In this document: in pieces, positions 1 to 64,000 of the stretch | How positions within the stretch are numbered: the first letter of the stretch is position 1 | Layout of the letters: the number at the start of each line of letters is the position of its first letter | NCBI RefSeq assembly: GCF_017352095.1 | Contig: NZ_CP071463.1 | Location: 310,001-374,000 of the forward strand | DNA length: 64,000 nt | Reading direction: 5' to 3' | Source of the DNA: Natrinema longum | GTDB lineage: Archaea; Halobacteriota; Halobacteria; Halobacteriales; Natrialbaceae | Notes under the pieces: model-generated | Database searches by the model: none | What the model was told of the DNA's origin: nothing | What the model saw: the letters and a program-made list of their open reading frames with translations, nothing else | Made by a program: the position numbers and the translations under genes

Positions 1-348
1 GGCGTACTCGGCGTCGGACTCCTCGTCGGCACCGATATACTGGGCGACGAGGACGCTCCCGGCCACCGAGAGCCCCATCCCGACCGAAATGAGCAGAAAG
101 ACCATCGGGAACGCGAAGCTGATCGCCGCCAGCGCCTCGGTGCTGTACTGGCCCAGCCAGAACGTGTCGATGAGGTTGTACGCCGTCTGCAACAGGTTCG
201 TTACGATGATCGGCAGCGACAGGTAGAACAACGGTTTCGCGATCCCGCCCGACGTGAGGTCGAACTCCTCGCGGCCCTTGAACAGTCCGGAGAGTGGGTC
301 CAGGATTTGCCGTTCGATCCAGCCGACGAGGCGATCGAGCAGGCTCAT
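1..348 (-). CDS. MATE family efflux transporter, N-terminal part (cut by window edge)
   Basis: The first 116 residues of a membrane protein run off the left edge of the window. After a short amphipathic N-terminus comes the typical MATE start: a Ser-Gly-Gly-Ile-Ala-Lys-Pro stretch leading into helix 1, with a PIIVTNLLQTAYNLIDTFWL segment, then a second hydrophobic helix and a VAQYIGAD segment. MATE proteins export drugs or metabolites in exchange for Na+ or H+ and normally have about 450 residues in 12 helices, so roughly three quarters is missing. The ATG overlaps the stop codon of the upstream tetR gene (ATGA), so the pair is translationally coupled and probably controlled by that repressor. 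The substrate cannot be inferred. Confidence 0.9.
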   Translation of the reverse strand, partial: MSLLDRLVGWIERQILDPLSGLFKGREEFDLTSGGIAKPLFYLSLPIIVTNLLQTAYNLIDTFWLGQYSTEALAAISFAFPMVFLLISVGMGLSVAGSVLVAQYIGADEESDAEYA

Positions 349-983
349 TCGCCTGCCTCCGTCGCATCGTCGCTATCACCTGATCCCACGTCTCCACCGT
401 TCGAGCCGTCTGCCCGCAGGGTGTCGTCGATGTACGCGTGGACGTAGCGCTTCGTACACTCGGGCGATCGATCGACCGCGGCCGCCCGCGTCTCCGCGCC
501 GTTGAAGATGGTGACGAGGAAGTCGGCCGTCTCTTCGGGGTCGACGTCCGCGCGGAACTCCCCCGTCTCGAGTCCGTCCGCGACGAACCCCGCGATGCGG
601 TCCCGAAGAGTGTGATCGAACTCTCGCAACCGCGCTCGATAGGCCTCGTTGTACGGCGACTGGGCCTTGATCTCGAGAATCGCCGTCCGGAACTCCTCGG
701 CCGACTCCTCGTCGGACGGCGTCAGCAGTTCGTCGATGTACTCGTGGAGCCGCTGGGCCGCCGTCTCGCCGGGGACGGTTTCCGTTCGCGCTTCGAACTG
801 ATCGAGAAGATACTCCAGAAACGACTCGAGGAGGTCCTGTTTGCCCTCGAAGTGGTAGTGAAGCGTGCCCTTGGTCTTGGTCGATTCCGCGGCGATATCC
901 TGCATCGTCAGCTCCGCATACCCGTGCTTACAGAGTGCTCGATACGTTGCCTCCATCAGATCGTCGGTCGTCTCGTCGGTCAT
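345..983 (-). CDS. TetR/AcrR family transcriptional regulator
   Basis: This 212-residue protein has the usual layout of the family: an N-terminal helix-turn-helix (about residues 9-55, with LTMQDIAAES followed by KGTLHYHFEGKQDLL) and a variable helical ligand-binding C-terminal region (about 60-195), ending in an acidic tail. TetR proteins are dimeric repressors released from DNA by a small ligand. It directly precedes and overlaps a MATE exporter gene by 4 nt, so it is probably the local repressor of that operon. A 14-bp inverted repeat lies 24 bp upstream of its own start, which suggests autoregulation. The ligand is unknown. Confidence 0.93.
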   Translation of the reverse strand: MTDETTDDLMEATYRALCKHGYAELTMQDIAAESTKTKGTLHYHFEGKQDLLESFLEYLLDQFEARTETVPGETAAQRLHEYIDELLTPSDEESAEEFRTAILEIKAQSPYNEAYRARLREFDHTLRDRIAGFVADGLETGEFRADVDPEETADFLVTIFNGAETRAAAVDRSPECTKRYVHAYIDDTLRADGSNGGDVGSGDSDDATEAGE

Positions 984-1006
984 TCAACTGGTATCTACAC
1001 GTACTT

Positions 1007-1020
1007 ACTGACTGGTCAGT
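1007..1020. promoter_or_regulatory. Candidate TetR operator
   Basis: ACTGAC-TG-GTCAGT is a perfect 6+6 bp inverted repeat with a 2-nt spacer, 24 bp upstream of the tetR start. On the minus strand a TTTTGA stretch directly adjoins it, where the TATA/BRE region of the tetR-MATE operon would be expected. The symmetry and position fit a repressor site. The pairing of this site with this TetR is inferred. Confidence 0.65.
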
Positions 1021-1235
1021 CAAAAGCCCTTCGCCACCGGACGATCGTGTTCGGTCGACGAACGACCCACGTGGTACTCGAGGGCGATAGACCGCGTCGA
1101 CAGCTCCCGTCGGACAACACACCCGCCGACGGCACCCATTGAAACGGGTCACACACCGATCGCACTGCCGTCCTGGGTCGGGTGTACAGTGACGGTCAGT
1201 GGCTCCGATCGCTGAGAGACCACTGCGGGGAGCGC

Positions 1236-1685
1236 CTACCCCTGCTCGCGCAGTCGCTCGAGGACTTCTTTGGCGTTTTCCACGGCCCGTTCCTTCTTCG
1301 CGGGGTAGGCCTCGACCTTCCCGCGGAAGGTGATGCCGTCGCCGAGGCGGACCTCGTCCTGAAAGGCGGCTTGCTTGTCGAGGCGCAGGAAGAGTTCGGT
1401 GTTTTCGGTGACCCGCTCGTCGAGTTCGTCGATCAGATTGTCGAAGGACTCGAGGTCGGCCAACCGCGAGAGGACGTAGCGGACGTCGTCGGCGTTCTCG
1501 ACGCGAGCCGAGAGCACGAGGATGCGGTCGCCGTAGTGGCCCTCGCTCTCGGCGCGCTCGATCTCGAAGGGGTCGTCGTCGCCGTCGGGGAGGAAGGTTC
1601 GCAGCGCCTCCTCGACGCGTTTTTCGTCCTCGGTGGCGTAGCAGAACGTCCGTAAATCGACGTAGTGAAGCGGGATCTGTGGCAT
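1236..1685 (-). CDS. RNA-binding protein, exosome-associated type (COG1325-like)
   Basis: This is a 149-residue soluble protein. Features such as IPLHYVDLRTFCYATED at the N-terminus, GHYGDRILVLSARVENADD in the middle and LRLDKQAAFQDEVRLG near the end match, by my recognition, the archaeal COG1325 family. That family is an RNA-binding fold predicted to work with the RNA exosome, and its length is about 135-150 residues. The charged C-terminal helix (KKERAVENAKEVLERLRE) is also typical. The ATG at 1685 is the only good start. It lies alone on the minus strand, 75 nt upstream of a small acidic gene. The family assignment is good, but its exact role in RNA processing is not established by the sequence. 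Confidence 0.8.
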   Translation of the reverse strand: MPQIPLHYVDLRTFCYATEDEKRVEEALRTFLPDGDDDPFEIERAESEGHYGDRILVLSARVENADDVRYVLSRLADLESFDNLIDELDERVTENTELFLRLDKQAAFQDEVRLGDGITFRGKVEAYPAKKERAVENAKEVLERLREQG

Positions 1686-1760
1686 CTGCGGTTCGAAAGT
1701 GGCTGGGTGTGGCGCGGTAGTGACGGGTGCGTGGCGCGAGAGACGACCCGCGAGTGGTGG

Positions 1761-1967
1761 TTACTCCTCGTCTGCGTCGACGTCGGCGTCGTCGGCTGCC
1801 TCGAGGGCGTCCTCGGGGACGCCGGCCTCCTGGCCGTCCTCGAAGCTGATGGTGTAGGTGACGTCGCCGAACATCGACTCCATCGTCTGGGAGACGGTGC
1901 CGATTTGGCCGTCGAACTCGCTGTGCTCGTCGTGCAGGACGACTTTGTCGTCTTCCTCGAAGCTCAT
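1761..1967 (-). CDS. Small acidic protein with a KOW/SH3-like pattern
   Basis: This 68-residue protein has a core (VVLHDEHSEFDGQIGTVSQ, then TYTISFEDGQEAGVPEDALE) that resembles small beta-barrel (KOW/SH3-like) proteins, where a Gly-x-x-Gly-x-V turn is followed by paired strands and a 'valley' acidic tail. I chose the ATG at 1967 because the reading frame upstream of it lacks haloarchaeal composition. AT-rich sequence (TTTTTACGC on the minus strand) about 30 nt upstream is a plausible TATA box. No catalytic residues are visible. Function unknown. Confidence 0.75.
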   Translation of the reverse strand: MSFEEDDKVVLHDEHSEFDGQIGTVSQTMESMFGDVTYTISFEDGQEAGVPEDALEAADDADVDADEE

Positions 1968-2175
1968 GGTCGATGATTCCCCGCCGCCGCGTAAAAAGGG
2001 ACTGATTCGCGCCACGACGGGAGCGTGGGCCACTCCGACCCCCCTCGGCCGATATCGACCGGATCCGTCTCGCGGCCGTGTTCTCGACCGAGCGCTCGGC
2101 GCGTCGCCCTCGTTCGCATCTCGCGCCGTTGGCTCCGTCGAAATCCTAGTATTCGGATTCCCGTGGCACTACTGC

Positions 2176-2412
2176 TCACTCTTCGTTTCGGACCATCTTG
2201 TTCCATTGTGGTAACCACTCGACGTTTGCTAGGATGGCTGTCAACAGATATGCAGTGATTGGAAGAAGGAGGCCGAGTCTGACGAGATAGGTCGGGTCGA
2301 TTTCTCCGGGATTCCCGGAGAACACACCCGTATATTGAACGACGGCGAACGTCGCGAGGACCGTTGCTACGAATTCGAGATGCTCTCTGAGGGAGGGCGA
2401 GGGCACCTTCAT
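2176..2412 (-). CDS. Small membrane protein of unknown function
   Basis: This 78-residue protein has two predicted membrane helices (about residues 12-31, VATVLATFAVVQYTGVF, and 45-65, LVRLGLLLPITAYLLTAILA) joined by a short polar loop containing NPGEID. The charged ends are short. Its start codon lies only 28 bp from the left inverted repeat of the IS1595-type element, so the insertion may have replaced or moved its promoter. It does not match a family I recognise. Confidence 0.65.
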   Translation of the reverse strand: MKVPSPSLREHLEFVATVLATFAVVQYTGVFSGNPGEIDPTYLVRLGLLLPITAYLLTAILANVEWLPQWNKMVRNEE

Positions 2413-2439
2413 ACAAACACCGAGAGGCTGTCAGAATAT

Positions 2440-2471
2440 AAATTGACGCTCATCCGTAGGAGATTGTTGAT
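2440..2471 (+). repeat. Left inverted repeat of the IS1595-type element
   Basis: Pairs with the complement of 3423-3454, with 25 of 32 positions identical. The inner nine bases ATTGTTGAT are perfectly conserved in both ends. Confidence 0.75.
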
Positions 2472-2507
2472 ACTGCTGAGCGGTCGCTGTGAAGTCAAAG
2501 AGGACAA

Positions 2508-2529
2508 GGGCACCGCGTCAGCGGTGCCC
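2508..2529 (+). other. Perfect hairpin just upstream of the IS1595 transposase start
   Basis: GGGCACCGC and GCGGTGCCC form a perfect 9-bp stem around the loop GTCA, ending 7 nt before the transposase ATG. A stable stem here would impede read-in translation from flanking transcripts, as described for other insertion sequences. That role is inferred. Confidence 0.7.
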
Positions 2530-2536
2530 GACACGA

Positions 2537-3421
2537 ATGATTCCACTCGATGTGTTTGGGTCGGAATCGGTCGCAGCGGACCTGTTGCAGCAGGTTCGCT
2601 GGCGTGACGGTGTTACCTGTCCCCGCTGCCGTTCTGACCGTACGGTCAGAAACGGCAGCTACAGAGAGTTCCAACGGTATCTCTGTAAGGATTGCGACCG
2701 CACGTTCAACGACAAGACGGGCACGATTTTCGCTCACTCGAAGGTTGCACTCCGCCGGTGGCTGTTCTCGATCTACGCGTTTCTCCGGTTTAACACGAGT
2801 CTCCGACAACTCCAGTGCGAAATCGAGGTCACACATAAAACGATGCACCGGCGCATCGAGCGCTTCGCCAGAGCGCTCGATGCGCCCTCTCTCGATCTTG
2901 TCGGCCCGGTCGAAATCGATGAAGTGTACGTTTCTGCCGGGAAGAAAGGCCGCGAGCGCGACCAGGAGTCGCGCTCGCGTGGCCTGTCCACGCGTGGGCG
3001 AGGTTCATATGACGGCGACAAGCCACCCGTGTTCATTCTCGCTGATCGCGGCACAGGACAGCGGTACGTAATCCCAGCGAAAGCCGCCAACGAGTCGACG
3101 ATTCGACTCCTCTTGGCAGACCGCCAAGAGGAGTCGTTGACTGTCTATACTGACGGCTTTCGAGCGTACGAGCCACTCGAAGCGGACGACGCATTCACCC
3201 GTGAATACGTCGTCCACGGTGACGGTGAATACGCCGACGAAGAGGTCCACGTCAATACCTGCGAGAGCCACGCGTCGCTGACGCGACGGTGGCTCTCGCC
3301 GCATCGAGGTATCTCGAAAGATAAGCTGACACAGTATCTCAGAGCGTTCCAGCTTCGCCGAGAACTATATCGAAAACCGGGACGAGACGCACTCAAACAC
3401 GCTATTCGAGCAACACTCTGA
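2537..3421 (+). CDS. IS1595 family transposase
   Basis: The 294-residue protein starts at ATG 2537, after the hairpin. An upstream in-frame TTG/GTG extension is possible but would include the hairpin. It has an N-terminal zinc ribbon (CPRC at about residues 27-30, CKDC near 47-50), a helical region, then the IS1595 DDE nuclease domain: VEIDEVYVSAGKK carries the first acidic residue, VYTDGFRAYE the second, and the H-VNTCESHASLTRRWL region leads to the C-terminal catalytic part. The family uses a DDE-type cut-and-paste mechanism. The frame is intact from start to stop, so the gene could be active. Confidence 0.9.
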   Translation: MIPLDVFGSESVAADLLQQVRWRDGVTCPRCRSDRTVRNGSYREFQRYLCKDCDRTFNDKTGTIFAHSKVALRRWLFSIYAFLRFNTSLRQLQCEIEVTHKTMHRRIERFARALDAPSLDLVGPVEIDEVYVSAGKKGRERDQESRSRGLSTRGRGSYDGDKPPVFILADRGTGQRYVIPAKAANESTIRLLLADRQEESLTVYTDGFRAYEPLEADDAFTREYVVHGDGEYADEEVHVNTCESHASLTRRWLSPHRGISKDKLTQYLRAFQLRRELYRKPGRDALKHAIRATL

Positions 3422-3422
3422 A

Positions 3423-3454
3423 ATCAACAATGAACTACGCAAGAGCGTAAATTG
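3423..3454 (-). repeat. Right inverted repeat of the IS1595-type element
   Basis: Partner of 2440-2471. It begins 2 nt after the transposase stop codon, which is typical of a compact insertion sequence. Confidence 0.75.
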
Positions 3455-3735
3455 AAGCTATAGTCGCAACTGAAAGTCATTGCACACCTGATCGCACGAC
3501 AGCGTTTCGATCAGTGTGGAACTCGTTTCAGTTGCTACTATTGTCGATGACGTTCAGTACTCGACCTGTCCGTACCGTCGAGGACGCCAGACGTATAACG
3601 GAGGCTTTCAGCGGAGCTTCGACGTTCGGACGGGCGACACCACGCGCCACCGCAGGGCGAGCGATTCGTCTGCGGTGTTTCTGGTAGTGGCCGCGTGGCG
3701 ACGCGGAACGCGAAGCGGTTCGCTGTCTCCCGGCG
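3455..3735. other. Non-coding stretch downstream of the insertion sequence
   Basis: No reading frame here has haloarchaeal amino-acid composition, and I see no structured RNA. It separates the insertion sequence from the next small gene, which runs towards it. Confidence 0.5.
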
Positions 3736-3912
3736 TTATCGCATTCCATCGAGCGCGACGACGGTATCCGACATGAGCCACGCGTCCTCGCTGGACGCGT
3801 CCTCGATACTGAGCGCGAAAAACGATTCGCGGCCGTCGTCGACGGTGATGTGGTAGCCGCGACTCTGCAACGACCCGGCCGGTTCGGACGGATTCGATCG
3901 AGCTGAGTCCAC
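3736..3912 (-). CDS. Small hypothetical protein
   Basis: This is a 58-residue acidic protein if the GTG at 3912 is used. That start is preferred because TTATCAG (complement of 3935-3941) sits about 25 nt upstream as a possible TATA box, while the longer frame starting at 3981 adds a basic N-terminus unlike native proteins here. The C-terminal half (GYHITVDDGRESFFALSIED, then DAWLMSDTVVALD) is well formed, with alternating hydrophobic and acidic residues suggesting a small alpha/beta domain. I do not recognise its function. Confidence 0.55.
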   Translation of the reverse strand: MDSARSNPSEPAGSLQSRGYHITVDDGRESFFALSIEDASSEDAWLMSDTVVALDGMR

Positions 3913-4048
3913 GCACGTGTTCGGGAACCGGTGCTGATAACTGGCTCGGTCCGGCCCCCTCGGCTGCGCGCCTCGAGTCACGCCGGGCCGCTGGGTCGAC
4001 GACGCTCGCGAGTCGATCAGTTCGAATCGACTCGAGTCGGGTCCGCGT

Positions 4049-4738
4049 TCAGGCCTGCAGTTCGATATCGAGTTCCTCGAGGAGCTGATCGGCCGCCGCG
4101 CTCGAGGAGCCGGGACCGCGGGCGGTAATCAGGTCGCCGTCGACGGTGACGCTGGTCGCGGAATCGAGTTCGGCATCCCAGTTCCCGCCGGCGGCTTTCA
4201 CTTCGTCTTCGGTCCAGTAGGGCAGTTTCCGACCGTCGGGCATCCGGTCGGCCTCGTCAACGATGCCCTCTTCCCACTCGTTGGGGAAGCCGGTCACGTC
4301 ACGACCGTTGACGATGAACGCGCCGTGGCTGTCGCGGGCGAACCCGAGCATGCCGACGGCGTGGCAGACGACGAGCGCCTTGCCGTCGCCCTCGACGATA
4401 TCACGGAGCAACTCCCGGGCGTGTTTGTCCTGATTGATGTCCCACGCGGTCCCGTGACCGCCGGGGAAGACGACGGCGTCGTACCCCTCGGCGTCGGCCT
4501 GTGCAACCGGGATCGGATCGTTCAGCCGCTCGTCGTTCTCGTGGACCTCACGGACGTGTTCGACGGTCTCTTCGTCGACCTGTTCGGGGTCGAGCGATCG
4601 CTCGTCGATGACCGGTGGGCTCCCCGACGGCGTCGCGACCGTAATCTCGACGCCGGCTGCGGTGAGCGTATCGAGTGGCTCGACGCATTCTTCTCCCCAG
4701 TACCCTTCTTCGCTGACTACGAATAGTGCGTCCGTCAC
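4049..4738 (-). CDS. DJ-1/PfpI family protein, Hsp31-like
   Basis: This is a 229-residue class I glutamine-amidotransferase-fold protein. GYWGEECVEPL near the N-terminus supplies the acidic residue, VVFPGGHGTAWDI is the central glycine-rich loop, and ALVVCHAVGML carries the nucleophilic Cys at the elbow, followed by the long lid (FPNEWEE) seen in Hsp31/glyoxalase-III-like members. Such proteins act as holding chaperones, deglycases or glyoxalases, and the substrate here is not known. The start is the GTG at 4738. An upstream TTTTTACG, about 28 nt away, serves as TATA box. The gene is divergent from hsp20 with 153 bp between starts, which fits a stress role. Confidence 0.88.
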   Translation of the reverse strand: MTDALFVVSEEGYWGEECVEPLDTLTAAGVEITVATPSGSPPVIDERSLDPEQVDEETVEHVREVHENDERLNDPIPVAQADAEGYDAVVFPGGHGTAWDINQDKHARELLRDIVEGDGKALVVCHAVGMLGFARDSHGAFIVNGRDVTGFPNEWEEGIVDEADRMPDGRKLPYWTEDEVKAAGGNWDAELDSATSVTVDGDLITARGPGSSSAAADQLLEELDIELQA

Positions 4739-4891
4739 GCTCAGTAGTACGGGCGGGAGCGTAAAAACGACCAGCCCTTCATCCAGTTCTGCCGGGAAAT
4801 TTACCCGCAAACGGATTAGTGTATCGGACCGGCAGTCCCCCGGGGGGTTGCCTTTTTCGCCGTCGGCAACGTAGCTCCGGTCGGTGATAGC

Positions 4892-5350
4892 ATGTCAGAT
4901 CGACCTCGTCCCTTCGACGGAATCGACGACCTGCTCGAGCGATTGAATCGCCAGATCGAAACGGCAGCCCGATCGTGGGAAACCCAGGTCGACAACCGGA
5001 GCCAACTCGACCTCTCGATGGGCGGTTCGGAGACGAGTCTGGACCTCGCCGACGAGGAAGACGAGTTCGTCGTCACCGTCGACGTGCCGGGATACGAGAG
5101 CGACGACCTCGAGTTACGGCTTACCGGCGACACGCTGGCCATCTCGGGCGAGCGTGAGCACCGCCAGGAGAACGGTGACGAGAACTACATCCGGCGCGAG
5201 CGAAAGACACAATCGTTCAGTCGGCAGCTTCGACTGCCCGCTCCGATCGACGTCGATGGCGTAATGGCAAGCGTCAACAACGGGATTCTGACGATCCACC
5301 TCCCGAAACGGGAGGCAAGCGAGGAGGCACGCTCGATCGACATCGAGTAG
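4892..5350 (+). CDS. hsp20: Hsp20/alpha-crystallin family small heat shock protein
   Basis: The 152-residue protein has a variable N-terminal arm (1-45), the alpha-crystallin domain (about 46-140) with the hallmark VDVPGYESDDLELRLTGD and the A-x-x-x-N-G-x-L signature (MASVNNGILTIHLPK), and a C-terminal I-x-I-type tail (SIDIE) that docks neighbouring subunits in the oligomer. It is an ATP-independent holdase for unfolding proteins. It lies divergent from the Hsp31-like gene. A run of pyrimidines (CCTTTTTCG, about 40 nt upstream) may be part of the promoter. Confidence 0.95.
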   Translation: MSDRPRPFDGIDDLLERLNRQIETAARSWETQVDNRSQLDLSMGGSETSLDLADEEDEFVVTVDVPGYESDDLELRLTGDTLAISGEREHRQENGDENYIRRERKTQSFSRQLRLPAPIDVDGVMASVNNGILTIHLPKREASEEARSIDIE

Positions 5351-5407
5351 CGGCTCGCGACGCCGACCGGTCGCTCGAGGGTGCCCGCGTACGGCCTGCC
5401 GTTAGTG

Positions 5408-5472
5408 GGTCCCGACGCACCTGCGACCCGCTGTGTGGGCGTGCCGGCACCGACCGACAGGAGCCCGTCTCA
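5408..5472 (-). repeat. TGAGACGG 3'-end repeat, copy A
   Basis: Read on the minus strand, the element begins TGAGACGGGCTCCTGTC and continues GGTCGGTGCCGG. It matches the first 27 nt of copies B and D at about 23 positions. Its first three bases are the TGA stop codon of the DHH phosphoesterase gene. Partly complementary segments around CCGGCACG and GGTGCGTCGG could form a weak stem. It lies between two convergent genes (hsp20 and dhh). Confidence 0.6.
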
Positions 5473-6468
5473 GTCGTCGAGGTTCAACGCGTCGAAGAAC
5501 CGACGGGTGAGTCGCCCACCGACGAACGCGAGCAGTTCGTCGGCGTCGTCGTTGTTGTCGGCGAAGAGTCCGAGTTCGATCCGGCCGCCGGCCATGTCGT
5601 GGTGGCCGCCGACCGCACCCAGTTCGTCGAAGCCCGCTTCCAGCGTCTCGCCGATGTTGACCCGTGGATCGATCGAGCGCCCACTGAGCCGGATCACGTC
5701 GTCGACGATGCCGTAGACCAACACCGTGTCGACGCCCTCGAGGTTGAGGAGGTAGTCCGCAGCCTGGGGGAGCGCATCCGTCTCACCGGTCTTCCCGACG
5801 CTCGCGACGAGCGACGAGCCCCGGCGTTCCCGGCTGGCGATGGCCCGTCCGATCGCGTCCAGCGTCCCCGGCGAAAAGGCGCTGCCGTACAGTTGCTCCA
5901 AGATCTCCAGTTCCACGTCGGGGTAGACGGCGAGTGCGGCCTCGTACTCCCGTCGCGTGGGCTCGCGAACGAAGTCCAGACGCTCCCGGTGGAGCGCAAA
6001 GAGCAGTGCGGAGGCCAGCCGCGTCGTGAGGTCGACCTCGAGTTCCTGGAGGTACTCGATGAAGATGGTCGCGGTCGCGCCGTACTCCTCACGAACGTCC
6101 GCGAAGGCGGCGTCCACCGATTCGCCGGGGTGGTGATCGACGACGATGTCGGGCGTGACGCTCGCCGACACTTCGGTGTTCGCGCCCGGTCTGGAGTGGT
6201 CGACGAAACTCACGCTATCGTACGCTCCGATCGTGGTCTCCGAGAGGGTCTGCAAACTGATCTCGAGCAAGTTGACGAACGCGCGGTTTTGCTGATGAGA
6301 GATCTCGCCGCCGTAGGCGATCGTCACGTCCTCGACGTCGTGGTCGAGCGCGATCGCCTCGAGGGCGAGTGCGCTGGCGAGACAGTCCGGGTCGGGATTG
6401 TCGTGGCAGACGATCGCCAGCGAGTCGGTCCGCTCGAGGACGGACACGAGTTCGTCCGCGCGTGACAT
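5470..6468 (-). CDS. DHH family phosphoesterase (RecJ/NrnA-like)
   Basis: This 332-residue protein has both halves of the family. The N-terminal DHH domain has CHDNPDPDC at residues 21-29, FVDHSRPG near 88 and VVDHHPGE near 109, which together form the Mn2+ site. A C-terminal DHHA1 domain ends in GGHHDMAGG near 287. Relatives degrade short oligoribonucleotides, 3'-phosphoadenosine phosphate or cyclic dinucleotide products; which applies here cannot be read from the sequence. I chose the ATG at 6468 because the open frame further upstream lies antisense to the thiolase gene and lacks family similarity. Its TGA stop is the start of repeat copy A. Confidence 0.9.
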   Translation of the reverse strand: MSRADELVSVLERTDSLAIVCHDNPDPDCLASALALEAIALDHDVEDVTIAYGGEISHQQNRAFVNLLEISLQTLSETTIGAYDSVSFVDHSRPGANTEVSASVTPDIVVDHHPGESVDAAFADVREEYGATATIFIEYLQELEVDLTTRLASALLFALHRERLDFVREPTRREYEAALAVYPDVELEILEQLYGSAFSPGTLDAIGRAIASRERRGSSLVASVGKTGETDALPQAADYLLNLEGVDTVLVYGIVDDVIRLSGRSIDPRVNIGETLEAGFDELGAVGGHHDMAGGRIELGLFADNNDDADELLAFVGGRLTRRFFDALNLDD

Positions 6469-6810
6469 ACCGGAGATACGCGGACGAGCCGCTTGAATCC
6501 CGCGTCGCGTTTCAGTATTCCTGAATTCCATCGAAGCGGGGCGACCGATCACGTCCGCGGTCGCCGTGGGAGTCGAAATCGGCCGGTTCCCAGCGACTGC
6601 GAGCGGCCGGGGCGACGCTGATCGAAGCCCCGTTCGAGTCGCCCTCCGGACGTGATTCGACGGAGCAGTCGCGGAATCACACCGCCACCGGTATCCCTCC
6701 CCGAGCCGGCCAGCGAGTGGCCATCGAGCCGGGCCCGTCGGGACCCGTTCTGCACGAACGATCGTGACCAAGTGTACACTTATTTCACAGCGGCCATCAG
6801 AAGGGCGAGT
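6469..6810. promoter_or_regulatory. Divergent promoter region between DHH and thiolase genes
   Basis: This 342-nt gap holds no credible gene. CTTATTTC at about 6779-6786, 25-32 nt before the thiolase ATG, is a good archaeal TATA box for a leaderless message. On the minus strand an AATACTGAA stretch near 6515 could serve the DHH gene. Confidence 0.55.
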
Positions 6811-7989
6811 ATGCGAGACGCCTACCTCGTCGGCGCGGGACAGTCGGATTACGGGGCATTCCCGTCGGAAAGCTACCGGTCGCTGTTCCGCACGGCGTTC
6901 GACGCAGCGACGGCGAGCGTTCCGAAGGGACTCGAGGCCGCGGACGTCGACGAAGCGTTCGTCGGCAACCTCGGCGTCGGCGGCCGCCAACTCGGTCTTT
7001 CCGGCCCCGCAGTGACCGAACACGTCGGCCTCGACGGCGTGCCGACGACGCGGGTCGAAAACGCCTGTGCGGCCAGCGGATACGCCGTCAGACAGGCCGT
7101 CCAGGCGGTCAAGTCGGGGATGGCCGACGTCGTCCTCGCGGGCGGCTTCGAGATCATGTCCGACACGAGTTCGGACGCGACGAAGTACTGGCTCGGCGTC
7201 TCCGGGGAGACCGAGTGGGAGCGACTCTCCGGGACGACGTTCTCCGGGGTCTACGCCCAGATGGCCAGCGTCCACATGGAACGGTACGGCACCACGCGCG
7301 AACAGCTCTCGCGGGTCGCCGTCAAGAACCACGCGAACGGCGCGAAGAACCCCCACGCGCAACTGGGCTTCGAGTGCTCGCTCGAGGACGCCCAGTCCGC
7401 GCCGGTCGTCGCCGATCCCCTCAACCTCTATCACTGCTGTCCGACCTCGGATGGCGCGGCCTGTGCCCTGATCGTCAGCGAGGACGTCGTCGACGACTAC
7501 ACGGACGACCCCATCCGCGTCGCCGGCGTCGGTGCCGGCAGCGACACCGTCGGCCTCTTCCAGCGCGACACCTACACCGGCATCCCGGCGAGCCAGCGCG
7601 CCGCCGAAACGGCCTACGAGATGGCCGACGTCGAGCCCGACGACCTGGACTTCGCGGAGGTCCACGACTGCTTCGCCATCGCGGAACTGCTGGCCTACGA
7701 GGACCTGGGCTTCTGTGAGACGGGCGAGGCCGGCCGACTGATCGAGTCCGGCGCGACCGAACTCGGCGGCGAACTCCCGGTCAACACCTCCGGCGGGCTC
7801 AAGTCCAAGGGCCACCCCATCGGCGCGACAGGCGCGGGGCAGGTCGTCGAAGCGTTCAAACAGCTCTCCGGCAAGGCCGGCGAGCGACAGGTCGAGAACC
7901 CGACCCGCGGGCTGACCCACAACGTCGGCGGCAGCGGTGGTGCCGCCGTCGTTCACGTGTTCGAGAAAGAGCAGGAGGTGACAGCATGA
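6811..7989 (+). CDS. Thiolase family protein (SCP-x/acetyl-CoA acetyltransferase type)
   Basis: This is a 392-residue thiolase with intact catalytic residues: the nucleophile in VENACAASGYAVRQA (about residue 85-100), the HDCFAIAELLAYEDLGF segment, the NTSGGLKSKGHPIGATGAG histidine loop near 330, and a C-terminal THNVGGSGGAA turn. The lack of a second Cys in the last motif is typical of the SCP-x branch. Thiolases join or split acyl-CoAs. Its stop overlaps the ATG of the HMGS/DUF35 fusion gene (ATGA), echoing the archaeal thiolase-HMG-CoA synthase-DUF35 complex that channels acetoacetyl-CoA. Because the partner here looks catalytically dead, the pair may do a different acyl-CoA reaction. Confidence 0.9.
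   Translation: MRDAYLVGAGQSDYGAFPSESYRSLFRTAFDAATASVPKGLEAADVDEAFVGNLGVGGRQLGLSGPAVTEHVGLDGVPTTRVENACAASGYAVRQAVQAVKSGMADVVLAGGFEIMSDTSSDATKYWLGVSGETEWERLSGTTFSGVYAQMASVHMERYGTTREQLSRVAVKNHANGAKNPHAQLGFECSLEDAQSAPVVADPLNLYHCCPTSDGAACALIVSEDVVDDYTDDPIRVAGVGAGSDTVGLFQRDTYTGIPASQRAAETAYEMADVEPDDLDFAEVHDCFAIAELLAYEDLGFCETGEAGRLIESGATELGGELPVNTSGGLKSKGHPIGATGAGQVVEAFKQLSGKAGERQVENPTRGLTHNVGGSGGAAVVHVFEKEQEVTA
7973..7980 (+). promoter_or_regulatory. Shine-Dalgarno for the second gene of the thiolase operon
   Basis: AGGAGGTG lies 5 nt before the ATG at 7986, inside the end of the thiolase gene. It is one of the strongest ribosome sites in the window and marks internal initiation in this overlapping pair. 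Confidence 0.75.
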
Positions 7990-9413
7990 GCGCGATCACC
8001 GGCGTCGGTGCCTACGCGCCACGGTTCCGCATCAGTAGCGAGGCCTTCGAGGAGGCCTGGGGACAGTTCCACGCCGCTGGCGTCACCGAGAAGGCCGTCC
8101 CCTCGGCCGACGAGGACGCCCTGACGATGGGCTCCGAGGCTGCGGCGCGAGCCCTCGAGGCCGCGGCGACCGATCCCAGCGAAATCGACTGGCTGGCGTT
8201 TGCATCCTCGCGACCGCCGGAAGCCGAGGAGGACCCCACCGCCCGGCTGGGCGCGATGCTCGCCCTCTCCGAGTCGACGACCCGTCACGTCTTCACCGGC
8301 AGCACGCGAGCCGGAACGCGCGCGCTCTGGGCCGGCCTGGACGCGCTCGAGGCCGACGCGACCACTGCGCTCGTCGTCGCCGCCGACGCACCGAAGGGCG
8401 ATCCCGACGACGGCGTGGACCACGCCGCCGGAGCCGGTGGGGCCGCGTTCGTCCTCGAACGCGAGGGTCCGGCCGAGATCGTCGATCGAGCCGAGTACGC
8501 CGCGCCGTATCCCGGAACCCGGTTCCGCAACACCGACGAGGACGAGACGCAGGGCCTTGGCGTCACCCAGTACGACCGGCAGGCCTTTACCGAGACGATC
8601 GGCGGGGCCGTCGCCGGTCTTGAGGTCGAGCCCGAGCCCGACGCGGCCGCGATTCAGGCCCCCGACGGGAAGCTCCCCTACCGCGCTGCGGGCGCGGCCG
8701 GCGTCGGCACCGACGAGATTCGGGCCGCCGCGACGGTCCACGAACTGGGCGATCTGGGCGCTGCGAGCGTTCCGCTGTCGCTCGCGAGCGCGCTCGAGGA
8801 CGGCTACGACTCCGTCCTCGCGGTCTCCCACGGCAGCGGCGCGGGTGCCGATGCCATGGTCGTCGAAGCGGACGGGAACGTACCGGTGGAAACCGCACTC
8901 GAGGGCGCGGACCCGCTTTCCTACGCCGAGTACCTTCGCCAGCGCGGCGTCGTGACCACTGGGCCGCCCTCGGGCGGCGGCGCTTACGTCAGCGTTCCCT
9001 CCTGGCGGCGCTCGATTCCCCAGCGCTACCGGCTCGCGGCCGGTCGCTGTTCGGAGTGCGGTGCGCTCTCGTTCCCGCCGGAAGGGGCCTGTGACGACTG
9101 CGGGGCGCTCGCCGAGTACGACCCCGTCGAACTCGCGGGGGAGGGGACCATCGAAGCGGTCACGACCATCTCGCAGGGCGGCGCGCCGCCCGAGTTCGCC
9201 GAACAGCAGGCCAAATCGGGCGACTACGCGGCCGCGATCGTCGCGCTCGAAACGGACGGCGGCGACGAGACGGTCAGCGCCCCCGCGATGGGGACCGACG
9301 CGGACCCCGCCGATTTCTCGGTCGGCGACCGGATCGAAACGACGATCCGCCGGATCTACACGCAGGAAGGCGTCACCCGCTACGGGTTCAAGATTCGGCC
9401 CGCAGGCGAGTAG
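7986..9413 (+). CDS. Degenerate HMG-CoA synthase-like domain fused to zinc-ribbon/OB-fold DUF35
   Basis: The 475-residue protein has a thiolase-fold HMG-CoA synthase-like region (about 1-330), then a DUF35 module (about 340-475) with a rubredoxin-like zinc ribbon (CSECGALSFPPEGACDDCG) and an OB-fold tail. In true HMG-CoA synthases the nucleophile sits in an A-C-x-x-G-T motif; here the equivalent is GSTRAGT, with no Cys. The His motif (H-x-P-N/D) reads QAPDGK, and the conserved G-N motif reads LGDLGAAS. The enzyme site therefore appears lost. The fusion probably serves as the scaffold or CoA-binding partner of the overlapping thiolase, as free DUF35 proteins do in archaeal thiolase complexes. 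This role is inferred. Confidence 0.82.
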   Translation: MSAITGVGAYAPRFRISSEAFEEAWGQFHAAGVTEKAVPSADEDALTMGSEAAARALEAAATDPSEIDWLAFASSRPPEAEEDPTARLGAMLALSESTTRHVFTGSTRAGTRALWAGLDALEADATTALVVAADAPKGDPDDGVDHAAGAGGAAFVLEREGPAEIVDRAEYAAPYPGTRFRNTDEDETQGLGVTQYDRQAFTETIGGAVAGLEVEPEPDAAAIQAPDGKLPYRAAGAAGVGTDEIRAAATVHELGDLGAASVPLSLASALEDGYDSVLAVSHGSGAGADAMVVEADGNVPVETALEGADPLSYAEYLRQRGVVTTGPPSGGGAYVSVPSWRRSIPQRYRLAAGRCSECGALSFPPEGACDDCGALAEYDPVELAGEGTIEAVTTISQGGAPPEFAEQQAKSGDYAAAIVALETDGGDETVSAPAMGTDADPADFSVGDRIETTIRRIYTQEGVTRYGFKIRPAGE

Positions 9414-9525
9414 CGCACCTCGTGTCCCGTCGTCGAATCCGGGACGTCGACTGCCGACGGCGGCGTCGGACGTAACCCGATCCTAAGAGGCGGGGTTTCT
9501 CCTTCCCTCCGACAAAGAACAGCGC

Positions 9526-10782
9526 ATGGCAGAGGCAGTACTCGTCATCGGGTTGCTGGTTGCGGTGTTCGTCGGGTACAACATCGGCGGCTCTTCGACC
9601 GGCGTCGCCTTCGGACCGGCGGTCGGGAGCCGGATCGTCAGAAAGGTCACCGCCGCGGCGCTTTTCACCGTCTTCGCGTTCGTCGGCGCGTGGACCGTCG
9701 GGCGCAACGTCATCGAGACGATGAGCAGCGGGATCGTCGACGCGGCAGTCTTCTCGCCCGAAGCGAGCGTGGGCGTCCTCTTTTTCACCGGCCTCTCGCT
9801 CCTGGTGTCGAACGCCTACGGCGTCCCGGCGTCGACGTCGATGACCGCGGTCGGTGCCATCGTCGGGCTCGGGCTGGCGACGGGGACGCTCGACGCTGCC
9901 CTGATGTTCACGATCCTCTCTGCGTGGATCGTCGCCCCGTTGACCGCCGCTTCGGTGGGAGCCATCATCGGCCGGTATCTGTACCCCTACCTCGACGCCA
10001 AGTTCGCGTTCGGCCGCCTGCGAGACCCGTTGATCGCCGTCGATACTCGAGGGCGGATTCCCCGGCCCAGGATCAACCAAAACGCGGCGACCAGAGATGT
10101 CGGTGGCGCGACACTGGTGGTCGTGATCGCGTGCTACATGGGGTTCAGTGCCGGGGCGTCGAACGCCGCGAACGCGGTCGCGCCGCTGGTCGGGAGCGGG
10201 AGTATCGACCCCAGCCCGGCGATTCTCCTGGCGGTCGGGTCGATCAGCCTCGGCGGGTTCACGATCGCCCGACGGACGCTGGCGACGGTGGGCAACGACA
10301 TTACCGATCTCCCGATCCTGGCAGCGCTCATCGTTTCGACGGTGGGGGCGACGATCATCACCGTCCTCTCCTGGCTCGGAATTCCGGCCAGCCTCGCGGT
10401 GAGTACGACGTCCTGTATCATCGGCCTGGGCTGGGGGCGGGCGAGTCGCGCGCGCACGCTCGTGGAAATCGCGACGCCGGCTCCGACCGAGGAGTCGATC
10501 CCGGAGTTGACGACGGGGTCACTCGCGGCTTCACCGACCGACGCCGCCGACGACACGCCCGCGAGCCCGACGGTCGGCGACCTCTCCGAAGGGGACGCCC
10601 CCGACCCGGACGAACAGGTCTCGGACGGCGGCGTCCCGCCGATCGGCGAGGAACGACCGAGCGAACTGGCCGCCGAAAGCCTGTTCGACCCCGCAGCAAC
10701 GGCCCGGATCGTCGTCCTCTGGGTACTCACGCCGGTGCTGTCGCTCAGCGGTGCGTACATCCTGTTTTCGTTCATAACGTAG
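9526..10782 (+). CDS. pitA: PiT family inorganic phosphate transporter
   Basis: This 418-residue polytopic membrane protein carries two PiT repeats: GYNIGGSSTGVAFGPAVG at the N-terminus and GFSAGASNAANAVAPLVG at about residue 205-225, each followed by TTSxxxGxGxGR-type motifs (VSTTSCIIGLGWGR). About 9-10 helices are visible. An acidic, Pro/Thr-rich cytoplasmic loop of about 80 residues (roughly 315-395) precedes the last helix. PiT carriers import phosphate with a cation, Na+ being likely in haloarchaea. The gene stands alone. A phoU-type regulator and ppk1 lie 35-40 kb away in the same window. Confidence 0.9.
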   Translation: MAEAVLVIGLLVAVFVGYNIGGSSTGVAFGPAVGSRIVRKVTAAALFTVFAFVGAWTVGRNVIETMSSGIVDAAVFSPEASVGVLFFTGLSLLVSNAYGVPASTSMTAVGAIVGLGLATGTLDAALMFTILSAWIVAPLTAASVGAIIGRYLYPYLDAKFAFGRLRDPLIAVDTRGRIPRPRINQNAATRDVGGATLVVVIACYMGFSAGASNAANAVAPLVGSGSIDPSPAILLAVGSISLGGFTIARRTLATVGNDITDLPILAALIVSTVGATIITVLSWLGIPASLAVSTTSCIIGLGWGRASRARTLVEIATPAPTEESIPELTTGSLAASPTDAADDTPASPTVGDLSEGDAPDPDEQVSDGGVPPIGEERPSELAAESLFDPAATARIVVLWVLTPVLSLSGAYILFSFIT

Positions 10783-10834
10783 CTACCGGCGTCGTTCCGT
10801 CGGCTTCGTCGCCGAAAGCCGCACTCTCGAGCGC

Positions 10835-11833
10835 CTAGTTCCCCGTCAGCGCTTCGCTCGCCGGTGCGAACTCGATCGTCTGTCCGAGCCCCTGTTCGCT
10901 GGCGCGCTCGTAGAGCAGGTACGCCGCGGCGACCGTTTCGATGCCCGTCCCGCCGCTATCGAAGACGGTGATCTCGTCGTCGCTCGTCCGGCCGGGTTCC
11001 GTCCCGGCGACGACCTCGCCCAGTTCCGCGTGCACGTGGTCCTCGGTGATCGCCCCCTCCTCGAGGGCCTGCATGAACGAGCCGGCGTCGAACGTCGCCC
11101 GTTCGCGGAGGTCCGGGACGTAGGTCGCGTTCGCGATCGTGTTCGCGTCCAGTTCCCGCGCGTCCGGCGAGTACTGGCCCATCGCGGTGATGTGGGTCCC
11201 GGGCGCGATGTCGTCGCCGTCGACGACCGGCTCGTTGGCCTGCGTGGCCGTGATCACGACGTCCGCGTCGGCGACGGCGGCCGTACTCGAGTCGACCGCG
11301 TGGACGTCGGCCGCGAGGGCGTCGTCGAAGTCGGCAGCGAACGACTCGCGGTTCTCGGGGGTCGGCGAGTAGACCCGCACCTCGGTGAAGTCACGGACCG
11401 TGGCGGTGGCGTGGAGTTGGCCCCGCGCCTGTGCGCCGCTACCGATGATCGCGAGGGTGTCGGCGTCTTCGCGGGCGAGTTCGTCGACGCCGACGGCACC
11501 GGCGGCTCCGGTCTTGAACGGGTTCATGCTCGCGCCATCGAGGAGGGCGAGCGGGGCACCGCTCTCGGCGTCGAAGAGTGGGGTCATAAACCAGCCGTCG
11601 ACGGCACCGAAGCCCGCGCTGTACATGTAGCCGCCCATCGCGCCCGTCTCGGGAAGGATGGCAGCGTAGGCGGTGAACATGCCCTCGGGATCGCCACGCA
11701 GGAACTTCGATCGCGGCTTGGCCGGTGCCCCCTCGCCGCGCTGGCGATATCCCTCGCGGACGGCGTCGACGTACTCTGCCGGCGTTGCGAGGTCGGCAAC
11801 CTCCGCGCTGGTCAGAAACAGCGTGTCAGTCAT
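10835..11833 (-). CDS. Ornithine cyclodeaminase/mu-crystallin/alanine dehydrogenase family
   Basis: This is a 332-residue NAD(P)-binding enzyme. The N-terminal substrate domain has PAKPRSKFLRGDPEGMF and GGYMYSAGFGA, and the Rossmann fold starts at LAIIGSGAQARGQLHAT (about residue 125), followed by VRVYSPTPENRESFA for cofactor selection and ADVVITATQANEPVV. A C-terminal VFDSGGTGIETVAAAYLLYERA segment closes the dimer. Family members act on ornithine, alanine or related imino acids. Archaeal alanine dehydrogenases (Archaeoglobus type) belong here too, so the substrate is uncertain. The ATG at 11833 is preferred over an upstream in-frame codon. Confidence 0.88.
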   Translation of the reverse strand: MTDTLFLTSAEVADLATPAEYVDAVREGYRQRGEGAPAKPRSKFLRGDPEGMFTAYAAILPETGAMGGYMYSAGFGAVDGWFMTPLFDAESGAPLALLDGASMNPFKTGAAGAVGVDELAREDADTLAIIGSGAQARGQLHATATVRDFTEVRVYSPTPENRESFAADFDDALAADVHAVDSSTAAVADADVVITATQANEPVVDGDDIAPGTHITAMGQYSPDARELDANTIANATYVPDLRERATFDAGSFMQALEEGAITEDHVHAELGEVVAGTEPGRTSDDEITVFDSGGTGIETVAAAYLLYERASEQGLGQTIEFAPASEALTGN

Positions 11834-11911
11834 ATCAAACACCACGAATCGGAGACGGGAAAAGGAACCGAAACCGGGAATACTGGGAGAGGGCGACGGA
11901 GAGAGATCGGA

Positions 11912-12127
11912 TCAGTCGGCGTTGATCGGCGGCCGCGCCGACTGGGGTTCGTCGGCGGTGTTTGCTGGCGTATTGACGAACATTGCGTGCCCGATGATCC
12001 CCATCGCGACCAGCGAACCGAGCGGTACCGCCGCAGTCCACGAGATCCCGACGACGGTGAGAGCCGCGGTGATACCGAGCAGTGCGACTGGGATGAGGCC
12101 GAGAACAATGTCGTAATATCCAGTCAT
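11912..12127 (-). CDS. Small membrane protein with acidic tail
   Basis: This 71-residue protein has two closely spaced helices (about residues 5-25, IVLGLIPVALLGITAAL, and 29-50, TAAVPLGSLVAMGIIGHAMFV) and a soluble tail rich in Pro, Asn and Asp. CTTATATG lies about 28-35 nt upstream of the ATG on the minus strand, giving a clear promoter for a leaderless mRNA. It does not match a family whose function I know. Confidence 0.75.
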   Translation of the reverse strand: MTGYYDIVLGLIPVALLGITAALTVVGISWTAAVPLGSLVAMGIIGHAMFVNTPANTADEPQSARPPINAD

Positions 12128-12154
12128 AATCTATTCTATAGTAGGAGAAATTCC

Positions 12155-12162
12155 CATATAAG
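12155..12162 (-). promoter_or_regulatory. TATA box of the 71-residue membrane protein gene
   Basis: CTTATATG (minus strand) is centred about 31 nt before the ATG at 12127, the spacing expected for an archaeal leaderless transcript. Confidence 0.6.
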
Positions 12163-12421
12163 CGTTTCCCATAATTGGCTCGTGGTGGATGTGTCTCTAA
12201 TCGAAAATCCTTGTGTGGTATTCTCGTAACTTATGGCCCGGCTCGATCGATTTCGAATTATTGTGGCTCGTCGCCCGATCTGTGCGTCTCGTCCCTCAAC
12301 GTCCTCATCATCCGACGTTCGATACGGTGACGCGATCTACTCCCTTCCGCATAGAAATCCATCGCTCTCGAAGAGGGTCGATCCGGCTCACGTCCGTCGC
12401 CTCGAGACGGGCTCCCTCGAT

Positions 12422-12847
12422 TTAGTTCGTCACCGATCGGTACAGCATGTACGCGGCCCGCCACCCGAGCAGGACGATCAGTCCGAAGCCGGTGATCACG
12501 AGCGGGAACGGCCACGTCGCCCCCCCATCGAACAGCGCGGAGGCCCGAAGCATGAGTCCGACGTTCGCTGCTGCGATCCAACTCAGGGTCGTCAGTCGGA
12601 GGCGCTCTTTCCCCACGGGACGGTCGCGGGTGTAAATACCGGCGAGCGCTGCGATAGCGGCCCAGCCGATCACGAACGGTGCGACCGTCTCGAGTGACGC
12701 GATCGGTTCGGCGATCGGATTGACGCCGTGTTCGATGCGCCCGAGCAAGACCAGGCCGGCGATGAGGACGACGTCGACCACGGCGGTTGCGATCCGTTCG
12801 CGATCGGCCGTGGCGGTACGAGCCTCCGTCTGAACTGCCGTGTCCAT
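12422..12847 (-). CDS. DUF3054 domain-containing membrane protein
   Basis: The 141-residue protein has four predicted helices. The conserved DUF3054 features are visible: VDVVLIAGLVLLGRIEHG near residue 24, VAPFVIGWAAIAALAGIY near 60, a short RDRPVGKERLRLTTLSW loop, and WPFPLVITGFGLIVLLGWR at the end. The family occurs in Actinobacteria and haloarchaea, and its function is unknown. It is divergent from the J-domain gene, with two palindromes in the 358-nt gap. Confidence 0.85.
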   Translation of the reverse strand: MDTAVQTEARTATADRERIATAVVDVVLIAGLVLLGRIEHGVNPIAEPIASLETVAPFVIGWAAIAALAGIYTRDRPVGKERLRLTTLSWIAAANVGLMLRASALFDGGATWPFPLVITGFGLIVLLGWRAAYMLYRSVTN

Positions 12848-12941
12848 ACGTGGCTCTCAGTTCTGCGATCCCATTGATTCCCCGGTTTCGATCGTGGGTC
12901 GGCGGCTGCTACTCGCCTGCCGTCACGACCTGTGAGGAGGG

Positions 12942-12963
12942 ACTCGACGGCTAGCCGCCGAGT
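12942..12963. other. Near-perfect 22-bp palindrome upstream of the J-domain gene
   Basis: ACTCG-A-CGGCTAGCCG-C-CGAGT is symmetric apart from one A/C pair. It sits about 245 nt before the J-domain gene and 95 nt before DUF3054. It could be a protein-binding site or the base of a hairpin; the sequence does not say which. Confidence 0.55.
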
Positions 12964-12984
12964 ACCGTCCAACGGACAACGCGT

Positions 12985-13006
12985 CGTGCGAGGAGTGCCT
13001 CGCACG
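12985..13006. other. Perfect 9-bp stem-loop next to the 22-bp palindrome
   Basis: CGTGCGAGG and CCTCGCACG enclose the loop AGTG. It begins 21 nt after the first palindrome. No T-run follows on either strand, so a simple terminator is less likely than a regulatory or recombination remnant. Confidence 0.55.
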
Positions 13007-13173
13007 GTCGCACGGACGAGGGGTGGTCACTTCGTTATCGGCTCCGTTCAGAATCGGTGGTCACACGACCCCGTTCGACCCCCTCCAGTAAGACGATCCT
13101 ACGGCAGCCGTCGTTCGGAGCGGGGGTCGATCGGGCGGGACGTCGGCACCGACCGAGACTGTCAGCAACAGAA

Positions 13174-13182
13174 CTAATATAC
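13174..13182 (+). promoter_or_regulatory. TATA box of the J-domain gene
   Basis: CTAATATAC lies 24-32 nt before the ATG at 13206, giving a leaderless mRNA. The spacing supports 13203/13206 as the true start. Confidence 0.6.
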
Positions 13183-13205
13183 GGCCGGCCCGAACCGCTC
13201 GAGTG

Positions 13206-13904
13206 ATGGCTGTGGTCGGCAACCGCCGGGCCGATTGTGAGGGCTGTGGCCGAACGGTTTCCCGCGAGGAATCGACGACGGTGACGATGCCGAACGGCGA
13301 CGAAGTCGTCTGTTGCCCTGACTGTGAACCCCACGCGAGAGCGGCCGTTCGGACGGGGACCGCGTTCGACCAGCGACGGGCCACTTGCGACGGCTGTACC
13401 GGCAGGTACCTCGCGGCCGAACTCGAGGACGTGATCCTCGACGATGGGACCGCGCTGACCTGCTGTCCGTCGTGTCTCGCCCAGGCACCGGATCCCGATG
13501 GTGACGACGACAGGAGCGATCCGGACGGTGGTGGCCCAATCGGCTCGCGGACGGCCTCCCACACGTCCACCAGCGATCCCGACACGGATCACGATCGCTG
13601 TCGGCAGTGCCACGAGCGGGTCGTCGAGGAACGCTTCCGCGTCACGACGATCGACGGACGGACCGAACGGCTCTGTTCCGACTGCACGGCCGATGCCGAG
13701 GAGCGAGGGATCGTCGCCGACGTGGCCATGCGAAGAACGAGAGCCCGCGAGGTGCTCGGTGTGGACGCCGACGCGAGCGATGAGGCGATCCGCGAGGCGT
13801 TTCACCGACAGGTCAAACGCGCCCATCCGGACCGCCAAAGCGGCAGCCAGTCCGCGTTCACGCTCGTTACCGATGCCTACGAACGGCTCCGTGAAGAGGA
13901 CTAA
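13206..13904 (+). CDS. Multi-zinc-ribbon protein with C-terminal J domain
   Basis: This 232-residue protein differs from classical DnaJ: it has three Cys pairs-of-pairs first (CEGC..CCPDC at 11-42, CDGC..CCPSC at about 61-90, CRQC..CSDC at about 134-165) and a J domain at the end (about 177-232) with AREVLGVDADASDEAIREAF and the essential HPD motif (KRAHPDRQ). A J domain stimulates an Hsp70 ATPase, so this is probably a specialised co-chaperone whose zinc ribbons recruit a client or nucleic acid. GTG 13203 directly before the ATG is an alternative start. The 3' end overlaps the convergent TIR gene by 4 nt. Confidence 0.85.
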   Translation: MAVVGNRRADCEGCGRTVSREESTTVTMPNGDEVVCCPDCEPHARAAVRTGTAFDQRRATCDGCTGRYLAAELEDVILDDGTALTCCPSCLAQAPDPDGDDDRSDPDGGGPIGSRTASHTSTSDPDTDHDRCRQCHERVVEERFRVTTIDGRTERLCSDCTADAEERGIVADVAMRRTRAREVLGVDADASDEAIREAFHRQVKRAHPDRQSGSQSAFTLVTDAYERLREED

Positions 13905-14515
13905 GGGGAGGCTCCGTCGTCGCGGCTCACGAACCCGATCGTGGCGGGATTGAAGAAATAGGTCGATCCACAGTCCTCACACGACGTCGTCAGGAGTTTC
14001 CCGTGTTTGTGGAGTTTCCAGAGTTTCGTCTGTCCCTGCTCGAGTTCGAGCGTGACCGGGTGGCCACAGTCGGGAATCGTACACGGGAACCTGATATACC
14101 AGTTGGGAACGGACAGCGCCCCCAGCGGCGCGAGTTCGCTTCGCAGTCGACAGAGCAGATTGAAGATCGTAAACGAGAGGTTGTTTCGATCGATCGTGAT
14201 GCCTTCGACGTCACTGACGAATCCGCGACGACTGACGGACTCGTCGTACACCGGGAGGACGGGAATTCCCTTGGCCACCGCATACCCCATCTCCTGGTTG
14301 ATCCACCGGTTCTCGGCCGCGTCCGCGGTCAACACCGCGACGACGATATTGCTGTTGGCGAGTCGCCCCTCGAGTCGCTTTCGGGACCGTCCGGATTCGA
14401 CCTCCTCGAGCGCGATGTGCACGCCGAAGGGGAAGTTCTTGACCGTCGAGAACAGGTCCTGGACGAGCTCGAGATCGCCGGGGGCGTGGGAAACGTACAG
14501 CTGTTCTCCGGTCAT
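13901..14515 (-). CDS. TIR-domain protein with C-terminal zinc-binding domain
   Basis: The 204-residue protein begins with a TIR fold (about 1-120): EQLYVSHAPGDLELVQDLF is strand A and helix A, FGVHIALEEVESGRSRKRLE follows, then NSNIVVAVLTADAAENRWINQEMGYAVAKG, where the W-x-x-x-E pattern is that of TIR NADases, and IPVLPVYDE. A second domain (about 130-204) has CTIPDCGH and SCEDCG, likely one Zn site. Small stand-alone TIR proteins cleave NAD+ or make cyclic-ADP-ribose signals in some antiphage systems, but others are structural. No effector of the Thoeris or SIR2 type lies next to it. It ends tail-to-tail with the J-domain gene. Confidence 0.83.
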   Translation of the reverse strand: MTGEQLYVSHAPGDLELVQDLFSTVKNFPFGVHIALEEVESGRSRKRLEGRLANSNIVVAVLTADAAENRWINQEMGYAVAKGIPVLPVYDESVSRRGFVSDVEGITIDRNNLSFTIFNLLCRLRSELAPLGALSVPNWYIRFPCTIPDCGHPVTLELEQGQTKLWKLHKHGKLLTTSCEDCGSTYFFNPATIGFVSRDDGASP

Positions 14516-14588
14516 CTCATCGCCTACGGTACACAGACGTGTGCGTCGTCATTAATCTATCTCTCGATCGTCTGTAACGCCCGGCCAG

Positions 14589-15026
14589 TTATTCTCGGTA
14601 ATTCTTGATGGTAGACAGTACGCGCTGGGAGAACTCGAGTTCGGAAAGTTCCTCGCCGAGTCCGTCGAACCACTCGCGTTCGACGTACCACCAGCCACGA
14701 ACGTCCCCATCGGTCGTCAGTGACGTTACTTCGAGGCGTCCCGGTGTCCACTCCCGTTCGTCGCCGATCGTCAGAAGGGTCCGCAGGACGGCACCGACCT
14801 CGTCGTCCGTGACAGCGGCTGCCTCGGAGACGACTTCGTACTCGAGTTCGATCCCGACACCGTCTTCGCCGGGTGGCTCGGTCCCGTCCATCCACGCCAC
14901 CGACGTCACGTAGATGCCGTGGCTCATCAGTCGGTTCTCCAGCGTGACGGCCACGGGTCGCTCCCCCGCGGACGCGTCGTCCCCGCGCTCGCCGTCCCCC
15001 TCGGCACCGGACCCGTCGTCGGTCAT
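14589..15026 (-). CDS. Conserved haloarchaeal hypothetical protein
   Basis: This 145-residue acidic protein has a disordered first 25 residues (Gly/Glu/Asp-rich), then a compact domain. ENRLMSHGIYVTSVAWMDG looks like a strand-helix start, IELEYEVVSEAAAVTDDEVGAVLRTLL has an alternating beta pattern followed by a helix, and the C-terminal part contains the aromatic cluster GWWYVEREWFDGL. No Cys pairs, membrane segments or catalytic motif are visible. The ATG at 15026 was chosen because the frame upstream is antisense noise to tpiA. Function unknown. Confidence 0.72.
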   Translation of the reverse strand: MTDDGSGAEGDGERGDDASAGERPVAVTLENRLMSHGIYVTSVAWMDGTEPPGEDGVGIELEYEVVSEAAAVTDDEVGAVLRTLLTIGDEREWTPGRLEVTSLTTDGDVRGWWYVEREWFDGLGEELSELEFSQRVLSTIKNYRE

Positions 15027-15138
15027 ACGTCTCCGTTCGGCGGGTATCCAGAAAAGTCGGTCGGCACCCGTCCCGCTCGCTGGGCCTCCGGAGCGGCCCA
15101 TCCGTTCAAGGGTGTCGCTTCGACGGCGAGGATCGCGC

Positions 15139-15783
15139 TCAAAGCGGCTCGACGAGGTCCTCGAGCGCTGCTTTCGGATCGTCGGCTTTCGCGACGCCGC
15201 TGGCGAGCAAGACGCCTTCGGCCCCGAGATCGCCCGCGGCGACGACGTCGTCGCCCGTACTGATACCCGCCCCGCAGAGAACGGAGACGTCGGCGTCGAC
15301 GGTGGCGGCCGCGTCGACCGCGTCTTCGACGACGTCGGGATCGGCCTGGCTGACCGGCGTCCCGGTGCCGATGAGTGCCGGCGGCTCGACGGCGACCGAA
15401 TCGGGGCCCAGCGCCGCGGCCGCGCCGATCTGGGCCGGATTGTTCGCACAGACGACCGTCTCGAGGTCGGCCCGCTGGGCCGCCCGAACGGCACCGTCGA
15501 TGTCGGCCAGTTTCAGCCGGCGCTCGGAGTGATTGATCAGTGTGCCGACCGCGCCGGCGTCGGCGACGCTTTCGGCGAGCGTGTGGCCGGTGTTGCTCCC
15601 GTGTTCGATCGAGTCGACGTGTTGAGCCCACGTCTCCGCGCCGGTCTCGGCGACTCGCTCTAGCTGAGCCGCCTGCGGCGCGACGGCCAGCCGGGCGTCG
15701 GTTGTTTCGTCGACGTCGCGAACGGCTTCCGCGACTGCGATCGGATCGCATGGATACGTCTTCAGGTTGACGAGGACGAACAT
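15139..15783 (-). CDS. tpiA: Triosephosphate isomerase, archaeal type
   Basis: The 214-residue enzyme interconverts glyceraldehyde-3-phosphate and dihydroxyacetone phosphate in the cytoplasm. Visible features are the catalytic Lys in NLKTY near residue 8, the His in LINHSERR near 93, the catalytic Glu in [14 protein letters not shown] near 135-145, and the phosphate loop in LCGAGIST. Bacterial enzymes have about 250 residues; the shorter length is normal for archaea. I used the ATG at 15783, which precedes [10 protein letters not shown] directly. Repeat copy B lies between its promoter side and the end of the MBF1 gene. Confidence 0.95.
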
Positions 15784-15881
15784 AGGGCCAACCGCACCCG
15801 CCCGAAAGAAATAGTTTGCGAGTCGGCGACGCGTAAGACAGCGTGGGCAACGTGCCACACGGACTGACAGCGGCCCGTCTC

Positions 15882-15964
15882 AGACGGTCTCCCGTCCGTC
15901 AGTGCCGGTGGGACCGGGACCGCCCTGCGGTCCCACCGGGACATCGGGACAGCAAACCGTCTCA
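15882..15964 (-). repeat. TGAGACGG 3'-end repeat, copy B (full, with strong hairpin)
   Basis: This 83-nt element has inverted ends (AGACGGT at 15882-15888, ACCGTCT at 15956-15962). Inside is a 12-bp perfect stem, CCGGTGGGACCG with CGGTCCCACCGG (15905-15939, 11-nt loop). Apart from a 10-nt insertion after position 15934 it is identical to copy D at 55530-55602. On the minus strand it starts with the TGA stop of the MBF1 gene (TGAGACGGTTTGCTGTCCC). A second TGAGACGGGCCGCTGTC follows on its far side, ending near 15866. Confidence 0.85.
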
Positions 15965-16504
15965 GTCCTTCCGCTTGACGACGTCACCCAGCGTGTAGCT
16001 CCCGGTCGAGGAGCCACCCGACCATTCCGAATCGTCGCCGGAGCTTCCCTCGGCGCTCAGTTCTATCTCGAGGAAGTTCTCGAGTTTGGACTGGACGCGA
16101 TCGCTCGGGAGCGTGTCCCCGCGTTCGATCTTGCGGATCAGGCTCGCTTTCTCGTTGAGTTCGTTGGCGAGATCCGACTGACTCAGGCTCTTGCTCTCGC
16201 GGGCCGTCCGGACCCGATCGTCGTAATCCGTCGCGAGTTCGTCCATGTCGTCGAACATGTCCGAGCGGCGCTGGCTCGAGCCACCCGAACTCGAGGTACT
16301 CCCACTCGAGGCAGTCGACTGACCGCCCCCACTCGAGGACGAACTCGAACTGGTCGAGTACTTCGTCGACCCGCTGGAACTCGAGGTATCTTTGACTTCA
16401 GTGCCGAAGTCCGTGCAGTTCGAACACACGTCTAGCTTCGCGCCCTCGACTTTGATGGTGTTCGGGGACGACGTCTCGGCCCCACACATCTCGCACTGAA
16501 CCAT
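15962..16504 (-). CDS. Multiprotein-bridging factor 1-type transcription factor (aMBF1)
   Basis: This 180-residue regulator has an N-terminal zinc ribbon (CEMC at 4-7, CSNC near 27-30), a long Ser/Gly-rich linker (about 38-80), an XRE-type helix-turn-helix (about 97-150, with ARESKSLSQSDLANELNEKA and KIERGDTLP), and a basic tail. This is the archaeal MBF1 layout, a factor thought to bridge regulators and the general transcription machinery or the ribosome. A CTTTATCC box (minus strand, about 16530) lies about 26 nt before the ATG. Its stop codon begins repeat copy B. The linker is unusually Ser-rich. Confidence 0.9.
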   Translation of the reverse strand: MVQCEMCGAETSSPNTIKVEGAKLDVCSNCTDFGTEVKDTSSSSGSTKYSTSSSSSSSGGGQSTASSGSTSSSGGSSQRRSDMFDDMDELATDYDDRVRTARESKSLSQSDLANELNEKASLIRKIERGDTLPSDRVQSKLENFLEIELSAEGSSGDDSEWSGGSSTGSYTLGDVVKRKD

Positions 16505-16586
16505 GTGGGGTCCTATATCGCGGTAAGGGATAAAGGATGCGGCGCGGTTTCAGCCCGTAGAAATCGGTTTCAGCGGCCGGACGCGG

Positions 16587-17204
16587 TTAGTATTCGAGGG
16601 CGACCCAGGAGTAGTAAAAGCGCTGGAGCGCAGTCAGGTGGCCGACGACCGCGAGGAAGACGAGCAGCCAGCCGACGAGCGTCACCCCGCCCAGCGTCGT
16701 CCCCGCCAGCGGATAGGCGAGGAAGCCGGCGATACCGATGATCGCCAGCCGATCGGCGCGACCGACGAGCCCGCCGTAGACCCGGTCGAGACCGACCGCT
16801 TGGGCCTGCGTCCCCAGATACGAGGTCATGACGACGCCGGTCACCGCGGCAAAGCCCAGCAGGAAGTCCTCGAGGCCCGCAGCTAGCCCGGCGATGACGA
16901 CGATGTCCGCGTACCGATCGAGGACGTGATCGAGCAGGTCTCCGCCGGCCGAGGCGACCTCCTGCTCGCGTGCGAGCGCGCCGTCGACGATATCGAGCCA
17001 GCCGTTCAGGAAGACTAACACGGCCGCCGCGACGTACCAGATCGGGTCCTCGAGCCCGCCGAGGGCGAATGCGACCGCGGCCAGGATCGCCATGCCGAAC
17101 GCGATCACGCTCACGCCGTTTGGCGTCAGTCCGAGCCGGTCGAAGCCCTCGACGAACGGGTCGAGGAACCGCGACACGTACGGTCGAAATCGATCGAGTG
17201 TCAT
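16587..17204 (-). CDS. CDP-alcohol phosphatidyltransferase family protein
   Basis: The 205-residue membrane enzyme has about six helices and the family signature D-x2-D-G-x2-A-R-x8-G-x3-D-x3-D: DIVDGALAR near residue 70, then GGDLLDHVLDRYAD. It transfers a phospho-alcohol (glycerol phosphate, inositol phosphate or serine) to a CDP-archaeol lipid; which head group is not clear, though archaetidylinositol-phosphate synthase is a good guess. It is the last gene of the hisC-adenylate kinase-transferase operon, and its ATG overlaps the preceding stop (ATGA). Confidence 0.88.
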   Translation of the reverse strand: MTLDRFRPYVSRFLDPFVEGFDRLGLTPNGVSVIAFGMAILAAVAFALGGLEDPIWYVAAAVLVFLNGWLDIVDGALAREQEVASAGGDLLDHVLDRYADIVVIAGLAAGLEDFLLGFAAVTGVVMTSYLGTQAQAVGLDRVYGGLVGRADRLAIIGIAGFLAYPLAGTTLGGVTLVGWLLVFLAVVGHLTALQRFYYSWVALEY

Positions 17205-17752
17205 ACGAGGTACTCCACGAAGTCGACGTCGCCGGCACTCGGTTCGCGCTCGCCCGCCGTCACCGCCTCGAGGTCGCTCGCGACGGCGTCCGGATCGCGA
17301 TCTGTGGTATCGATCTCGTAGACCGACTCGAGGTCGTGTTCCTCGACGGCTTCGGAGAGAATCACGTCGAGTGCCTCGCTCTCGGCGTTCTCGCGGGCCT
17401 TCGCCTCGGTTTCGCCACGCTCGAGCAGTCGCTCTTCGAGCGCCTCCGGGTGACACCGCAACACGACGACCCGGTCGGCGTCGAAGTGATGGGCGAGGTG
17501 CGATTCGATCACGACGTCCTCGCGGTCCGCGAGCCACTCCTCGAGGGCCTCGAGGTCGGCGACCTTGCTCTCCCGTTCCGCGTCGACCTCGGTGTAGAGT
17601 CCCGCTTCCTCGAGCACCCGGTTGAGGTGGATCACCTCGAGGTCGGGCGTCGACCCGTCGTCCGTCCCGTCGTGGGCCTCCCATCGGGACTCGAGTCGCG
17701 CCGTCGCGGTCGTCTTCCCCGTGCCCGGTGTGCCGGTGACCGCGACCCTCAT
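17201..17752 (-). CDS. Adenylate kinase family protein (Fap7/AK6 type)
   Basis: This 183-residue P-loop kinase has VAVTGTPGTGKTTATAR as Walker A at the N-terminus and the long helical region with DREDVVIESHLAHHFDADRVVVLRCHPE typical of AK6/Fap7, including the ESHLAHH motif. The eukaryotic homologue acts in the last steps of small-subunit ribosome maturation, and archaeal members are thought to share that role. It sits in a tight operon, overlapping hisC upstream and the CDP-alcohol transferase downstream by 4 nt each. Confidence 0.9.
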   Translation of the reverse strand: MRVAVTGTPGTGKTTATARLESRWEAHDGTDDGSTPDLEVIHLNRVLEEAGLYTEVDAERESKVADLEALEEWLADREDVVIESHLAHHFDADRVVVLRCHPEALEERLLERGETEAKARENAESEALDVILSEAVEEHDLESVYEIDTTDRDPDAVASDLEAVTAGEREPSAGDVDFVEYLV

Positions 17753-18894
17753 GAGTCCGCGACCTCCGCCGTCGAATCGCCCGGCGGCTGCGTCTCGAGA
17801 TCGAGGTCCTTGAGGACGGCGTTGAGCGTTTCGACCGCGCGTTCGGTTTCCGCCTCGGTACCACAGGTGATGCGGATACAGCCCGGCAGGCCGAAACTCG
17901 AGCAGTCCCGGACGATGACGCCGCGGTCTTGCATTTCGTTCGCGACGGCCGAGGCGTCGCCGACGTCGACGAGGACGAAGTTGCCCTCGCTCTCCCAGAC
18001 GTGAGCGTCGACGTGTTCGCGCATGTACGCGCGTGCCTCGCGGGTCGTCTCGACGGTTCGCACGACGTGTTCCTCGTCGTCGATGGCGGCGAGGCCGGCC
18101 CGGCAGGCGAGCTCGCTCGCCGCGAACGGCGTGTTCACGCGGGCGTAGGCGTCGGCCCACTCCTCGGGGACGACGGCGTAGCCGAGTCGAACGCCGGCGA
18201 GCCCGTAGACCTTCGAGAACGTCCGGAGGACCGCGACGTCGTCGCGGGCCTCGAAGCCGTCCAGCCCCTCGATCAGCGCGACGGCGCTGTCGCGATCGGC
18301 GAACTCGCCGTAGGCCTCGTCGACGGCGATCAGCGTCTCGTCGTCGGTTGCGTCGGCGAGGCGCTCGATCTCCTCGAGGGGCATCGTCGAGCCGGTCGGG
18401 TTGTGCGGGCTCGTGACGAAGACCAGCCGGTCGCCCTCGTAACGCTCGAGGACCGCGTCGGCGTCCTGTTCGAAATCGTCCTCGCGCTCGAGGTCGTACT
18501 CCCGGACGTCGCCGTGGTGGAACCGGGAACTCATCCCGTAGTAGGCGAAGCCGGGCGAGGGAACGAGCACGTCGTCCCCCGGCTCGAGGGTCGCCCGGTG
18601 GAGGTAATCGATCGCGCCGTCGCCGCCGTTTGCCAGCCAGACTTGCTCGTCGGTCACGCCCCAGCGGGCGGCGACGGCGGTCGTCAGGTCGGCGTGGGCG
18701 GCTTTCGGGTACGAACTCACGCTCGAGGCGGTCTCGCGGATCGCCACGGCGGCGGCCGGCGACGGGCCGTGGGGGTTCTCGTTCGAGGCGAGTTTGATGA
18801 ACTCCGAGGGGTCGCGCCCGAGTTCGCGGGCGACCTCCTCGATGCCTCGACCCGCCTCGTATGCGACGTGATCGGACAGGTCGCGCGGTTGCAT
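17749..18894 (-). CDS. hisC: Histidinol-phosphate aminotransferase
   Basis: The 381-residue PLP enzyme converts imidazole-acetol phosphate to histidinol phosphate in histidine synthesis. It shows LASNENPHGPSP near residue 35, a TSPHNPTGSTMP loop near 165, AVDEAYGEF near 195, and the PLP lysine in RTFSKVYGLAGVRLGY near 225-240. The arginine near the C-terminus (GCIRITCGTEAET) binds the carboxyl or phosphate. The length is normal for the family. It is the first gene of a three-gene operon whose other members (AK6-type kinase, lipid transferase) have unrelated functions, an arrangement I have seen in other haloarchaea. Confidence 0.92.
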   Translation of the reverse strand: MQPRDLSDHVAYEAGRGIEEVARELGRDPSEFIKLASNENPHGPSPAAAVAIRETASSVSSYPKAAHADLTTAVAARWGVTDEQVWLANGGDGAIDYLHRATLEPGDDVLVPSPGFAYYGMSSRFHHGDVREYDLEREDDFEQDADAVLERYEGDRLVFVTSPHNPTGSTMPLEEIERLADATDDETLIAVDEAYGEFADRDSAVALIEGLDGFEARDDVAVLRTFSKVYGLAGVRLGYAVVPEEWADAYARVNTPFAASELACRAGLAAIDDEEHVVRTVETTREARAYMREHVDAHVWESEGNFVLVDVGDASAVANEMQDRGVIVRDCSSFGLPGCIRITCGTEAETERAVETLNAVLKDLDLETQPPGDSTAEVADS

Positions 18895-19410
18895 ACGCGA
18901 ATCCTGTCTCCCGTGGCTCTTAAGGGTGCTTACATATGGTCAGTCGTTCCGCCCTGACCCGCCGATCCGCCGTGACACGGCTCGGGCCGCGGTGAGGGGT
19001 GACGAGGGGTGAGCGACGGCCTCGGAGTGGGCAGTGACCGGCGGGAACCGCGAGTCGCTGCCGAATCGCGGCCGAACGCGTCCGAGCGAATCGGCTATCG
19101 TCGGCACCGAAACGAGTGACACACTGATCGAACCGCCGTCGTACGAGCAGGTGTGTAATAACGTTCAGTTGTCACTATCAGTCGTTGGTAATACGGTTTC
19201 TTTATTCAGAGTTAGGCGTGAAATCCACGTTCAGTATAGATCGAGACGTTACCGGAACGGGCGTTCACCTCTCCGATCACTGCCAGAAACGACGTACTGA
19301 ATACAGAGAATAAGTTCAGCACGACGGCTCCGTTTGTTTCGCGTCGAAACCGGTGAACCATCTGCTCGCTTCGTGTGCGAACTGAACAGTAGAGTGTCTA
19401 TCAGGTATGC
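18895..19410. other. 516-nt intergenic region without a gene
   Basis: The half near hisC is GC-rich and carries only its promoter (TTAAGGGTGCTTACATATG, read on the plus strand). The half from about 19150 to 19300 is more AT-rich, with several TATA-like stretches (AATAACGTT, TTTATTC), but no frame after them looks like protein. Confidence 0.5.
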
Positions 19411-20001
19411 TTAGAGGTAGGCCGGCGCATCATTGAACACCCAGAAGGCAGCGACTATGGACAGAGCCAGCAGACCTCCGAGTACCAGCGTCCCGAAGAC
19501 CGTACGGAGCGGGAGTGTGCGCAGGGGCCTGTCGTATCGCCACAACTGGGCGCGGACGAAAGCCACCGCGACGATCATGCTTCCGATCAGGAACGACGGG
19601 TGGAAGCCATCTAGTATCGTATAGTCCACCAGCACCGTCATCTGAGTGCCAATTCCGATGGCGCCAACTATGGCTGCTCCTACCACATATGAGAATCCAG
19701 CCACCACGTGTCGTAGGGCTGCGTTCCACGAGAACGAATGGAAGGCATCGGCGTCCGTATCAGGTGCCGCAAAACTCGCAATATCAGCGTACAGAAGTGG
19801 AAGAGTCCCCACCGCGACGACGCATGCATACGGAAACACGGTCACAAAAGCTATTACAATCACGATCCAGACCGCGCCATATACCCCCAACTCCCCCTCA
19901 ACGATCGGGGGAACAATGAGGACGGCGACCGCCGTTATGAGGAATAGGGTCAGCGGAACTGCGTTCTCCTTGTACCGATCGATAGTCAAGGGCGTGGTCA
20001 T
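19411..20001 (-). CDS. Polytopic membrane protein of unknown function
   Basis: This 196-residue protein has about six hydrophobic helices: AVPLTLFLITAVAVLIVPPI near the N-terminus, VYGAVWIVIVIAFVTVFPYA, VVAVGTLPLLYADIASFAAP, VVAGFSYVVGAAIVGAIGI, FLIGSMIVAVAFVRAQLW and TLVLGGLLALSIVAAFWVF. Loops are short, and one carries a DTDADAFHSF stretch. I used the ATG at 20001; an upstream in-frame start would add eight residues. Codon use is less GC-biased than its neighbours, which suggests transfer or weak expression. I do not recognise the family. Confidence 0.7.
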   Translation of the reverse strand: MTTPLTIDRYKENAVPLTLFLITAVAVLIVPPIVEGELGVYGAVWIVIVIAFVTVFPYACVVAVGTLPLLYADIASFAAPDTDADAFHSFSWNAALRHVVAGFSYVVGAAIVGAIGIGTQMTVLVDYTILDGFHPSFLIGSMIVAVAFVRAQLWRYDRPLRTLPLRTVFGTLVLGGLLALSIVAAFWVFNDAPAYL

Positions 20002-20362
20002 GTGAAACTGAATATACATTACCAATAAATGCTTTCTGGTGATAGAATTGACCGCTCACTTCAGGAGGTCGCTTTACCAGCACCAGCCAGATGGAGTACG
20101 GCTCCGGAAACTGCCTCCCCTCTACTGACCGGTCACTCCCCTTCGTAGATCGACCTTCGACTCGTGTCGCAGTCGCGCTCTGTATTCAGTACGGCTCTGC
20201 CAATATCATCGGTGGCTGAGAGAAGTGCCAGGGTCAGATTCGCATCTGTCGTTACCGACTCGCCCGATTCGGTTTCGAGTATATATCTGAGTAAATAAAC
20301 TGTGCTACTATCTACTGCTATAGGACGGACGTGGCAGTTCCGTTGCCGGCGTGATACCGGTC
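20002..20362. other. 361-nt AT-richer gap, possible gene remnant
   Basis: On the minus strand (about 20140-20300) a frame reads as an acidic, native-looking peptide (LLRYILETESG, then LTLALLSATDDIGRAV), but I find no start codon in a sensible position, and it continues into the antisense of the rhodanese gene. It may be the 3' remnant of a lost gene. Confidence 0.35.
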
Positions 20363-20731
20363 CTACCGAAGCCGCCAGAGCAACGACCGCAATTTGTATC
20401 CCAGGGAGCCGTTCCGATAGCCGGTCCAGCCACTCATGCCACCCGCAAGCGTCGCTGCGTCGTATCCCTCCTCGACCAGCAGGCTCGTCGCCCGCTTGGC
20501 GACCATCCCCATCTTGCATATCACGACCACGTCTTCGTCGGCAGGAATCTCCTCGAGTCTGTCGCGTAACGCCGCGTCGTCACCGCGTCGCAACGCTTGG
20601 TAAACGGGAAGGTTGTGACTGTTCTCGATCGCGTTCGACTGGAAGGCCGACTTCGGACGGATGTCGAGCAGAAACGGGTCGTCTCCCGACTCGAGGCGCT
20701 CGGCCAGTTCGTCCGGGCGGATGCTAGTCAT
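20363..20731 (-). CDS. Rhodanese-like domain protein
   Basis: The 122-residue single-domain protein has DELAERLESGDDPFLLDIRP at the start (the conserved D-x-R), then SHNLPVYQAL, and the active-site loop VVVICKMGMVAKRAT with the catalytic Cys near residue 80, and a final GGMSGWTGY motif. Such proteins transfer sulfane sulfur or bind it as persulfide carriers. The C-terminal basic tail (KLRSLLWRLR) is unusual. I chose the ATG at 20731; an upstream start would add nine residues. Confidence 0.87.
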   Translation of the reverse strand: MTSIRPDELAERLESGDDPFLLDIRPKSAFQSNAIENSHNLPVYQALRRGDDAALRDRLEEIPADEDVVVICKMGMVAKRATSLLVEEGYDAATLAGGMSGWTGYRNGSLGYKLRSLLWRLR

Positions 20732-20835
20732 TGGTGGAGTATTGGGTTCAGTATACAAAGCCGTGGCGTCTCGGACGAGGCGACGACGCGTCCACCGGAG
20801 ACGCAGTTGTCAGGAGGGATACGGCCGGTCGCTTA

Positions 20836-22569
20836 CTACCCCCGAAGGCGCTCGAGTCGCTCGAGCGAGTCGGCGTCCGCGGGGTCCTTGTCGGGCCGGA
20901 CGCCCTGAAACCGAGGGAACCGGAGCGCGTATCCCGACGAGTACGTCGGCGAGGACTGGATCTCCTCGTAGCCGACTTCGAAGACGACCGCGGGCTCGAG
21001 GTCGACGTCTTGTCCCTCCTCGGCAGCGACGTGGGGCTCGAGCAGTTCCGTCAGTTCCGCCAACTTCTCGTCGGTGATTCCGGTCGCGACCTTACCGACG
21101 GTCTCTAAGTCGTCGCCCGCACGCACGGACAGTTCGAAGGTCCCGAGGAACGTCGCCCGACGGCCCTCGCCCCACTCCGCACCGGTAACGACGCAATCGA
21201 GCGTCTCGACGTCCGGTTTTCGCTTCCGCCAGTGCTTCCCGCGTCGTCCCGGCGAGTACGTCGAGTCGGGGTCTTTGAGCATGATCCCCTCGTGGCCCGC
21301 CTCGAGGGCGTCGGCGTCGATCGACTCGATCTCCTCGGGGTCGTCGGTACGCCACAGCAGGGAGAGTCCCTCGATATCCTCGTCGTCGACGGCTCCGGAA
21401 TCGACGGTCGAGTCCACCAGGACCGATCGAAGCCGGTCGTGGCGCGTCGTCAACGGCTCCGCGAGCAGGTCGTCGCCGCCGGCGTGGAGACAGTCGAAGA
21501 AGACCGGCCGGACCGAGACGGCCTCGCGGGCCTTCGCGACGTCGTGTTTCCGGCGGAAGCGCTTGAGCACCTCTTGAAACGGTAACGGCGAGCCGTCGGC
21601 GTCGATCGCGACGACCTCGCCGTCGAGGATCGCGGGTTCCTCGAGGTGGTCCGCGGCGAACTCGACGACTTCGGGCAGCGCGTCGGTGACCTCCTCCATG
21701 TTCCGCGAGAAGACACGGGTCTCCGCCGTCGCCCCTCCGGAGCCGGCGGGATCGTGGTGTAACTGCACGCGAGCCCCGTCGTATTTCCACTCCACGCCGG
21801 CCTCCTCCCACTCCTCGAGCGCGTCGGTCACCGTCCCGGCCTGGGCGAGCATCGCCTGAACGGGCCGGCCGACTTCGAGGTCCATCGCGTCGAGTCCCTC
21901 GAGCCCCTCCTCGCGGGCGATCCGTGCGACCTGCCCGTAGTCGTTCGACACCTGCAGGGCGCGCTCGACCCGCTCTGCGGGCACGTCGAAGGCCTCGGCG
22001 ATCGCGTCCCGCACTGCCCCCTCGCCGACCCCGATGCGCATCTCCGAGAGGACGATCCGGGCGAGGTAACGCGCCTCCTCGCTCGAGCAGCGATTGAACA
22101 GTCCAAAGAGCAGGTCGACCTTGCGATCCTGGCTCCCCGAGCCCTCGGCGGCGGCGACCTCCTCGAGCGTATCGGACACCTCGCGAACGGTGAGGTCGCC
22201 CCCGGTGCCCTCGCTCTCGCTTCCAGCGCCGCCACCGCCGGTGAACGCACTCAGTCCCCGCTGGCCACCGAAGTCGTAACTCGCCGCCACGTCGCCGATC
22301 TCGCCGACAGCTGCGAGGCGGTCCTCGACGTCGCCGGCGCTCACGTTCGTCCCCGCGGCGCGGGCGATCGCCTCGTAACACGCGTTGGGGCCGATATCCA
22401 GGGTCGTCGAATCCCAGGCCGGAAACACCCGGCCCTGGGCGAAGCGCGCGACGATCTCGAGGTCGTCGCCGGCCTCGGCGAGCAACTCCCGAACGTGAGC
22501 GACGATCTCGAGGTCGGCGGGTTCGGCGTCGATCGTCCCGGCGCGGTCGGCGAACGTGGCGAACTCCAT
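20836..22569 (-). CDS. lig: ATP-dependent DNA ligase, archaeal type
   Basis: This 577-residue ligase joins Okazaki fragments and nicks. It has an N-terminal helical DNA-binding domain (1-210, including LFNRCSSEEARYLARIVLSE and MRIGVGEG), the adenylation domain with the nucleotidyl lysine in VEWKYDGARVQLHH (about 260), RVFSRNMEEVT, AILDGEVVAI and EGIMLKDPDSTYSPGRRGKH-type motifs, and an OB fold with VFEVGYEEIQSSPTY and ALRFPRFQGVRPDK at the end. An acidic, Gly/Ser-rich insertion (about 107-125) is a haloadaptation. It is divergent from the glutamate-cysteine ligase-like gene. Confidence 0.95.
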   Translation of the reverse strand: MEFATFADRAGTIDAEPADLEIVAHVRELLAEAGDDLEIVARFAQGRVFPAWDSTTLDIGPNACYEAIARAAGTNVSAGDVEDRLAAVGEIGDVAASYDFGGQRGLSAFTGGGGAGSESEGTGGDLTVREVSDTLEEVAAAEGSGSQDRKVDLLFGLFNRCSSEEARYLARIVLSEMRIGVGEGAVRDAIAEAFDVPAERVERALQVSNDYGQVARIAREEGLEGLDAMDLEVGRPVQAMLAQAGTVTDALEEWEEAGVEWKYDGARVQLHHDPAGSGGATAETRVFSRNMEEVTDALPEVVEFAADHLEEPAILDGEVVAIDADGSPLPFQEVLKRFRRKHDVAKAREAVSVRPVFFDCLHAGGDDLLAEPLTTRHDRLRSVLVDSTVDSGAVDDEDIEGLSLLWRTDDPEEIESIDADALEAGHEGIMLKDPDSTYSPGRRGKHWRKRKPDVETLDCVVTGAEWGEGRRATFLGTFELSVRAGDDLETVGKVATGITDEKLAELTELLEPHVAAEEGQDVDLEPAVVFEVGYEEIQSSPTYSSGYALRFPRFQGVRPDKDPADADSLERLERLRG

Positions 22570-22672
22570 CGGCGGTGTGTATCGCCGGGGGGAGTAAAAC
22601 GGTTCTGAGACCGATCGCCGACCGTCGCTCGAGAGACGTGCTTTGAAGGCAATCGGTCACTCACTCGGAGGT

Positions 22673-24226
22673 ATGACAGAGGAGGACCTCGCCGCACGGG
22701 TCGCGGACATCCTGACCGTCGACGCCGTCGACTTTCGCGAGCGGGCCGAAGCGGACGCCGAGGTGATCAAAGACGCCGTCGACGAGGGGGTCTTCGACAA
22801 CCCACAGGCCATTATCGGCCTCGAGTACGAGTTCTACGCGGTCAAGGCCGACGACTGTGCGTTGCGGCGGGTTCCGCGCCGACTGCTCGAGTTGATCGGC
22901 TTCGAGAAGGAACTGGGCTTGCACAACGCCGAAATGACCACGAGCCCGCAACCGCTAAACGCCCACGGGCTGGCGGCCCAGGAGTCGGAGGTCAAGGCCC
23001 GACTGCAGACGGCACTCGACGTGACCAGCTCCGAGCGGATGCGGCTAGTCAGCGACGCGCTCTGGACGATCCCACCCGAAGGCGAGAACGCGGAAACCTA
23101 TCTCACCGACAGCGTCGAGCGGACGACGACGGACGCAGCGGGCACTGCGCACACGGTCCACGTCGCGACGAACATGAGCGACTCCGCCCGATATCACGCG
23201 ATGGCCAACACCGATCAGGCCGACTCCGCGGGGATGCGCATCGAGGCCCCACACGTCTCGCTGCAGGGCGACACTGTCATGCCCGAGAGCCTCATCACGT
23301 CGATACAGCCCCACTATCAGGTGGCTCACGCCCCCGACCTTCCCGAGTATTTCAACTACGCGCTGCGGATCGCAGGCCCCCTCCTCGCGCTCGGGGTCAA
23401 CTCCCCGTTCTTCCCCGCCGACCTCTACGACGACGACGCGACTGCCGACGAGATCCTCCGTGACGGCTGGATGGAACACCGTATCAGCGTCTTCGAGACC
23501 GTGCTCAACGATCCGACCACCGGTGAAGGGAAGGTCCGATTTCCCCACGATCTCGAGACCGTCGACGAGGCGATCGACCGGATCGCCGGCGACGATACCA
23601 TCGTCCCCATGCCGGTCGACGGGGGCGAACGCTTCGACGACCAGTTCCCCCATTTCAGCCGCAAACACGGCACCTACTGGCGGTGGGTCCGCCCGGTCTT
23701 CGGCGGCCCGACGCGCTCGGCAGCCAACGCCCGCATCGAGTTCCGCCCGATTCCGTCCCAGCCGACGGTCCGGGACTCCGTCGCCTTCCTCGCGGCGTTT
23801 GCCGGGCTGATGGAGAGTCTCACCCGCCTCGAGCACCCCGTCGTCGAACTCGACTGGCAGATCGCCCGGGAGAACTTCTACGCGGCGATGGTCGACGGGC
23901 TCGCGGCCGACCTGACCTGGATCACCAACGACGGCAAGGAGACGACCGACGGGCTCGCCCTCTACGAGGACCTGCTGGCTCACGCCGAGGACGGACTCAC
24001 CAACCGCGGGCTCAGTGACGAGGAGGCCGCGAAGTACCTCTACCCGCTCCGACGCCGCGTCCGACAGGTGGTAACACCTGCCAGCTGGAAACGCGAACAG
24101 GTCGAGACGGCCCTCGAGGACGGCGCGACCCTCGAGGCGGCGATCACGGAGATGCAACAGCGATACGTGGCTCGGCAGTCGGAGACGTTGCTCGAGGGGA
24201 GTTTCGCGGACTGGATCGGCGACTAG
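22673..24226 (+). CDS. Glutamate-cysteine ligase-like protein
   Basis: The 517-residue protein starts directly after GGAGGT. Features of the carboxylate-amine ligase fold are IIGLEYEFYAV (metal/ATP-binding Glu residues near residue 45), LHNAEMTTSPQPLN, VHVATNMSDSARYHAM, and TYWRWVRPVFGGPTRSAANARIEFRP (substrate Arg region) near 330-350. The C-terminal part is helical and Leu-rich. True gamma-glutamylcysteine synthetase (GshA) of haloarchaea is shorter, so this longer relative may ligate a different amine or be a paralogue. No gshB-like gene lies nearby. The family is certain enough, the substrate is not. Confidence 0.72.
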   Translation: MTEEDLAARVADILTVDAVDFRERAEADAEVIKDAVDEGVFDNPQAIIGLEYEFYAVKADDCALRRVPRRLLELIGFEKELGLHNAEMTTSPQPLNAHGLAAQESEVKARLQTALDVTSSERMRLVSDALWTIPPEGENAETYLTDSVERTTTDAAGTAHTVHVATNMSDSARYHAMANTDQADSAGMRIEAPHVSLQGDTVMPESLITSIQPHYQVAHAPDLPEYFNYALRIAGPLLALGVNSPFFPADLYDDDATADEILRDGWMEHRISVFETVLNDPTTGEGKVRFPHDLETVDEAIDRIAGDDTIVPMPVDGGERFDDQFPHFSRKHGTYWRWVRPVFGGPTRSAANARIEFRPIPSQPTVRDSVAFLAAFAGLMESLTRLEHPVVELDWQIARENFYAAMVDGLAADLTWITNDGKETTDGLALYEDLLAHAEDGLTNRGLSDEEAAKYLYPLRRRVRQVVTPASWKREQVETALEDGATLEAAITEMQQRYVARQSETLLEGSFADWIGD

Positions 24227-24259
24227 CCCCTCGAGAGGGGTGTGGCAGTAAAAATAGGA

Positions 24260-25657
24260 TTACCGGGCCGGTTCGACGTTCTGGTTCATCCGGAACAGGT
24301 TCCCCGGATCGTACTCGGCCTTGATCTCGGCCAGCCGATCGTGGTTCGCCCCGTAGGCGAGCGTCTCCTCGCCTTCGTCCTCGCTGATGAAGTTCACGTA
24401 GACGCCGCCGGTGGCGTACGGAGCCATCGCGTCGAAGAACGCCCGGGACCAGGCGATGCACTCCTCGTCCATCGCGGGGTCCTCCCAGCGCGTGTGGACG
24501 TTCATCGCGTATTTGGCGTCCCGGTGGGGGTACGCCGTCGCGTCCGAGGGCACGCGCGCCATTGCGCCGCCGAGTTGCCCGAAGAAGATCTCGGACAGCG
24601 GGGACGGGAGATCGGCTGCGTGCTCGACCGCGGTATCGATGGCCTCGTCCGAGAGTTCGCTGAAGTTGTGCGACTTCCAGTAGTTCCGGACCCCCTCGGT
24701 GAGCAGCGGATCGAACGACTGCTGGAAGGCCGCGTACTGGTGGGGGCCGACGGCATCGGCGATCGGGTCTCCGTACTCCCGGAGCGGAGCCAAGACCTCT
24801 TCTCCCTCCGTCATGTCTCCGGCGTAGAACGTCACGACGAGGACGACGCCGACGCCGTGGACGGCTTCTGGAAGGAACGGAAGGGGCGGTGCCTTCCGGA
24901 GGACGATCCAGGCGGCGGCTTCATCCGGTGCGTCCTCGTTGAAATCCCGGACGTGCCGGATGACGTCCCGTGCGTCCTCGCCCGCGTAGACGATCGGTCC
25001 CGAGAGGATTTCGGGACCGACCTCGTGGAGATCGAACTCGAAGGAGGTGACGACGCCGAAGTTGCCGCCGCCACCCCGAATCCCCCAGAAGAGATCCGCG
25101 TTTTCCGTCTCGCTCGCGTGACGCAGTTCGCCGTCGGCAGTGACGATATCCACGGAGCGCAGGTTATCCACCGTCATCCCGTCCCTGCGAGCCAGCCAGC
25201 CGAAGCCGCCGCCGAGCGTAAGCCCCGCGACGCCGGTCGTCGAGTTGATCCCGGTCGGCGTCGCCAGCCCGAACGTCTGCGCCTCGTGGTCGAAGTCGCC
25301 GAGGGTCGCTCCCGGCTCGACGCGAGCCGTCCGCTCCGCCGGATCGACGCGAACCGACCGCATCGCCGAGAGGTCGAGCATCAGTCCGTCGTCACAGACC
25401 GCGTTGCCCGCGATGTTGTGCCCGGCACCGCGAACCGCGAGCAGCATCTCCTGCTCGCGGGCGAAGTCCACCGCCGCGATCACGTCCGAGACGCCCATCG
25501 CTCGAGCGATGAGTGCCGGACGCTTGTCGATCATCCCGTTCCAGATCGCTCGCGTCTCGTCGTAGTTCGAATCCCCGGGACGGAGCAACTCGCCGTGAAG
25601 CCCCTCGCGGAATCCGTCTATTGCACCGTCGTCTACGGGTGTGGTTGCCACTGCCAT
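24260..25657 (-). CDS. FAD-binding oxidoreductase, berberine-bridge type
   Basis: This 465-residue flavoprotein of the PCMH/BBE family has LLAVRGAGHNIAG with the histidine for covalent 8-alpha FAD attachment near residue 80, GVAGLTLGGGFGWLARRDGM near 145, an NFGVVTSFEFDL motif near 195-210, and the berberine-bridge C-terminus (YDPGNLFRMNQNV). No Cys for bicovalent attachment is obvious. Family members oxidise sugars, alcohols or aromatic compounds with O2. A TATA-like ACTATATGC lies about 30 nt upstream of the start, after an AT-rich stretch. There is no secretion signal, so it is probably cytoplasmic. Confidence 0.9.
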   Translation of the reverse strand: MAVATTPVDDGAIDGFREGLHGELLRPGDSNYDETRAIWNGMIDKRPALIARAMGVSDVIAAVDFAREQEMLLAVRGAGHNIAGNAVCDDGLMLDLSAMRSVRVDPAERTARVEPGATLGDFDHEAQTFGLATPTGINSTTGVAGLTLGGGFGWLARRDGMTVDNLRSVDIVTADGELRHASETENADLFWGIRGGGGNFGVVTSFEFDLHEVGPEILSGPIVYAGEDARDVIRHVRDFNEDAPDEAAAWIVLRKAPPLPFLPEAVHGVGVVLVVTFYAGDMTEGEEVLAPLREYGDPIADAVGPHQYAAFQQSFDPLLTEGVRNYWKSHNFSELSDEAIDTAVEHAADLPSPLSEIFFGQLGGAMARVPSDATAYPHRDAKYAMNVHTRWEDPAMDEECIAWSRAFFDAMAPYATGGVYVNFISEDEGEETLAYGANHDRLAEIKAEYDPGNLFRMNQNVEPAR

Positions 25658-26023
25658 TATTACTCAGCGTTCGTACGCTTCGCTCGGGCATATAGTTTCA
25701 CATAATCAATAATTATAATAGGTCCGCCGACGGGAGAGACTCGAGAACAGGGAGGACCACGGGACGGCCTGCGGAGGGGTCCATCTATCCGGAAGACGGT
25801 AGCGATACCGGGAGGGGGCGAAAGATATTCGGGGAAAGCTTCACGTGTGGCTCACCGGGTTCTTGATTCGAACGCGTTCGGACAGCCCGAAAGAATCCGC
25901 CGGCGGTCACCGCGATCGTGCCGGCGATTCCCCCGCTCCTGTCGTGGAGCAGCCGTCCGAACCGGGTTTCGGATCGCCATCGGCAGGGGCGTATCGGAGG
26001 GACGCGTCGCCGCGCCAACTTTA

Positions 26024-26040
26024 TTTTAGGCTGGCCAAAA
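26024..26040. promoter_or_regulatory. Second, imperfect iron-box-like palindrome
   Basis: TTTTAGGC-TG-GCCAAAA has the same arms as the main site with one base missing in the right arm. Its centre is 34 bp before that of the main box, about three helical turns, consistent with two repressor dimers on one face. Confidence 0.5.
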
Positions 26041-26058
26041 TCGGAACGCATTTGTATA

Positions 26059-26074
26059 TTTAGGCGAGCCTAAA
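26059..26074. promoter_or_regulatory. Iron-box-like operator (DtxR/SirR type)
   Basis: TTTAGGC-GA-GCCTAAA is a perfect 7+7 bp inverted repeat, 4 nt before the ATG of the DUF5059/halocyanin gene and overlapping its TATA element (GTATATTTAG). The TTAGGC...GCCTAA pattern is that of metal-dependent DtxR/IdeR family repressors, which in haloarchaea respond to iron or manganese. A repressor bound here would block transcription. The regulator gene is not in the window. Confidence 0.65.
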
Positions 26075-26078
26075 AATT

Positions 26079-28547
26079 ATGCAACGGACGCGACGCGCGT
26101 GGCTGAAGGGCAGCAGCGCAGCACTCGTGAGCCTCGGGCTCGCCGGGTGTTCCGAGACGACCGACGGAGGGGACGCCGAACCCGACTCGACCGAAGGCGA
26201 GGGGGCCCCGGAGTCGTCCGACGAGGAATCGACGATCGCCGAACCGATCGAGACGGCCGTCGCCGCCGAGTGGAACGCGATGCGGGCCCGCCTGTGGGAC
26301 GCACTCGCGGTGGGACGGGCCGGAGAGACCGAGGCCGGCGCTGCCGTCGCCGAGCACACGTTCTCTCGGTTCGAGACCGCTACCGGCGAGTACAACGCCC
26401 ACGAACTCCTCGAGGAGACCGACGAATCTCGCTACGAGGAGTTCGAGGAGGCCCTCGGCGAACTTCGGACGGAGGGGCTGGAGCGAGGAGACATCGGTCG
26501 CACACGGGAGGAGGCCGTCATCGGAGACGAGCAACTCCGCGAGGCCCAACGGGCCCTCGTCGGCGAGCCGGCGTCGCGCGCGTTCGATCTTCAGGCGTTC
26601 GGGACGACGGTCGCCGATACCGTCGTGCTCGCGTCGGCCGGGGCCTTCGACGCCGCCGAAACCGTCGCGACCGACGCACTCGGGCGGTTCGAGGAGGCGG
26701 CCGTCCACGATGCGATCGAGGAGACGGACGCCGACGTCTACGAGCGGTTCGAAAGCGCCATCGAGAGCCTCGTTACGGCCGCCGAAACCGAAGACGTGGA
26801 GGGCGTCCGCTCGAGTGCGAGCGACGCGCTCGCGGCGGCCGTCGACGGCGGCTACGCGCTCGCATCCACCGAGGCGGCGGGTGCCGGGCAGCTCGCCACG
26901 TATCAGGCCCGGGGCTGGGACGCCGCCGCACTCGCGGGCTTGGGCGGGCCGTCGACCGCGTTCGCTCACGCGGCCGCGTTGAACGTCTATCGAGCGCGGG
27001 CCCACGACGCGGCCTGGCTCTTCGATCGCGGGCACCCGGATGCGGCAGCACGGATCGCGGAGAACGTCTTCGCGCACTTCGAGGGCGCTCGCGCACACGA
27101 GGCCCTCGAGGAGGCGAGCGAAGACGCCTATCACCGGTTCGAGGAGGACGGTCTGGACGCGCTCGCGACCGCCATCGAGAACGACGACGCGGCGGGAGTC
27201 ACGAGCGCCGTCGAGACGATCGACGACGGGCTGGTGACCGGGATCGACGCCCTGGGGACCGGCGTCGAGCCCGCGTTGCTCGAGGCGGGCTTCTTCAAAG
27301 TCCGGATCGAGGACGCGCTGGAACGGTATCGGCTCGGCAAGAACGAGGTCGCCGCCGAAACCGCCCGCGGGCTGTTCGAGCGCTTCGAGTCCAACGAGGC
27401 CGACTTCCACGAGACGCTCGAGGAGACCGACGAATCGCTCTACGAGACCTTCGAAGACGAGCATCTGAACGGGATCATCGAGGCGTTCGAGAGCGGCGAC
27501 GACGCGGCCGTCGACGACCACGCGACCGGGATCCGCGATCGCCTCCTCGAGTTCGAGACGACCGCCGGAACGACCGCGCAGGTGAGCGCCGTCGAAAGCG
27601 GGTCCATGGCCGCCCGTGTGTTCGACGCCGGCGTCCTGGACGTCCTCGGGGAGTCCGCTCGCGCTGAAACCGTCGTTCGCGACGCGTTCGAGCACTTCGA
27701 GAGCGGCGCGGGCGGGTTCCACGAAGCGCTCGAGGACGCCGATCACGACCGCTACGAGTCCTTCGAGCGCGCGCTCGGCGACGCTCGAGGTGCTGCCGAG
27801 AACGACGGGTCCGTCCCGGAAGCGGCCCGAACGTTCGACGAGCAGGCGCTCGAGGCGACGTACACCGTCGTGGCGTCCGCCGGTGGCTCGTACGGGGAGG
27901 CCGCCGCGTCGATCATGCGGGACGTCTTCGCGGAGTTCGAAGAAGCGCGCGTCCACGAGCCCCTCGAGGAAGCCGACCACGAGATCTACGAGAGTTTCGA
28001 AGCGGCGCTCGAGGACTACATCGCCGCCCTCGAGTCGGGGTCGGGAGTTGACGGGGCCGCCGAAACGTTCGCCACGGCGACGTTGCGGGCGCAGTTCGCC
28101 GTCGCCGGCGCGCCCGATGCAGCGCCGGGCGACGACGGCACGACCGGTTCCGACGGGGAGGCCGACGACGAGCCCGACCTCGAGAGCGGGCCGAACGTCG
28201 TCGAGGGCGTTCCCGACGACGCCGACCACGTCGTCGACATGCAGGCCGTCGCGTTCGAACCGGCGGAACTCACCGTCGAGGAAGGTGAGACCGTCGCCTG
28301 GACGCACGCATCGGGCGAACCCCACTCGGTGTCGGCCTACGAGGACGGGATTCCGAGCGACGCAACCTACTGGGCGTCCGGTGGGTTCGAAAGCGAGACG
28401 GACGCCCGCGAGGGCTGGGAGAACGGCCAGGGTGCGGTCACGTCGGGAGAGTCGTACGTCCACACGTTCGAGACGACGGGTGAACACGAGTACGTCTGTA
28501 TCCCCCACGAGGCCGCCGGAATGGTCGGAACGATCATCGTTGAATGA
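26079..28547 (+). CDS. DUF5059 repeat lipoprotein with C-terminal halocyanin domain
   Basis: This 822-residue surface protein has a Tat-type signal (RRAWLKGSSAALVSLGL) with lipobox LAGC near residue 25, an acidic linker, then at least six related helical repeats, each with a pattern H-E-x-L-E-E-x-D-x-x-x-Y-x-x-F-E (for example ELLEETDESRYEEFEEAL, AIEETDADVYERFESAI, TLEETDESLYETFEDEH, PLEEADHEIYESFEAAL), and a C-terminal blue copper domain (about 715-822) with ligands in GEPHSV and YVCIPHEAAGM. Halocyanins carry electrons. With an iron-type operator directly upstream, a role in metal handling or electron transfer at the cell surface is likely, but the function of DUF5059 is unknown. Confidence 0.88.
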   Translation: MQRTRRAWLKGSSAALVSLGLAGCSETTDGGDAEPDSTEGEGAPESSDEESTIAEPIETAVAAEWNAMRARLWDALAVGRAGETEAGAAVAEHTFSRFETATGEYNAHELLEETDESRYEEFEEALGELRTEGLERGDIGRTREEAVIGDEQLREAQRALVGEPASRAFDLQAFGTTVADTVVLASAGAFDAAETVATDALGRFEEAAVHDAIEETDADVYERFESAIESLVTAAETEDVEGVRSSASDALAAAVDGGYALASTEAAGAGQLATYQARGWDAAALAGLGGPSTAFAHAAALNVYRARAHDAAWLFDRGHPDAAARIAENVFAHFEGARAHEALEEASEDAYHRFEEDGLDALATAIENDDAAGVTSAVETIDDGLVTGIDALGTGVEPALLEAGFFKVRIEDALERYRLGKNEVAAETARGLFERFESNEADFHETLEETDESLYETFEDEHLNGIIEAFESGDDAAVDDHATGIRDRLLEFETTAGTTAQVSAVESGSMAARVFDAGVLDVLGESARAETVVRDAFEHFESGAGGFHEALEDADHDRYESFERALGDARGAAENDGSVPEAARTFDEQALEATYTVVASAGGSYGEAAASIMRDVFAEFEEARVHEPLEEADHEIYESFEAALEDYIAALESGSGVDGAAETFATATLRAQFAVAGAPDAAPGDDGTTGSDGEADDEPDLESGPNVVEGVPDDADHVVDMQAVAFEPAELTVEEGETVAWTHASGEPHSVSAYEDGIPSDATYWASGGFESETDAREGWENGQGAVTSGESYVHTFETTGEHEYVCIPHEAAGMVGTIIVE

Positions 28548-28689
28548 ATCTCCCACACTCCCGATGGGGGGAGTCGTCACCACCACGGGACGCCGGCCAT
28601 CGATCGGCCGACGAATCCGTTCGGTCGGGACTCCCGACGCCGAGGGACGGCCGAAAGCGATTAAGTAGCCACGCTCGAGAGGTGTAGGT

Positions 28690-29682
28690 ATGGTAACCTT
28701 CCTCTCCGGGGGCACTGGAACGCCGAAGCTGTTAGACGGCGCTGCAGCCGCGTTCTCGCCGGAGGAGACCACTGTCGTCGCCAACACCGGCGACGACATC
28801 GAGATCGGCGGGCTCTTCGTCTCGCCGGACGTCGATACGCTGTTGTTTCAGGGCGGTGGGATCCTCGACCGAGAGACGTGGTGGGGAATCGACGGCGACA
28901 CGCATCGGACCAACTCGGCACTGATGGACATCGCGTCGGCCGCGGGACTCCCCGAGGGGCCACAGTACCTTCCCGAGGAGAGACAGACCGACGGTCGGCG
29001 ACTCGCGAACTGGCGGCGCTTCTCGGGCGTCGCCGAGTTCATGACGATCGGCGACCGCGACCGGGCCGTCCACATCACGCGGACGAGCCTGCTCGACGAG
29101 GGCAAGACGCTGAGCGAGGCTACCGCACGGCTCGCGAGTGCCTTCGGCCTGACCATCGACCTCTTCCCGATGAGCGACGACCCCGTCGCCAGCCTCGTCC
29201 ACACGGACGAGGGGCTCATGCACTTCCAGGAGTACTGGGTCGCCCACCGTGGCGAGCCAGCCGTCGACACCGTCGAGTTCCGTGGCTCCTCGGACGCCGA
29301 GCCCGCCCCGGGCGTCCTCGATGCGCTCGAGGACACCGTCGTCATCGGTCCATCGAATCCGGTCACCAGCATCGGCCCGATGCTCGCGCTGCCGGGGGTG
29401 GCGGACAAACTCAGCCAGACGACGGTCGTCGCCGTCTCGCCGTTTCTCGGCGACGACGCCTTCTCCGGCCCCGTCGGCGACCTCATGGAAGCCGTCAACG
29501 CGGAGCCGAGCACGGAGGGACTGGCGACGGCCTACCCGTTCGCGGACGCATTCGTGATCGACGAGACCGACGGTGCCGAGTTCGACCGGCCGACCATCGA
29601 GACGGATATCACGATCGACTCCCGCGAGGACGCCCGCCGCGTGACCCGCGCGGTCGAAACCGCGATCGAGCGAGTGGACTGA
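28690..29682 (+). CDS. cofD: 2-phospho-L-lactate transferase (coenzyme F420 synthesis)
   Basis: This 330-residue enzyme joins the lactyl (or PEP-derived) phospho group to the deazaflavin FO, giving F420-0. The N-terminal [16 protein letters not shown] loop binds the nucleotide, [19 protein letters not shown] is the metal/FO region near residue 30-45, and [20 protein letters not shown] and VAVSPFLGD line the site. The length is normal for the family. A dihydrouridine synthase-like gene starts 2 nt after its stop codon, so the two are cotranscribed. Confidence 0.95.
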
Positions 29683-29683
29683 G

Positions 29684-30442
29684 ATGGCCACGAGCATCTC
29701 GTTTACGCCGCGACTCGCCCTCGCCAGCCTCAGCGGCGAGGCCGATTCCGACTGGGCACGGGCAGGCGCGGCGTCCGCGGGCGCTGCGTTCCTCGGCGGC
29801 ATCGCTCTCGATACGGCGTCGAGAGCGGCCGCTCGGAAACTCGTCGACCGCGAGCGCACCGAGTTCCTGCCCGACGATCCCCTCGCCTTCGTCGACCGCG
29901 AACTCGAGGCACTCGAGGACGCTCCCGTCCAGCCGGCGTTCAACGTCCGGAGCGCGACCGCCGAGCCGATCGCCGAGGCGGCCCGCGTCTGCCGGGATCG
30001 AGGCGCGTATCTCGAGATCAACGCCCACTGCCGACAGGCGGAACTCTGTGCCGTCGGCTGCGGCGAGACTCTCTTGCGAGACGGCGATCGACTCGCTGAC
30101 TACGTCGCCCGAGCGAGCGACACGGGAGCACTCGTCGGCGTGAAAGTTCGCGCGGAGGTTCCCGGCGTCGATCTGCCGGCGCTCTCGCAGCGACTCGAGC
30201 GGGCAGGGGCGGCGTTCGTCCACGTCGATGCGATGGACTCCGAGTCCGTGATCGCCGACGTGGTCGCGGCGACCGATCTGTTCGTGATCGCCAACAACGG
30301 CGTCCGCGACGAGGAGACCGTCCGCGAGTACGTCGCGTACGGTGCCGACGCGGTGAGCGTCGGTCGACCCAGCGACGACCCGGTCGTCCTCGAGCGCGTT
30401 CGAGACGCGGTGGAGCGACGGCTCGGGATCGAAGCGAACTGA
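29684..30442 (+). CDS. tRNA-dihydrouridine synthase-like protein
   Basis: The 252-residue FMN-type TIM barrel has ISFTPRLALASLSGEAD in place of the usual APM motif, INAHCRQAELCAVGCG in which the conserved catalytic Cys follows the N-A-H (the N-x-x-C-P-x motif of Dus is modified), VGVKVRAEVPG with the FMN Lys, and FVIANNGVRDEETVREYVAYGADAVSVGRPS at the phosphate site. Archaeal Dus proteins reduce uridines in the tRNA D-loop. It is shorter than bacterial Dus (about 320), lacking the C-terminal tRNA-binding helix domain, so the target may differ. It is in an operon with cofD. Confidence 0.8.
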   Translation: MATSISFTPRLALASLSGEADSDWARAGAASAGAAFLGGIALDTASRAAARKLVDRERTEFLPDDPLAFVDRELEALEDAPVQPAFNVRSATAEPIAEAARVCRDRGAYLEINAHCRQAELCAVGCGETLLRDGDRLADYVARASDTGALVGVKVRAEVPGVDLPALSQRLERAGAAFVHVDAMDSESVIADVVAATDLFVIANNGVRDEETVREYVAYGADAVSVGRPSDDPVVLERVRDAVERRLGIEAN

Positions 30443-30680
30443 GACGAATTATCTGCGGCGGCTCTCTCGTCGGCGTCTCCTGTTCGCTCGTCGGTGGACC
30501 GCTCGAGTTAGTCGGCGGTGAGCGTGCGGGATGTGCTTGTAAGCGGTTCCCCACACTCGCGATGCGCCGTGTGTCTCTCCACCCACCGCCGGAGACCGGC
30601 GGGAGACAGCCACGGCTTGCCACCGACTGTCCGAAGAACGCGACTGTCAGGAGAACGACCCCCGACACGTCGTCCGACGA

Positions 30681-31025
30681 TTACAACGGTGCGCCGACCA
30701 GTATCAGTTTTGCACGCTCATCGCCTCGATTGTGGAGCTGGCGCGGTTCCTCGGCGTCGAGTCGGATCGCCTCGTCGGCCTCGAGCGTTACCGTCTCGTC
30801 GGCGGCCGTCAGGTCGACGTCGATCGTCCCTTCGACGACGTAGTAGACCTCCTCTTGGCCGGAGTCTGCCTCGTCGTGTTCCATCCCCTTCCCGTCGGGC
30901 TCGAGTTCGAGGACCGACATCCCCAGCTCTTCGGTCCCGAGTTCGCTCTTGAGAAACCACATGCCACCCCACTCGTCGTCGATGACTGACTCCGGGTCGG
31001 TCTTCGCAACGACGTCGTAGCTCAT
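30681..31025 (-). CDS. Small cupin domain protein
   Basis: The 114-residue single-domain beta-barrel has a cupin motif 1 with the metal ligands in MEHDEADSGQEEVYYVVEG (about residues 48-66) and a second motif near HNRGDERAKLILVGAPL. Such proteins bind a divalent metal or small ligands, and many have no known activity. ATTTACGG (minus strand, about 31048-31055) is 25-30 nt before the ATG at 31025 and serves as a TATA box. The frame upstream is antisense to nothing known and was not used. Confidence 0.88.
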   Translation of the reverse strand: MSYDVVAKTDPESVIDDEWGGMWFLKSELGTEELGMSVLELEPDGKGMEHDEADSGQEEVYYVVEGTIDVDLTAADETVTLEADEAIRLDAEEPRQLHNRGDERAKLILVGAPL

Positions 31026-31190
31026 GGGCGATAGTTCTCGCTTCGAGCCGTAAATCCTTGGGACGGCGACCCAACAGAACGGGCCGCCGCCAGAGCCCCG
31101 ATTTTCGATGGGGGGCTTTCGGATCGAGTCGAATCCAATGCGGAAGGCTCTCCTGGCCTTTTTTGTTCCGGGTCGAAAACAGTAGGAACG

Positions 31191-31592
31191 ATGTACGAAT
31201 TGGTCCACCGATACGCACCGGCCAGTCCCGCGGGCCGAACTGCCGTCGCGATCATCGCTTCGGTGGTCGGTGTGCCGACGCTGGTGCTCGGACTCGTCGG
31301 ATTGACCGGCGACGTCGCTCTGGCAGCCCTGTTCCTCCTGGTCAGTGCCGTCACCCTCATCGTCGCCGGACAGTTGACGCGAGGCGTCGTTCGACAGGCC
31401 GAGGCCGCTCCCGATGGGGCCCCAACCGAGACGTCGACGACCGACTCGACGGAGAACCCGGTCGAAACCCTCCGACGGCGCTACGCAGCCGGTGACATCG
31501 ACGACGAAGAGTTTCAGTATCGTCTCGATCGACTCCTCGAGACCGAGGGGACCGACCGGCGCACCGACGAGCGAGAGCCCGTCCTGGAATGA
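31191..31592 (+). CDS. SHOCT domain membrane protein
   Basis: The 133-residue protein has two N-terminal helices (about 17-39 VAIIASVVGVPTLVLGLVGL, 44-64 ALAALFLLVSAVTLIVAGQL), an acidic/Thr-rich linker, and a short C-terminal SHOCT motif (ETLRRRYAAGDIDDEEFQYRLDRL) near 90-118. SHOCT is a small oligomerisation helix pair found at the ends of many haloarchaeal membrane proteins. Function unknown. Its TGA stop begins repeat copy C. Confidence 0.85.
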   Translation: MYELVHRYAPASPAGRTAVAIIASVVGVPTLVLGLVGLTGDVALAALFLLVSAVTLIVAGQLTRGVVRQAEAAPDGAPTETSTTDSTENPVETLRRRYAAGDIDDEEFQYRLDRLLETEGTDRRTDEREPVLE

Positions 31593-31650
31593 GACGGACT
31601 CCCGTCAGTCAGTGCCGGCACACCCGTGAACTGCCGTGTGGGTGCGCCGG
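31590..31650 (+). repeat. TGAGACGG 3'-end repeat, copy C
   Basis: TGAGACGGACTCCCGTC followed by AGTCAGTGCCGG matches the first 27 nt of copies B and D at 25 positions. The TGA is the stop of the SHOCT gene. A stem with 9 of 10 pairs, CCGGCACACC with GGTGCGCCGG, spans 31615-31650. A GACAGCAA stretch near 31715 resembles the far end of copies B and D (GACAGCAAACCG), so the element may extend to about 31730. Confidence 0.65.
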
Positions 31651-31748
31651 AACATCGGCACGGCAGACCGACGAGTCGGCCGCCCCGTGTCCGCCCCATC
31701 GGAGTCAGGACAGCAACTGGTAAACCGCACGAGAACGCACCGGAAACT

Positions 31749-32600
31749 ATGCGATCGTCGGCAGGGAACGCGGAACTGGCACTCCTCCTCGAGGTCGCGG
31801 GGACCCCCAAGCCGGGGAACGTCGACCGGCACCGAGACCTCGCCGACCTGTGCTTCGAACACTTCCTCGCCGGAGCGGTGGGTGCTCGCGACGGACTCGA
31901 GCTGGCGGCCGACGGCGCGGCGGTCGGCCCGGCGTTCGAACGAGCCGTCGACGGGATGGCCACACAGGACGGCGGCAACACCCAGTTCGGGGCGCTCCTG
32001 TTGCTCGTCCCGCTCGTCAGGGCCGCGCGAACCGAGCTCTCCCAGCCCGTCGTGGAGGCCACCGTCGAGGAAACGACCGTCGGCGACGCGGCGGCGTTCT
32101 ACCGCGCCTTCGAGCACGTCGACGTGGCCGTCGCCGACCCGCCCGACGACATGGCGGCCCTCGACGTCCGGCGTGGCGGGGACGCGATTCCAGAACTCGA
32201 GGCCCGCGGGCTGACGCTCTTCGATGTCATGGACCGGAGCGTTCCCGGCGACGACGTCGCTCGGGAGTGGGTCCGGGGATTCGACCGTTCGTTCGCGGCG
32301 GCCGAACGGCTCGCGGCGGCCGACGGCCCGATATCGGACCGGACCGCGGCGACCTTCCTCTCCCTGCTCGCCGAGCGACCCGACACCCTCGTCGCGACGC
32401 GTCACGACGAGGCGACCGCTCGATCGGTGACCGACCGCGCCGCGGCGCTGGTCGAAGCGGACGCCCTCGAGACGGACCCGAGCGCCGTCGAGGCCTTCGC
32501 CGAGGACCTCGTCGATCGCGGGATCAATCCGGGGACGACGGCCGACGTTACCGCGGCCGGACTGTTCATCGCGCTCGAGCACGAGGCGATCGACGTATGA
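31749..32600 (+). CDS. Triphosphoribosyl-dephospho-CoA synthase family (CitG-like)
   Basis: The 283-residue helical protein shows the family motifs LLEVAGTPKPGNVDRHRDLADL (substrate loop) at the N-terminus and GGNTQFGALLLLVPL near residue 78, plus a C-terminal DRGINPGTTADVTAAGLFIALE. CitG/MdcB proteins make the prosthetic group precursor of citrate or malonate decarboxylase/lyase, but no citrate lyase gene is present here, and archaeal members (COG1767) probably act in a different pathway. It overlaps a DUF447 gene by 4 nt, an association seen in other archaea and reported in bacterial C1 clusters. I used the ATG at 31749. Confidence 0.82.
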   Translation: MRSSAGNAELALLLEVAGTPKPGNVDRHRDLADLCFEHFLAGAVGARDGLELAADGAAVGPAFERAVDGMATQDGGNTQFGALLLLVPLVRAARTELSQPVVEATVEETTVGDAAAFYRAFEHVDVAVADPPDDMAALDVRRGGDAIPELEARGLTLFDVMDRSVPGDDVAREWVRGFDRSFAAAERLAAADGPISDRTAATFLSLLAERPDTLVATRHDEATARSVTDRAAALVEADALETDPSAVEAFAEDLVDRGINPGTTADVTAAGLFIALEHEAIDV

Positions 32601-33226
32601 CCGACGAGCGAGACGCCGTGGCGGAGGACACAGTGACCGACGGCGAGGACGCCGGGACGGGGCTCGCGGAGTGGCCCGTCGAGCTCTCGGGCGTCACCGA
32701 GTCGGTCGTGACCACGCTGGGCCCGAACGGACGCTGGAACGCCGCCGCACTCGGCCTCCACGCCGGCGACCCGGTCACCGCCCGGACGTGGGGAAACACC
32801 CGTACCCGCCGGAACTTCCACCGGCAGGGCGAGGGCTACGTGCAGTTCGTCGACGACCCCGTCGACTTCGCCGAGGCCGCCCTCTCGATCGTCGAGCACG
32901 AGGAGCCGATCCTCGCGTCCGCGAGCGCCTGGACCCGCGTGACCGTCGATCGGGTCGATTCCGGGACCGAGGGCGACACCGACTGGGAGGAGTGGACGCT
33001 TCGCCCCCTCGAGTCGACGATCGAGCGGGAAACCGTCCCGACGATCGACCGGGGGTTCGGTGCCGTCGTCGAGGCGACCGTCGCCGCGTCGCGACTCGCG
33101 GTCGAGGACTACGACGAGCGCGAGCTTCGAGACCGCCTCGCGTACTGTGCCTCGGTCGTCGACCGCGCCGGGGGACCGCGCGAACGCGAGGCGCTCGAGT
33201 GCGTGCGTAAGCACTCTTCTTGGTAG
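32597..33226 (+). CDS. DUF447 domain-containing protein
   Basis: This 209-residue protein matches DUF447 (a flavin-reductase-like split-barrel family): PVELSGVTESVVTTLGPNGRWNAAALGLH at the start and TARTWGNTRTRRNFHRQGEGYVQF near 60-85, then a second half with VDFAEAALSIVEHEEPIL and TIDRGFGAVVEATVAASRL. Fold relatives bind FMN; function is unknown. The ATG overlaps the stop of the CitG-like gene (ATGA), so the two proteins are probably made together and act in one pathway. Confidence 0.88.
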   Translation: MTDERDAVAEDTVTDGEDAGTGLAEWPVELSGVTESVVTTLGPNGRWNAAALGLHAGDPVTARTWGNTRTRRNFHRQGEGYVQFVDDPVDFAEAALSIVEHEEPILASASAWTRVTVDRVDSGTEGDTDWEEWTLRPLESTIERETVPTIDRGFGAVVEATVAASRLAVEDYDERELRDRLAYCASVVDRAGGPREREALECVRKHSSW

Positions 33227-33320
33227 GCACCGTCCTTCCTGGTAAGCAGCGATCGCTCGAGGTCACGTTCGATCGAAATTCGCCGGGCTCGGGACCGAGG
33301 ATCTACCCGATCGCAGACGG

Positions 33321-34010
33321 TTAGTACTCCGCCCGGAGGCGATCGATATCGTGCCGGAGGTAGTGCCACAGCGCCCCGGACAACCCCTGCTCTGCGATCC
33401 GTCGCCCGGAGCTCTCGACCAGGACCGTCGGGCAGTAGGCCGTCGGCAGCCGAGCGGAAAGACGCCGACTGAACGCCGTGTCCTCGTTTCCGACGGCCGG
33501 AAAGCCGCCGATCTCCGCGAACGCCTCCCGATGGACGAACGAGTTGAATCCGGGCAGGATCGGGCGCTCGAGCCGCGAGAACCCGTGGTTGATCGTCACC
33601 TCCACGAGTTTCGCCCGTCGGGGGCCGCTGATCCGGCAGTAGGAACTCGCGGCTGCGAGTCCGTTGGCTTCGACGAAGCCCAGCAGTTCGGTGAGGTAGT
33701 TCGCTCGCACCCGCGTGTCCGCATCGACGAAGGCGAGCCACTCGCCGGTCGCCCGTTCGGCCCCGAGATTTCGGGCAGCGGCGACGCTCGAGCCGGCTTC
33801 CCGGACGACGTTCGCGCCGTACTCGCGGGCGATCGCCGGCGTCTCGTCCGTCGACGAACCGTCGACGACGATCACCTCGTACTCGTAGTCGGTATCCAGC
33901 GTGGCGAGGCTCGCCAGGGCACCTCGGATGTACGCGGCCTCGTTTCGCGCCGGCACCACGAAGCTCACGTCCGGCTCGCCGACAGCGTCGTCTCGACCGT
34001 CGCGTCCCAT
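33321..34010 (-). CDS. Glycosyltransferase family 2
   Basis: The 229-residue GT-A enzyme begins with VSFVVPARNEAAYIRGALAS and has VIVVDGSSTDETPAIA near residue 52, the metal-binding DxD in LAFVDADTRVR near 97, and the acceptor-side motif GNEDTAFSRRLSARLPTAYC near 170-190. A single domain with no membrane helix suggests a soluble or peripheral enzyme adding sugars to a lipid or S-layer glycan. No glycosylation cluster is adjacent. Its start was set at ATG 34010. Confidence 0.88.
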   Translation of the reverse strand: MGRDGRDDAVGEPDVSFVVPARNEAAYIRGALASLATLDTDYEYEVIVVDGSSTDETPAIAREYGANVVREAGSSVAAARNLGAERATGEWLAFVDADTRVRANYLTELLGFVEANGLAAASSYCRISGPRRAKLVEVTINHGFSRLERPILPGFNSFVHREAFAEIGGFPAVGNEDTAFSRRLSARLPTAYCPTVLVESSGRRIAEQGLSGALWHYLRHDIDRLRAEY

Positions 34011-34366
34011 CGTGTTAGCCGTGAGAACTCGACGGCGGGTTCTCAAAGTATCGGAGTTGCGGTGTGGCGTATCCCCGCGCTCGTCGATTGCAGTCGTAGT
34101 GAAGCGACGAAGGGGGCCGTTGGCTCCTCGAGCCGACGATACCCGGATCGACGGGTGGGCGGTCCCGACGACTCACCCGCCATCCTCATGCTAACATGAC
34201 CCACGATAATTGTTTTCAGACACCAGCTCGCAGAGACGATATCTATCATGAACTTTTATAATCAAGGAGGAGAAAGGGGTGAGTAGAGATGTCGGTCGTA
34301 CACGTAGCAATCTGAGTTCGTTGCCGACGAGTACCGATGTTCGACGATATCCACCACCCGACCGAC
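34011..34366. promoter_or_regulatory. Intergenic region with a strong TATA box and purine-rich leader
   Basis: TTTATAAT at 34255-34262 is the best archaeal TATA box near here. Downstream lie AGGAGGAGAAAGGGG (34265-34279) and a nine-codon frame, ATG 34289 to TGA 34315. The leader may feed the small open frame beginning at 34367. No other gene is visible in the gap. Confidence 0.5.
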
Positions 34367-34588
34367 ATGAGCACACAACGCCTGCAGTCCACGACCGACG
34401 CCGAACCGACCACCGACCGAACCACGACTCGAACGCGACCCCACTCGAGTGCCGTCACCGAGGACCCACGGACGGCCACCGATCAGGCTCCACGGACGTT
34501 TTCCCACGGGAATACGGGCCGACTCGAGAACCTGATCGACGAGTGGAACGCCGCGTTCGCGAACGAGACGGCGGGACGAGGGTCGTAA
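34367..34588 (+). CDS. Possible small protein, unknown
   Basis: This is a 73-residue frame starting at ATG 34367 (an alternative ATG at 34337 adds 10 residues). It is Thr/Asp/Arg-rich for its first two thirds and then ends in a helix-like GRLENLIDEWNAAFANETAG. It lies about 100 nt downstream of a clear TATA box, so transcription is likely. No family is recognised, and a competing basic frame overlaps it, so its coding status is uncertain. Confidence 0.4.
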   Translation: MSTQRLQSTTDAEPTTDRTTTRTRPHSSAVTEDPRTATDQAPRTFSHGNTGRLENLIDEWNAAFANETAGRGS

Positions 34589-34898
34589 CTCGAGAACTGA
34601 CCTCGTTTTCCGGCGAAACCAAACCGTCTTTGGAGCGACCGCCGTAGCGTCGCGTGGCCGATGACGATACACCCGCTCCGAACCGGACTCGGCATCCGGT
34701 CGTGACGAGCCCTATGAGTGCCGAGGTCTGCATCTCCTCTGTAAGGGGATGCTTCCGTTATTCAGCGATAGCGAAGCGGAGCGACCAGAATACATCACAT
34801 CACACGAAGAGATGCAGGGAGTCCAACCGTGGAGGTGCTAGTGAGACGGTGCGACGTGCGAACCTTGATACTCCGAGGTTCGGAACACTCTCGGTAAC
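34589..34898. other. 310-nt gap before the Mrr-type gene
   Basis: No good coding frame is present. The GC content falls, and there are several TATA-like stretches in the last 150 nt. A TGAGACGGTGCG at about 34847 resembles the 3'-end repeat motif in only eight bases and is not counted as a copy. Confidence 0.4.
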
Positions 34899-35900
34899 AT
34901 GACTGAGCGAGGGTTCATGGTTCGCGCCGGGAACGACAACGAGTTAGTAGACGAATTCGAGTCTCGTTCTCTGGTCGCAGTCGGATGGGAGGAGTTGGGA
35001 GGCGTTGCTGATGTCCACTCATACGAGGCGATGAAAGCGCGATTTAACTCGACCGACGAATACTCCGAACACAACAGTCGGCGTATCGCCCAGAACGCAG
35101 GGCAAGTGAATCGATTCGCACTCGAGATGGAGGAGGGACATCTGGTTTTGAGCTACGACAAGACGGAGCGCGAGTATCTCGTCGGTGAGGTCACGAGTGG
35201 GTACGAGTGGAAACCGGGCGACCACCCACCTGGATATCCACACGTCAGACGTGTTGAATGGAGGGACACCGTTTCCCGCGACGAGTTCACGACATCGACG
35301 AAAAACACGCTCGGAAGCACGCTAACGGTGTTTTCGGTTGACGATTGCGTTGATGAAATCACAGGCGTTCTAAGCGGGAAGACACCCGACGAGAGCGAGG
35401 ACGACGAGGACACCGTACCGTTCGTCGACGAGGTTGAGAACCAGGCAGACGAACTCATCTCCGACGTTCTTGCGAACATGGACCCGTTCGTCTTCGAAGA
35501 GTTGGTCGCCGCAGTCCTGAGAGCGATGGGATACCACGCGAAGAAGACGCGGGACAGTCAGGACCGCGGTATCGACGTGGTCGCTCACCCGGACTCGTTA
35601 GGGTTCGAAGAGCCATACGTCAAGGTCCAGGTCAAACGCCAACAGTCGAAGGTTGGTTCCCCGGATATGCGAGCGTTCACCGGAACCCTTGGGAACGGTG
35701 AACGGGGCCTATTCGTCTCGACTGGTGGTTATACGAGTGAGGCAAAAGACGCGGCTCGGAACGCCGAACAGCGGGTCACACTCATCGACCGGGATGAGTT
35801 CATTGACCTCCTGATTCAGCACTACGACGACCTCGAATCCGAGTATCAGGCGACAGTCCCATTGAAGCAGGTCTATATTCCGTCCCGAGACCACCTCTAG
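34899..35900 (+). CDS. Mrr-type restriction endonuclease
   Basis: This 333-residue protein has two parts. The N-terminal 150 residues (GFMVRAGNDNELVDEFESR, GWEELGG, LVLSYDKTEREYLVGEVTSGY) have the look of a PUA/EVE-like reader fold, and the C-terminal Mrr nuclease domain (about 185-320) has FEELVAAVLRAMGYHAKKT, the catalytic D in DRGIDVVAH near 226 and the Q-x-K in VKVQVKRQQ near 245. Mrr proteins cut modified or foreign DNA without a partner methylase (type IV restriction). No methyltransferase gene is adjacent, which supports that. An acidic hinge (DESEDDEDT) joins the domains. Confidence 0.85.
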   Translation: MTERGFMVRAGNDNELVDEFESRSLVAVGWEELGGVADVHSYEAMKARFNSTDEYSEHNSRRIAQNAGQVNRFALEMEEGHLVLSYDKTEREYLVGEVTSGYEWKPGDHPPGYPHVRRVEWRDTVSRDEFTTSTKNTLGSTLTVFSVDDCVDEITGVLSGKTPDESEDDEDTVPFVDEVENQADELISDVLANMDPFVFEELVAAVLRAMGYHAKKTRDSQDRGIDVVAHPDSLGFEEPYVKVQVKRQQSKVGSPDMRAFTGTLGNGERGLFVSTGGYTSEAKDAARNAEQRVTLIDRDEFIDLLIQHYDDLESEYQATVPLKQVYIPSRDHL

Positions 35901-36060
35901 AGGAGTAAGAACCCGTGTAATCGGTCCCCCTTCTGGAAACCGATATCACGATATCGAGTGCAGCGGGGAACATTTACTATGGAAAATTGTGAGTCGTGAG
36001 TGCCGAGACCATCGGTTTGATCTACCACTCTCCCGCGATGCCGATCGACCGAACTGAACG

Positions 36061-36525
36061 ATGACTCCCGAATTCTCATTCGATGAGGCTGAGTTCGACT
36101 TTCCGTTCGGACTCTCGATACACGAACGGTGCAGCGATCCGTGTCCACAGTTCGGAGACCGGTTCGATGGGTGCGAGGAGTTCGAATCGTCCGGGATGTG
36201 GGGTCCGAAAATCGAAACAGCGGACGGCGAGATGATCGCCGACGGTCACGAGAGTGTCCGGACGGTTCTCGACGCGATACTCGAGGACGAATCACCCGAC
36301 ACCAGATCCTGCTCCATGTACAACTGCGACACCGAAGCGACCCACACGGTCGAGGTCGGGCCGCCTCCGAACTGGTTCACGACCGACGCCTGCCCCGATT
36401 GCGTAGAGGCAGAGCGGTCGAATGTCAACGCGGTGTACGAGGGGCTTGAAACGAACTCCTGCGAGCACGACCGGTGTTTCACTGCCGTCCACGATTCGCG
36501 CGACTATTGCCCAGCGCACCAGTGA
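36061..36525 (+). CDS. Cys-rich hypothetical protein
   Basis: The 154-residue acidic protein has at least ten Cys in clusters (ERCSDPCPQFG, FDGCEEF, CSMYNCD, ACPDCVEAE, SCEHDRC and a final YCPAH), suggesting two zinc sites or a disulfide-rich fold. There is no signal peptide, so zinc is more likely. The central region (KIETADGEMIADGHESVRTV) looks like a small alpha/beta unit. It follows the Mrr gene by 160 nt but has its own start context. No family or function is known to me. Confidence 0.65.
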   Translation: MTPEFSFDEAEFDFPFGLSIHERCSDPCPQFGDRFDGCEEFESSGMWGPKIETADGEMIADGHESVRTVLDAILEDESPDTRSCSMYNCDTEATHTVEVGPPPNWFTTDACPDCVEAERSNVNAVYEGLETNSCEHDRCFTAVHDSRDYCPAHQ

Positions 36526-36775
36526 CAGCGAGGCTGTTCGAACGCGCCTCGGGGTCTCTCACTCGTGTCGCATTTCGTGTCTTCGGTCGTCGGTAGTACT
36601 GGCGACGACGATGTGAAACCGGAACGTGGCATACGGCACTGGTACGTCGTTCTCGTTCGAGTGCCGAGGCCCGCGACTTTGAGAGGAACGGGCGAAAGCG
36701 AACACTCGTCGAACGCCACTCACATCACTCTGAAATTGTCGGTAACACGGGGATGGATAGCAGCAGTAGCGAACG

Positions 36776-37738
36776 TCACTGGACCCCGTGATCACCGCCC
36801 AGTTGAAGCGTCTCCGGGCGTTCCTCGGGGTCCAAGTGTTTCAGGAACCGTGCGACGATATCGACATCCACGCGGTCGCTGTGAGCGTCCAGCAACCGTT
36901 CGGTTATCGGGCCGGGACGACCGGATCCGATTTCGGTCCCGTCGACCTTCGTGATCGGCGCGACGACGTGTGAGGTGTTCGTCCAGAACACCTCGTCGGC
37001 ATTGTAGACGTCGTACAGTTGTAGGTCGGTCTCTTCGACGGGGATATCGAGTTCCTCCCTCGCGAGTCGAATCGTGGTTTCTCGAGTGATTCCTGGAAGC
37101 GCATCGGTAAGCGGCGGCGTCCGGAGGGTCCCGTCGGTGACGACGAATATATTCCCGATAGCGGTCTCCGTGACGTTCCCGTCACTATCCAACAACAGCG
37201 GATCGGCGTTCGAATCCCGCTGTTTGGCCTCGATGTCGGCTAACACGAAATGCATCCGCGAGCGGTGTTTGACCAGTGGGCTGATCGACTCGTTCGGTAC
37301 TTGTCGGACGCTCGTGGTGACGAAGTGTTTGCCGTCGATGAAATCCCTGGCCATCCGCTCGAAGGGGAGCGGCCTCGCCGACACGATGACCCGGGGTGGC
37401 TCGTGACACCCCTCGTACACGTTCCACCCGCCGGAGACGCTGATGAAGACCATGAAGTCCTCGTCGGGACCGGCGAGATCGACGTTGCGATCGACGACGT
37501 CGCGGACGATGCCCGACAGTTCTTCGGGACGCATCTCGAGGGGCATTTTCGAGGCCCGGCACGATTTGAACGTTCGCTCGACGTGTTCGGCCAGTTGGTA
37601 CGGCTCGTGCTCGACCGTGATCAGCAGATCGTAAACGTTGTAGCCCCACTGGAACCCCGGATCATCGATGGGGACTTTCGCTTCGGACAGTGGGACGATG
37701 TCGCCGTCGTGGTAAGCCTCGAGTTCGCTTTCGTTCAT
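36776..37738 (-). CDS. Class IV aminotransferase (BCAT/aminodeoxychorismate lyase type)
   Basis: This 320-residue PLP protein of fold type IV starts AYHDGDIVPLSEAKVPIDDPGFQWG, the usual entry to this family, and has the PLP lysine in ISPLVKHRSRMHFVLADIEAK near residue 155, a Glu in NVTETAIGNIFVV near 190, and the phosphate-binding GITRETTIRLA near 220. Branched-chain aminotransferase, D-amino-acid aminotransferase and aminodeoxychorismate lyase cannot be told apart with confidence; the first is the usual annotation. It ends close to the IS5-type insertion, which lies just before its promoter. Confidence 0.85.
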   Translation of the reverse strand: MNESELEAYHDGDIVPLSEAKVPIDDPGFQWGYNVYDLLITVEHEPYQLAEHVERTFKSCRASKMPLEMRPEELSGIVRDVVDRNVDLAGPDEDFMVFISVSGGWNVYEGCHEPPRVIVSARPLPFERMARDFIDGKHFVTTSVRQVPNESISPLVKHRSRMHFVLADIEAKQRDSNADPLLLDSDGNVTETAIGNIFVVTDGTLRTPPLTDALPGITRETTIRLAREELDIPVEETDLQLYDVYNADEVFWTNTSHVVAPITKVDGTEIGSGRPGPITERLLDAHSDRVDVDIVARFLKHLDPEERPETLQLGGDHGVQ

Positions 37739-37787
37739 CGCTCTCAGGTGGTTTCGAAGAGAACCTAATAACCCTGTGGACTGATGA

Positions 37788-37795
37788 CATCCAAC
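37788..37795 (+). repeat. Target site duplication of IS5-type copy 1 (left)
   Basis: CATCCAAC occurs directly before the element and again directly after it (38736-38743), an 8-bp duplication that proves a transposition event rather than a recombination product. Confidence 0.9.
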
Positions 37796-38735
37796 GGCTG
37801 CGTTGAATCACTAGACGGCGTCGGGGAAGGTCAGTAAATCGAAGGAGTTGAAGCGGGAAAATTTGGTTGTCCATGACACAAATCTCCCGCTTCACCGAGC
37901 GTTGCGTCTCGATTGCACAAAGAGTTACGGGTGAACGAGGCGAATCCGCTGCCCCAACTGGTGGCGGCGGATTCGCCGACTATGCCCTCATTTCGCTGCA
38001 TTGCCTCCGGATTTACCTCGATACGTCCTACCGGATGACGATCGATCTGTTGAAGGAAATGCCGCAAATAACAGGGGAGATCGGCCTTGACGTGGCCGAT
38101 CTCCCCGCTCCATCTACGCTGTGTAAGGCGTTTGATCGGATCGAAATGGGTGTCTGTCGAGTGCTACTGCGCCAGTCGGCGCAGTTGCACGACACCTCTG
38201 AACACGCTGCTATCGACGCAACATTCTACGAACGTGATCGTGCGAGCCGCCACTACTGCCACCGAACAAATTACCGCGTTCAAACGCTCAAAGTCACAAA
38301 ACTCGTCGATACAGCAACGCAAGCTGTTCTCGATCTTCACTGCTCGACGACGTTAGAAGGAAGCGACGCAGACCTCGCCGAGCAGATCGCCCGCCGGAAC
38401 GCGGGCGATCTGCGATCCCTTGCCGCTGACAAGGGCTACGATAAGCAAGCGCTCCGCGACCAGCTCCGCAAACTCGACATTCGCCCGCTGATCAAACACC
38501 GGATCTTCGCTCCCTACGATCACGCTCACAACGCCCGTATTGACGACGATCGGTACGCTCAGCGGTCAATGACTGAAACAGTGAACTCCGCAATCAAGCG
38601 CTCGCTCGGCTACGCCGTGCGAGCGCGTACTTGGTATCGAGAGTTCCGTGAAATTACCCTGATGTGTGTCGTCTATAACATCAAGCGGGCCGTCAAACAG
38701 TGAAATCCACCGCTGTATGGCGATTCAACACAGCC
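37796..38735 (+). mobile_element. IS5-family insertion sequence, copy 1 (940 bp)
   Basis: The ends GGCTGCGTTGAATCACTAGAC and its partner GGCTGTGTTGAATCGCCATAC (right end, complement) match over most of 25 bp. The element carries one transposase gene, is 940 bp long, and is flanked by the 8-bp duplication CATCCAAC. A nearly identical copy lies at 58079-59018 in the same orientation. Confidence 0.93.
37873..38703 (+). CDS. IS5 family transposase, copy 1
   Basis: The 276-residue DDE transposase has the first acidic residue in AAIDATFYERDRA (about residue 114), a second in SLAADKGYDKQAL near 183-190, the conserved K-H-R segment (IRPLIKHRIF), and the final YNIKRAV. The ATG at 37873 is used; a TTG two codons earlier is possible. 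It differs from copy 2 at about eight residues (for example Pro/Asp near position 78, Ala/Cys in DLAEQ), so the two copies have drifted or came in separately. The frame is intact. Confidence 0.93.
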   Translation: MTQISRFTERCVSIAQRVTGERGESAAPTGGGGFADYALISLHCLRIYLDTSYRMTIDLLKEMPQITGEIGLDVADLPAPSTLCKAFDRIEMGVCRVLLRQSAQLHDTSEHAAIDATFYERDRASRHYCHRTNYRVQTLKVTKLVDTATQAVLDLHCSTTLEGSDADLAEQIARRNAGDLRSLAADKGYDKQALRDQLRKLDIRPLIKHRIFAPYDHAHNARIDDDRYAQRSMTETVNSAIKRSLGYAVRARTWYREFREITLMCVVYNIKRAVKQ

Positions 38736-38743
38736 CATCCAAC
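38736..38743 (+). repeat. Target site duplication of IS5-type copy 1 (right)
   Basis: Second CATCCAAC, immediately after the element's terminal CAGCC. Confidence 0.9.
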
Positions 38744-39113
38744 ATATAATTACAGATCCCGTCGGTATCGTCCCACGTGTGGCAGGGACAAGGCATGCCG
38801 CCTGGACGAGTTCGGATTCGGTCGGCTGTGTGGACGCTACCGCCGACCTCACTCCGGCAGTAGTATCGAAGCCACTGATTTCGTCGATATCGACCACAGT
38901 GACCACGCGTACCGAACTGGCAGCCAGCGATCCGGCGCTGGCTACGCAGCTGCCAGCGCCGTGTCGTGAAGGGGACGGCGGTATTCTCGGTGACCGGACG
39001 GCTATCACTCGAGTACCCCGAATTCGAGTAGACGAGTATTTTCGTCTGCGGTTCTGATAGCTAGTAATGCAATCGGAAACCCAGCACACTCGAGCAGTCG
39101 AGAGGTGTCGACG
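38744..39113. other. 370-nt gap without a gene
   Basis: AT-rich at its left end (ACATATAATTAC), GC-rich later. An inverted stretch GCTGGCTACGCAGCTGCCAGC lies near 38937. No reading frame there looks like protein. The region may hold the promoter of the repeat-containing membrane protein. Confidence 0.4.
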
Positions 39114-39788
39114 ATGAACCCGACTCGCGTCGATTTCCTCGTCGATCTCGCGTACGGCGTTATGATCTTCGCAGCAGTCGTGTTCATTCTCGTCGTCGGA
39201 ACCGGCGTTGGCGTCGCGTTCGGGCTCGGCGTGTTAGTCTCCTACGTCATCCACGTCGCGTGGAAGATGGCTCGGTTCGATCCCGACTGGATGACGACGG
39301 AGGTCGCCCAGCGGGTCGAAGAGACAGTCAGCGACACGGTCAGTAAGGAGGTCGAAGAGACGGTTACCGGAACAGTCAGCAAGGAAGTCGAAGAGACAGT
39401 CAGCGACACGGTCAGCAAAGAAGTCGAGGAAACCGTCAGCGACACGGTCAGCAAAGAAGTCGAGGAAACCGTCAGCGATACGGTCAGCAAAGAGGTCGAG
39501 GAAACCGTCAGCGACACGGTCAGCAAAGAAGTCGAAGAAACGGTCAGCGACACGGTCAGCAAAGAAGTCGACAACGTGGCCGAGAAAGTCGGGAAATCCG
39601 TTAGCGAGGACGTGAACAAAACGGTCGAGGAGACCGTCAGCGACACGGTCAGCAAGGAGGTCGAAAAGACGGTCGGTGGGACCGGCGGTGACGAATCGAC
39701 GGCCGACGAATCGGCCGAGACGGACGACGATGATGCGACGTCCGATGACGAGCAAGAGTCCCGGCCCTCGAGTTCGAAGTCACGATAA
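39114..39788 (+). CDS. Membrane protein with seven tandem 12-residue repeats
   Basis: The 224-residue protein has two N-terminal helices (about 13-31 and 33-50, VMIFAAVVFILVVGTGVGVA, GLGVLVSYVIHVAWKMA). Then from about residue 68 come seven copies of the unit V-E-E-T-V-S-D-T-V-S-K-E in a row (one reads VTGT in place of VSDT), a break (DNVAEKVGKSVSEDVNKT), one more copy, and an acidic tail. The unit alternates hydrophobic V with charged and Ser/Thr residues, giving a long helical or coiled stalk outside or inside the membrane. At DNA level the unit is 36 bp. Function unknown; repeat number probably varies between strains. ATG 39114 was chosen over a GTG nine bases earlier. Confidence 0.75.
   Translation: MNPTRVDFLVDLAYGVMIFAAVVFILVVGTGVGVAFGLGVLVSYVIHVAWKMARFDPDWMTTEVAQRVEETVSDTVSKEVEETVTGTVSKEVEETVSDTVSKEVEETVSDTVSKEVEETVSDTVSKEVEETVSDTVSKEVEETVSDTVSKEVDNVAEKVGKSVSEDVNKTVEETVSDTVSKEVEKTVGGTGGDESTADESAETDDDDATSDDEQESRPSSSKSR
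39315..39566 (+). repeat. Tandem 36-bp coding repeat (7 copies)
   Basis: Seven 36-bp units, each encoding VEETVSDTVSKE, with mainly third-position differences. An isolated eighth copy is at 39624-39659. It is a protein-coding minisatellite, not a CRISPR: there are no spacers. Confidence 0.85.
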
Positions 39789-39931
39789 CTCGAGTCGGAT
39801 CGGTCTCGAAATCGGATCCGAGCGTCGCGCCGATGGGGCAGTGCGGCCCCGGAGCTGTTCCCCGATCGGCGCTGATCGACGTCTGCGGCCGTCGAGGGGA
39901 TCGACGGTCCGTTCGTGGCCCGCCTCCCGCC

Positions 39932-40621
39932 TCAGAACTCGGTCCCGCGGCGTGCCCGCTGGCCGTCGTCGATCGGGTGTTTCACCTTGCGGACGTTCGT
40001 GATCAGGTCAGCGCGATCCGCGAGGTACGACGGCTCGGTGTGGCTCCCCGAGAGCACCAGTTCGAGATCCGTCGGCTTCGCGTCGATGAGGTCGTGGACC
40101 TCCTCCTCCGAGAGCAAGCCGCGATCCGCGGCGTAGAGCACTTCGTCCAGAATCAGCATGTGCATTCCCGCTTCCGGCTCCGCGTCGGGGGCGATCGGCT
40201 CGTCGAGATCGGCCTCGCCCGCTGCCTCGAGCAAGTCGTGTGCGCGCTCGAGTCCGGCCTGGGCTTCGGCTTCGTGGTCGGCCTCGTCGCTCCCGTCTGC
40301 CATCCCGTGCCAGCCGTAGTGTCCCAGGTTCTCGTAGCTGAACCCCGGGAGCGCGGCGATGGCGTTGTACTCGCCGCGGACTGCGTCGACGCTCGAGGCC
40401 CCGCCTTTCATGAACTGGAGCATGTGAACGCGGTAGCCGTGGCCCACAGCGCGCATTCCCATGCCGAGCGAGGCCGTCGTCTTCCCTTTTCCGTCGCCCC
40501 ACCAGACCTGTACGAGGCCGAACTCCTCGGGAGCGGCGGGTTCGATCCGCTCGGCTTCGGGCGTTCGCCCCTGTCCGGGGGTGTTCTCGACCGCGGATTC
40601 CGGTGTTCGATCGTCGCTCAT
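39932..40621 (-). CDS. cobA: Cob(I)alamin adenosyltransferase, CobA/CobO type
   Basis: The 229-residue enzyme adds the 5'-deoxyadenosyl group from ATP to the corrin cobalt. VWWGDGKGKTTASLGMGMRA at about residue 40 is the P-loop, then VHMLQFMKGG, GHYGWHGM, LILDEVLYAADRGL near 160-175 and LVLSGSHTEPSYLADRADLIT near 195-215 follow the family. The N-terminal 30 residues are acidic and disordered. I used the ATG at 40621. No other cobalamin genes are adjacent. Confidence 0.93.
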   Translation of the reverse strand: MSDDRTPESAVENTPGQGRTPEAERIEPAAPEEFGLVQVWWGDGKGKTTASLGMGMRAVGHGYRVHMLQFMKGGASSVDAVRGEYNAIAALPGFSYENLGHYGWHGMADGSDEADHEAEAQAGLERAHDLLEAAGEADLDEPIAPDAEPEAGMHMLILDEVLYAADRGLLSEEEVHDLIDAKPTDLELVLSGSHTEPSYLADRADLITNVRKVKHPIDDGQRARRGTEF

Positions 40622-40734
40622 ACGAAATCGGTCGGACCGATCGTACATGTAGTTGCTCCATCGCTCCGTGACACACCTGTGGCATCGCTAACCAAACGTG
40701 TCTTTAGTCCTCGCTCCTAACCAGGTTGCATCCA

Positions 40735-41094
40735 ATGTCCCTCGAGATCTCCGCATCGGACGATGCGCCCGCGTTCGAGTGCGTTGTTGCCGCACTCGAC
40801 GACAGTGGCTGCCGGGAGATCATCGCAGTGCTCGAGGAGCCGATGACGGTCGAGGCCATCGCCGAAACCACTGGACAGCCCCTCTCGACGACCTATCGCA
40901 AACTCGACTGTCTGACCGAGGCCGGGATCGTCGAGGAAACCGTCGGCGTCCGTCGGGGCCGACACCGGAAATCGCGATACGTCGCCAATCTCGACCGGAT
41001 CTCGATCAGCCTCGACGACGACAACGAGCTGTGCGTCGATATCGACCACACGACCGAGCACGGGCTCTGGTCGGACCTCACACGGGAGTTTTGA
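40735..41094 (+). CDS. Winged-helix transcriptional regulator
   Basis: The 119-residue protein has a single helix-turn-helix domain: CREIIAVLEEPMTVEAIAETTGQPLSTTYRKLDCLTEAGIVEETVG at about 28-75, followed by RRGRHRKSRYVANLDRISISLDDDN as the wing and a C-terminal acidic part. The layout is that of haloarchaeal ArsR/HTH_20-like regulators, and the target is unknown. The promoter has TCTTTAGT at about 40701-40708, 27 nt before the ATG. It is divergent from cobA. Confidence 0.85.
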   Translation: MSLEISASDDAPAFECVVAALDDSGCREIIAVLEEPMTVEAIAETTGQPLSTTYRKLDCLTEAGIVEETVGVRRGRHRKSRYVANLDRISISLDDDNELCVDIDHTTEHGLWSDLTREF

Positions 41095-41326
41095 GCCGGC
41101 CGCCCGCCGTCGACTCGAGGGGTCCGTCCTCCCGATCGATCGGTCGACCAGCCCCCGACGAAACGACGGAGGGCGTCGCTACGGGGCAGGCCGAGGAGGT
41201 CGCTCCTGGCACGGTCCCGATCGATCATCTCTGTAGCACGCCGGCGGCCGTCTACAGCATCGTCACACCAGTGGCCGTCTGCAGCACTGTTTTGTCGGCG
41301 GGACTCGACCGCGAACGGGCCCAGGA

Positions 41327-42547
41327 CTATCGACCGACGAGATCGCTATCGGTGGGTCCCTGTCCGTCGAACTGCCGGACGAACTCGTCGAGCAGCGCCG
41401 GCTCCGACGCGCCCGGCAGTCGCTCGTTAGCAGTCGAACATGTCGCCTCCACGCCGAGTCGGTCGCAGACGAGATCCGCGGTCGCCTCGGCCATCCGGCG
41501 GTACGTCGTCAACTTGCCGCCGACGATGCTACAGCAGTTCTCGACGCCCTCGTCGGCGTGATCCAGCAGGTGAAACCCGCGGGAGATGCCGCGGCCACCG
41601 CGAGCGGCTTCGTCGGGTTCGTACAGCGGGCGGACGCCCCACCACGTCCGAACGCGATCGGCGTCGGCGACCGGCGGGAGCATCGCCGCGCATTCGGACG
41701 CCGTCTGCTCGACCTCCCAGTCGGCCCGCTCGTAGTCGTCGGGGTCGTCGACCGCCACGCTCGTCGTACCGAGAACGACCTCCCCGTCGTGTGGGACGAT
41801 GATATCCCCGTCCGCCGGCTCGCGACACCGGTTGAGTACCGGCTCGAGGTCGTCGTACGCGACCGAGACCATGACGCCGCGAGTCGGACGCATCTCGACG
41901 GAGACGCCGGCCAGGTCGGCGACGTGGCCGGCGTGGGGACCTGTCGCGTTCACGACGTAGCTCGGCCGGAGCGTCTCGTCGACCGCGCCGCCGAGCGTGA
42001 CGGTCGTTACTCGGCCGCCCTCGACGGTCATCGACGTGACCGGTGCGTGGGTGCGGATTCGTGCGCCATGCTCGCGAGCGTCGGCCGCGTTGGCGGCGAC
42101 CAGCCGGGACGGGACGACCACGCCGTCCGGAACCCACATCGCCCGTTCGACCTCGTCGGCGAGCTCCGGGACCGTCTCGCGGGCGGTCTCCCCGTCGACC
42201 ACTTCGGTCGGGATTCCGACGTCCGCACAGGCGTCGCGCTTCGCCTCGAAATACCCCGGATCGTCGTCGCCCAGTTGCACGAACAGGCCGCGGGTCTCCC
42301 GGATGCACGCGCCCGCGATTCGGCGCAGAGTTCGGTTCTCCTCGAGACACCCGCGAGCCTCGGGGCCGTCGACTTCGGCGTAGCGAGCCCCGCTGTGAAG
42401 CAGGCCGTGGGAGCGTCCCGACGTTCCCGAAGAGAGGCCATCCCGATCGACGAGCGTGACGTCGACGCCTCTGAGCGCGAGGTCCCTGGCGATTCCCGTC
42501 CCGGTAGCACCGCCGCCGATAACGAGGACGTCCGTTCGGCTATCCAT
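41327..42547 (-). CDS. FAD-dependent glycerol-3-phosphate dehydrogenase-like protein, short form
   Basis: This 406-residue flavoprotein has LVIGGGATGTGIARDLALRG at the N-terminus, SSGTSGRSHGLLHSGARY for the FAD pyrophosphate/flavin, and RGVMVSVAYDDLEP, TTSVAVDDPD and CCSIVGGKLTTYRRMAEATADL in the C-terminal half, all typical of GlpA/GlpD. Haloarchaeal GlpA normally has about 580 residues with a C-terminal Cys-rich BFD-type iron-sulfur domain; this protein stops before it. GlpB and GlpC genes are absent nearby. It may be a paralogue acting on another hydroxy-acid phosphate. Confidence 0.82.
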   Translation of the reverse strand: MDSRTDVLVIGGGATGTGIARDLALRGVDVTLVDRDGLSSGTSGRSHGLLHSGARYAEVDGPEARGCLEENRTLRRIAGACIRETRGLFVQLGDDDPGYFEAKRDACADVGIPTEVVDGETARETVPELADEVERAMWVPDGVVVPSRLVAANAADAREHGARIRTHAPVTSMTVEGGRVTTVTLGGAVDETLRPSYVVNATGPHAGHVADLAGVSVEMRPTRGVMVSVAYDDLEPVLNRCREPADGDIIVPHDGEVVLGTTSVAVDDPDDYERADWEVEQTASECAAMLPPVADADRVRTWWGVRPLYEPDEAARGGRGISRGFHLLDHADEGVENCCSIVGGKLTTYRRMAEATADLVCDRLGVEATCSTANERLPGASEPALLDEFVRQFDGQGPTDSDLVGR

Positions 42548-42693
42548 ACCCCAACTACGGACCCCAGACGGACGAACGTTTCACTGACTGGGTCGGTGAT
42601 CGGCTCGGACGGACAATCGACGGCGGAAGAGGGGCGGCGTCGAGGATCGGGATCGAATCGAGACGGATCGGTTCGGTCGTCGCGATCGCTGCG

Positions 42694-43119
42694 TTACGGA
42701 CTGTACTCGGGCGACTGTGCCTCGATCGTGTTAGCGACGTTCTCGAGTTCCTCGCCGATCGTCGCGACCAGGTCGTCCAGCGTCGCGATGCCCGCTAACT
42801 CGCCGTCGTCGTCGACGATGGGGAACCCGCGGACGTTGTTGTCGCGGATCGCCTCCGAGATCGCCAACGGGTCGTCGTCCTCGTGGACCGTCACTGGATC
42901 GTCCGTCATTACGTCTTCGACCGACGCCGAACCGACGTCGTCGTGCTCGTGGATCGCGAGGGCCGCATCGCGGTCGGTGAGCATTCCGATGGGTTCGTCG
43001 TCTTCGGTGACGACGACCGATCCGACGTTTTCTTCCTCGAGCGTGGCCGTGATCTCCTCGAGGTCGCTGTCCGGGCTCGTCGTGACGACGTTCTGTGGGC
43101 CGAGTTTGCCGAGTGACAT
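42694..43119 (-). CDS. CBS-pair domain protein
   Basis: The 141-residue protein consists of two CBS motifs: residues 1-60 (VVTTSPDSDLEEITATLEEENVGSVVVTEDDEPIGMLTDRDAALAI) and 65-125 (VEDVMTDDPVTVHEDDDPLAISEAIRDNNVRGFPIVDDDGELAGIATLDDLV), with the IGMLTDRD and IVDDDGELAGI turns that bind adenine nucleotides. CBS pairs sense AMP, ATP, SAM or c-di-AMP. Free-standing ones are common in haloarchaea, and the partner is not known. The ATG at 43119 is the only good start. Confidence 0.9.
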   Translation of the reverse strand: MSLGKLGPQNVVTTSPDSDLEEITATLEEENVGSVVVTEDDEPIGMLTDRDAALAIHEHDDVGSASVEDVMTDDPVTVHEDDDPLAISEAIRDNNVRGFPIVDDDGELAGIATLDDLVATIGEELENVANTIEAQSPEYSP

Positions 43120-43188
43120 GGGTCACTCGTACTCGGGCGAAGCGTAGTATCCAAACTGGAGCCTTCGCGTGACCGCAAGTCAGCGAAC

Positions 43189-43719
43189 CTACTGTTCCGC
43201 GGCGACGTTCTCGGCGAACTTCTCGCGGACTTTCTCGACTTTCGGGGCCGCGTGCATCGTACAGTAGGCGTCGTTGGGGTTCTTCTCGAAGTAGTCCTGA
43301 TGTTTCTCCTCCGCGCGATAGAAGGTTTCCAGCGGTTCCAGCTCGGTCACGACGTCGTCGTCGTACTCCGCGTCGAGGGCCTCGATGTACGCCTCGGCCT
43401 GCCCGTGTTGCTCGTCGTCGTGGGACAGGACGATAGACCGGTACTGCGTCCCGACGTCGGGTCCCTGTCTGTTCAACTGCGTCGGGTCGTGGGTGGCGAA
43501 AAACACCTCGAGCAGTTCGTCGTAGCCGATGACGTCGGGATCGTACTCGACCTGGACGACTTCCGCGTGGCCGGTGGATCCGGAACAGACCTCGCGGTAA
43601 GAGGGATCTTCGACGTGCCCGCCGGCGTAGCCGGACGTGACCGACGCCACGCCCTCAAGTTCTTTCATCGCCGCCTCGGTACACCAGAAACAACCGCCGC
43701 CGAACGTGGCTCGTTCCAT
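43189..43719 (-). CDS. msrA: Peptide-methionine (S)-S-oxide reductase
   Basis: The 176-residue enzyme repairs oxidised methionine. The active-site Cys is in TFGGGCFWCTEA near residue 10, followed by SGYAGGHVEDPSYREVCSGSTGHAEVVQVEYDP, which is the classic MsrA core, THDPTQLNRQGPDVGTQYRS near 85, and a C-terminal helix pair. The start at ATG 43719 is preferred because the frame upstream is out of family. Thioredoxin or a similar reductant regenerates it. Confidence 0.95.
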   Translation of the reverse strand: MERATFGGGCFWCTEAAMKELEGVASVTSGYAGGHVEDPSYREVCSGSTGHAEVVQVEYDPDVIGYDELLEVFFATHDPTQLNRQGPDVGTQYRSIVLSHDDEQHGQAEAYIEALDAEYDDDVVTELEPLETFYRAEEKHQDYFEKNPNDAYCTMHAAPKVEKVREKFAENVAAEQ

Positions 43720-43850
43720 AGCGGGGGATAGGGCGTGACCGAGGAAAGATGTGACGGGCGAACCGGTTCCATTGGCGGGACGGCCGGCCCCTGCCCTGGG
43801 ACGTGAAGCAGGTGCGAAAGGATATGGCGATCGCTCCCAAACGCGGGAAC

Positions 43851-44621
43851 ATGTCATGGGACACAGTCCGACTCGAGTGGGACGACACCGTCGCGACGCT
43901 GACCGTCGACCGACCCGACGCGCTCAACGCGTTGAACGTCGACACGCTCGAGGCGATGAGCGAAGCGATCGCGGAGGCCGCGGCCGAAGACGCGCGCGCA
44001 CTCGTCCTGACGGGGGCCGGCGACGCGTTCATCGCCGGGGCGGACATCAAATACATGCAGGACCTGTCGGCGGAAGCCGCACAGGAGTGGGGAGAGCTGG
44101 GCCACGAGGTGGCCGACGCCCTCGAGACGTTCCCCGCGCCGACGATCGCGGCGGTCAACGGCTACGCCTTCGGCGGCGGCTGCGAGATGGCATTGGCCTG
44201 TGACCTCCGCGTCGCAGCCGAGTCGGCGCTGATCGGCAACACCGAGATCGATCTGGGGATCATCCCCGGCTGGGGTGCCACCCAGCGGCTGCCACGGCTG
44301 GTCGGCGACGAGACCGCACGACGGATGATCTTCCTGGGCGAGCGCCTCGACGCGGATTCGGCCGCCGAGGCCGGCCTGTTCGGCGAGGTCGTTGCCGACG
44401 AGGACCTCGCGGACGTCGTCTCCGAGTTGGCCGACCGACTCGCGGCGAAACCGGCGTTCGCGATGTGGACCGCCAAGCAAGCGATCAATCAGGCTCAGGA
44501 GGGATCGCAGGGAAGCGGCCTGGCATACGAGAAACGCGCCTTCGCGAGCCTCTTCGGGACGCACGACCAGCGTGAAGGGATGGCAGCGTTCATCGAGGAT
44601 CGGGAGCCCGAGTTCGAGTAA
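43851..44621 (+). CDS. Enoyl-CoA hydratase/isomerase family protein
   Basis: The 256-residue crotonase-fold protein has DRPDALNALNVDTLEAM near residue 20, the oxyanion loop AGDAFIAGADIKYM near 65 and the catalytic segment AAVNGYAFGGGCEMALACDLRVAAESALIGNTEIDLGIIPGWG near 100-140, with Glu residues in GCE and GNTE at the two catalytic sites. That pairing is that of true enoyl-CoA hydratases. It acts in beta-oxidation or polyhydroxyalkanoate-related metabolism. The ATG at 43851 was chosen from context; upstream codons lack fit. Confidence 0.92.
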   Translation: MSWDTVRLEWDDTVATLTVDRPDALNALNVDTLEAMSEAIAEAAAEDARALVLTGAGDAFIAGADIKYMQDLSAEAAQEWGELGHEVADALETFPAPTIAAVNGYAFGGGCEMALACDLRVAAESALIGNTEIDLGIIPGWGATQRLPRLVGDETARRMIFLGERLDADSAAEAGLFGEVVADEDLADVVSELADRLAAKPAFAMWTAKQAINQAQEGSQGSGLAYEKRAFASLFGTHDQREGMAAFIEDREPEFE

Positions 44622-44651
44622 CGCGAGCACTGGCGCGCTCTCGGCCACCCG

Positions 44652-45317
44652 CTAGCGGTCCTCGACGCGCCACGTCAGCACCACGCCGTCGTCGATCCGG
44701 TCGACGGCCGCGAGCTCGAGCGTCGGGAACTCCGACACGAACCCCTCGCCGTCGGCGAGGGTCGGGGCGTCGCGACCGCCGATGATTTTCGGGCCGACGA
44801 ACAGCCGTAGCTCGTCGACCAGCCCGGCCTCGAACAGCGAGAAGATGAGCTCGCCGCCACCCTCGACCATGAGTTGCTCGAGGCCGTCCTCCTGCAGCGT
44901 CGCAAAGGCACGCAGGAGGTCGACGCGCTCCTCGCCCGCCGTAATCAACTCGGCGTGGTCGGCGAGGGCCATCCGTCGATCGACGGGTGCAGCCTCGCTC
45001 AGGCAGACGTACGTCGTCGCCTCGTCGTCGAGGACCGCCGCGTCCGTCGGGGTCCGTCCCCTCGAGTCGACGACGACGCGTGCGGGGTTGCCGGGGCGGC
45101 CGTCCTCCCGGCGTTGGCTCCGCAGGTCGTCGTCTTTGACCGTCAGATGGGGGTCGTCCGCGAGGACGGTCCCGACGCCGACGACGACGGCATCGCTCGC
45201 TGCCCGGAGGCGATCGACGCGCGCGAAGTCGTCCGCACCGCTGATCGCGAGTTGTTCCCGCCGGCGCGAGGAGAGTTTGCCGTCCGCGCTCGCGGCAGCG
45301 TTGACGATGACGTCCAT
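44652..45317 (-). CDS. arfC: 2,5-diamino-6-ribosylamino-pyrimidinone phosphate reductase
   Basis: The 221-residue reductase of archaeal riboflavin synthesis reduces the ribosyl side chain with NAD(P)H. The RibD C-terminal-like domain shows VIVNAAASADGKLSSRRREQL at the N-terminus, AVVVGVGTVLADDPHLTVK near 45-62, ARVVVDSRGRTP near 80, and LMVEGGGELIFSLFEAGLVDELRLFVGPKIIGG near 150-180. It lacks the deaminase half of bacterial RibD, as usual in archaea. The start at ATG 45317 was chosen; the frame continues upstream but without similarity. Confidence 0.92.
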   Translation of the reverse strand: MDVIVNAAASADGKLSSRRREQLAISGADDFARVDRLRAASDAVVVGVGTVLADDPHLTVKDDDLRSQRREDGRPGNPARVVVDSRGRTPTDAAVLDDEATTYVCLSEAAPVDRRMALADHAELITAGEERVDLLRAFATLQEDGLEQLMVEGGGELIFSLFEAGLVDELRLFVGPKIIGGRDAPTLADGEGFVSEFPTLELAAVDRIDDGVVLTWRVEDR

Positions 45318-45439
45318 ACCCGTGGTGGCGCGCCCACTCGTAAAGAAATGTCCGTCTCTCGTCGATCGGTTTCCTCCGCGGTGAGCGACGGACGCCGGTC
45401 TCAGCGGTACTATACGCGGGTATATAGCGATCAATTCGG

Positions 45440-45450
45440 AACATATAAAC
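45440..45450 (+). promoter_or_regulatory. TATA box of the phosphoesterase-ppk1 operon
   Basis: ACATATAAACG lies 41-51 nt before the GTG at 45491. A second TATA-like TATATAG is at 45421. Either gives a short 5' leader of about 15-30 nt. Confidence 0.55.
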
Positions 45451-45490
45451 GACTTATCCGGTCTCGGCCGACGGGTCGAACGGACACGAC

Positions 45491-46183
45491 GTGACGACAA
45501 CCAACTCCGCGTTCGACGACTCAGTATCGTTCGATCACCGGCACATCGACCTCGAGACCCGGGACGACGTCTACGTCATCGGTGACGTCCACGGCTGCCT
45601 CGACTCGCTCGAGGCGTTGCTGGACACGTTGGAAGTAGGCGCGAACGATCTCGCCGTGTTCGTCGGTGATCTGGTCCGAAAGGGACCGGAGAGCAAGGCC
45701 GTCCTCGATCGCGTCAGGCGGTCCTCGCAGCTGGTCTCGGTTCGGGGAAACAACGAGCAAAAGCTCCTCGAGGGGGAGGCCTCGCTGCCGGATCTCGACG
45801 TGGTCGATTACCAGTATCTGGAGTCGTTGCCGGCGGCGATCTCGTGGGACGGCGGACTCGTCGTCCACGGCGGGCTCGATCCGAGCCGTCCGCTGTCGGC
45901 CCACTCGGACGAGGACGTGTTGACGCTGCGGTCGCCGGACGGCGACGGCTACGACGGGCCGTTCTGGTTCGAGAGCTACGAGGGGCCGCCGCGGGTCTTC
46001 TTCGGCCATACCGTTCTCGCGGATCCGATCGAACGGGAGTGGGCAGTGGGGCTGGATACCGGCTGTGTCTACGGTGGGCGGCTGACTGCCTACGACGTTC
46101 GCCGCGGAGAAGTCGTCAGCGTGGCTGGGACGAGCCACGTCGAGCGGTCGTCAGAGAAGATCGTCACGACCGATAGCGAGTGA
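45491..46183 (+). CDS. Metallophosphoesterase (Ser/Thr phosphatase/ApaH-like)
   Basis: The 230-residue PPP-family enzyme has the five metal motifs: VYVIGDVHGCLDSL (GDxHG), LAVFVGDLVRKGPESKAV (GDxVxRG), VSVRGNNEQKLL (GNHE-like, with Asn-Asn-Glu), LVVHGGLDPSRPL and RVFFGHTVLADPIEREWAVGLDTGCVYGG. It ends 18 nt before ppk1, so the two form an operon. In yeast the PPP-family enzyme Ppn2 is a polyphosphatase; a polyphosphate-hydrolysing role for this enzyme is attractive but inferred. The start codon is GTG. Confidence 0.87.
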   Translation: MTTTNSAFDDSVSFDHRHIDLETRDDVYVIGDVHGCLDSLEALLDTLEVGANDLAVFVGDLVRKGPESKAVLDRVRRSSQLVSVRGNNEQKLLEGEASLPDLDVVDYQYLESLPAAISWDGGLVVHGGLDPSRPLSAHSDEDVLTLRSPDGDGYDGPFWFESYEGPPRVFFGHTVLADPIEREWAVGLDTGCVYGGRLTAYDVRRGEVVSVAGTSHVERSSEKIVTTDSE

Positions 46184-46201
46184 GATGCGGGGGATTTCGG
46201 G

Positions 46202-48643
46202 ATGAGCGATCGAGACACGACGGAGAACGACGAACGAGACACGACGAACGAACGGCCGCCCGACGAGACGGTGACCACCGATTCGGCGTTCGCGTTTCGA
46301 TCGCTGCTCGAGGCGAACGACGCGGACGCAGTCTCCGAACGGAGCGCTCGGAACACAGGGAGTGACGAGCCCGACAGGGCCACCGATTCGGACGGGACAG
46401 ACGAGCAGCCAAACGACGAGACATCGACCTCGAACGACGTCACTCGGGCAACGGAAACCGTAGCGCTCGATCGCGCCGACACGACCGCCGAAACGGACTC
46501 GGCAACGGATCCAGACCGAGACGCGTTACCGGTCCCCGCGTCCGTGGACGACCGGGCGACACACTCGAGCGTCGATCTCTCGGATCCGTCCTACTATCTG
46601 AACCGCGAGCTCAGCGAACTCGCCTTCCAGCGTCGCGTCCTCCACGAGGTCCTCGATGCGGACAATCCGCTGTTGGAGCGTGTGAAGTTCCTCGCGATCG
46701 TCACGAAGAACCTCGACGAGTTCTTCCGGAAGCGCATCGGCGGACTGAAAGAACAGATCGCGGCCGGCGTCACGGAGGAGACGCCGGACGGACGAACGCC
46801 CGACGAGCAGTGGGCGGCCGCCCTCGAGGAGGCCCGGCCGCTGTTCGAACGCCAGACCGCGTGTTACCGCGAGGAGATCCGCCCGGCGCTGGCCGACGAG
46901 GGAATTCGGATCCTCGACTACGACGACTTCGCGGTCGACGAACGCCAGCAGTTGCGCGAGTATTTCGAGAGTTCCGTCCTGCCGACCCTGACTCCGCTGA
47001 CGTTCGATCCGGCCCATCCGTTTCCGTTTATCTCGAACCAGAGCCTCTCACTCGCCGTGTTGACGCGGGAACGGCCCGGCGACGAGTTGACCTTCTCCCG
47101 GGTGAAAATCCCGCGGAATCAGCTCCGATTCGTCCAGGTCGGCGACGACACGCGGTACGTCCTTCTGGAGGACATCGTCCGGGCGAACCTCGATCTGCTC
47201 TTCCCCGACGTCGAGGTCGTCGACACCGCTCTCTTCCGAGTGACGCGCAACGCGGAGGTCAGACGCGACGAGGAGGTCGCCGAGGACCTGATCGAGATGA
47301 TCGAGGAGGTCATCGAGGAACGGCGCTTCGCCACCGCCGTCCGGCTCGAGATCGAGCGCGACGCGCCCGAAACGATCCGCGACATCCTCACGCGCGAACT
47401 CGATCTCGATGCGCGGGAGGTGTTTCACCTCGACGGCCCGCTGGATTACCGCGACTTCGCCGACCTGACCGACCTCGAGCGCCCCGACCTGAAACTCACC
47501 GAGTGGTCGCCACAGCCCCATCCGCGACTGGGTCGATCCGAGGACGCGACGAACGTCTTCGACGCGATCGGCGACGGCGACGTGCTCGTTCACCACCCCT
47601 ATCACTCCTTCGAGGGGACCGTCCAACGATTCCTCGAGACGGCGGCCAACGACCCCGACGTGCTCGCGATCAAGGCCGCGATCTACCGAACGGCGAGCGA
47701 TTCACAGATCATCGAGAGTCTGATCGAGGCCGCCCGCAACGGCAAGCAGGTCGCCGTCATGGTCGAACTCAAGGCTCGCTTCGACGAAGAGAACAACCTC
47801 GAGTGGGCGAAGAAACTCGAGGAAGAAGGGATCCACGTCGCCTACGGGACGATCGGCTACAAGACGCACACGAAAACCTCGCTGGTCGTCCGCGAGGAGG
47901 ACGACGGCGTTCGGCTCTATTCCCACGTCGGAACCGGCAACTACCATTCCGAGACCGCCAAACGGTACGAGGATCTGGGACTGTTGACGGCCGATCGTGA
48001 TATCGGGCAGGACCTCGTCAGACTGTTCAACTACTTCACCGGCCACTCGATGCATCGAGACTACCGAGAACTCCTCATCGCGCCGGGGAACATGCGAGAT
48101 CGCTTCGTCGACCTCATCCGAGCCGAAACCGAACACGCACGCGACGGCGAGGACGCACACATCGTCGCCAAGATGAATCGGTTAGAGGACCCGGAAATCG
48201 TCCGGGAACTCTACGAGGCGTCGATGGCCGGCGTCGACATCGACCTGATCGTCCGGGACATCTGCCGCCTCCGTCCCGGACTCGAGGGGGTCAGCGACAC
48301 GATCGATGTCTACAGCGTCGTCGGTCGCTTCCTCGAGCATTCGCGTATCTTTCACTTCCACGCGGGCGGCGACGAGCGCTACTACATCGGCTCTGCCGAC
48401 TGGATGACCCGCAACCTCGATAACCGGGTTGAGGCGATCGCACCGATCGAGGATTCCCGGCTCCAGCGTCGACTCGACGGCATCCTCGAGACGCTGCTCT
48501 CGGACGATCAGAACAGGTGGGTGATGCGATCGGATGGGACCTACGATCGGTGTCAGCCCGCGGACGATGGCTCCACCACGAACGTCCACGAGACGTGTAT
48601 GCGATCCGCAGTAGACGATGCGCAACGGGACACCCGACAGTAG
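46202..48643 (+). CDS. ppk1: Polyphosphate kinase 1
   Basis: This 813-residue enzyme polymerises the gamma-phosphate of ATP into inorganic polyphosphate. An acidic low-complexity N-terminal extension of about 123 residues, rich in D, E, T and R, is absent from bacterial PPK1. Then comes SYYLNRELSELAFQRRVL, NLDEFFRKRIGG, TPLTFDPAHPFPFISNQSLSL, and the catalytic phospho-histidine region with KTHTKTSLVVREEDDG and RLYSHVGTGNYHSETAKRY (about residue 575), followed by the second PLD-like domain. The extension may be a haloadaptation or a localisation signal. It follows a phosphoesterase gene. Confidence 0.93.
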   Translation: MSDRDTTENDERDTTNERPPDETVTTDSAFAFRSLLEANDADAVSERSARNTGSDEPDRATDSDGTDEQPNDETSTSNDVTRATETVALDRADTTAETDSATDPDRDALPVPASVDDRATHSSVDLSDPSYYLNRELSELAFQRRVLHEVLDADNPLLERVKFLAIVTKNLDEFFRKRIGGLKEQIAAGVTEETPDGRTPDEQWAAALEEARPLFERQTACYREEIRPALADEGIRILDYDDFAVDERQQLREYFESSVLPTLTPLTFDPAHPFPFISNQSLSLAVLTRERPGDELTFSRVKIPRNQLRFVQVGDDTRYVLLEDIVRANLDLLFPDVEVVDTALFRVTRNAEVRRDEEVAEDLIEMIEEVIEERRFATAVRLEIERDAPETIRDILTRELDLDAREVFHLDGPLDYRDFADLTDLERPDLKLTEWSPQPHPRLGRSEDATNVFDAIGDGDVLVHHPYHSFEGTVQRFLETAANDPDVLAIKAAIYRTASDSQIIESLIEAARNGKQVAVMVELKARFDEENNLEWAKKLEEEGIHVAYGTIGYKTHTKTSLVVREEDDGVRLYSHVGTGNYHSETAKRYEDLGLLTADRDIGQDLVRLFNYFTGHSMHRDYRELLIAPGNMRDRFVDLIRAETEHARDGEDAHIVAKMNRLEDPEIVRELYEASMAGVDIDLIVRDICRLRPGLEGVSDTIDVYSVVGRFLEHSRIFHFHAGGDERYYIGSADWMTRNLDNRVEAIAPIEDSRLQRRLDGILETLLSDDQNRWVMRSDGTYDRCQPADDGSTTNVHETCMRSAVDDAQRDTRQ

Positions 48644-48865
48644 CGGGTGCACTCGCGAAACGGGGCCTGCTTGGGTCGTCCCCTCCCGGCCTGTCGACTG
48701 CCCAGCCAGGGGACGGGGACTGTACTCTCGACGAACGGAACACCGGTTGCATCCGCGATGACACCGATACGGAGCCGAGATAATTCGTATGGATCGCTCA
48801 ATATCACAATTACCAGTCGCTTTGTACGTGTCGTGAATTCCCATCCCTACGGACCTCACAGACCC

Positions 48866-49093
48866 ATGAACGGATCCACCGGCGGTTACGGCGATCGATC
48901 ACCCCGACAGCGATTAGCCACAGCAGCGCGGTACGCGACGGACGAGTCCGACCTCGAGTCGATCGTCGTCCGGTACGAGCACCGGCCCGATCGATGGACG
49001 ATCTCGCCGCGTGAGTGCCCCGAGGCGAAGCGAGTGACGACCTGGCTGTCAGCGGATGCAGCGGCTGTCGTCGACCTCGAAGAGTGCCGGTAA
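48866..49093 (+). CDS. Small haloarchaeal protein, DUF7511-like
   Basis: The 75-residue protein has ESIVVRYEHRPDRWTISPRECP, then KRVTTWLSADAAAVVDLEECR, a pattern of strand-turn-strand that I associate with DUF7511, a haloarchaeal family of unknown function. It is weakly basic at the start, then balanced. The ATG at 48866 lies about 220 nt after the ppk1 stop and is preferred over upstream codons without similarity. No partner is known. Confidence 0.68.
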   Translation: MNGSTGGYGDRSPRQRLATAARYATDESDLESIVVRYEHRPDRWTISPRECPEAKRVTTWLSADAAAVVDLEECR

Positions 49094-49290
49094 CGTGGCG
49101 TCTCGAGTGTGTCTGGGCCGTCCGATTCGGTGGTCACTCGATTGATCCCGTTCCAGTACTAGAGATAAATAGTACTATATATGTTTCCTGATGTCGCAGT
49201 ACGTATACCAACCGATAGTTAGTGAAATACCTCTTTCACGGCCATTCCGCCCTCAAATCGGGACTCTGAACAACTCTATAGACTAGTGGA

Positions 49291-49299
49291 TTTATATTG
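49291..49299 (+). promoter_or_regulatory. TATA box of the PhoU gene
   Basis: TTTATATTG lies 22-30 nt before the ATG at 49321, giving a leaderless mRNA. The 180 nt upstream is AT-rich with another TATA-like stretch (ACTATATATG near 49175). Confidence 0.6.
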
Positions 49300-49320
49300 T
49301 ATTAGTTGGAAAGCCATCCT

Positions 49321-50316
49321 ATGGAGACGCGAAAGGTTCAGGTCACGGGTGGATCGACGTTCACCGTCTCGTTGCCGAAGACCTGGGCGACCGACAACGA
49401 TGTCAGCAGCGGAACCACAGTCGAATTTTATCCCGAAGGGGACGAACTCCTCCTGACGCCCGAACGCGAGAACCGTCGCCAGGAAGGGACACTGGACGTC
49501 TCCGGACTCGAGGACGAAGAACTGATGCGGGCAGTGATGACGATGTACGTCAGCGGCTTCGACGTCATTTCCCTCGAGGCCGGCCGGATTACGACCGACC
49601 AGCGGAGCGCGATCCGCGACGCGACCCAGCGGCTCGTCGGCGTCGAAGTGCTCGAAGAGACCGCGGACAGCGTGGTCATTCAGGATTTACTCGACTCGTC
49701 GGAGCTGTCGATCGTCAACGCCGTCACGCGGATGCGCCTGATCGCCCAATCGATGCTCGAGGACGCGGTCACCGCGCTGATCGAGAACGACGACGCGATC
49801 GCCGAGGACGTGATCGAGCGCGACGACGACGTCGACCGGCTCTGGCTCGTCGTCTCGCGGATCTTCCGTGCGACGCTGCGCTCGCCACGCGCCGTCGAGG
49901 AACTCGGCGTCTCCCGCGAGGACTGCTTCGACTACCACTCCAGTGCCCGCCAACTCGAGCGGATCGCCGACCACGCGGTCAAGATCAGCGACATCGCGCT
50001 CAAGCTCGAGGACCTCCCTACCGACGTGGCCGATGCCATCCACGGACTCCACGCCGAAGCCGCGACGGTCTTCGAGGGATCGATGGACGCGCTGTTCGCC
50101 GAGGAAGCCACGGACGCCACCCGTCTCGGCCACGAGGCACTCGCCGGCGTCGTCGACATCGACGAACACACCCGGCGGATCGACGATATGCTCCGCGACC
50201 TCGAGCCCGCCCAGGCCCAGTCGCTCGGACTGATCGTCGACTCGCTGTCCAGAAGCGCCGACTACGGTGGCAACATCGCCGAGACGGCCCTCCAGAAGGC
50301 GGCACCGCGTCCCTGA
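49321..50316 (+). CDS. PhoU domain protein with AbrB-like N-terminus
   Basis: The 331-residue protein starts with an AbrB/SpoVT-like swapped-hairpin DNA-binding domain (METRKVQVTGGSTFTVSLPK, about 1-45) and is followed by two PhoU helical repeats (about 120-210, 215-325), with metal-cluster residues in ERDDDVDRLWLVV and SARQLERIADHAVKISD and again DIDEHTRRIDDML and DSLSRSADYGGNIAE. This fusion is common in archaea and probably regulates phosphate genes directly. The linked PiT, ppk1 and phosphoesterase genes support that. Confidence 0.9.
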   Translation: METRKVQVTGGSTFTVSLPKTWATDNDVSSGTTVEFYPEGDELLLTPERENRRQEGTLDVSGLEDEELMRAVMTMYVSGFDVISLEAGRITTDQRSAIRDATQRLVGVEVLEETADSVVIQDLLDSSELSIVNAVTRMRLIAQSMLEDAVTALIENDDAIAEDVIERDDDVDRLWLVVSRIFRATLRSPRAVEELGVSREDCFDYHSSARQLERIADHAVKISDIALKLEDLPTDVADAIHGLHAEAATVFEGSMDALFAEEATDATRLGHEALAGVVDIDEHTRRIDDMLRDLEPAQAQSLGLIVDSLSRSADYGGNIAETALQKAAPRP

Positions 50317-50612
50317 ACGGCACCGGATCCGAAATCGACGGCTTCACGGCTCGTTTGTCGTTCGATCAGTCCTCGAGGAGCGCCGTGGCTGCGTTACCCG
50401 TTCGGAACGAAGGACAGCGGCATGGCGGACCGCGTTTTGAGACGGTCTGTGATGGTGAACTCGAGCGGCTGGCGGACCCGATCACGCCCGTCTGGAACCC
50501 CGCTATCGGGGACGTGTGACGCGACGTGACGAGCGGCCCGTGGCGCTTGGGGACAGTACTCGCTACCGGACGAGGCTGTCACGAGTCGCGATACCTCGAA
50601 AATCAGTCCGCG
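50317..50612. other. Convergent gap holding TGAGACGG repeat copy E
   Basis: The gap between the PhoU and S8e genes contains TGAGACGGTCTGTGAT at 50438-50453, matching TGAGACGGTCTGTTAT of copy D at 15 of 16 positions. Unlike the other copies it does not begin at a stop codon. It is probably a degraded copy. Confidence 0.5.
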
Positions 50613-50984
50613 TTAGTCGAGGAGAACGGCGTTGACCTGACCGGTCTGTCCGGGACGGGAGGTGACGCGAGCGCGACCTTCGCTGGTCTCGATGACGGCA
50701 CCCTTCGTGATGATGTTCCGACGGATGTAGTTCGGGTTGGCGTCGTTCTCGACGACGTCCTCGATCTCCGCGGAGACCGTCTCGTCGCCCTTGTTGACGC
50801 TCGCGACATCCGTTGCGAGCGCGCGGGTCTTCGTGACGTTCCCGCGAGCGTCGACGGTCCGGAAGCGCTGTTCGCCGACCTCGGTCTCGGTCGGGAGTCG
50901 ACCGAGTTCGTCCTTGCGGCGCTTTCGAACGTTCTTCAGCCGACCACCGGTTCGCTTGCGCGTAGAGCGTCCCTGATCTTGCAT
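50613..50984 (-). CDS. rps8e: 30S ribosomal protein S8e
   Basis: This 123-residue protein is found in archaea and eukaryotes only. STRKRTGGRLKNVRKRRKDELGR is the basic N-terminus that enters the rRNA, followed by EVGEQRFRTVDARGNVTKTRALATD, NPNYIRRNIITKGAVIETSEGRARVTSRPGQTGQVNAVLLD. It starts at ATG 50984. A strongly pyrimidine-rich gap follows upstream. A single copy is expected per genome, and its position fixes the window as chromosomal. Confidence 0.96.
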   Translation of the reverse strand: MQDQGRSTRKRTGGRLKNVRKRRKDELGRLPTETEVGEQRFRTVDARGNVTKTRALATDVASVNKGDETVSAEIEDVVENDANPNYIRRNIITKGAVIETSEGRARVTSRPGQTGQVNAVLLD

Positions 50985-51152
50985 ACCCGATCACAATCCG
51001 GGCGTATACTTGAATGCACTGCTACGAAATTTTACCCTGCGGTCGCGGCTTCGCCCCTCCCTCGGTAAAATTTCGATCAAAAGCACCGGAAGACGCGAAT
51101 CGTCTTCCGACTCTCGTTCACTCCGCTCGCGGTCACTGACAGCGGCCCGCAC

Positions 51153-52613
51153 TCATTCGTCCGGAACCAGACAGTACGCGTGGCCGGGCTCCTCGAGGAC
51201 CGTCTCCTCGTCGTCGTTGTAGAAGTTCGAGACGACGCCGCGCTCGGCGTAATAGATGCGGTCGCCTCGCGGGATCGCACCGCTGGTGACGTGGCCGCGG
51301 TTTTCGACCCGCCAGCGTCGCTCGCCGGTGGCTCGGTCGAGGGCGTACAGGTGCGTGTCGTAGGAGCCGACCAGGATCGATTCGGCAGTTGCCGTTACCG
51401 ACCCGATGACGCGACCGCCGACGTTCGCCGACCACAGCTCGTCGCCCGTTTCGGTATCCAGTGCATACACGTGGTGGTCGTCGCTTCCGACGTAGACGAC
51501 TCCCTGATCCGGATCGATCGCCGGGTTCGACATGACGATATTGCCGGTCTGGAAGGACCACTCCTCGCTTCCGTCCGCGAGGTCGAGCCGGTAGAAGCGC
51601 CCGTCCCAGGAACCGACGAACGCAGCCCCGTCGTAGGTCGGAATCGTCCCTTTGATCTGGGCACCGAGATTGAACCGACCGCCGGCCTTCGACTCGCCGT
51701 CGGGGCCGCCCTCGCCGCCGGCCTGAAACGACCAGGCGAACTCGAGCGAGGGGAACTCCCAACAATAGACCACGCCGTCGTTCGATCCGGTGACGAGCCG
51801 GCCGGCCTCGCAGTCGATCGCGGGCGAGGGATGGGGCATCCCCCAGAGGCGGTCGTCGCTCCAGGTCGGGGTGCCGGTCGCGGCGTCGAGTTCCCAGAGC
51901 GCGCCGCTGTCCGGGTTGCTGTACTCCGCAAGGAGGTACAGGGTGCCGTCGACGTAGGCGGGACTCGAGCCGATCGCGATCGCGCCGCCGAACTCGCGTG
52001 CGGCCGTTCGCCAGATCACCTCGCCGGAGTCGATGTCGATGGCGTAGCAATCGCCGTCGTAGCCGCCGATGTAGGCCGTGCCGTCGACGATCGCCGGCGT
52101 GCCGTGAAAGCCGAGGCTTCTGGACGCACCGGTCTCGATGCCCCAGCGTCGCTCGCCGGCCGGGGTGTAGGCGTCGATTCGTCCGGTGTCGCTCGCGATC
52201 AGGATCGTCTCGCCGTCCGGCGTCGGCCGAGGCGTCGACTTGGCGGCAGTGTGACCGATCTCGTTGGTCGGTACCGACCAGTCGACGCGAACGGCGGCCG
52301 GAACGGTTTCGTCGGGATAGTATCCGTACCGGCCCAAACCGCGACGGAACATCGATATGTCGTCGTCCGCCGGAAGCGGGACGGAGCCGTCTTCGCGTTC
52401 CGCGGCGGCAGCGACGGCCGAACAGTCCGGGGGCGACCGGGACTCTCGCCCGACACAGCCCGCGAGGCCGACGGTTCCGGCAGTCGCCCCGATAGAGAGC
52501 AGCTGCCGCCGGGAGATCGGCGTCTCACCGGCTTCGCGGCCGTTCCGAGCGGCGGCAGCCGTCCCCGAGCCTCGACCGGAGTCGGTCTCCCGACGGGCAG
52601 CGTCCTCGTTCAC
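51153..52613 (-). CDS. PQQ-like beta-propeller lipoprotein
   Basis: The 486-residue protein has a Tat/lipoprotein signal: SRRQLLSIGATAGTVGLAGC near residue 34-53 with the lipidated Cys at the end. The rest is an eight-bladed propeller with PQQ-repeat features: repeated VDGTAYIGGYDGDCYAID, YALDTETGDELWSANVGG, LYALDRATGERRWRVENRG motifs. Such proteins are scaffolds or sensors; no cofactor-binding acid cluster of PQQ dehydrogenases is seen, so it is probably not an enzyme. The GTG at 52613 starts 4 nt after the malic enzyme stop, linking the two in one transcript. Confidence 0.85.
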   Translation of the reverse strand: MNEDAARRETDSGRGSGTAAAARNGREAGETPISRRQLLSIGATAGTVGLAGCVGRESRSPPDCSAVAAAAEREDGSVPLPADDDISMFRRGLGRYGYYPDETVPAAVRVDWSVPTNEIGHTAAKSTPRPTPDGETILIASDTGRIDAYTPAGERRWGIETGASRSLGFHGTPAIVDGTAYIGGYDGDCYAIDIDSGEVIWRTAAREFGGAIAIGSSPAYVDGTLYLLAEYSNPDSGALWELDAATGTPTWSDDRLWGMPHPSPAIDCEAGRLVTGSNDGVVYCWEFPSLEFAWSFQAGGEGGPDGESKAGGRFNLGAQIKGTIPTYDGAAFVGSWDGRFYRLDLADGSEEWSFQTGNIVMSNPAIDPDQGVVYVGSDDHHVYALDTETGDELWSANVGGRVIGSVTATAESILVGSYDTHLYALDRATGERRWRVENRGHVTSGAIPRGDRIYYAERGVVSNFYNDDEETVLEEPGHAYCLVPDE

Positions 52614-52617
52614 GCGT

Positions 52618-54873
52618 TTACTCCTGTTGGGCGTCGACGACCGCAACGCCGGCCAGGTTCACGATGTCCTTGACCTCGTCGCCCCGCTGGAGGACGTGGA
52701 CCGGCTTGTCCATCCCGACCAGCATCGGGCCGATGGCGTCCGCGCCGCCGAGTCGCTGGAGCAGTTTGTAGCCGATGTTGCCCGACTCGAGGTTCGGGAA
52801 GACCAGCACGTTCGCGGGTTCGTCGAGTTCGGAGAAGCCGTAGGTTCCCTCGAGGATGTCCTCGACGACGGCGGTGTCGGCCTGCATCTCGCCGTCGACC
52901 GTGAAGTCGACCTCGGGGTCGTCCTGCAGCATCGACGCTGCCTTGCGGGGTTTCCGCGTCCCTTTGTTGTCGACGCTGCCGAAGTTCGAGTACGAGAGCA
53001 AGGCGGCACGCGGTTCGATGTTGAACCGGCGTGCCAGCTTGCCCGTCTGCTTGGTGACTTCGGCGAGGACCTCCTCGTCGGGGGCCTGATTGACCGTCGC
53101 GTCGGCCACGAAGATCACGCGGTTCTTGAACGTCAGCATGTAGACGCCCGCGGCGTAGTCGACGTCCTCGTCGGTGCCGATGACCTGCAGCGGCGGTCGG
53201 AGCGCCGACGGGTAGTGATGGGAAAGCCCCGTCAGGAGCGCGTCGGCGTCGCCCTGCTCGACCATCACGCTCCCGAAGTAGTTCGAATCGCGCTCGATGA
53301 GTTCGCCGGCTTCGCTGCGGGTAATCCCCTTGCGTGCGCGGAGTTCGTGGAGCCGTTCGGCGTACTCCTCGTAGTCGCCGACGGACGGGTCGGCGACGGT
53401 GGGATCGAAGTCCAGACCGAGATTCGCTGCCGTCGCCTTGACCGTGTCCTCGTCGCCGATCAGCACCGGCAGGGCGATCCCCTGCTCCTGGATCTGGTAG
53501 GCCGCGCGGATCATCTTCTCGTTTTCACCCTCCGCCAGCGCGACCGTCTTGGGATCGCTCTTTGCCTTGTTGAGGATGACCCGCATCATCTCGCGGGACT
53601 TCCCGAGTCGGGCCTCGAGTTCCTCCTCGTAGGCCTCGAGGTCGATCTCGGTGCGAGCCGCCCCGGACTCCATCGCGGCCTCGGCGATCGCCGGTGCCAC
53701 GCGGAAGAGCACGCGGGGGTCGACGGGCTTTGGAATGATGTAGTCGGGACCGTACTGGATCGGATCGTCGCCGTAAGCCTTGACGACCGCGTCGGGGACG
53801 TCCTGACGAGCCAGTTCGGCCAGCGCCTCGGCACAGGCGACCTTCATGTCCTCGTTGATCTCGGTGGCGCGCACGTCGAGCGCGCCCCGGAAGATGAAGG
53901 GAAAGCCGAGCACGTTGTTGACCTGATTGGGGTAATCCGAGCGGCCGGTGGCCATGATGACGGTGTCGTCGCGGGCCTCCTTGGCGTCCTGGTAGGCGAT
54001 CTCCGGATCGGGATTGGCCATCGCGAAGACGATCGGATTCGAGGCCATCGACTGCACCATCTCCTGGGAGACGATGCCGCCGATCGAGAGGCCGACGAAG
54101 ACGTCTGCACCCTCCATCGCGTCCGCGAGGCCGCCCTCGGGCACGTCGCGGGCGAACTGCTGTTTGTATTCGTTGACGTCGCCCGCCGCCGCGCGCTCCT
54201 CGGTGATGATCCCCGAGGAGTCACACATCGTGATGTTCTCCTTCTTGCAACCCAGCGAGACGTAAAACCGCGCCGTCGCGATGGCGCTCGCGCCCGCGCC
54301 CGAGAAGGTGATCTCGAGTTCCTCGAGGCTCTTTCCGGCGATGTCGGCCGCGTTGAGCAATGCGGCACCGGAGATGATCGCAGTGCCGTGTTGATCGTCG
54401 TGGAAGACCGGGATGTCGATCTCCTCGCGCAGCCGTTCCTCGACGGTGAAACAGCCGGGCGCTTTGATGTCCTCCAAGTTGATCCCACCGAAGGTCGGCT
54501 CCATCATCTTGATGGCCTCGACGAGTCTGTCGGGGTCGGAATCGTCTAGTTCGATGTCGAAAACGTCGATGTCGGCAAAGCGCTTGAACAGGACGCCCTT
54601 GCCTTCCATGACGGGTTTCGACGCCTGCGCGCCGATGTCTCCGAGCCCCAGCACGGCCGAGCCGTTCGAGACGACGCCGACGAGGTTCCCCTTCGCCGTG
54701 TAGCTGTAGGCCTCGGTTTCGTCCTCGTCGATCTCGAGACACGGCGCGGCGACGCCCGGCGAGTAGGCCAGCGAGAGGTCACGCTGCGTATTCGTCGGTT
54801 TCGTGGTCGATATCTCGATCTTTCCCGGTGGATCGGTCCGGTGATACTCCAGTGCGTCCTCGTCTAGTCCCAT
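52618..54873 (-). CDS. maeB: NADP-dependent malic enzyme with phosphotransacetylase-like domain
   Basis: This 751-residue protein fuses a malic enzyme (1-430: [78 protein letters not shown] and [12 protein letters not shown]) to a phosphotransacetylase-like domain (about 435-751: [74 protein letters not shown]). Malate is oxidised to pyruvate and CO2 with NADP+. The C-terminal half is regulatory in relatives (binding acetyl-CoA). TTTTTAGTAG about 25 nt upstream is the TATA box. Confidence 0.95.
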
Positions 54874-54990
54874 ACCGGGGACACTGCGGGGGACTACTAA
54901 AAACAATGCGAAGGGGAGTTTCGACACCTGTCGTAAACCGTCCCCGAACCGACCGCCCCGTTCGTCGCGAAAATACGTCGATTCGACCGT

Positions 54991-54998
54991 TTTATACG
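54991..54998 (+). promoter_or_regulatory. TATA box of coaD
   Basis: TTTATACG lies 23-30 nt before the ATG at 55021. Confidence 0.6.
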
Positions 54999-55020
54999 CA
55001 CCGCGGGAGTGGCCTGTGAT

Positions 55021-55485
55021 ATGGACGTCGCGCTTGGTGGGACCTTCGACCCCGTTCATGACGGCCACCGACGGCTGTTCGAACGGGCGTTCGAACTCGG
55101 GGACGTGACGGTCGGGCTGACCAGCGACGAACTCGCACCGAAGACGCGAGATGTCGACCGGAACGTCCGCTCGTACGAGGAACGGAAACAGGATCTCGCG
55201 GCCGAACTCGAGTCGATCGCCGCCGACTACGACCGCGAGTTCGACATTCGGATGCTCGAAGCGCCGACGGGGATCGCGACCGAACCGCAGTTCGAGTATC
55301 TCGTCGTCTCGCCGGAAACCCGCGAGGGTGGGACGCGAATCAACGAGATCCGCCGCGAACGCGGCCACGACCCCCTGGAAGTGGTCGTCGTTCCCCACGT
55401 CCTCGCCGACGACGGCGATATCATCTCGAGTACGCGGATCGTCGCGGGGGAGATCGACGAACACGGTGCCGTCGTCGACGATTGA
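55021..55485 (+). CDS. coaD: Phosphopantetheine adenylyltransferase, archaeal type
   Basis: The 154-residue nucleotidyltransferase makes dephospho-CoA from phosphopantetheine and ATP. VALGGTFDPVHDGHRRLFERAF at the N-terminus has the HxGH-like pattern (HDGH), and EYLVVSPETREGGTRINEIRRERG and IISSTRIVAGEIDEHG near the end are the ISSTxxR ATP-binding motif. The length is typical of archaea. The start is at ATG 55021; an upstream in-frame codon exists but without conserved sequence. Its TGA stop starts a TGAGACGGTCTGTTAT segment. Confidence 0.93.
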   Translation: MDVALGGTFDPVHDGHRRLFERAFELGDVTVGLTSDELAPKTRDVDRNVRSYEERKQDLAAELESIAADYDREFDIRMLEAPTGIATEPQFEYLVVSPETREGGTRINEIRRERGHDPLEVVVVPHVLADDGDIISSTRIVAGEIDEHGAVVDD

Positions 55486-55498
55486 GACGGTCTGTTAT
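55483..55498 (+). repeat. TGAGACGG motif at the coaD stop codon
   Basis: TGAGACGGTCTGTTATC has TGA as the coaD stop. The same motif is 45 nt away from the start of copy D, facing it, so the two TGAGACGG motifs point towards each other at the ends of one intergenic segment. Confidence 0.7.
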
Positions 55499-55529
55499 CA
55501 CTGTTTCCGGCGTATCCGCGGCCCGCCGC

Positions 55530-55602
55530 AGACGGTCTCCCGTCCGTCAGTGCCGGTGGGACCGGGACCGCCCTGCGGTCCCAGGGACAGCAAACCGTCT
55601 CA
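55530..55602. repeat. TGAGACGG 3'-end repeat, copy D
   Basis: The 73-nt element is identical to copy B (15882-15964) except that it lacks 10 nt after position 55582. Inverted ends: AGACGGT at 55530-55536 and ACCGTCT at 55594-55600. The 10-nt loss shortens the central stem to about 7 bp (GGGACCG/CGGTCCC). It sits between two convergent genes, coaD and the TFB-like gene. Confidence 0.85.
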
Positions 55603-55756
55603 GGGATCGGGACTGACAGTCGTCCGTATGAGGCGCGTGAGGGTTCTTCGAAGCGGTGCTCGATAGCCGGTTTCCAGCGAGAGCCGAGAGTCGACAGTGT
55701 CCGTCGCCGGCCACAGGTCGCCAGTGGAACGGTGACCGCTCACCTGTAGGAGACCG

Positions 55757-56065
55757 TTACCAGCGGGGGGGCTCGAGCCCGGCCGACTCGAGGAGGTCCT
55801 TCCAGCGCGACTGGATCGAGAGTCGGGAGACGTCGGCAGCGTCGGCGACTGCGCCCTGTGTCCGGCCGTCGCCGGCGACGAGCGACCCCGCGTAGAGACT
55901 GGCCGCGAGGACAGCTCGTTTCGAGCGATCGGCCGACGGCACGTCGGCGAGGAAGAGGTCGACCGCACACGACCGCGCTTCCGTCGATAGCTCCAGGCGC
56001 TCGGCGGCGGTCTCGAGTTCCTCGAGCCACGGTTCGTACTCGATGCGATCACGGGCGCTGTGCAT
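55757..56065 (-). CDS. Single-cyclin-box TFB-like protein
   Basis: The 102-residue protein is one cyclin fold, as in one half of the TFIIB core: DRIEYEPWLEELETAAERLELS, then AVDLFLADVPSADRSKRAVLAASLYAGSLVAGDGRTQGAVADAADVSRLSIQSRWKDLLESAG. Archaeal TFB has a zinc ribbon, B-finger and two cyclin repeats; here only the last repeat is present. It may be an adaptor or dominant-negative factor. TTTATG (minus strand) about 26 nt upstream supports the ATG at 56065. It ends convergent to repeat copy D. Confidence 0.75.
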   Translation of the reverse strand: MHSARDRIEYEPWLEELETAAERLELSTEARSCAVDLFLADVPSADRSKRAVLAASLYAGSLVAGDGRTQGAVADAADVSRLSIQSRWKDLLESAGLEPPRW

Positions 56066-56302
56066 GCCCCTGCATATCGGTTCGGTCGGCATAAAGCTCC
56101 GGTCCGCGATCGGGGCGCTGTTCGGCGGGCCCGTCGCCACGACCGGTCGCCGCTCGGCTTTTCGAGACCGACCGCCACTCGAGTAGCAGCCCGTGAGAGT
56201 CCCGATATCGGTCGGTTTTCTGTCCGAATACGAGACGACTACTAAACCGCGTGCCGACTCGAGTACCGAGCCACTGGGCGGTCGGTACGATTCGGACCCC
56301 GT

Positions 56303-56476
56303 ATGAAAGCACCAACCTGTAAACTCGTCTGTACCGGCTGTGGGCTCGAGATGCCCTATCGGGAGCGATCGCTGGCCGAACAGGCCGCGGAATTGCATCA
56401 ACTTCGAGATTCCGAGCACGTCACGCACATCGTCCCGCCGGACTGGTCGCCGGAGGAACCGGTCACACACCGGTAA
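56303..56476 (+). CDS. 57-residue Cys-rich protein
   Basis: This short frame was found by reading: ATG 56303 to TAA 56476. MKAPTCKLVCTGCGLEMPYRE contains C-x3-C-x2-C, likely a half zinc site, followed by a helical ERSLAEQAAELHQLRDSEH and an HIVPPDW ending. The pattern is like other haloarchaeal small zinc-finger proteins. No promoter is obvious. Function is unknown, though such proteins often act as adaptors. Confidence 0.65.
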   Translation: MKAPTCKLVCTGCGLEMPYRERSLAEQAAELHQLRDSEHVTHIVPPDWSPEEPVTHR

Positions 56477-56522
56477 CGTGGACCGACAGGTACTTACTCG
56501 ATTCGCGAAAACTCGGTGGTGA

Positions 56523-56607
56523 GCGCGGGTAGCCAAGCTAGGCCAACGGCGCAGCGCTTAGGACGCTGTCTCGTAGGAGTCCGCCGGTTCGAATCCGGTC
56601 CCGCGCA
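56523..56607 (+). tRNA. tRNA-Leu (anticodon UAG)
   Basis: The 85-nt sequence folds as a class II tRNA: acceptor stem GCGCGGG with CCCGCGC plus discriminator A, anticodon arm CAGCG-CUUAGGA-CGCUG (UAG at positions 34-36), a long variable arm (UCUCGUAGGAG region) and T-arm CCGG-UUCGAAU-CCGG. It carries no intron. The 3' CCA is not encoded. A second copy of its 3' end lies 122 nt downstream, marking an integration site. Confidence 0.93.
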
Positions 56608-56608
56608 T
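56585..56608 (+). repeat. 24-nt attachment-core repeat, copy in tRNA-Leu
   Basis: The 3' part of the tRNA (T-arm and acceptor stem, CGGTTCGAATCCGG then TCCCGCGCAT) is repeated exactly at 56707-56730. A duplication of a tRNA 3' end is the mark left by a tyrosine integrase at a tRNA target. Confidence 0.85.
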
Positions 56609-56609
56609 G

Positions 56610-56639
56610 GCTGTCGCGAGCAAACTCGCGAGCGACAGC
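56610..56639 (+). other. Hairpin after tRNA-Leu
   Basis: GCTGTCGC pairs with GCGACAGC (8 bp), with an inner GCGAG/CTCGC pair enclosing CAAA. It lies 2 nt after the tRNA and could help end its transcript. Confidence 0.5.
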
Positions 56640-56706
56640 GATCGTCGACCGATTCGAACCCTGCAAGGAACGCGCAGCGACCAGCGGGAGCGAGCATTTC
56701 TTGCGT

Positions 56707-56730
56707 CGGTTCGAATCCGGTCCCGCGCAT
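56707..56730 (+). repeat. 24-nt attachment-core repeat, second copy
   Basis: Exact copy of the tRNA-Leu 3' end (56585-56608). Only 98 nt separate the two, so any element that once lay between has been almost fully deleted or the site has been used twice. Confidence 0.85.
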
Positions 56731-56785
56731 CAGAAATTGCGGTTTCAGACGCTGTATTCTCCGTTTTCACCTCGGCTGGTGAGCA

Positions 56786-57327
56786 ATGGGATATGAAATA
56801 CCGTTGATGTTCTTGCGCTGTCCAGAGATGGAGGGTGCGGAGATCGACCTCGACCGTGGCATAGTGGTAATACCAAAATCGCACGAGGGTTGGCTGAACG
56901 ACAAGAAACTTCTCAACTACACAGAACATCGAGTCCGGTTCCTGGCATGGCTGTTGAATGTTGGGAAGTACCCTGAGAGTGCAACCGGCTACTCCGAGTA
57001 CACGGTCTACGGATCTGCCTACCGTACTGCCCGCTTCGATAAGTGGCGGTGGGAACACTGTGACGGCTACTCAATGCCGCCCTCAGAGGACGAGGGGCAA
57101 GCGTTCGTCGAGTGCTGGCGTTCGAGTACGATCAGTCCGAGACGGCGAAAGGGAAGCTACAGGAAGGCGTCAGGCGGTACAACAAGTGGCTCCGCCACGA
57201 GAAGAACTACGACGAGTGGGAGTACGACTATCAGTTCGATAGTTCCGGCGGCAACCATCAGCCACAGGACTTCTTGTCTCGCGAAGAGCGCAAGAAGAAC
57301 AAGGAAGGTGCCTGGATGTTGAAATGA
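56786..57327 (+). pseudogene. Truncated, frameshifted tyrosine integrase
   Basis: Two frames together read as the N-terminal core-binding domain of a haloarchaeal integrase: first PKSHEGWLNDKKLLNYTEHR, FLAWLLNVGKYPESATGYSE and ARFDKWRWEHCDGYS up to about 57108, then, one base shifted, LAFEYDQSETAKGKLQEGV, YNKWLRHEKNYDEWEYDY and GNHQPQDFLSREERKK. Adding one base after GAG near 57111 gives VEMLAFEYDQ and restores a single frame. The catalytic domain (R, H, R, Y) is absent. It probably is the remains of the integrase that used the tRNA-Leu site next door. Activity is impossible in this form. Confidence 0.75.
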
Positions 57328-57382
57328 CCAGTGAACGGAGCACACCACAAAAACCATCTCTTTGCTAATATTAGCCTCTAAT

Positions 57383-58009
57383 ATGGCGGATATTGGAACG
57401 ATGAGCCTCAGTTGGCTCGGGAACGACCGGGTTCAGATTTCGGTTACGAGTGGGAGCGCATCATCCGGTCTCTTCTCCTCAAATGTTAGTGCGAAAAATT
57501 CTCGAGCCATTTTGAAGATGGATCGGAGTCGGTTTGAATATGAGTCTACACAAATACAAAAGACAGGCGAAATATCCACAGAAATGCAAATTAGAGAAGG
57601 ACAATATTATCGAAAGATAAATGGTTTGTTATTTCAGTATGATGAGGGAATACATGGCCAGGTTGAGGATGGGATTAGAAAAGCAGATTATATTTTCAAA
57701 ACGGGTGTTCAAGGGATCAGGGTCGGTGACAAACGGAACCCCCGAACCACTATCGGCGTCTCGCAACCGAACGGCAGGAAATATCTAAACTCTCTTATAT
57801 TCTTTTTACAGGATGCATTCTACGCCGTTTCTGGGGATGAAATCTGGAGGTTCGCATATTCAGACATCTCGAAGACAGAGTATTCGTTTGGCTTTACAAA
57901 AAAACGGATCTCGTTTGTTTATGATGGTGATGAGTGTCACATGTGGGTGTATTCAGCCGACAAAGAGGATGTGAAATCAGCTGTGAATCTGATGGAGACA
58001 CGATCGTAA
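57383..58009 (+). CDS. AT-rich orphan protein
   Basis: This 208-residue protein has no recognisable family. The sequence is markedly richer in Lys, Ile, Asn and Tyr, and its codons more AT-rich, than all neighbours, a sign of recent transfer. The first half has a beta-rich look (LGNDRVQISVTSGSAS, FEYESTQIQKTGEIST). The C-terminal half (TEYSFGFTKKRISFVYDG and HMWVYSADKEDVKSAVNLM) could be a PH-like barrel plus helix. It lies between the integrase remnant and the second IS copy, so it is probably cargo of the former element. Confidence 0.7.
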   Translation: MADIGTMSLSWLGNDRVQISVTSGSASSGLFSSNVSAKNSRAILKMDRSRFEYESTQIQKTGEISTEMQIREGQYYRKINGLLFQYDEGIHGQVEDGIRKADYIFKTGVQGIRVGDKRNPRTTIGVSQPNGRKYLNSLIFFLQDAFYAVSGDEIWRFAYSDISKTEYSFGFTKKRISFVYDGDECHMWVYSADKEDVKSAVNLMETRS

Positions 58010-58070
58010 ATCCGGCCAAAGGACCGGGCGACAGCAGAGGTTCGTCATCACTTGGGGCTATATCGTGCGA

Positions 58071-58078
58071 GAATATTG
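58071..58078 (+). repeat. Target site duplication of IS5-type copy 2 (left)
   Basis: GAATATTG here and at 59019-59026. Confidence 0.9.
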
Positions 58079-59018
58079 GGCTGCGTTGAATCACTAGACG
58101 GCGTCGGGGAAGGTCAGTAAATCGAAGGAGTTGAAGCGGGGAAATTTGGTTGTCCATGACACAAATCTCCCGCTTCACCGAGCGTTGCGTCTCGATTGCA
58201 CAAAGAGTTACGGGTGAACGAGGCGAATCCGCCGCCCCGACTGGTGGCGGCGGATTCGCCGACTATGCCCTCATTTCGCTGCATTGCCTCCGGATTTACC
58301 TCGATACGTCCTACCGGATGACGATCGATCTGTTGAAGGAAATGCCGCAAATAACAGGGGAGATCGGCCTTGACGTGGCCGATCTCCCCGATCCATCTAC
58401 GCTGTGTAAGTCGTTTGATCGGATCGAGATGAGTGTCTGTCGAGTGCTGCTGCGCCACTCGGCGCAGCTGCACAACCCCTCTGAACACGCTGCTATCGAC
58501 GCAACATTCTACGAACGTGATCGTGCGAGCCGCCACTACTGCCACCGAACGAATTACCGCGTTCAAACGCTCAAAGTCACAAAACTCGTCGATACAGCAA
58601 CGCAAGCCGTTCTTGATCTCCACTGTTCAACAACGTTAGAAGGAAGCGACGCGGACCTCTGTGAGCAGATCGCCCGCCGGAATGCGGGCGATCTCCGGTC
58701 CCTTGCCGCTGACAAGGGCTACGATAAGCAAGCGCTCCGCGACCAGCTCCGTGAACTCGACATTCGCCCGCTGATCAAACATCGGATCTTCGCCCCATAC
58801 GATCACGCTCACAACGCTCGTATTGACGACAATCGGTACGCTCAGCGATCAATGACTGAAACCGTGAACTCCGCAATCAAGCGCTCGCTCGGCTACGCCG
58901 TGCGAGCGCGTACCTGGTATCGAGAGTTCCGTGAAATTACCCTGATGTGTGTCGTCTATAACATCAAGCGGGCCGTCAAACAGTGAAATCCACCGCCGTA
59001 TGGCGATTCAACACAGCC
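58079..59018 (+). mobile_element. IS5-family insertion sequence, copy 2 (940 bp)
   Basis: Same length, ends and orientation as copy 1 (37796-38735), flanked by its own 8-bp duplication GAATATTG, so it is an independent insertion. The DNA differs from copy 1 at scattered sites. It lies within the remnant island by the tRNA-Leu gene. Confidence 0.93.
58156..58986 (+). CDS. IS5 family transposase, copy 2
   Basis: This 276-residue DDE transposase has the same three catalytic segments as copy 1 (AAIDATFYERDRA, SLAADKGYDKQAL, IKHRIF). Differences from copy 1 include DPSTLCKSFD for APSTLCKAFD, RHSAQLHNPS for RQSAQLHDTS, and a Cys in DLCEQ. The frame is complete. Both copies could supply transposase to each other's ends. 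Confidence 0.93.
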   Translation: MTQISRFTERCVSIAQRVTGERGESAAPTGGGGFADYALISLHCLRIYLDTSYRMTIDLLKEMPQITGEIGLDVADLPDPSTLCKSFDRIEMSVCRVLLRHSAQLHNPSEHAAIDATFYERDRASRHYCHRTNYRVQTLKVTKLVDTATQAVLDLHCSTTLEGSDADLCEQIARRNAGDLRSLAADKGYDKQALRDQLRELDIRPLIKHRIFAPYDHAHNARIDDNRYAQRSMTETVNSAIKRSLGYAVRARTWYREFREITLMCVVYNIKRAVKQ

Positions 59019-59026
59019 GAATATTG
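59019..59026 (+). repeat. Target site duplication of IS5-type copy 2 (right)
   Basis: Second GAATATTG, immediately after the terminal CAGCC. Confidence 0.9.
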
Positions 59027-59522
59027 TGATAGATTCCCTGCGATGTGTCTCAGTCCTATCCCACGACCGGGAGACGGGTTAGAGATTGATAGACTACGGA
59101 CGGATTACAGGCGTTTCGACCAAGCAGAATCGGCTTTAGCCACTTTCCGATTACTCTGGTGAGGCCCCGATCTGATCTCGTTCGAACGCGAACACGGCGA
59201 TCGAGACGACTGACGACTGGCTCGCGACCCCAGCAGGGATTCGAGGACGGAACCGCGACGGCATCCGCCTCGAGTAGGCTGCAGGACCGTCGCCCGCCCT
59301 CGAGTGGCCAAACCGGCCCCACACGTCGAAACGGGTCGTGACGACGACCAGCGGCGGTCGGTCACTCGCGATGAGGCGGTTCAGGGGTCGAACGACGAGT
59401 GTCGCGGATCGAATGACGACGTCTCGTCAGATAATTGAACTCAGTCGAACGGAGAGGGAAGCGACAGACAAACGTCAGACACTCCATAACGCTTATTCGC
59501 GCAGGAACGGGTTGTAGTATCA
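59027..59522. other. 496-nt gap with the dacZ promoter
   Basis: No credible gene is present. CTTATTCGC at about 59492-59500, 23-31 nt before the dacZ ATG, is the promoter. The left 150 nt is AT-richer and may be the far end of the transferred island. Confidence 0.5.
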
Positions 59523-60335
59523 ATGGTCGGGTTAGACGACGTGTTTGGGGATCTCTTTGCGAGTGTCGATTCGGTCGTCCTCTTCTCGCCGAGTGGCTCG
59601 TACTACGAACGGTTCGCGGCCGTCGACGATCTCGACGTCGTCGTCGTCGGCACCGAAAACGCCGTCGGCGCGGAGACGTTCGTCGAGTTACCGCTCGAGT
59701 TCGAGGAGATCACCGATCGGATCCGCTTCGGCCTCGAGGGGGCGCTCGAACAGGGGGTCGTCGAGGACGGCGACGCGCTCGCCTGTGCGACGAGCGTCTT
59801 CAGCGACGAGATCGATACCGTCTCTCGCGTTCGGGCGGACGCGGAGACGCAGACGGGGATCTACGACCTGTTCGTCAAATCCCGCGCGGACCCGGAGGTC
59901 GTCAAGGCGGTCCTCGAGTTGGCGATCGAACTGGGAAAGAAGGGCCAGAAGGGCAAGCCCGTGGGCGCGTTGTTCATCGTCGGCGACGCGGGCAAGGTAA
60001 TGAACAAGTCCCGGCCGCTGTCGTACAACCCCTTCGAGAAGTCCCACGTCCACGTCGGCGACCCGATCGTGAACGTCATGCTCAAGGAGTTCTCGCGGCT
60101 CGACGGCGCGTTCATCATCTCCGACGCGGGGAAGATCGTCTCCGCGTATCGCTACCTCGAGCCCTCGGCGGAGGGCGTCGACATTCCGAAGGGACTGGGG
60201 GCGCGGCACATGGCCGGCGGTGCGATCACGCGGGACACGAACGCGATCGCGATCGTGCTCTCCGAAAGCGACGGGCTCGTTCGCGCGTTCAAGGCCGGCG
60301 AGCTCATCCTCGAGGTCGATCCGGAGGCGTACTGA
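59523..60335 (+). CDS. dacZ: Diadenylate cyclase (c-di-AMP synthase)
   Basis: The 270-residue enzyme condenses two ATP into cyclic di-AMP. An N-terminal pseudo-domain (about 1-120) is followed by the DAC domain, with DGAFIISDAGKIVSAYRYL near residue 194 (the DGA motif) and GLGARHMAGGAITRDTNAIAI near 225-245, the equivalent of RHRAA. VGALFIVGDAGKV and PFEKSHVHVGDP are also typical. DacZ is the archaeal form, described in Haloferax volcanii where c-di-AMP has a role in osmotic balance. A mechanosensitive channel gene starts 1 nt after its stop. Confidence 0.95.
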   Translation: MVGLDDVFGDLFASVDSVVLFSPSGSYYERFAAVDDLDVVVVGTENAVGAETFVELPLEFEEITDRIRFGLEGALEQGVVEDGDALACATSVFSDEIDTVSRVRADAETQTGIYDLFVKSRADPEVVKAVLELAIELGKKGQKGKPVGALFIVGDAGKVMNKSRPLSYNPFEKSHVHVGDPIVNVMLKEFSRLDGAFIISDAGKIVSAYRYLEPSAEGVDIPKGLGARHMAGGAITRDTNAIAIVLSESDGLVRAFKAGELILEVDPEAY

Positions 60336-60336
60336 T

Positions 60337-61104
60337 ATGGTCGAGTGGCAGCCGCTTCTCAACGAACCGGCCGTCATAGCGGCGGCGGTACTGACGCTTG
60401 GCCTGATCGTCGGCTACCTCGTCGGCCGGCTCAACGAGGAGTTGCTCTCCGCGTCGGGCGTCCCGGAAGCAGTCGAGGGGACCCCCTTCGAGCGGACCGC
60501 CCAGTCGATCGGCACCTCGACGGTCGAGATCGTCGCACGGCTGAGTTCGTGGTTCATCTACGGGATCGCCGTGTTGACCGCGATCCACATCGCACAGTTG
60601 CTGGACACCGACGCCTTCTGGCTTCGGATCACCGAGTTCGTTCCCCAACTGTTCATCGCCGTCCTCGTGCTCATTCTTGGCTTCATCGTCGCGGACAAGT
60701 CCGAACTGATCGTCAGCGAGTATCTGCGGGGCGTCAAGCTCCCCGAAGTGTCGGTCATCCCGAAACTGGTCAAGTACTCCGTCCTCTATGTCACTTTCAT
60801 TATCGCGCTGGGCCAGGTCGGCGTCCACGTGCTGGCGTTGCTGATCTTGCTGACGGTCTACGCCATCGGCGTCGTGATCGTCGGTACCGTCGCCTTCAAG
60901 GACTTCCTCGTCTCGAGCGCGGCAGGAATCTACTTACTGCTCAACCAGCCCTACGGGATCGGCGACGAGATTCGGATCGGCGACCAGACCGGCATCGTCC
61001 AGGAAGTCGATCTGTTCGTCACCAAGATCGAGGACGACTCCGAGGAGTACATCGTGCCGAATCGGAAAGTCTTCGAGGACGGTATCGTCCGAATGCGGGA
61101 GTGA
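60337..61104 (+). CDS. mscS: Small mechanosensitive ion channel (MscS family)
   Basis: The 255-residue membrane protein has four hydrophobic helices (IAAAVLTLGLIVGYLVG, FIYGIAVLTAIHIAQLL, LFIAVLVLILGFIVAD, ALLILLTVYAIGVVIVG) and the beta domain with FKDFLVSSAAGIYLLLNQPYGIGDEIRIGDQTGIVQEVDLFVTKI and YIVPNRKVFEDGIVRM. It lacks the large C-terminal alpha/beta cage of E. coli MscS, ending right after the beta domain. It starts 1 nt after the dacZ stop and is probably co-expressed, so c-di-AMP production and osmotic release are linked. Gating by c-di-AMP is possible but not shown. Confidence 0.9.
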   Translation: MVEWQPLLNEPAVIAAAVLTLGLIVGYLVGRLNEELLSASGVPEAVEGTPFERTAQSIGTSTVEIVARLSSWFIYGIAVLTAIHIAQLLDTDAFWLRITEFVPQLFIAVLVLILGFIVADKSELIVSEYLRGVKLPEVSVIPKLVKYSVLYVTFIIALGQVGVHVLALLILLTVYAIGVVIVGTVAFKDFLVSSAAGIYLLLNQPYGIGDEIRIGDQTGIVQEVDLFVTKIEDDSEEYIVPNRKVFEDGIVRMRE

Positions 61105-61660
61105 ACTCGCGAATTCGATTCGCAGCGGCTCCCGCTCCGACCCCCGCGAGAAACGAGCAGCGACTCGAGAAGACGATCAGCGAACGGTTCGGGTCGTCCG
61201 TACCTACTGCAGCAGTACGTCGAACACGCGTTGCCTCCCGGACCGAACAGTAATAACTGTTTACGCGACGGGTTCCGCTGCGTCCAGATGGACCACCCAT
61301 TCGTCGTCAAATATATCGATAAGTGGACGATCTTCTCGAATGTAATCACCTATTAGGGCAATCGGTTCGTACCCCGCCGGATTTTCCTGCGCATTCGCAG
61401 TACCCTGACTCTCGTCGCGACAGCGAGACGGAGAGCGGCGGTTCGCTTCGGTTATTCGTTCGTCCATGTCGCAGAAATATAAGGATACGAATGGAATTAC
61501 TATCGTATTTCGACATTGGGTTATGTTTGGATGATATTCCGGGAATCCTTATATATCGTCTCCGATTGTCGAAGGACTGTAGAAATGACTGGATATTCAG
61601 GATTGTTCGTGCCGAACTATGATACGTTAGTCATATTGAACGATCGAATCTGTAACGGCG
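61105..61660. other. 556-nt gap before the urea transporter operon
   Basis: Mostly non-coding. A minus-strand frame (61261-61467, 68 residues) is a weak candidate and is listed separately. The right 150 nt is AT-rich with TATA-like stretches (TTATATATCG near 61551, TCATATTG near 61631) and is probably the promoter of urtA. Confidence 0.45.
61261..61467 (-). CDS. Possible small acidic protein
   Basis: This is a 68-residue frame with a disordered N-terminal half and an acidic C-terminal half (YEPIALIGDYIREDRPLIDIF, then DEWVVHLDAAEPVA) that has native haloarchaeal composition. The ATG at 61467 has no clear promoter, and I know no homologue. It could be real or chance. Confidence 0.35.
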   Translation of the reverse strand: MDERITEANRRSPSRCRDESQGTANAQENPAGYEPIALIGDYIREDRPLIDIFDDEWVVHLDAAEPVA

Positions 61661-62923
61661 GTGATCGTCTCCGTGCGTAACGCCTCTCGACGTTCGTTGT
61701 TGGCCGCCGGCGCTTCGGGAATCGGTGCGGCTCTAGCCGGCTGTACGGGGTCTGGCAGCTCCGCCGGGCCGACCGTCGGTATTCTCGAGGACCGGTCGGG
61801 CAATTTCCAGCTCAACGGGACCTCCAAGTGGCAGGCGACGCGACTCGCCATCGAGGAGATCAACGAGGACGGTGGCATCCTCGGAGAGGAGGTCCAGATC
61901 GAGGATCCCGACCCCCAGTCGGACAACGAGCGCTACCAGGAGCTGACCGAGCAGATGATCCTCGAGCACGAGGTCGACGCCCTGTGGGCCGGGTACTCGA
62001 GTGCGACCCGCGAGGCGATCCGGCCGATTATCAACGATTACGACCAGCTGTACTTCTACACGACCCAGTACGAGGGTGGCGTGTGTGACGACACGATCTT
62101 CCCCGTCGGCGCGACCGCGCGCCAGCAACTCGGCGCGGTGACGCCGTACATGGCCGAGGAGTACGGCGAGGACATCTACATCATCGCGGCGGACTACAAC
62201 TTCGGCCAGCTGTCGGGCGACTGGGTCAACGTCATCGCCCAGGAGAACGACTACAATATCGTCGGCGAGGAGTACATTCCGCTGAACGAGACCGACTTCT
62301 CGTCGGTCATCAACCGGATTCAGTCCGAAGACCCCGACTTCATCATGTCGATGCTGGTCGGTGCCAACCACGAGAACTTCTACGACCAGCGGGACGCCAA
62401 CGACATGTTGATTCCCATCGGGACCTCCACGACGATGGCCCAGGGGCACGAACACATCCGCTACGAACCCGACGCCCTGACCGACGTCTACGCCGGCGTC
62501 AGCTACATGGAGGAACTCGGCGACGAACGCGGCGAGGGCTTCGTCGACGCGTTCTACGAGCGCTGGCCCGACGCCAACTACCTCAACCAGGAGGCACAGA
62601 ACAACTACTTCTCGGTATACATGTGGCGCGACGCCGTCGAGGAGGCTGGCACCTTCGATCAGGAGGAGGTCATCTCGGTGCTCGAGGAGGGCATGGACAT
62701 CGCGGCTCCCTCGGGGGACATCGAACTCGACGGCGCGACCCACCACATGACGCACAAGATGCGCGTCGCCCACGCCGACGAGAATCACGACATCAGTTTC
62801 GACGGCGAACAGTTCATCGAACCGACGTTCCTCCGCGAGGAGGTCGAGGGTGGCGAGGGCTGTGACCTCCGCGAGGAGTCCAAACAGACCCAGTACGAAC
62901 CCGGAGACGTCTACGACGTGTGA
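61661..62923 (+). CDS. urtA: Urea/amide ABC transporter substrate-binding lipoprotein
   Basis: The 420-residue binding protein has a Tat signal (ASRRSLLAAGASGIGAALAGC, lipobox LAGC near residue 28) and a periplasmic-binding fold of the leucine/urea type: TVGILEDRSGNFQLNG, QATRLAIEEINEDGGILG, YFYTTQYEGG, IAADYNFGQLSGDWV, EYIPLNETDFSSVINRIQ and VGANHENFYDQ. The last three are characteristic of UrtA-like and amide-binding (FmdD/AmiC) proteins. It is lipid-anchored outside the membrane. The GTG at 61661 is assumed; a GTG at 61673 is equally good. urtB and urtC follow. Confidence 0.88.
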   Translation: MIVSVRNASRRSLLAAGASGIGAALAGCTGSGSSAGPTVGILEDRSGNFQLNGTSKWQATRLAIEEINEDGGILGEEVQIEDPDPQSDNERYQELTEQMILEHEVDALWAGYSSATREAIRPIINDYDQLYFYTTQYEGGVCDDTIFPVGATARQQLGAVTPYMAEEYGEDIYIIAADYNFGQLSGDWVNVIAQENDYNIVGEEYIPLNETDFSSVINRIQSEDPDFIMSMLVGANHENFYDQRDANDMLIPIGTSTTMAQGHEHIRYEPDALTDVYAGVSYMEELGDERGEGFVDAFYERWPDANYLNQEAQNNYFSVYMWRDAVEEAGTFDQEEVISVLEEGMDIAAPSGDIELDGATHHMTHKMRVAHADENHDISFDGEQFIEPTFLREEVEGGEGCDLREESKQTQYEPGDVYDV

Positions 62924-62966
62924 TGATGATCGAACACAACGCGATCAAAGCCGGCGGTGATCGTCC

Positions 62967-63896
62967 GTGACCGCGAGCACAGCGGTGGGGCCGATGGCGG
63001 CGGCCACGGTCTACGACGGACTGTCGCTCCTGTTCCAGTTTCTGAACAGTTTCGGATTCCTCGTGTTAGTGACGGTCGGTCTGGCCATCGTCTTCGGTAT
63101 GATGGGAGTCATCAACCTCGCACACGGCGAGTTCATCCTCGTCGGCATCTACGGGACGGCGCTGGCCTACCACGCCGGCGCGCCGCTCCCCCTCGCGATG
63201 GTCGCGGGCGTCGTGGTGACGACCGTCTTCGGCATCGTCGTCGAGCGACTCATCGTCCGGCACCTCTACGACCGGCTGCTGGACTCGATGGTCGCGACCT
63301 GGGGACTCTCCCTGGTGGTCGCACAACTGTTGCTCATCGTCTTCGGGTCCAGCCTCGACAGCATCTCGACGCCGATGGGAAACGTTGCGTACGGACCGTA
63401 CACCTCGTCGGTCTATCGGAGCGTATTCCTGCCAGCGGCCGCTCTGGTCGTCCTCGGAGGCCTCTTCCTCCTGTTTACCCGAACGGAGTTCGGGGTCAAG
63501 GCCAGGGCGACCATCGAGGATCCCGAGACGGCGCGCGCGATGGGCGTCGATACCGACCGGATGTACGTCACGACGTTCGCGATCGGGTCGGCGCTTGCGG
63601 GACTGACCGGCGCGCTGTACGCACCGGCGATCGGCGCGATCACTCCCGACCGGGGCAGTACCTTCCTCGTCGAGTCGTTCGTCGCCGTCGTGGTCGGTGG
63701 TTCGTCGGTCGTCGTCGGAACGCTGTCGGCGTCGACGCTGCTGGGGCTGGTCAACGCGGTGTTCAGCTGGCAACTCGGCACGTTCGTCGGACTGATGGCG
63801 ATGTTGCTGGTCGCGATCGTTTTGCTTCGGCTGCTCCCCAACGGCATCTCGGGATACGTCGAGGACTGGCGTGAACGCAGGAGGGCCGACCAATGA
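62967..63896 (+). CDS. urtB: Urea-type ABC transporter permease, first subunit
   Basis: The 309-residue membrane protein of the LivH type has about eight helices: LLFQFLNSFGFLVLVTVGLAIVFGMMGVINLAHGEFILVGIYG is the conserved core (GEFI), then VVVTTVFGIVVERLIVRHLY, LSLVVAQLLLIVFGSS, the ASAL-like EDPETARAMGVDTDRMYVTTFAIGSALAGLTGAL and GGSSVVVGTLSASTLLGL. The start is the GTG at 62967; an ATG nine codons later is possible. It passes urea or an amide across the membrane with UrtC and the UrtDE ATPases, whose genes probably follow beyond the window. Confidence 0.9.
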   Translation: MTASTAVGPMAAATVYDGLSLLFQFLNSFGFLVLVTVGLAIVFGMMGVINLAHGEFILVGIYGTALAYHAGAPLPLAMVAGVVVTTVFGIVVERLIVRHLYDRLLDSMVATWGLSLVVAQLLLIVFGSSLDSISTPMGNVAYGPYTSSVYRSVFLPAAALVVLGGLFLLFTRTEFGVKARATIEDPETARAMGVDTDRMYVTTFAIGSALAGLTGALYAPAIGAITPDRGSTFLVESFVAVVVGGSSVVVGTLSASTLLGLVNAVFSWQLGTFVGLMAMLLVAIVLLRLLPNGISGYVEDWRERRRADQ

Positions 63897-64000
63897 GTGC
63901 CGATTTCGACTCACGCGAATCGTCCGCGGGGCCGCTCGGTCGGATTCGCGGCCGGTTCGAGGGGCCGAACACGCTCGGCAACTCGACGCCGTTCTGGGTC
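63893..64000 (+). CDS. urtC: Urea-type ABC transporter permease, second subunit (N-terminus only)
   Basis: 36 residues are visible, starting at the ATG that overlaps the urtB stop (ATGA). The visible part (SADFDSRESSAGPLGRIRGR, then a GNSTPFWV end) is a polar N-terminal extension, as usual for the LivM-type subunit before its first helix. The identification rests on position in the operon. The rest lies outside the window. Confidence 0.65.
   Translation, partial: MSADFDSRESSAGPLGRIRGRFEGPNTLGNSTPFWV

Follow-up and report, generated by a model that had tools for sequence, protein, structure and literature searches.

In Natrinema longum, the gene of a DUF5059 surface protein is very probably under iron control, exerted through a DtxR-family repressor. 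Comparison of sequences demonstrates that a conserved, putative operator is common to the DUF5059 gene and to iron acquisition genes; this operator, and with it the apparent membership of the DUF5059 gene in the iron-starvation regulon, is strongly supported. We infer the identity of the regulator, its binding and its mechanism at the DUF5059 boxes.

The paired box and its conservation

The window, i.e. the whole 64-kb stretch of DNA that was analysed, contains two copies of the box. The proximal one, TTTAGGCGAGCCTAAA at 26059..26074 on the + strand, is a perfect palindrome (TTTAGGC-GA-GCCTAAA, core at -19). It is followed by an AATT spacer and by the ATG at 26079, i.e., the repeat ends 4 nt before the start codon, as the initial annotation had described. 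The imperfect copy that it had placed 34 bp upstream is also present. This distal box, TTTAGGCTGGCCAAAA at 26025..26040 (+), has a 14-mer core at 26026-26039 with one mismatch. Between the boxes, at 26041..26058 (+), lie a BRE-like CGGAA and the TATA-like TTTGTATA (-28 to -21); from these two elements, together with the corresponding columns in the orthologues, we infer that this region functions as the core promoter.

At up to three mismatches, the two boxes are the sole matches in the window, where 0.39 would be expected. Two matches are also reached by 8 of 100 shuffles of the window; thus, on the evidence of the window alone, the box is no more than suggestive. This only mildly unusual count is what speaks for a palindrome that arose by chance or forms an RNA stem and has no part in regulation, a reading that we consider exceedingly improbable in view of the comparisons that follow. 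The exact 14-mer TTAGGCNNGCCTAA occurs at 7 sites in the whole genome and its reversed control at none. When two mismatches are allowed, the pattern turns up 44 times and its reversed control 164 times, and specificity is lost. The argument therefore rests on the exact sites and on the fixed position, and position weighs as much as the letters do.

Two sets of orthologues, with species overlapping between them, were compared. In the first, consisting of the loci fetched from a class-wide DUF5059 search of 292 haloarchaeal genomes, every DUF5059 gene with an intact start has the box at -14 to -22. In the second, 68 named DUF5059 loci fetched separately, the proximal box is found at -17 to -22 in 64 genes, and the four loci lacking it have starts that are missing, broken or wrongly called. 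The scan of other haloarchaeal DUF5059 genes that the initial annotation called for thus finds the box conserved. The flanks of the same 68 loci give an expected rate of 0.0008 per 13-position window, but a binomial p-value computed from it would be overstated, as the sequences are related. For the same reason, a better argument for conservation is the contrast with the flanks: among the 64 orthologues, columns upstream of the boxes hold about 0.1 bit each against 2 bits in the core box columns, the latter being partly fixed by the match criterion itself. This fixed position within otherwise unconserved DNA rules out a chance palindrome.

The distal box is likewise found 33-37 bp above the proximal one in 60 of the 64 orthologues (at most 3 mismatches). 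Between the two, the orthologues share a conserved CGAA and T/A-rich columns where BRE and TATA would be expected. The inner positions of the box change singly and not as compensating pairs (C/A 9 and T/G 10, against T/A 1). This pattern suits a pair of half-sites for a repressor but not a stem in RNA; the reading of the palindrome as an RNA hairpin is thereby ruled out. The shorter DUF5059 proteins of six genomes (L099-L104) are preceded by the box as well.

The box at iron-uptake and other genes

The box recurs in front of iron genes, a further point against a chance origin. In the window genome it occurs, with 0-2 mismatches, at -19 or -20 of Tat-lipoprotein substrate-binding genes in five loci (L047, L052, L053, L055 and L058; L053 holds two such genes, one with a broken frame), and in L053 also at -19 or -20 of a FecCD permease gene. 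By family, four of the substrate-binding proteins are Peripla_BP_2 matches and one is an SBP_bac_8 match, protein types that serve iron and siderophores. Several of the boxes in the genome are pairs spaced 34-36 bases apart. In L053 (3940-5037), a perfect box stands before an apparently broken substrate-binding gene, and at L052:6213 a box pair stands before a short degenerate frame.

Siderophore operons of other haloarchaea carry the box too: at least one copy lies upstream in all 15 loci examined, mostly as a pair. These boxes are found a few kilobases 5' of the IucA-type gene, i.e., near the operon start, and the distance to the first gene is resolved in part of the 15 loci. An earlier look had found boxes in 7 of 30 siderophore loci, a low count, as the operon starts lay mostly beyond the stretches examined. 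In Haloferax volcanii, the siderophore operon is transcribed as a single hexacistronic mRNA, and iron starvation induces it strongly (PMC7407949).

Of the seven blue-copper genes found in the window genome, the DUF5059 gene is the only one with a box; the other six have none. General control of copper genes by the box is thus ruled out.

Haloarchaeal iron regulators of the DtxR family include Idr1 and Idr2 of Halobacterium and Idr, SirR and TroR of Haloferax. The arrangement described here resembles their regulons in its palindromic TTAGG..CCTAA operator adjoining the start codon, in the sharing of the box between iron ABC transporter genes and siderophore operons, and in the presence of DtxR-family genes, of which the window genome has three clear ones. 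DtxR-family members elsewhere respond to Mn, and with three such genes at hand the box might answer another metal through a different paralogue, the DUF5059 protein then serving that metal. We regard this as very unlikely, since the boxes stand before genes for transporters of the iron-siderophore type and for siderophore synthesis, the second of which responds to iron (PMC7407949).

One DtxR-family gene may itself be connected to the box. In L046:3493-3637 (G000:C1 681992), a box with one mismatch precedes, by 144 bases, a gene for a 128-aa DtxR-family protein, of which Pfam matches the N-terminal domain only; autoregulation of this gene via the box is possible. At L049:3306-3355 (G000:C1 1781305-1781354), two identical one-mismatch boxes, 36 bp apart, are followed by a two-domain gene (DUF7551, DUF7552) and then by a DUF7260 gene, and these could possibly be further members of the iron regulon. 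Five boxes are clustered with surface-glycan genes within 10 kb of L055 (3683-13640; G000:C1 2618182-2628139). There they precede genes for a Gluconate_2-dh3-like Tat lipoprotein, a glycosyltransferase, an SBP_bac_8 protein, a reversibly glycosylated polypeptide-like protein and an LPG_synthase_TM protein.

Published expression data from H. volcanii, in which iron was not the variable, show the DUF5059 gene HVO_1228 moving together with iron genes. It rises by 4.2 log2 in cells with lowered splicing endonuclease, accompanied by iuc/siderophore genes and iron-binding proteins (PMC7714728), whereas a double mutant of cas1 and fen1 shows a decrease of 2.92 log2 that iucA and further siderophore genes share (PMC9051519). 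In the proteome study of H. volcanii under iron starvation (PMC11349517), the main text does not mention HVO_1228. Orthologue conservation, the boxes of iron genes and the co-movement of HVO_1228 together give strong support to the iron-box-like operator that had been proposed over the DUF5059 gene. In the accessible literature, no discussion of DUF5059 as a DtxR-regulon target was found, and published regulon tables may already list it.

We suggest the following scheme. When iron is plentiful, a metal-loaded DtxR-family repressor would occupy the two palindromes flanking TATA and BRE, and initiation would be blocked. As iron falls, the repressor would come off the boxes and the DUF5059 gene would be expressed alongside the iron-siderophore ABC transporters. 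With a box on either side of its TATA region, the DUF5059 gene offers a clear view of the layout of an archaeal iron promoter.

Helical repeats and the copper domain

The gene (26079..28547, +) encodes a Tat lipoprotein of 822 aa, with a Tat signal and a lipobox (R5, R6, G23 and C24 are conserved). The features read from it at the outset, i.e., the signal of an 822-residue Tat lipoprotein, six related helical repeats and a blue copper domain, are all borne out. It is a full-length member of DUF5059 (PF16502; hcpE or hcpG in Haloferax) with the same domain order and the C-terminal blue-copper domain; what is added here to the family as annotated is the iron box and a repeated E-H-E-Y-E motif. 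Its closest named relative, from Natrinema ejinorense, is 95% identical.

The helical DUF5059 domain covers residues 60-683 (26256..28127, +; E 6.4e-233) and matches the whole PF16502 profile (1-619 of 619; 775.5 bits against a cut-off of 25). Predicted alone, it has a pLDDT of 96. Profile comparison divides this region into six homologous repeats (E 1e-13 to 1e-22) that share the motif FE-(x4-9)-H-x3-E-x6-Y-x3-E. Among 49 sequences, the Glu, His, Glu, Tyr and Glu of the motif are invariant in five of the six repeats, all on the + strand: repeat 1 (E99 H108 E112 Y119 E123; 26370..26447), repeat 3 (E335 H340 E344 Y351 E355; 27078..27143), repeat 4 (E437 H444 E448 Y455 E459; 27384..27455), repeat 5 (E541 H548 E552 Y559 E563; 27696..27767) and repeat 6 (E621 H626 E630 Y637 E641; 27936..28001). 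Repeat 2 (26688..26753, +) is a relaxed copy of the same motif with lower conservation. The near-invariant residues of the helical part are enriched in His, Tyr and Glu and include no Ser or Thr; this enrichment suggests metal binding. Across 41 relatives, hits to the repeat are confined to DUF5059-type frames, six in each full protein and three in the short one.

The plastocyanin-like cupredoxin domain spans residues 719-822 (28233..28544, +; PF00127 E 1.6e-16). It superposes on plastocyanin 2plt with Z 15.2 and 1.0 A over 91 residues, and its four copper ligands, H749, C807, H810 and M815, are invariant in the 49 sequences. The cut-off of the halocyanin domain TIGR03102 (NCBIfam) is missed, at 38.7 bits against 93.8. 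Fold and ligands are those of halocyanin, plastocyanin and amicyanin, but the copper domain of DUF5059 is fused to a helical domain of 620 residues. The short forms of the family (L099-L104, from six genomes) have 497-514 aa and three repeats. In at least two of them (L099 and L104) the axial Met is replaced by His or Gln, so their copper site would differ.

Compared by fold, the helical part has no Foldseek match with an E-value of 0.001 or below, and VIA-align returns generic helix bundles only (PsbQ, a small metal-binding protein, cytochrome c', vinculin and imelysin; Z up to 12.4), which show neither a new fold nor kinship. Among known iron proteins, the helical region has no sequence match and no clear fold match.

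Possible roles in iron capture

We favour, at a little short of an even chance, the reading that DUF5059 is a surface protein in iron capture, under iron-starvation control, and that electrons pass between its copper domain and the iron it binds. Its parts differ in strength. The repeats are somewhat likely to bind iron or an iron compound; that the copper site alters the redox state of this iron and so aids uptake is a more tentative proposal. With the invariant Glu/His/Tyr sets and the intact copper site taken together, redox-coupled binding of iron is plausible, and the reductase or scavenging role put forward in the initial annotation can be surmised from them. The product would be exported by Tat and lipid-tethered on the outer face of the membrane, where the helical repeats would form a rod offering five or six Glu/His/Glu/Tyr/Glu sites for iron, most likely as Fe(III). 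The type-1 copper domain would swap electrons with the bound iron; the protein would thus take hold of the iron in one redox state and hand it on to an uptake system in the other.

This would resemble the working of EfeO in the ferrous iron system EfeUOB, without FTR1. In EfeO, a cupredoxin is linked to a helical domain that holds metal through His, Glu and Tyr ligands (PMC9174327). Both proteins are exported, combine a cupredoxin with a helical domain and appear to be under iron control, but the DUF5059 protein has the reversed domain order and six repeats instead of one domain, and the likeness serves as a working analogy only. By sequence, no M75/imelysin domain is found, as the helical region gives PF16502 and chance matches (E up to 10), and the window genome has no PF03239 match, i.e. 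no FTR1-type permease. Membership in the EfeO family thus fails. Structurally, imelysin appears among the generic bundles at Z 8.9 over 104 residues.

The main rival reading is that of an iron-sparing electron carrier, a membrane-bound copper protein that replaces haem or Fe-S carriers under iron limitation, with the helical repeats as a docking rod or spacer and no iron site. The type-1 copper site is intact and of the plastocyanin type, halocyanin is regarded as a one-electron carrier of haloarchaea (PMC8305020), and the box in front of the gene points to iron control. We nevertheless consider this reading unlikely: the six further blue-copper genes found lack the box, and the helical part, six times as large as the carrier, has invariant residues that are chiefly Glu, His, Tyr and Phe, unlike a neutral surface.

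His and Tyr, both among the motif residues, are usual ligands of haem. The His/Tyr/Glu sites might take haem or a ferric siderophore and pass it to the co-regulated ABC transporters, with copper aiding reductive release. The co-regulation with siderophore-type transporters is in favour of such a receptor, as is a modest co-occurrence with IucA/IucC: in the 292 genomes, DUF5059 and IucA/IucC are each present in 77 and share 32 (odds ratio 2.7, p 0.0008, a value that ignores the relatedness of the genomes). But the window genome has no IucA/IucC gene, so the link between DUF5059 and siderophore synthesis is not obligatory, and the DUF5059 protein has no sequence match to known haem or siderophore receptors. 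We judge this receptor role to be improbable.

DUF5059 is present in about a quarter of the haloarchaeal genomes of the class-wide search (77 of 292), and in a phylum sample it is found only within the order of the window genome. No gene neighbour is conserved across the 68 loci; the commonest flanking family occurs in 14 of them and is never adjacent. The operator is informative where the gene neighbours are not.

Returning to iron capture with a redox-active copper domain, it may tentatively be speculated that DUF5059 represents a separate archaeal class of surface iron capture, a lipid-anchored rod with five or six E-H-E-Y-E iron sites wired to a plastocyanin-like copper centre that alters the redox state of the iron, supporting iron uptake with no FTR1 and, as here, with no IucA/IucC-type siderophore of its own. 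The box itself is of a known kind. The combination of an iron-controlled surface protein, repeated Glu/His/Tyr sites and a type-1 copper domain was not found described in the accessible literature.

DUF5059, a family with no assigned function, thereby gains a testable role, and its operator ties the gene to iron starvation. If the repeats are indeed iron sites, this would be an archaeal copper-coupled surface iron system whose parts have no sequence relationship to EfeO, and it would bear on the iron supply of haloarchaea that lack siderophore synthesis.
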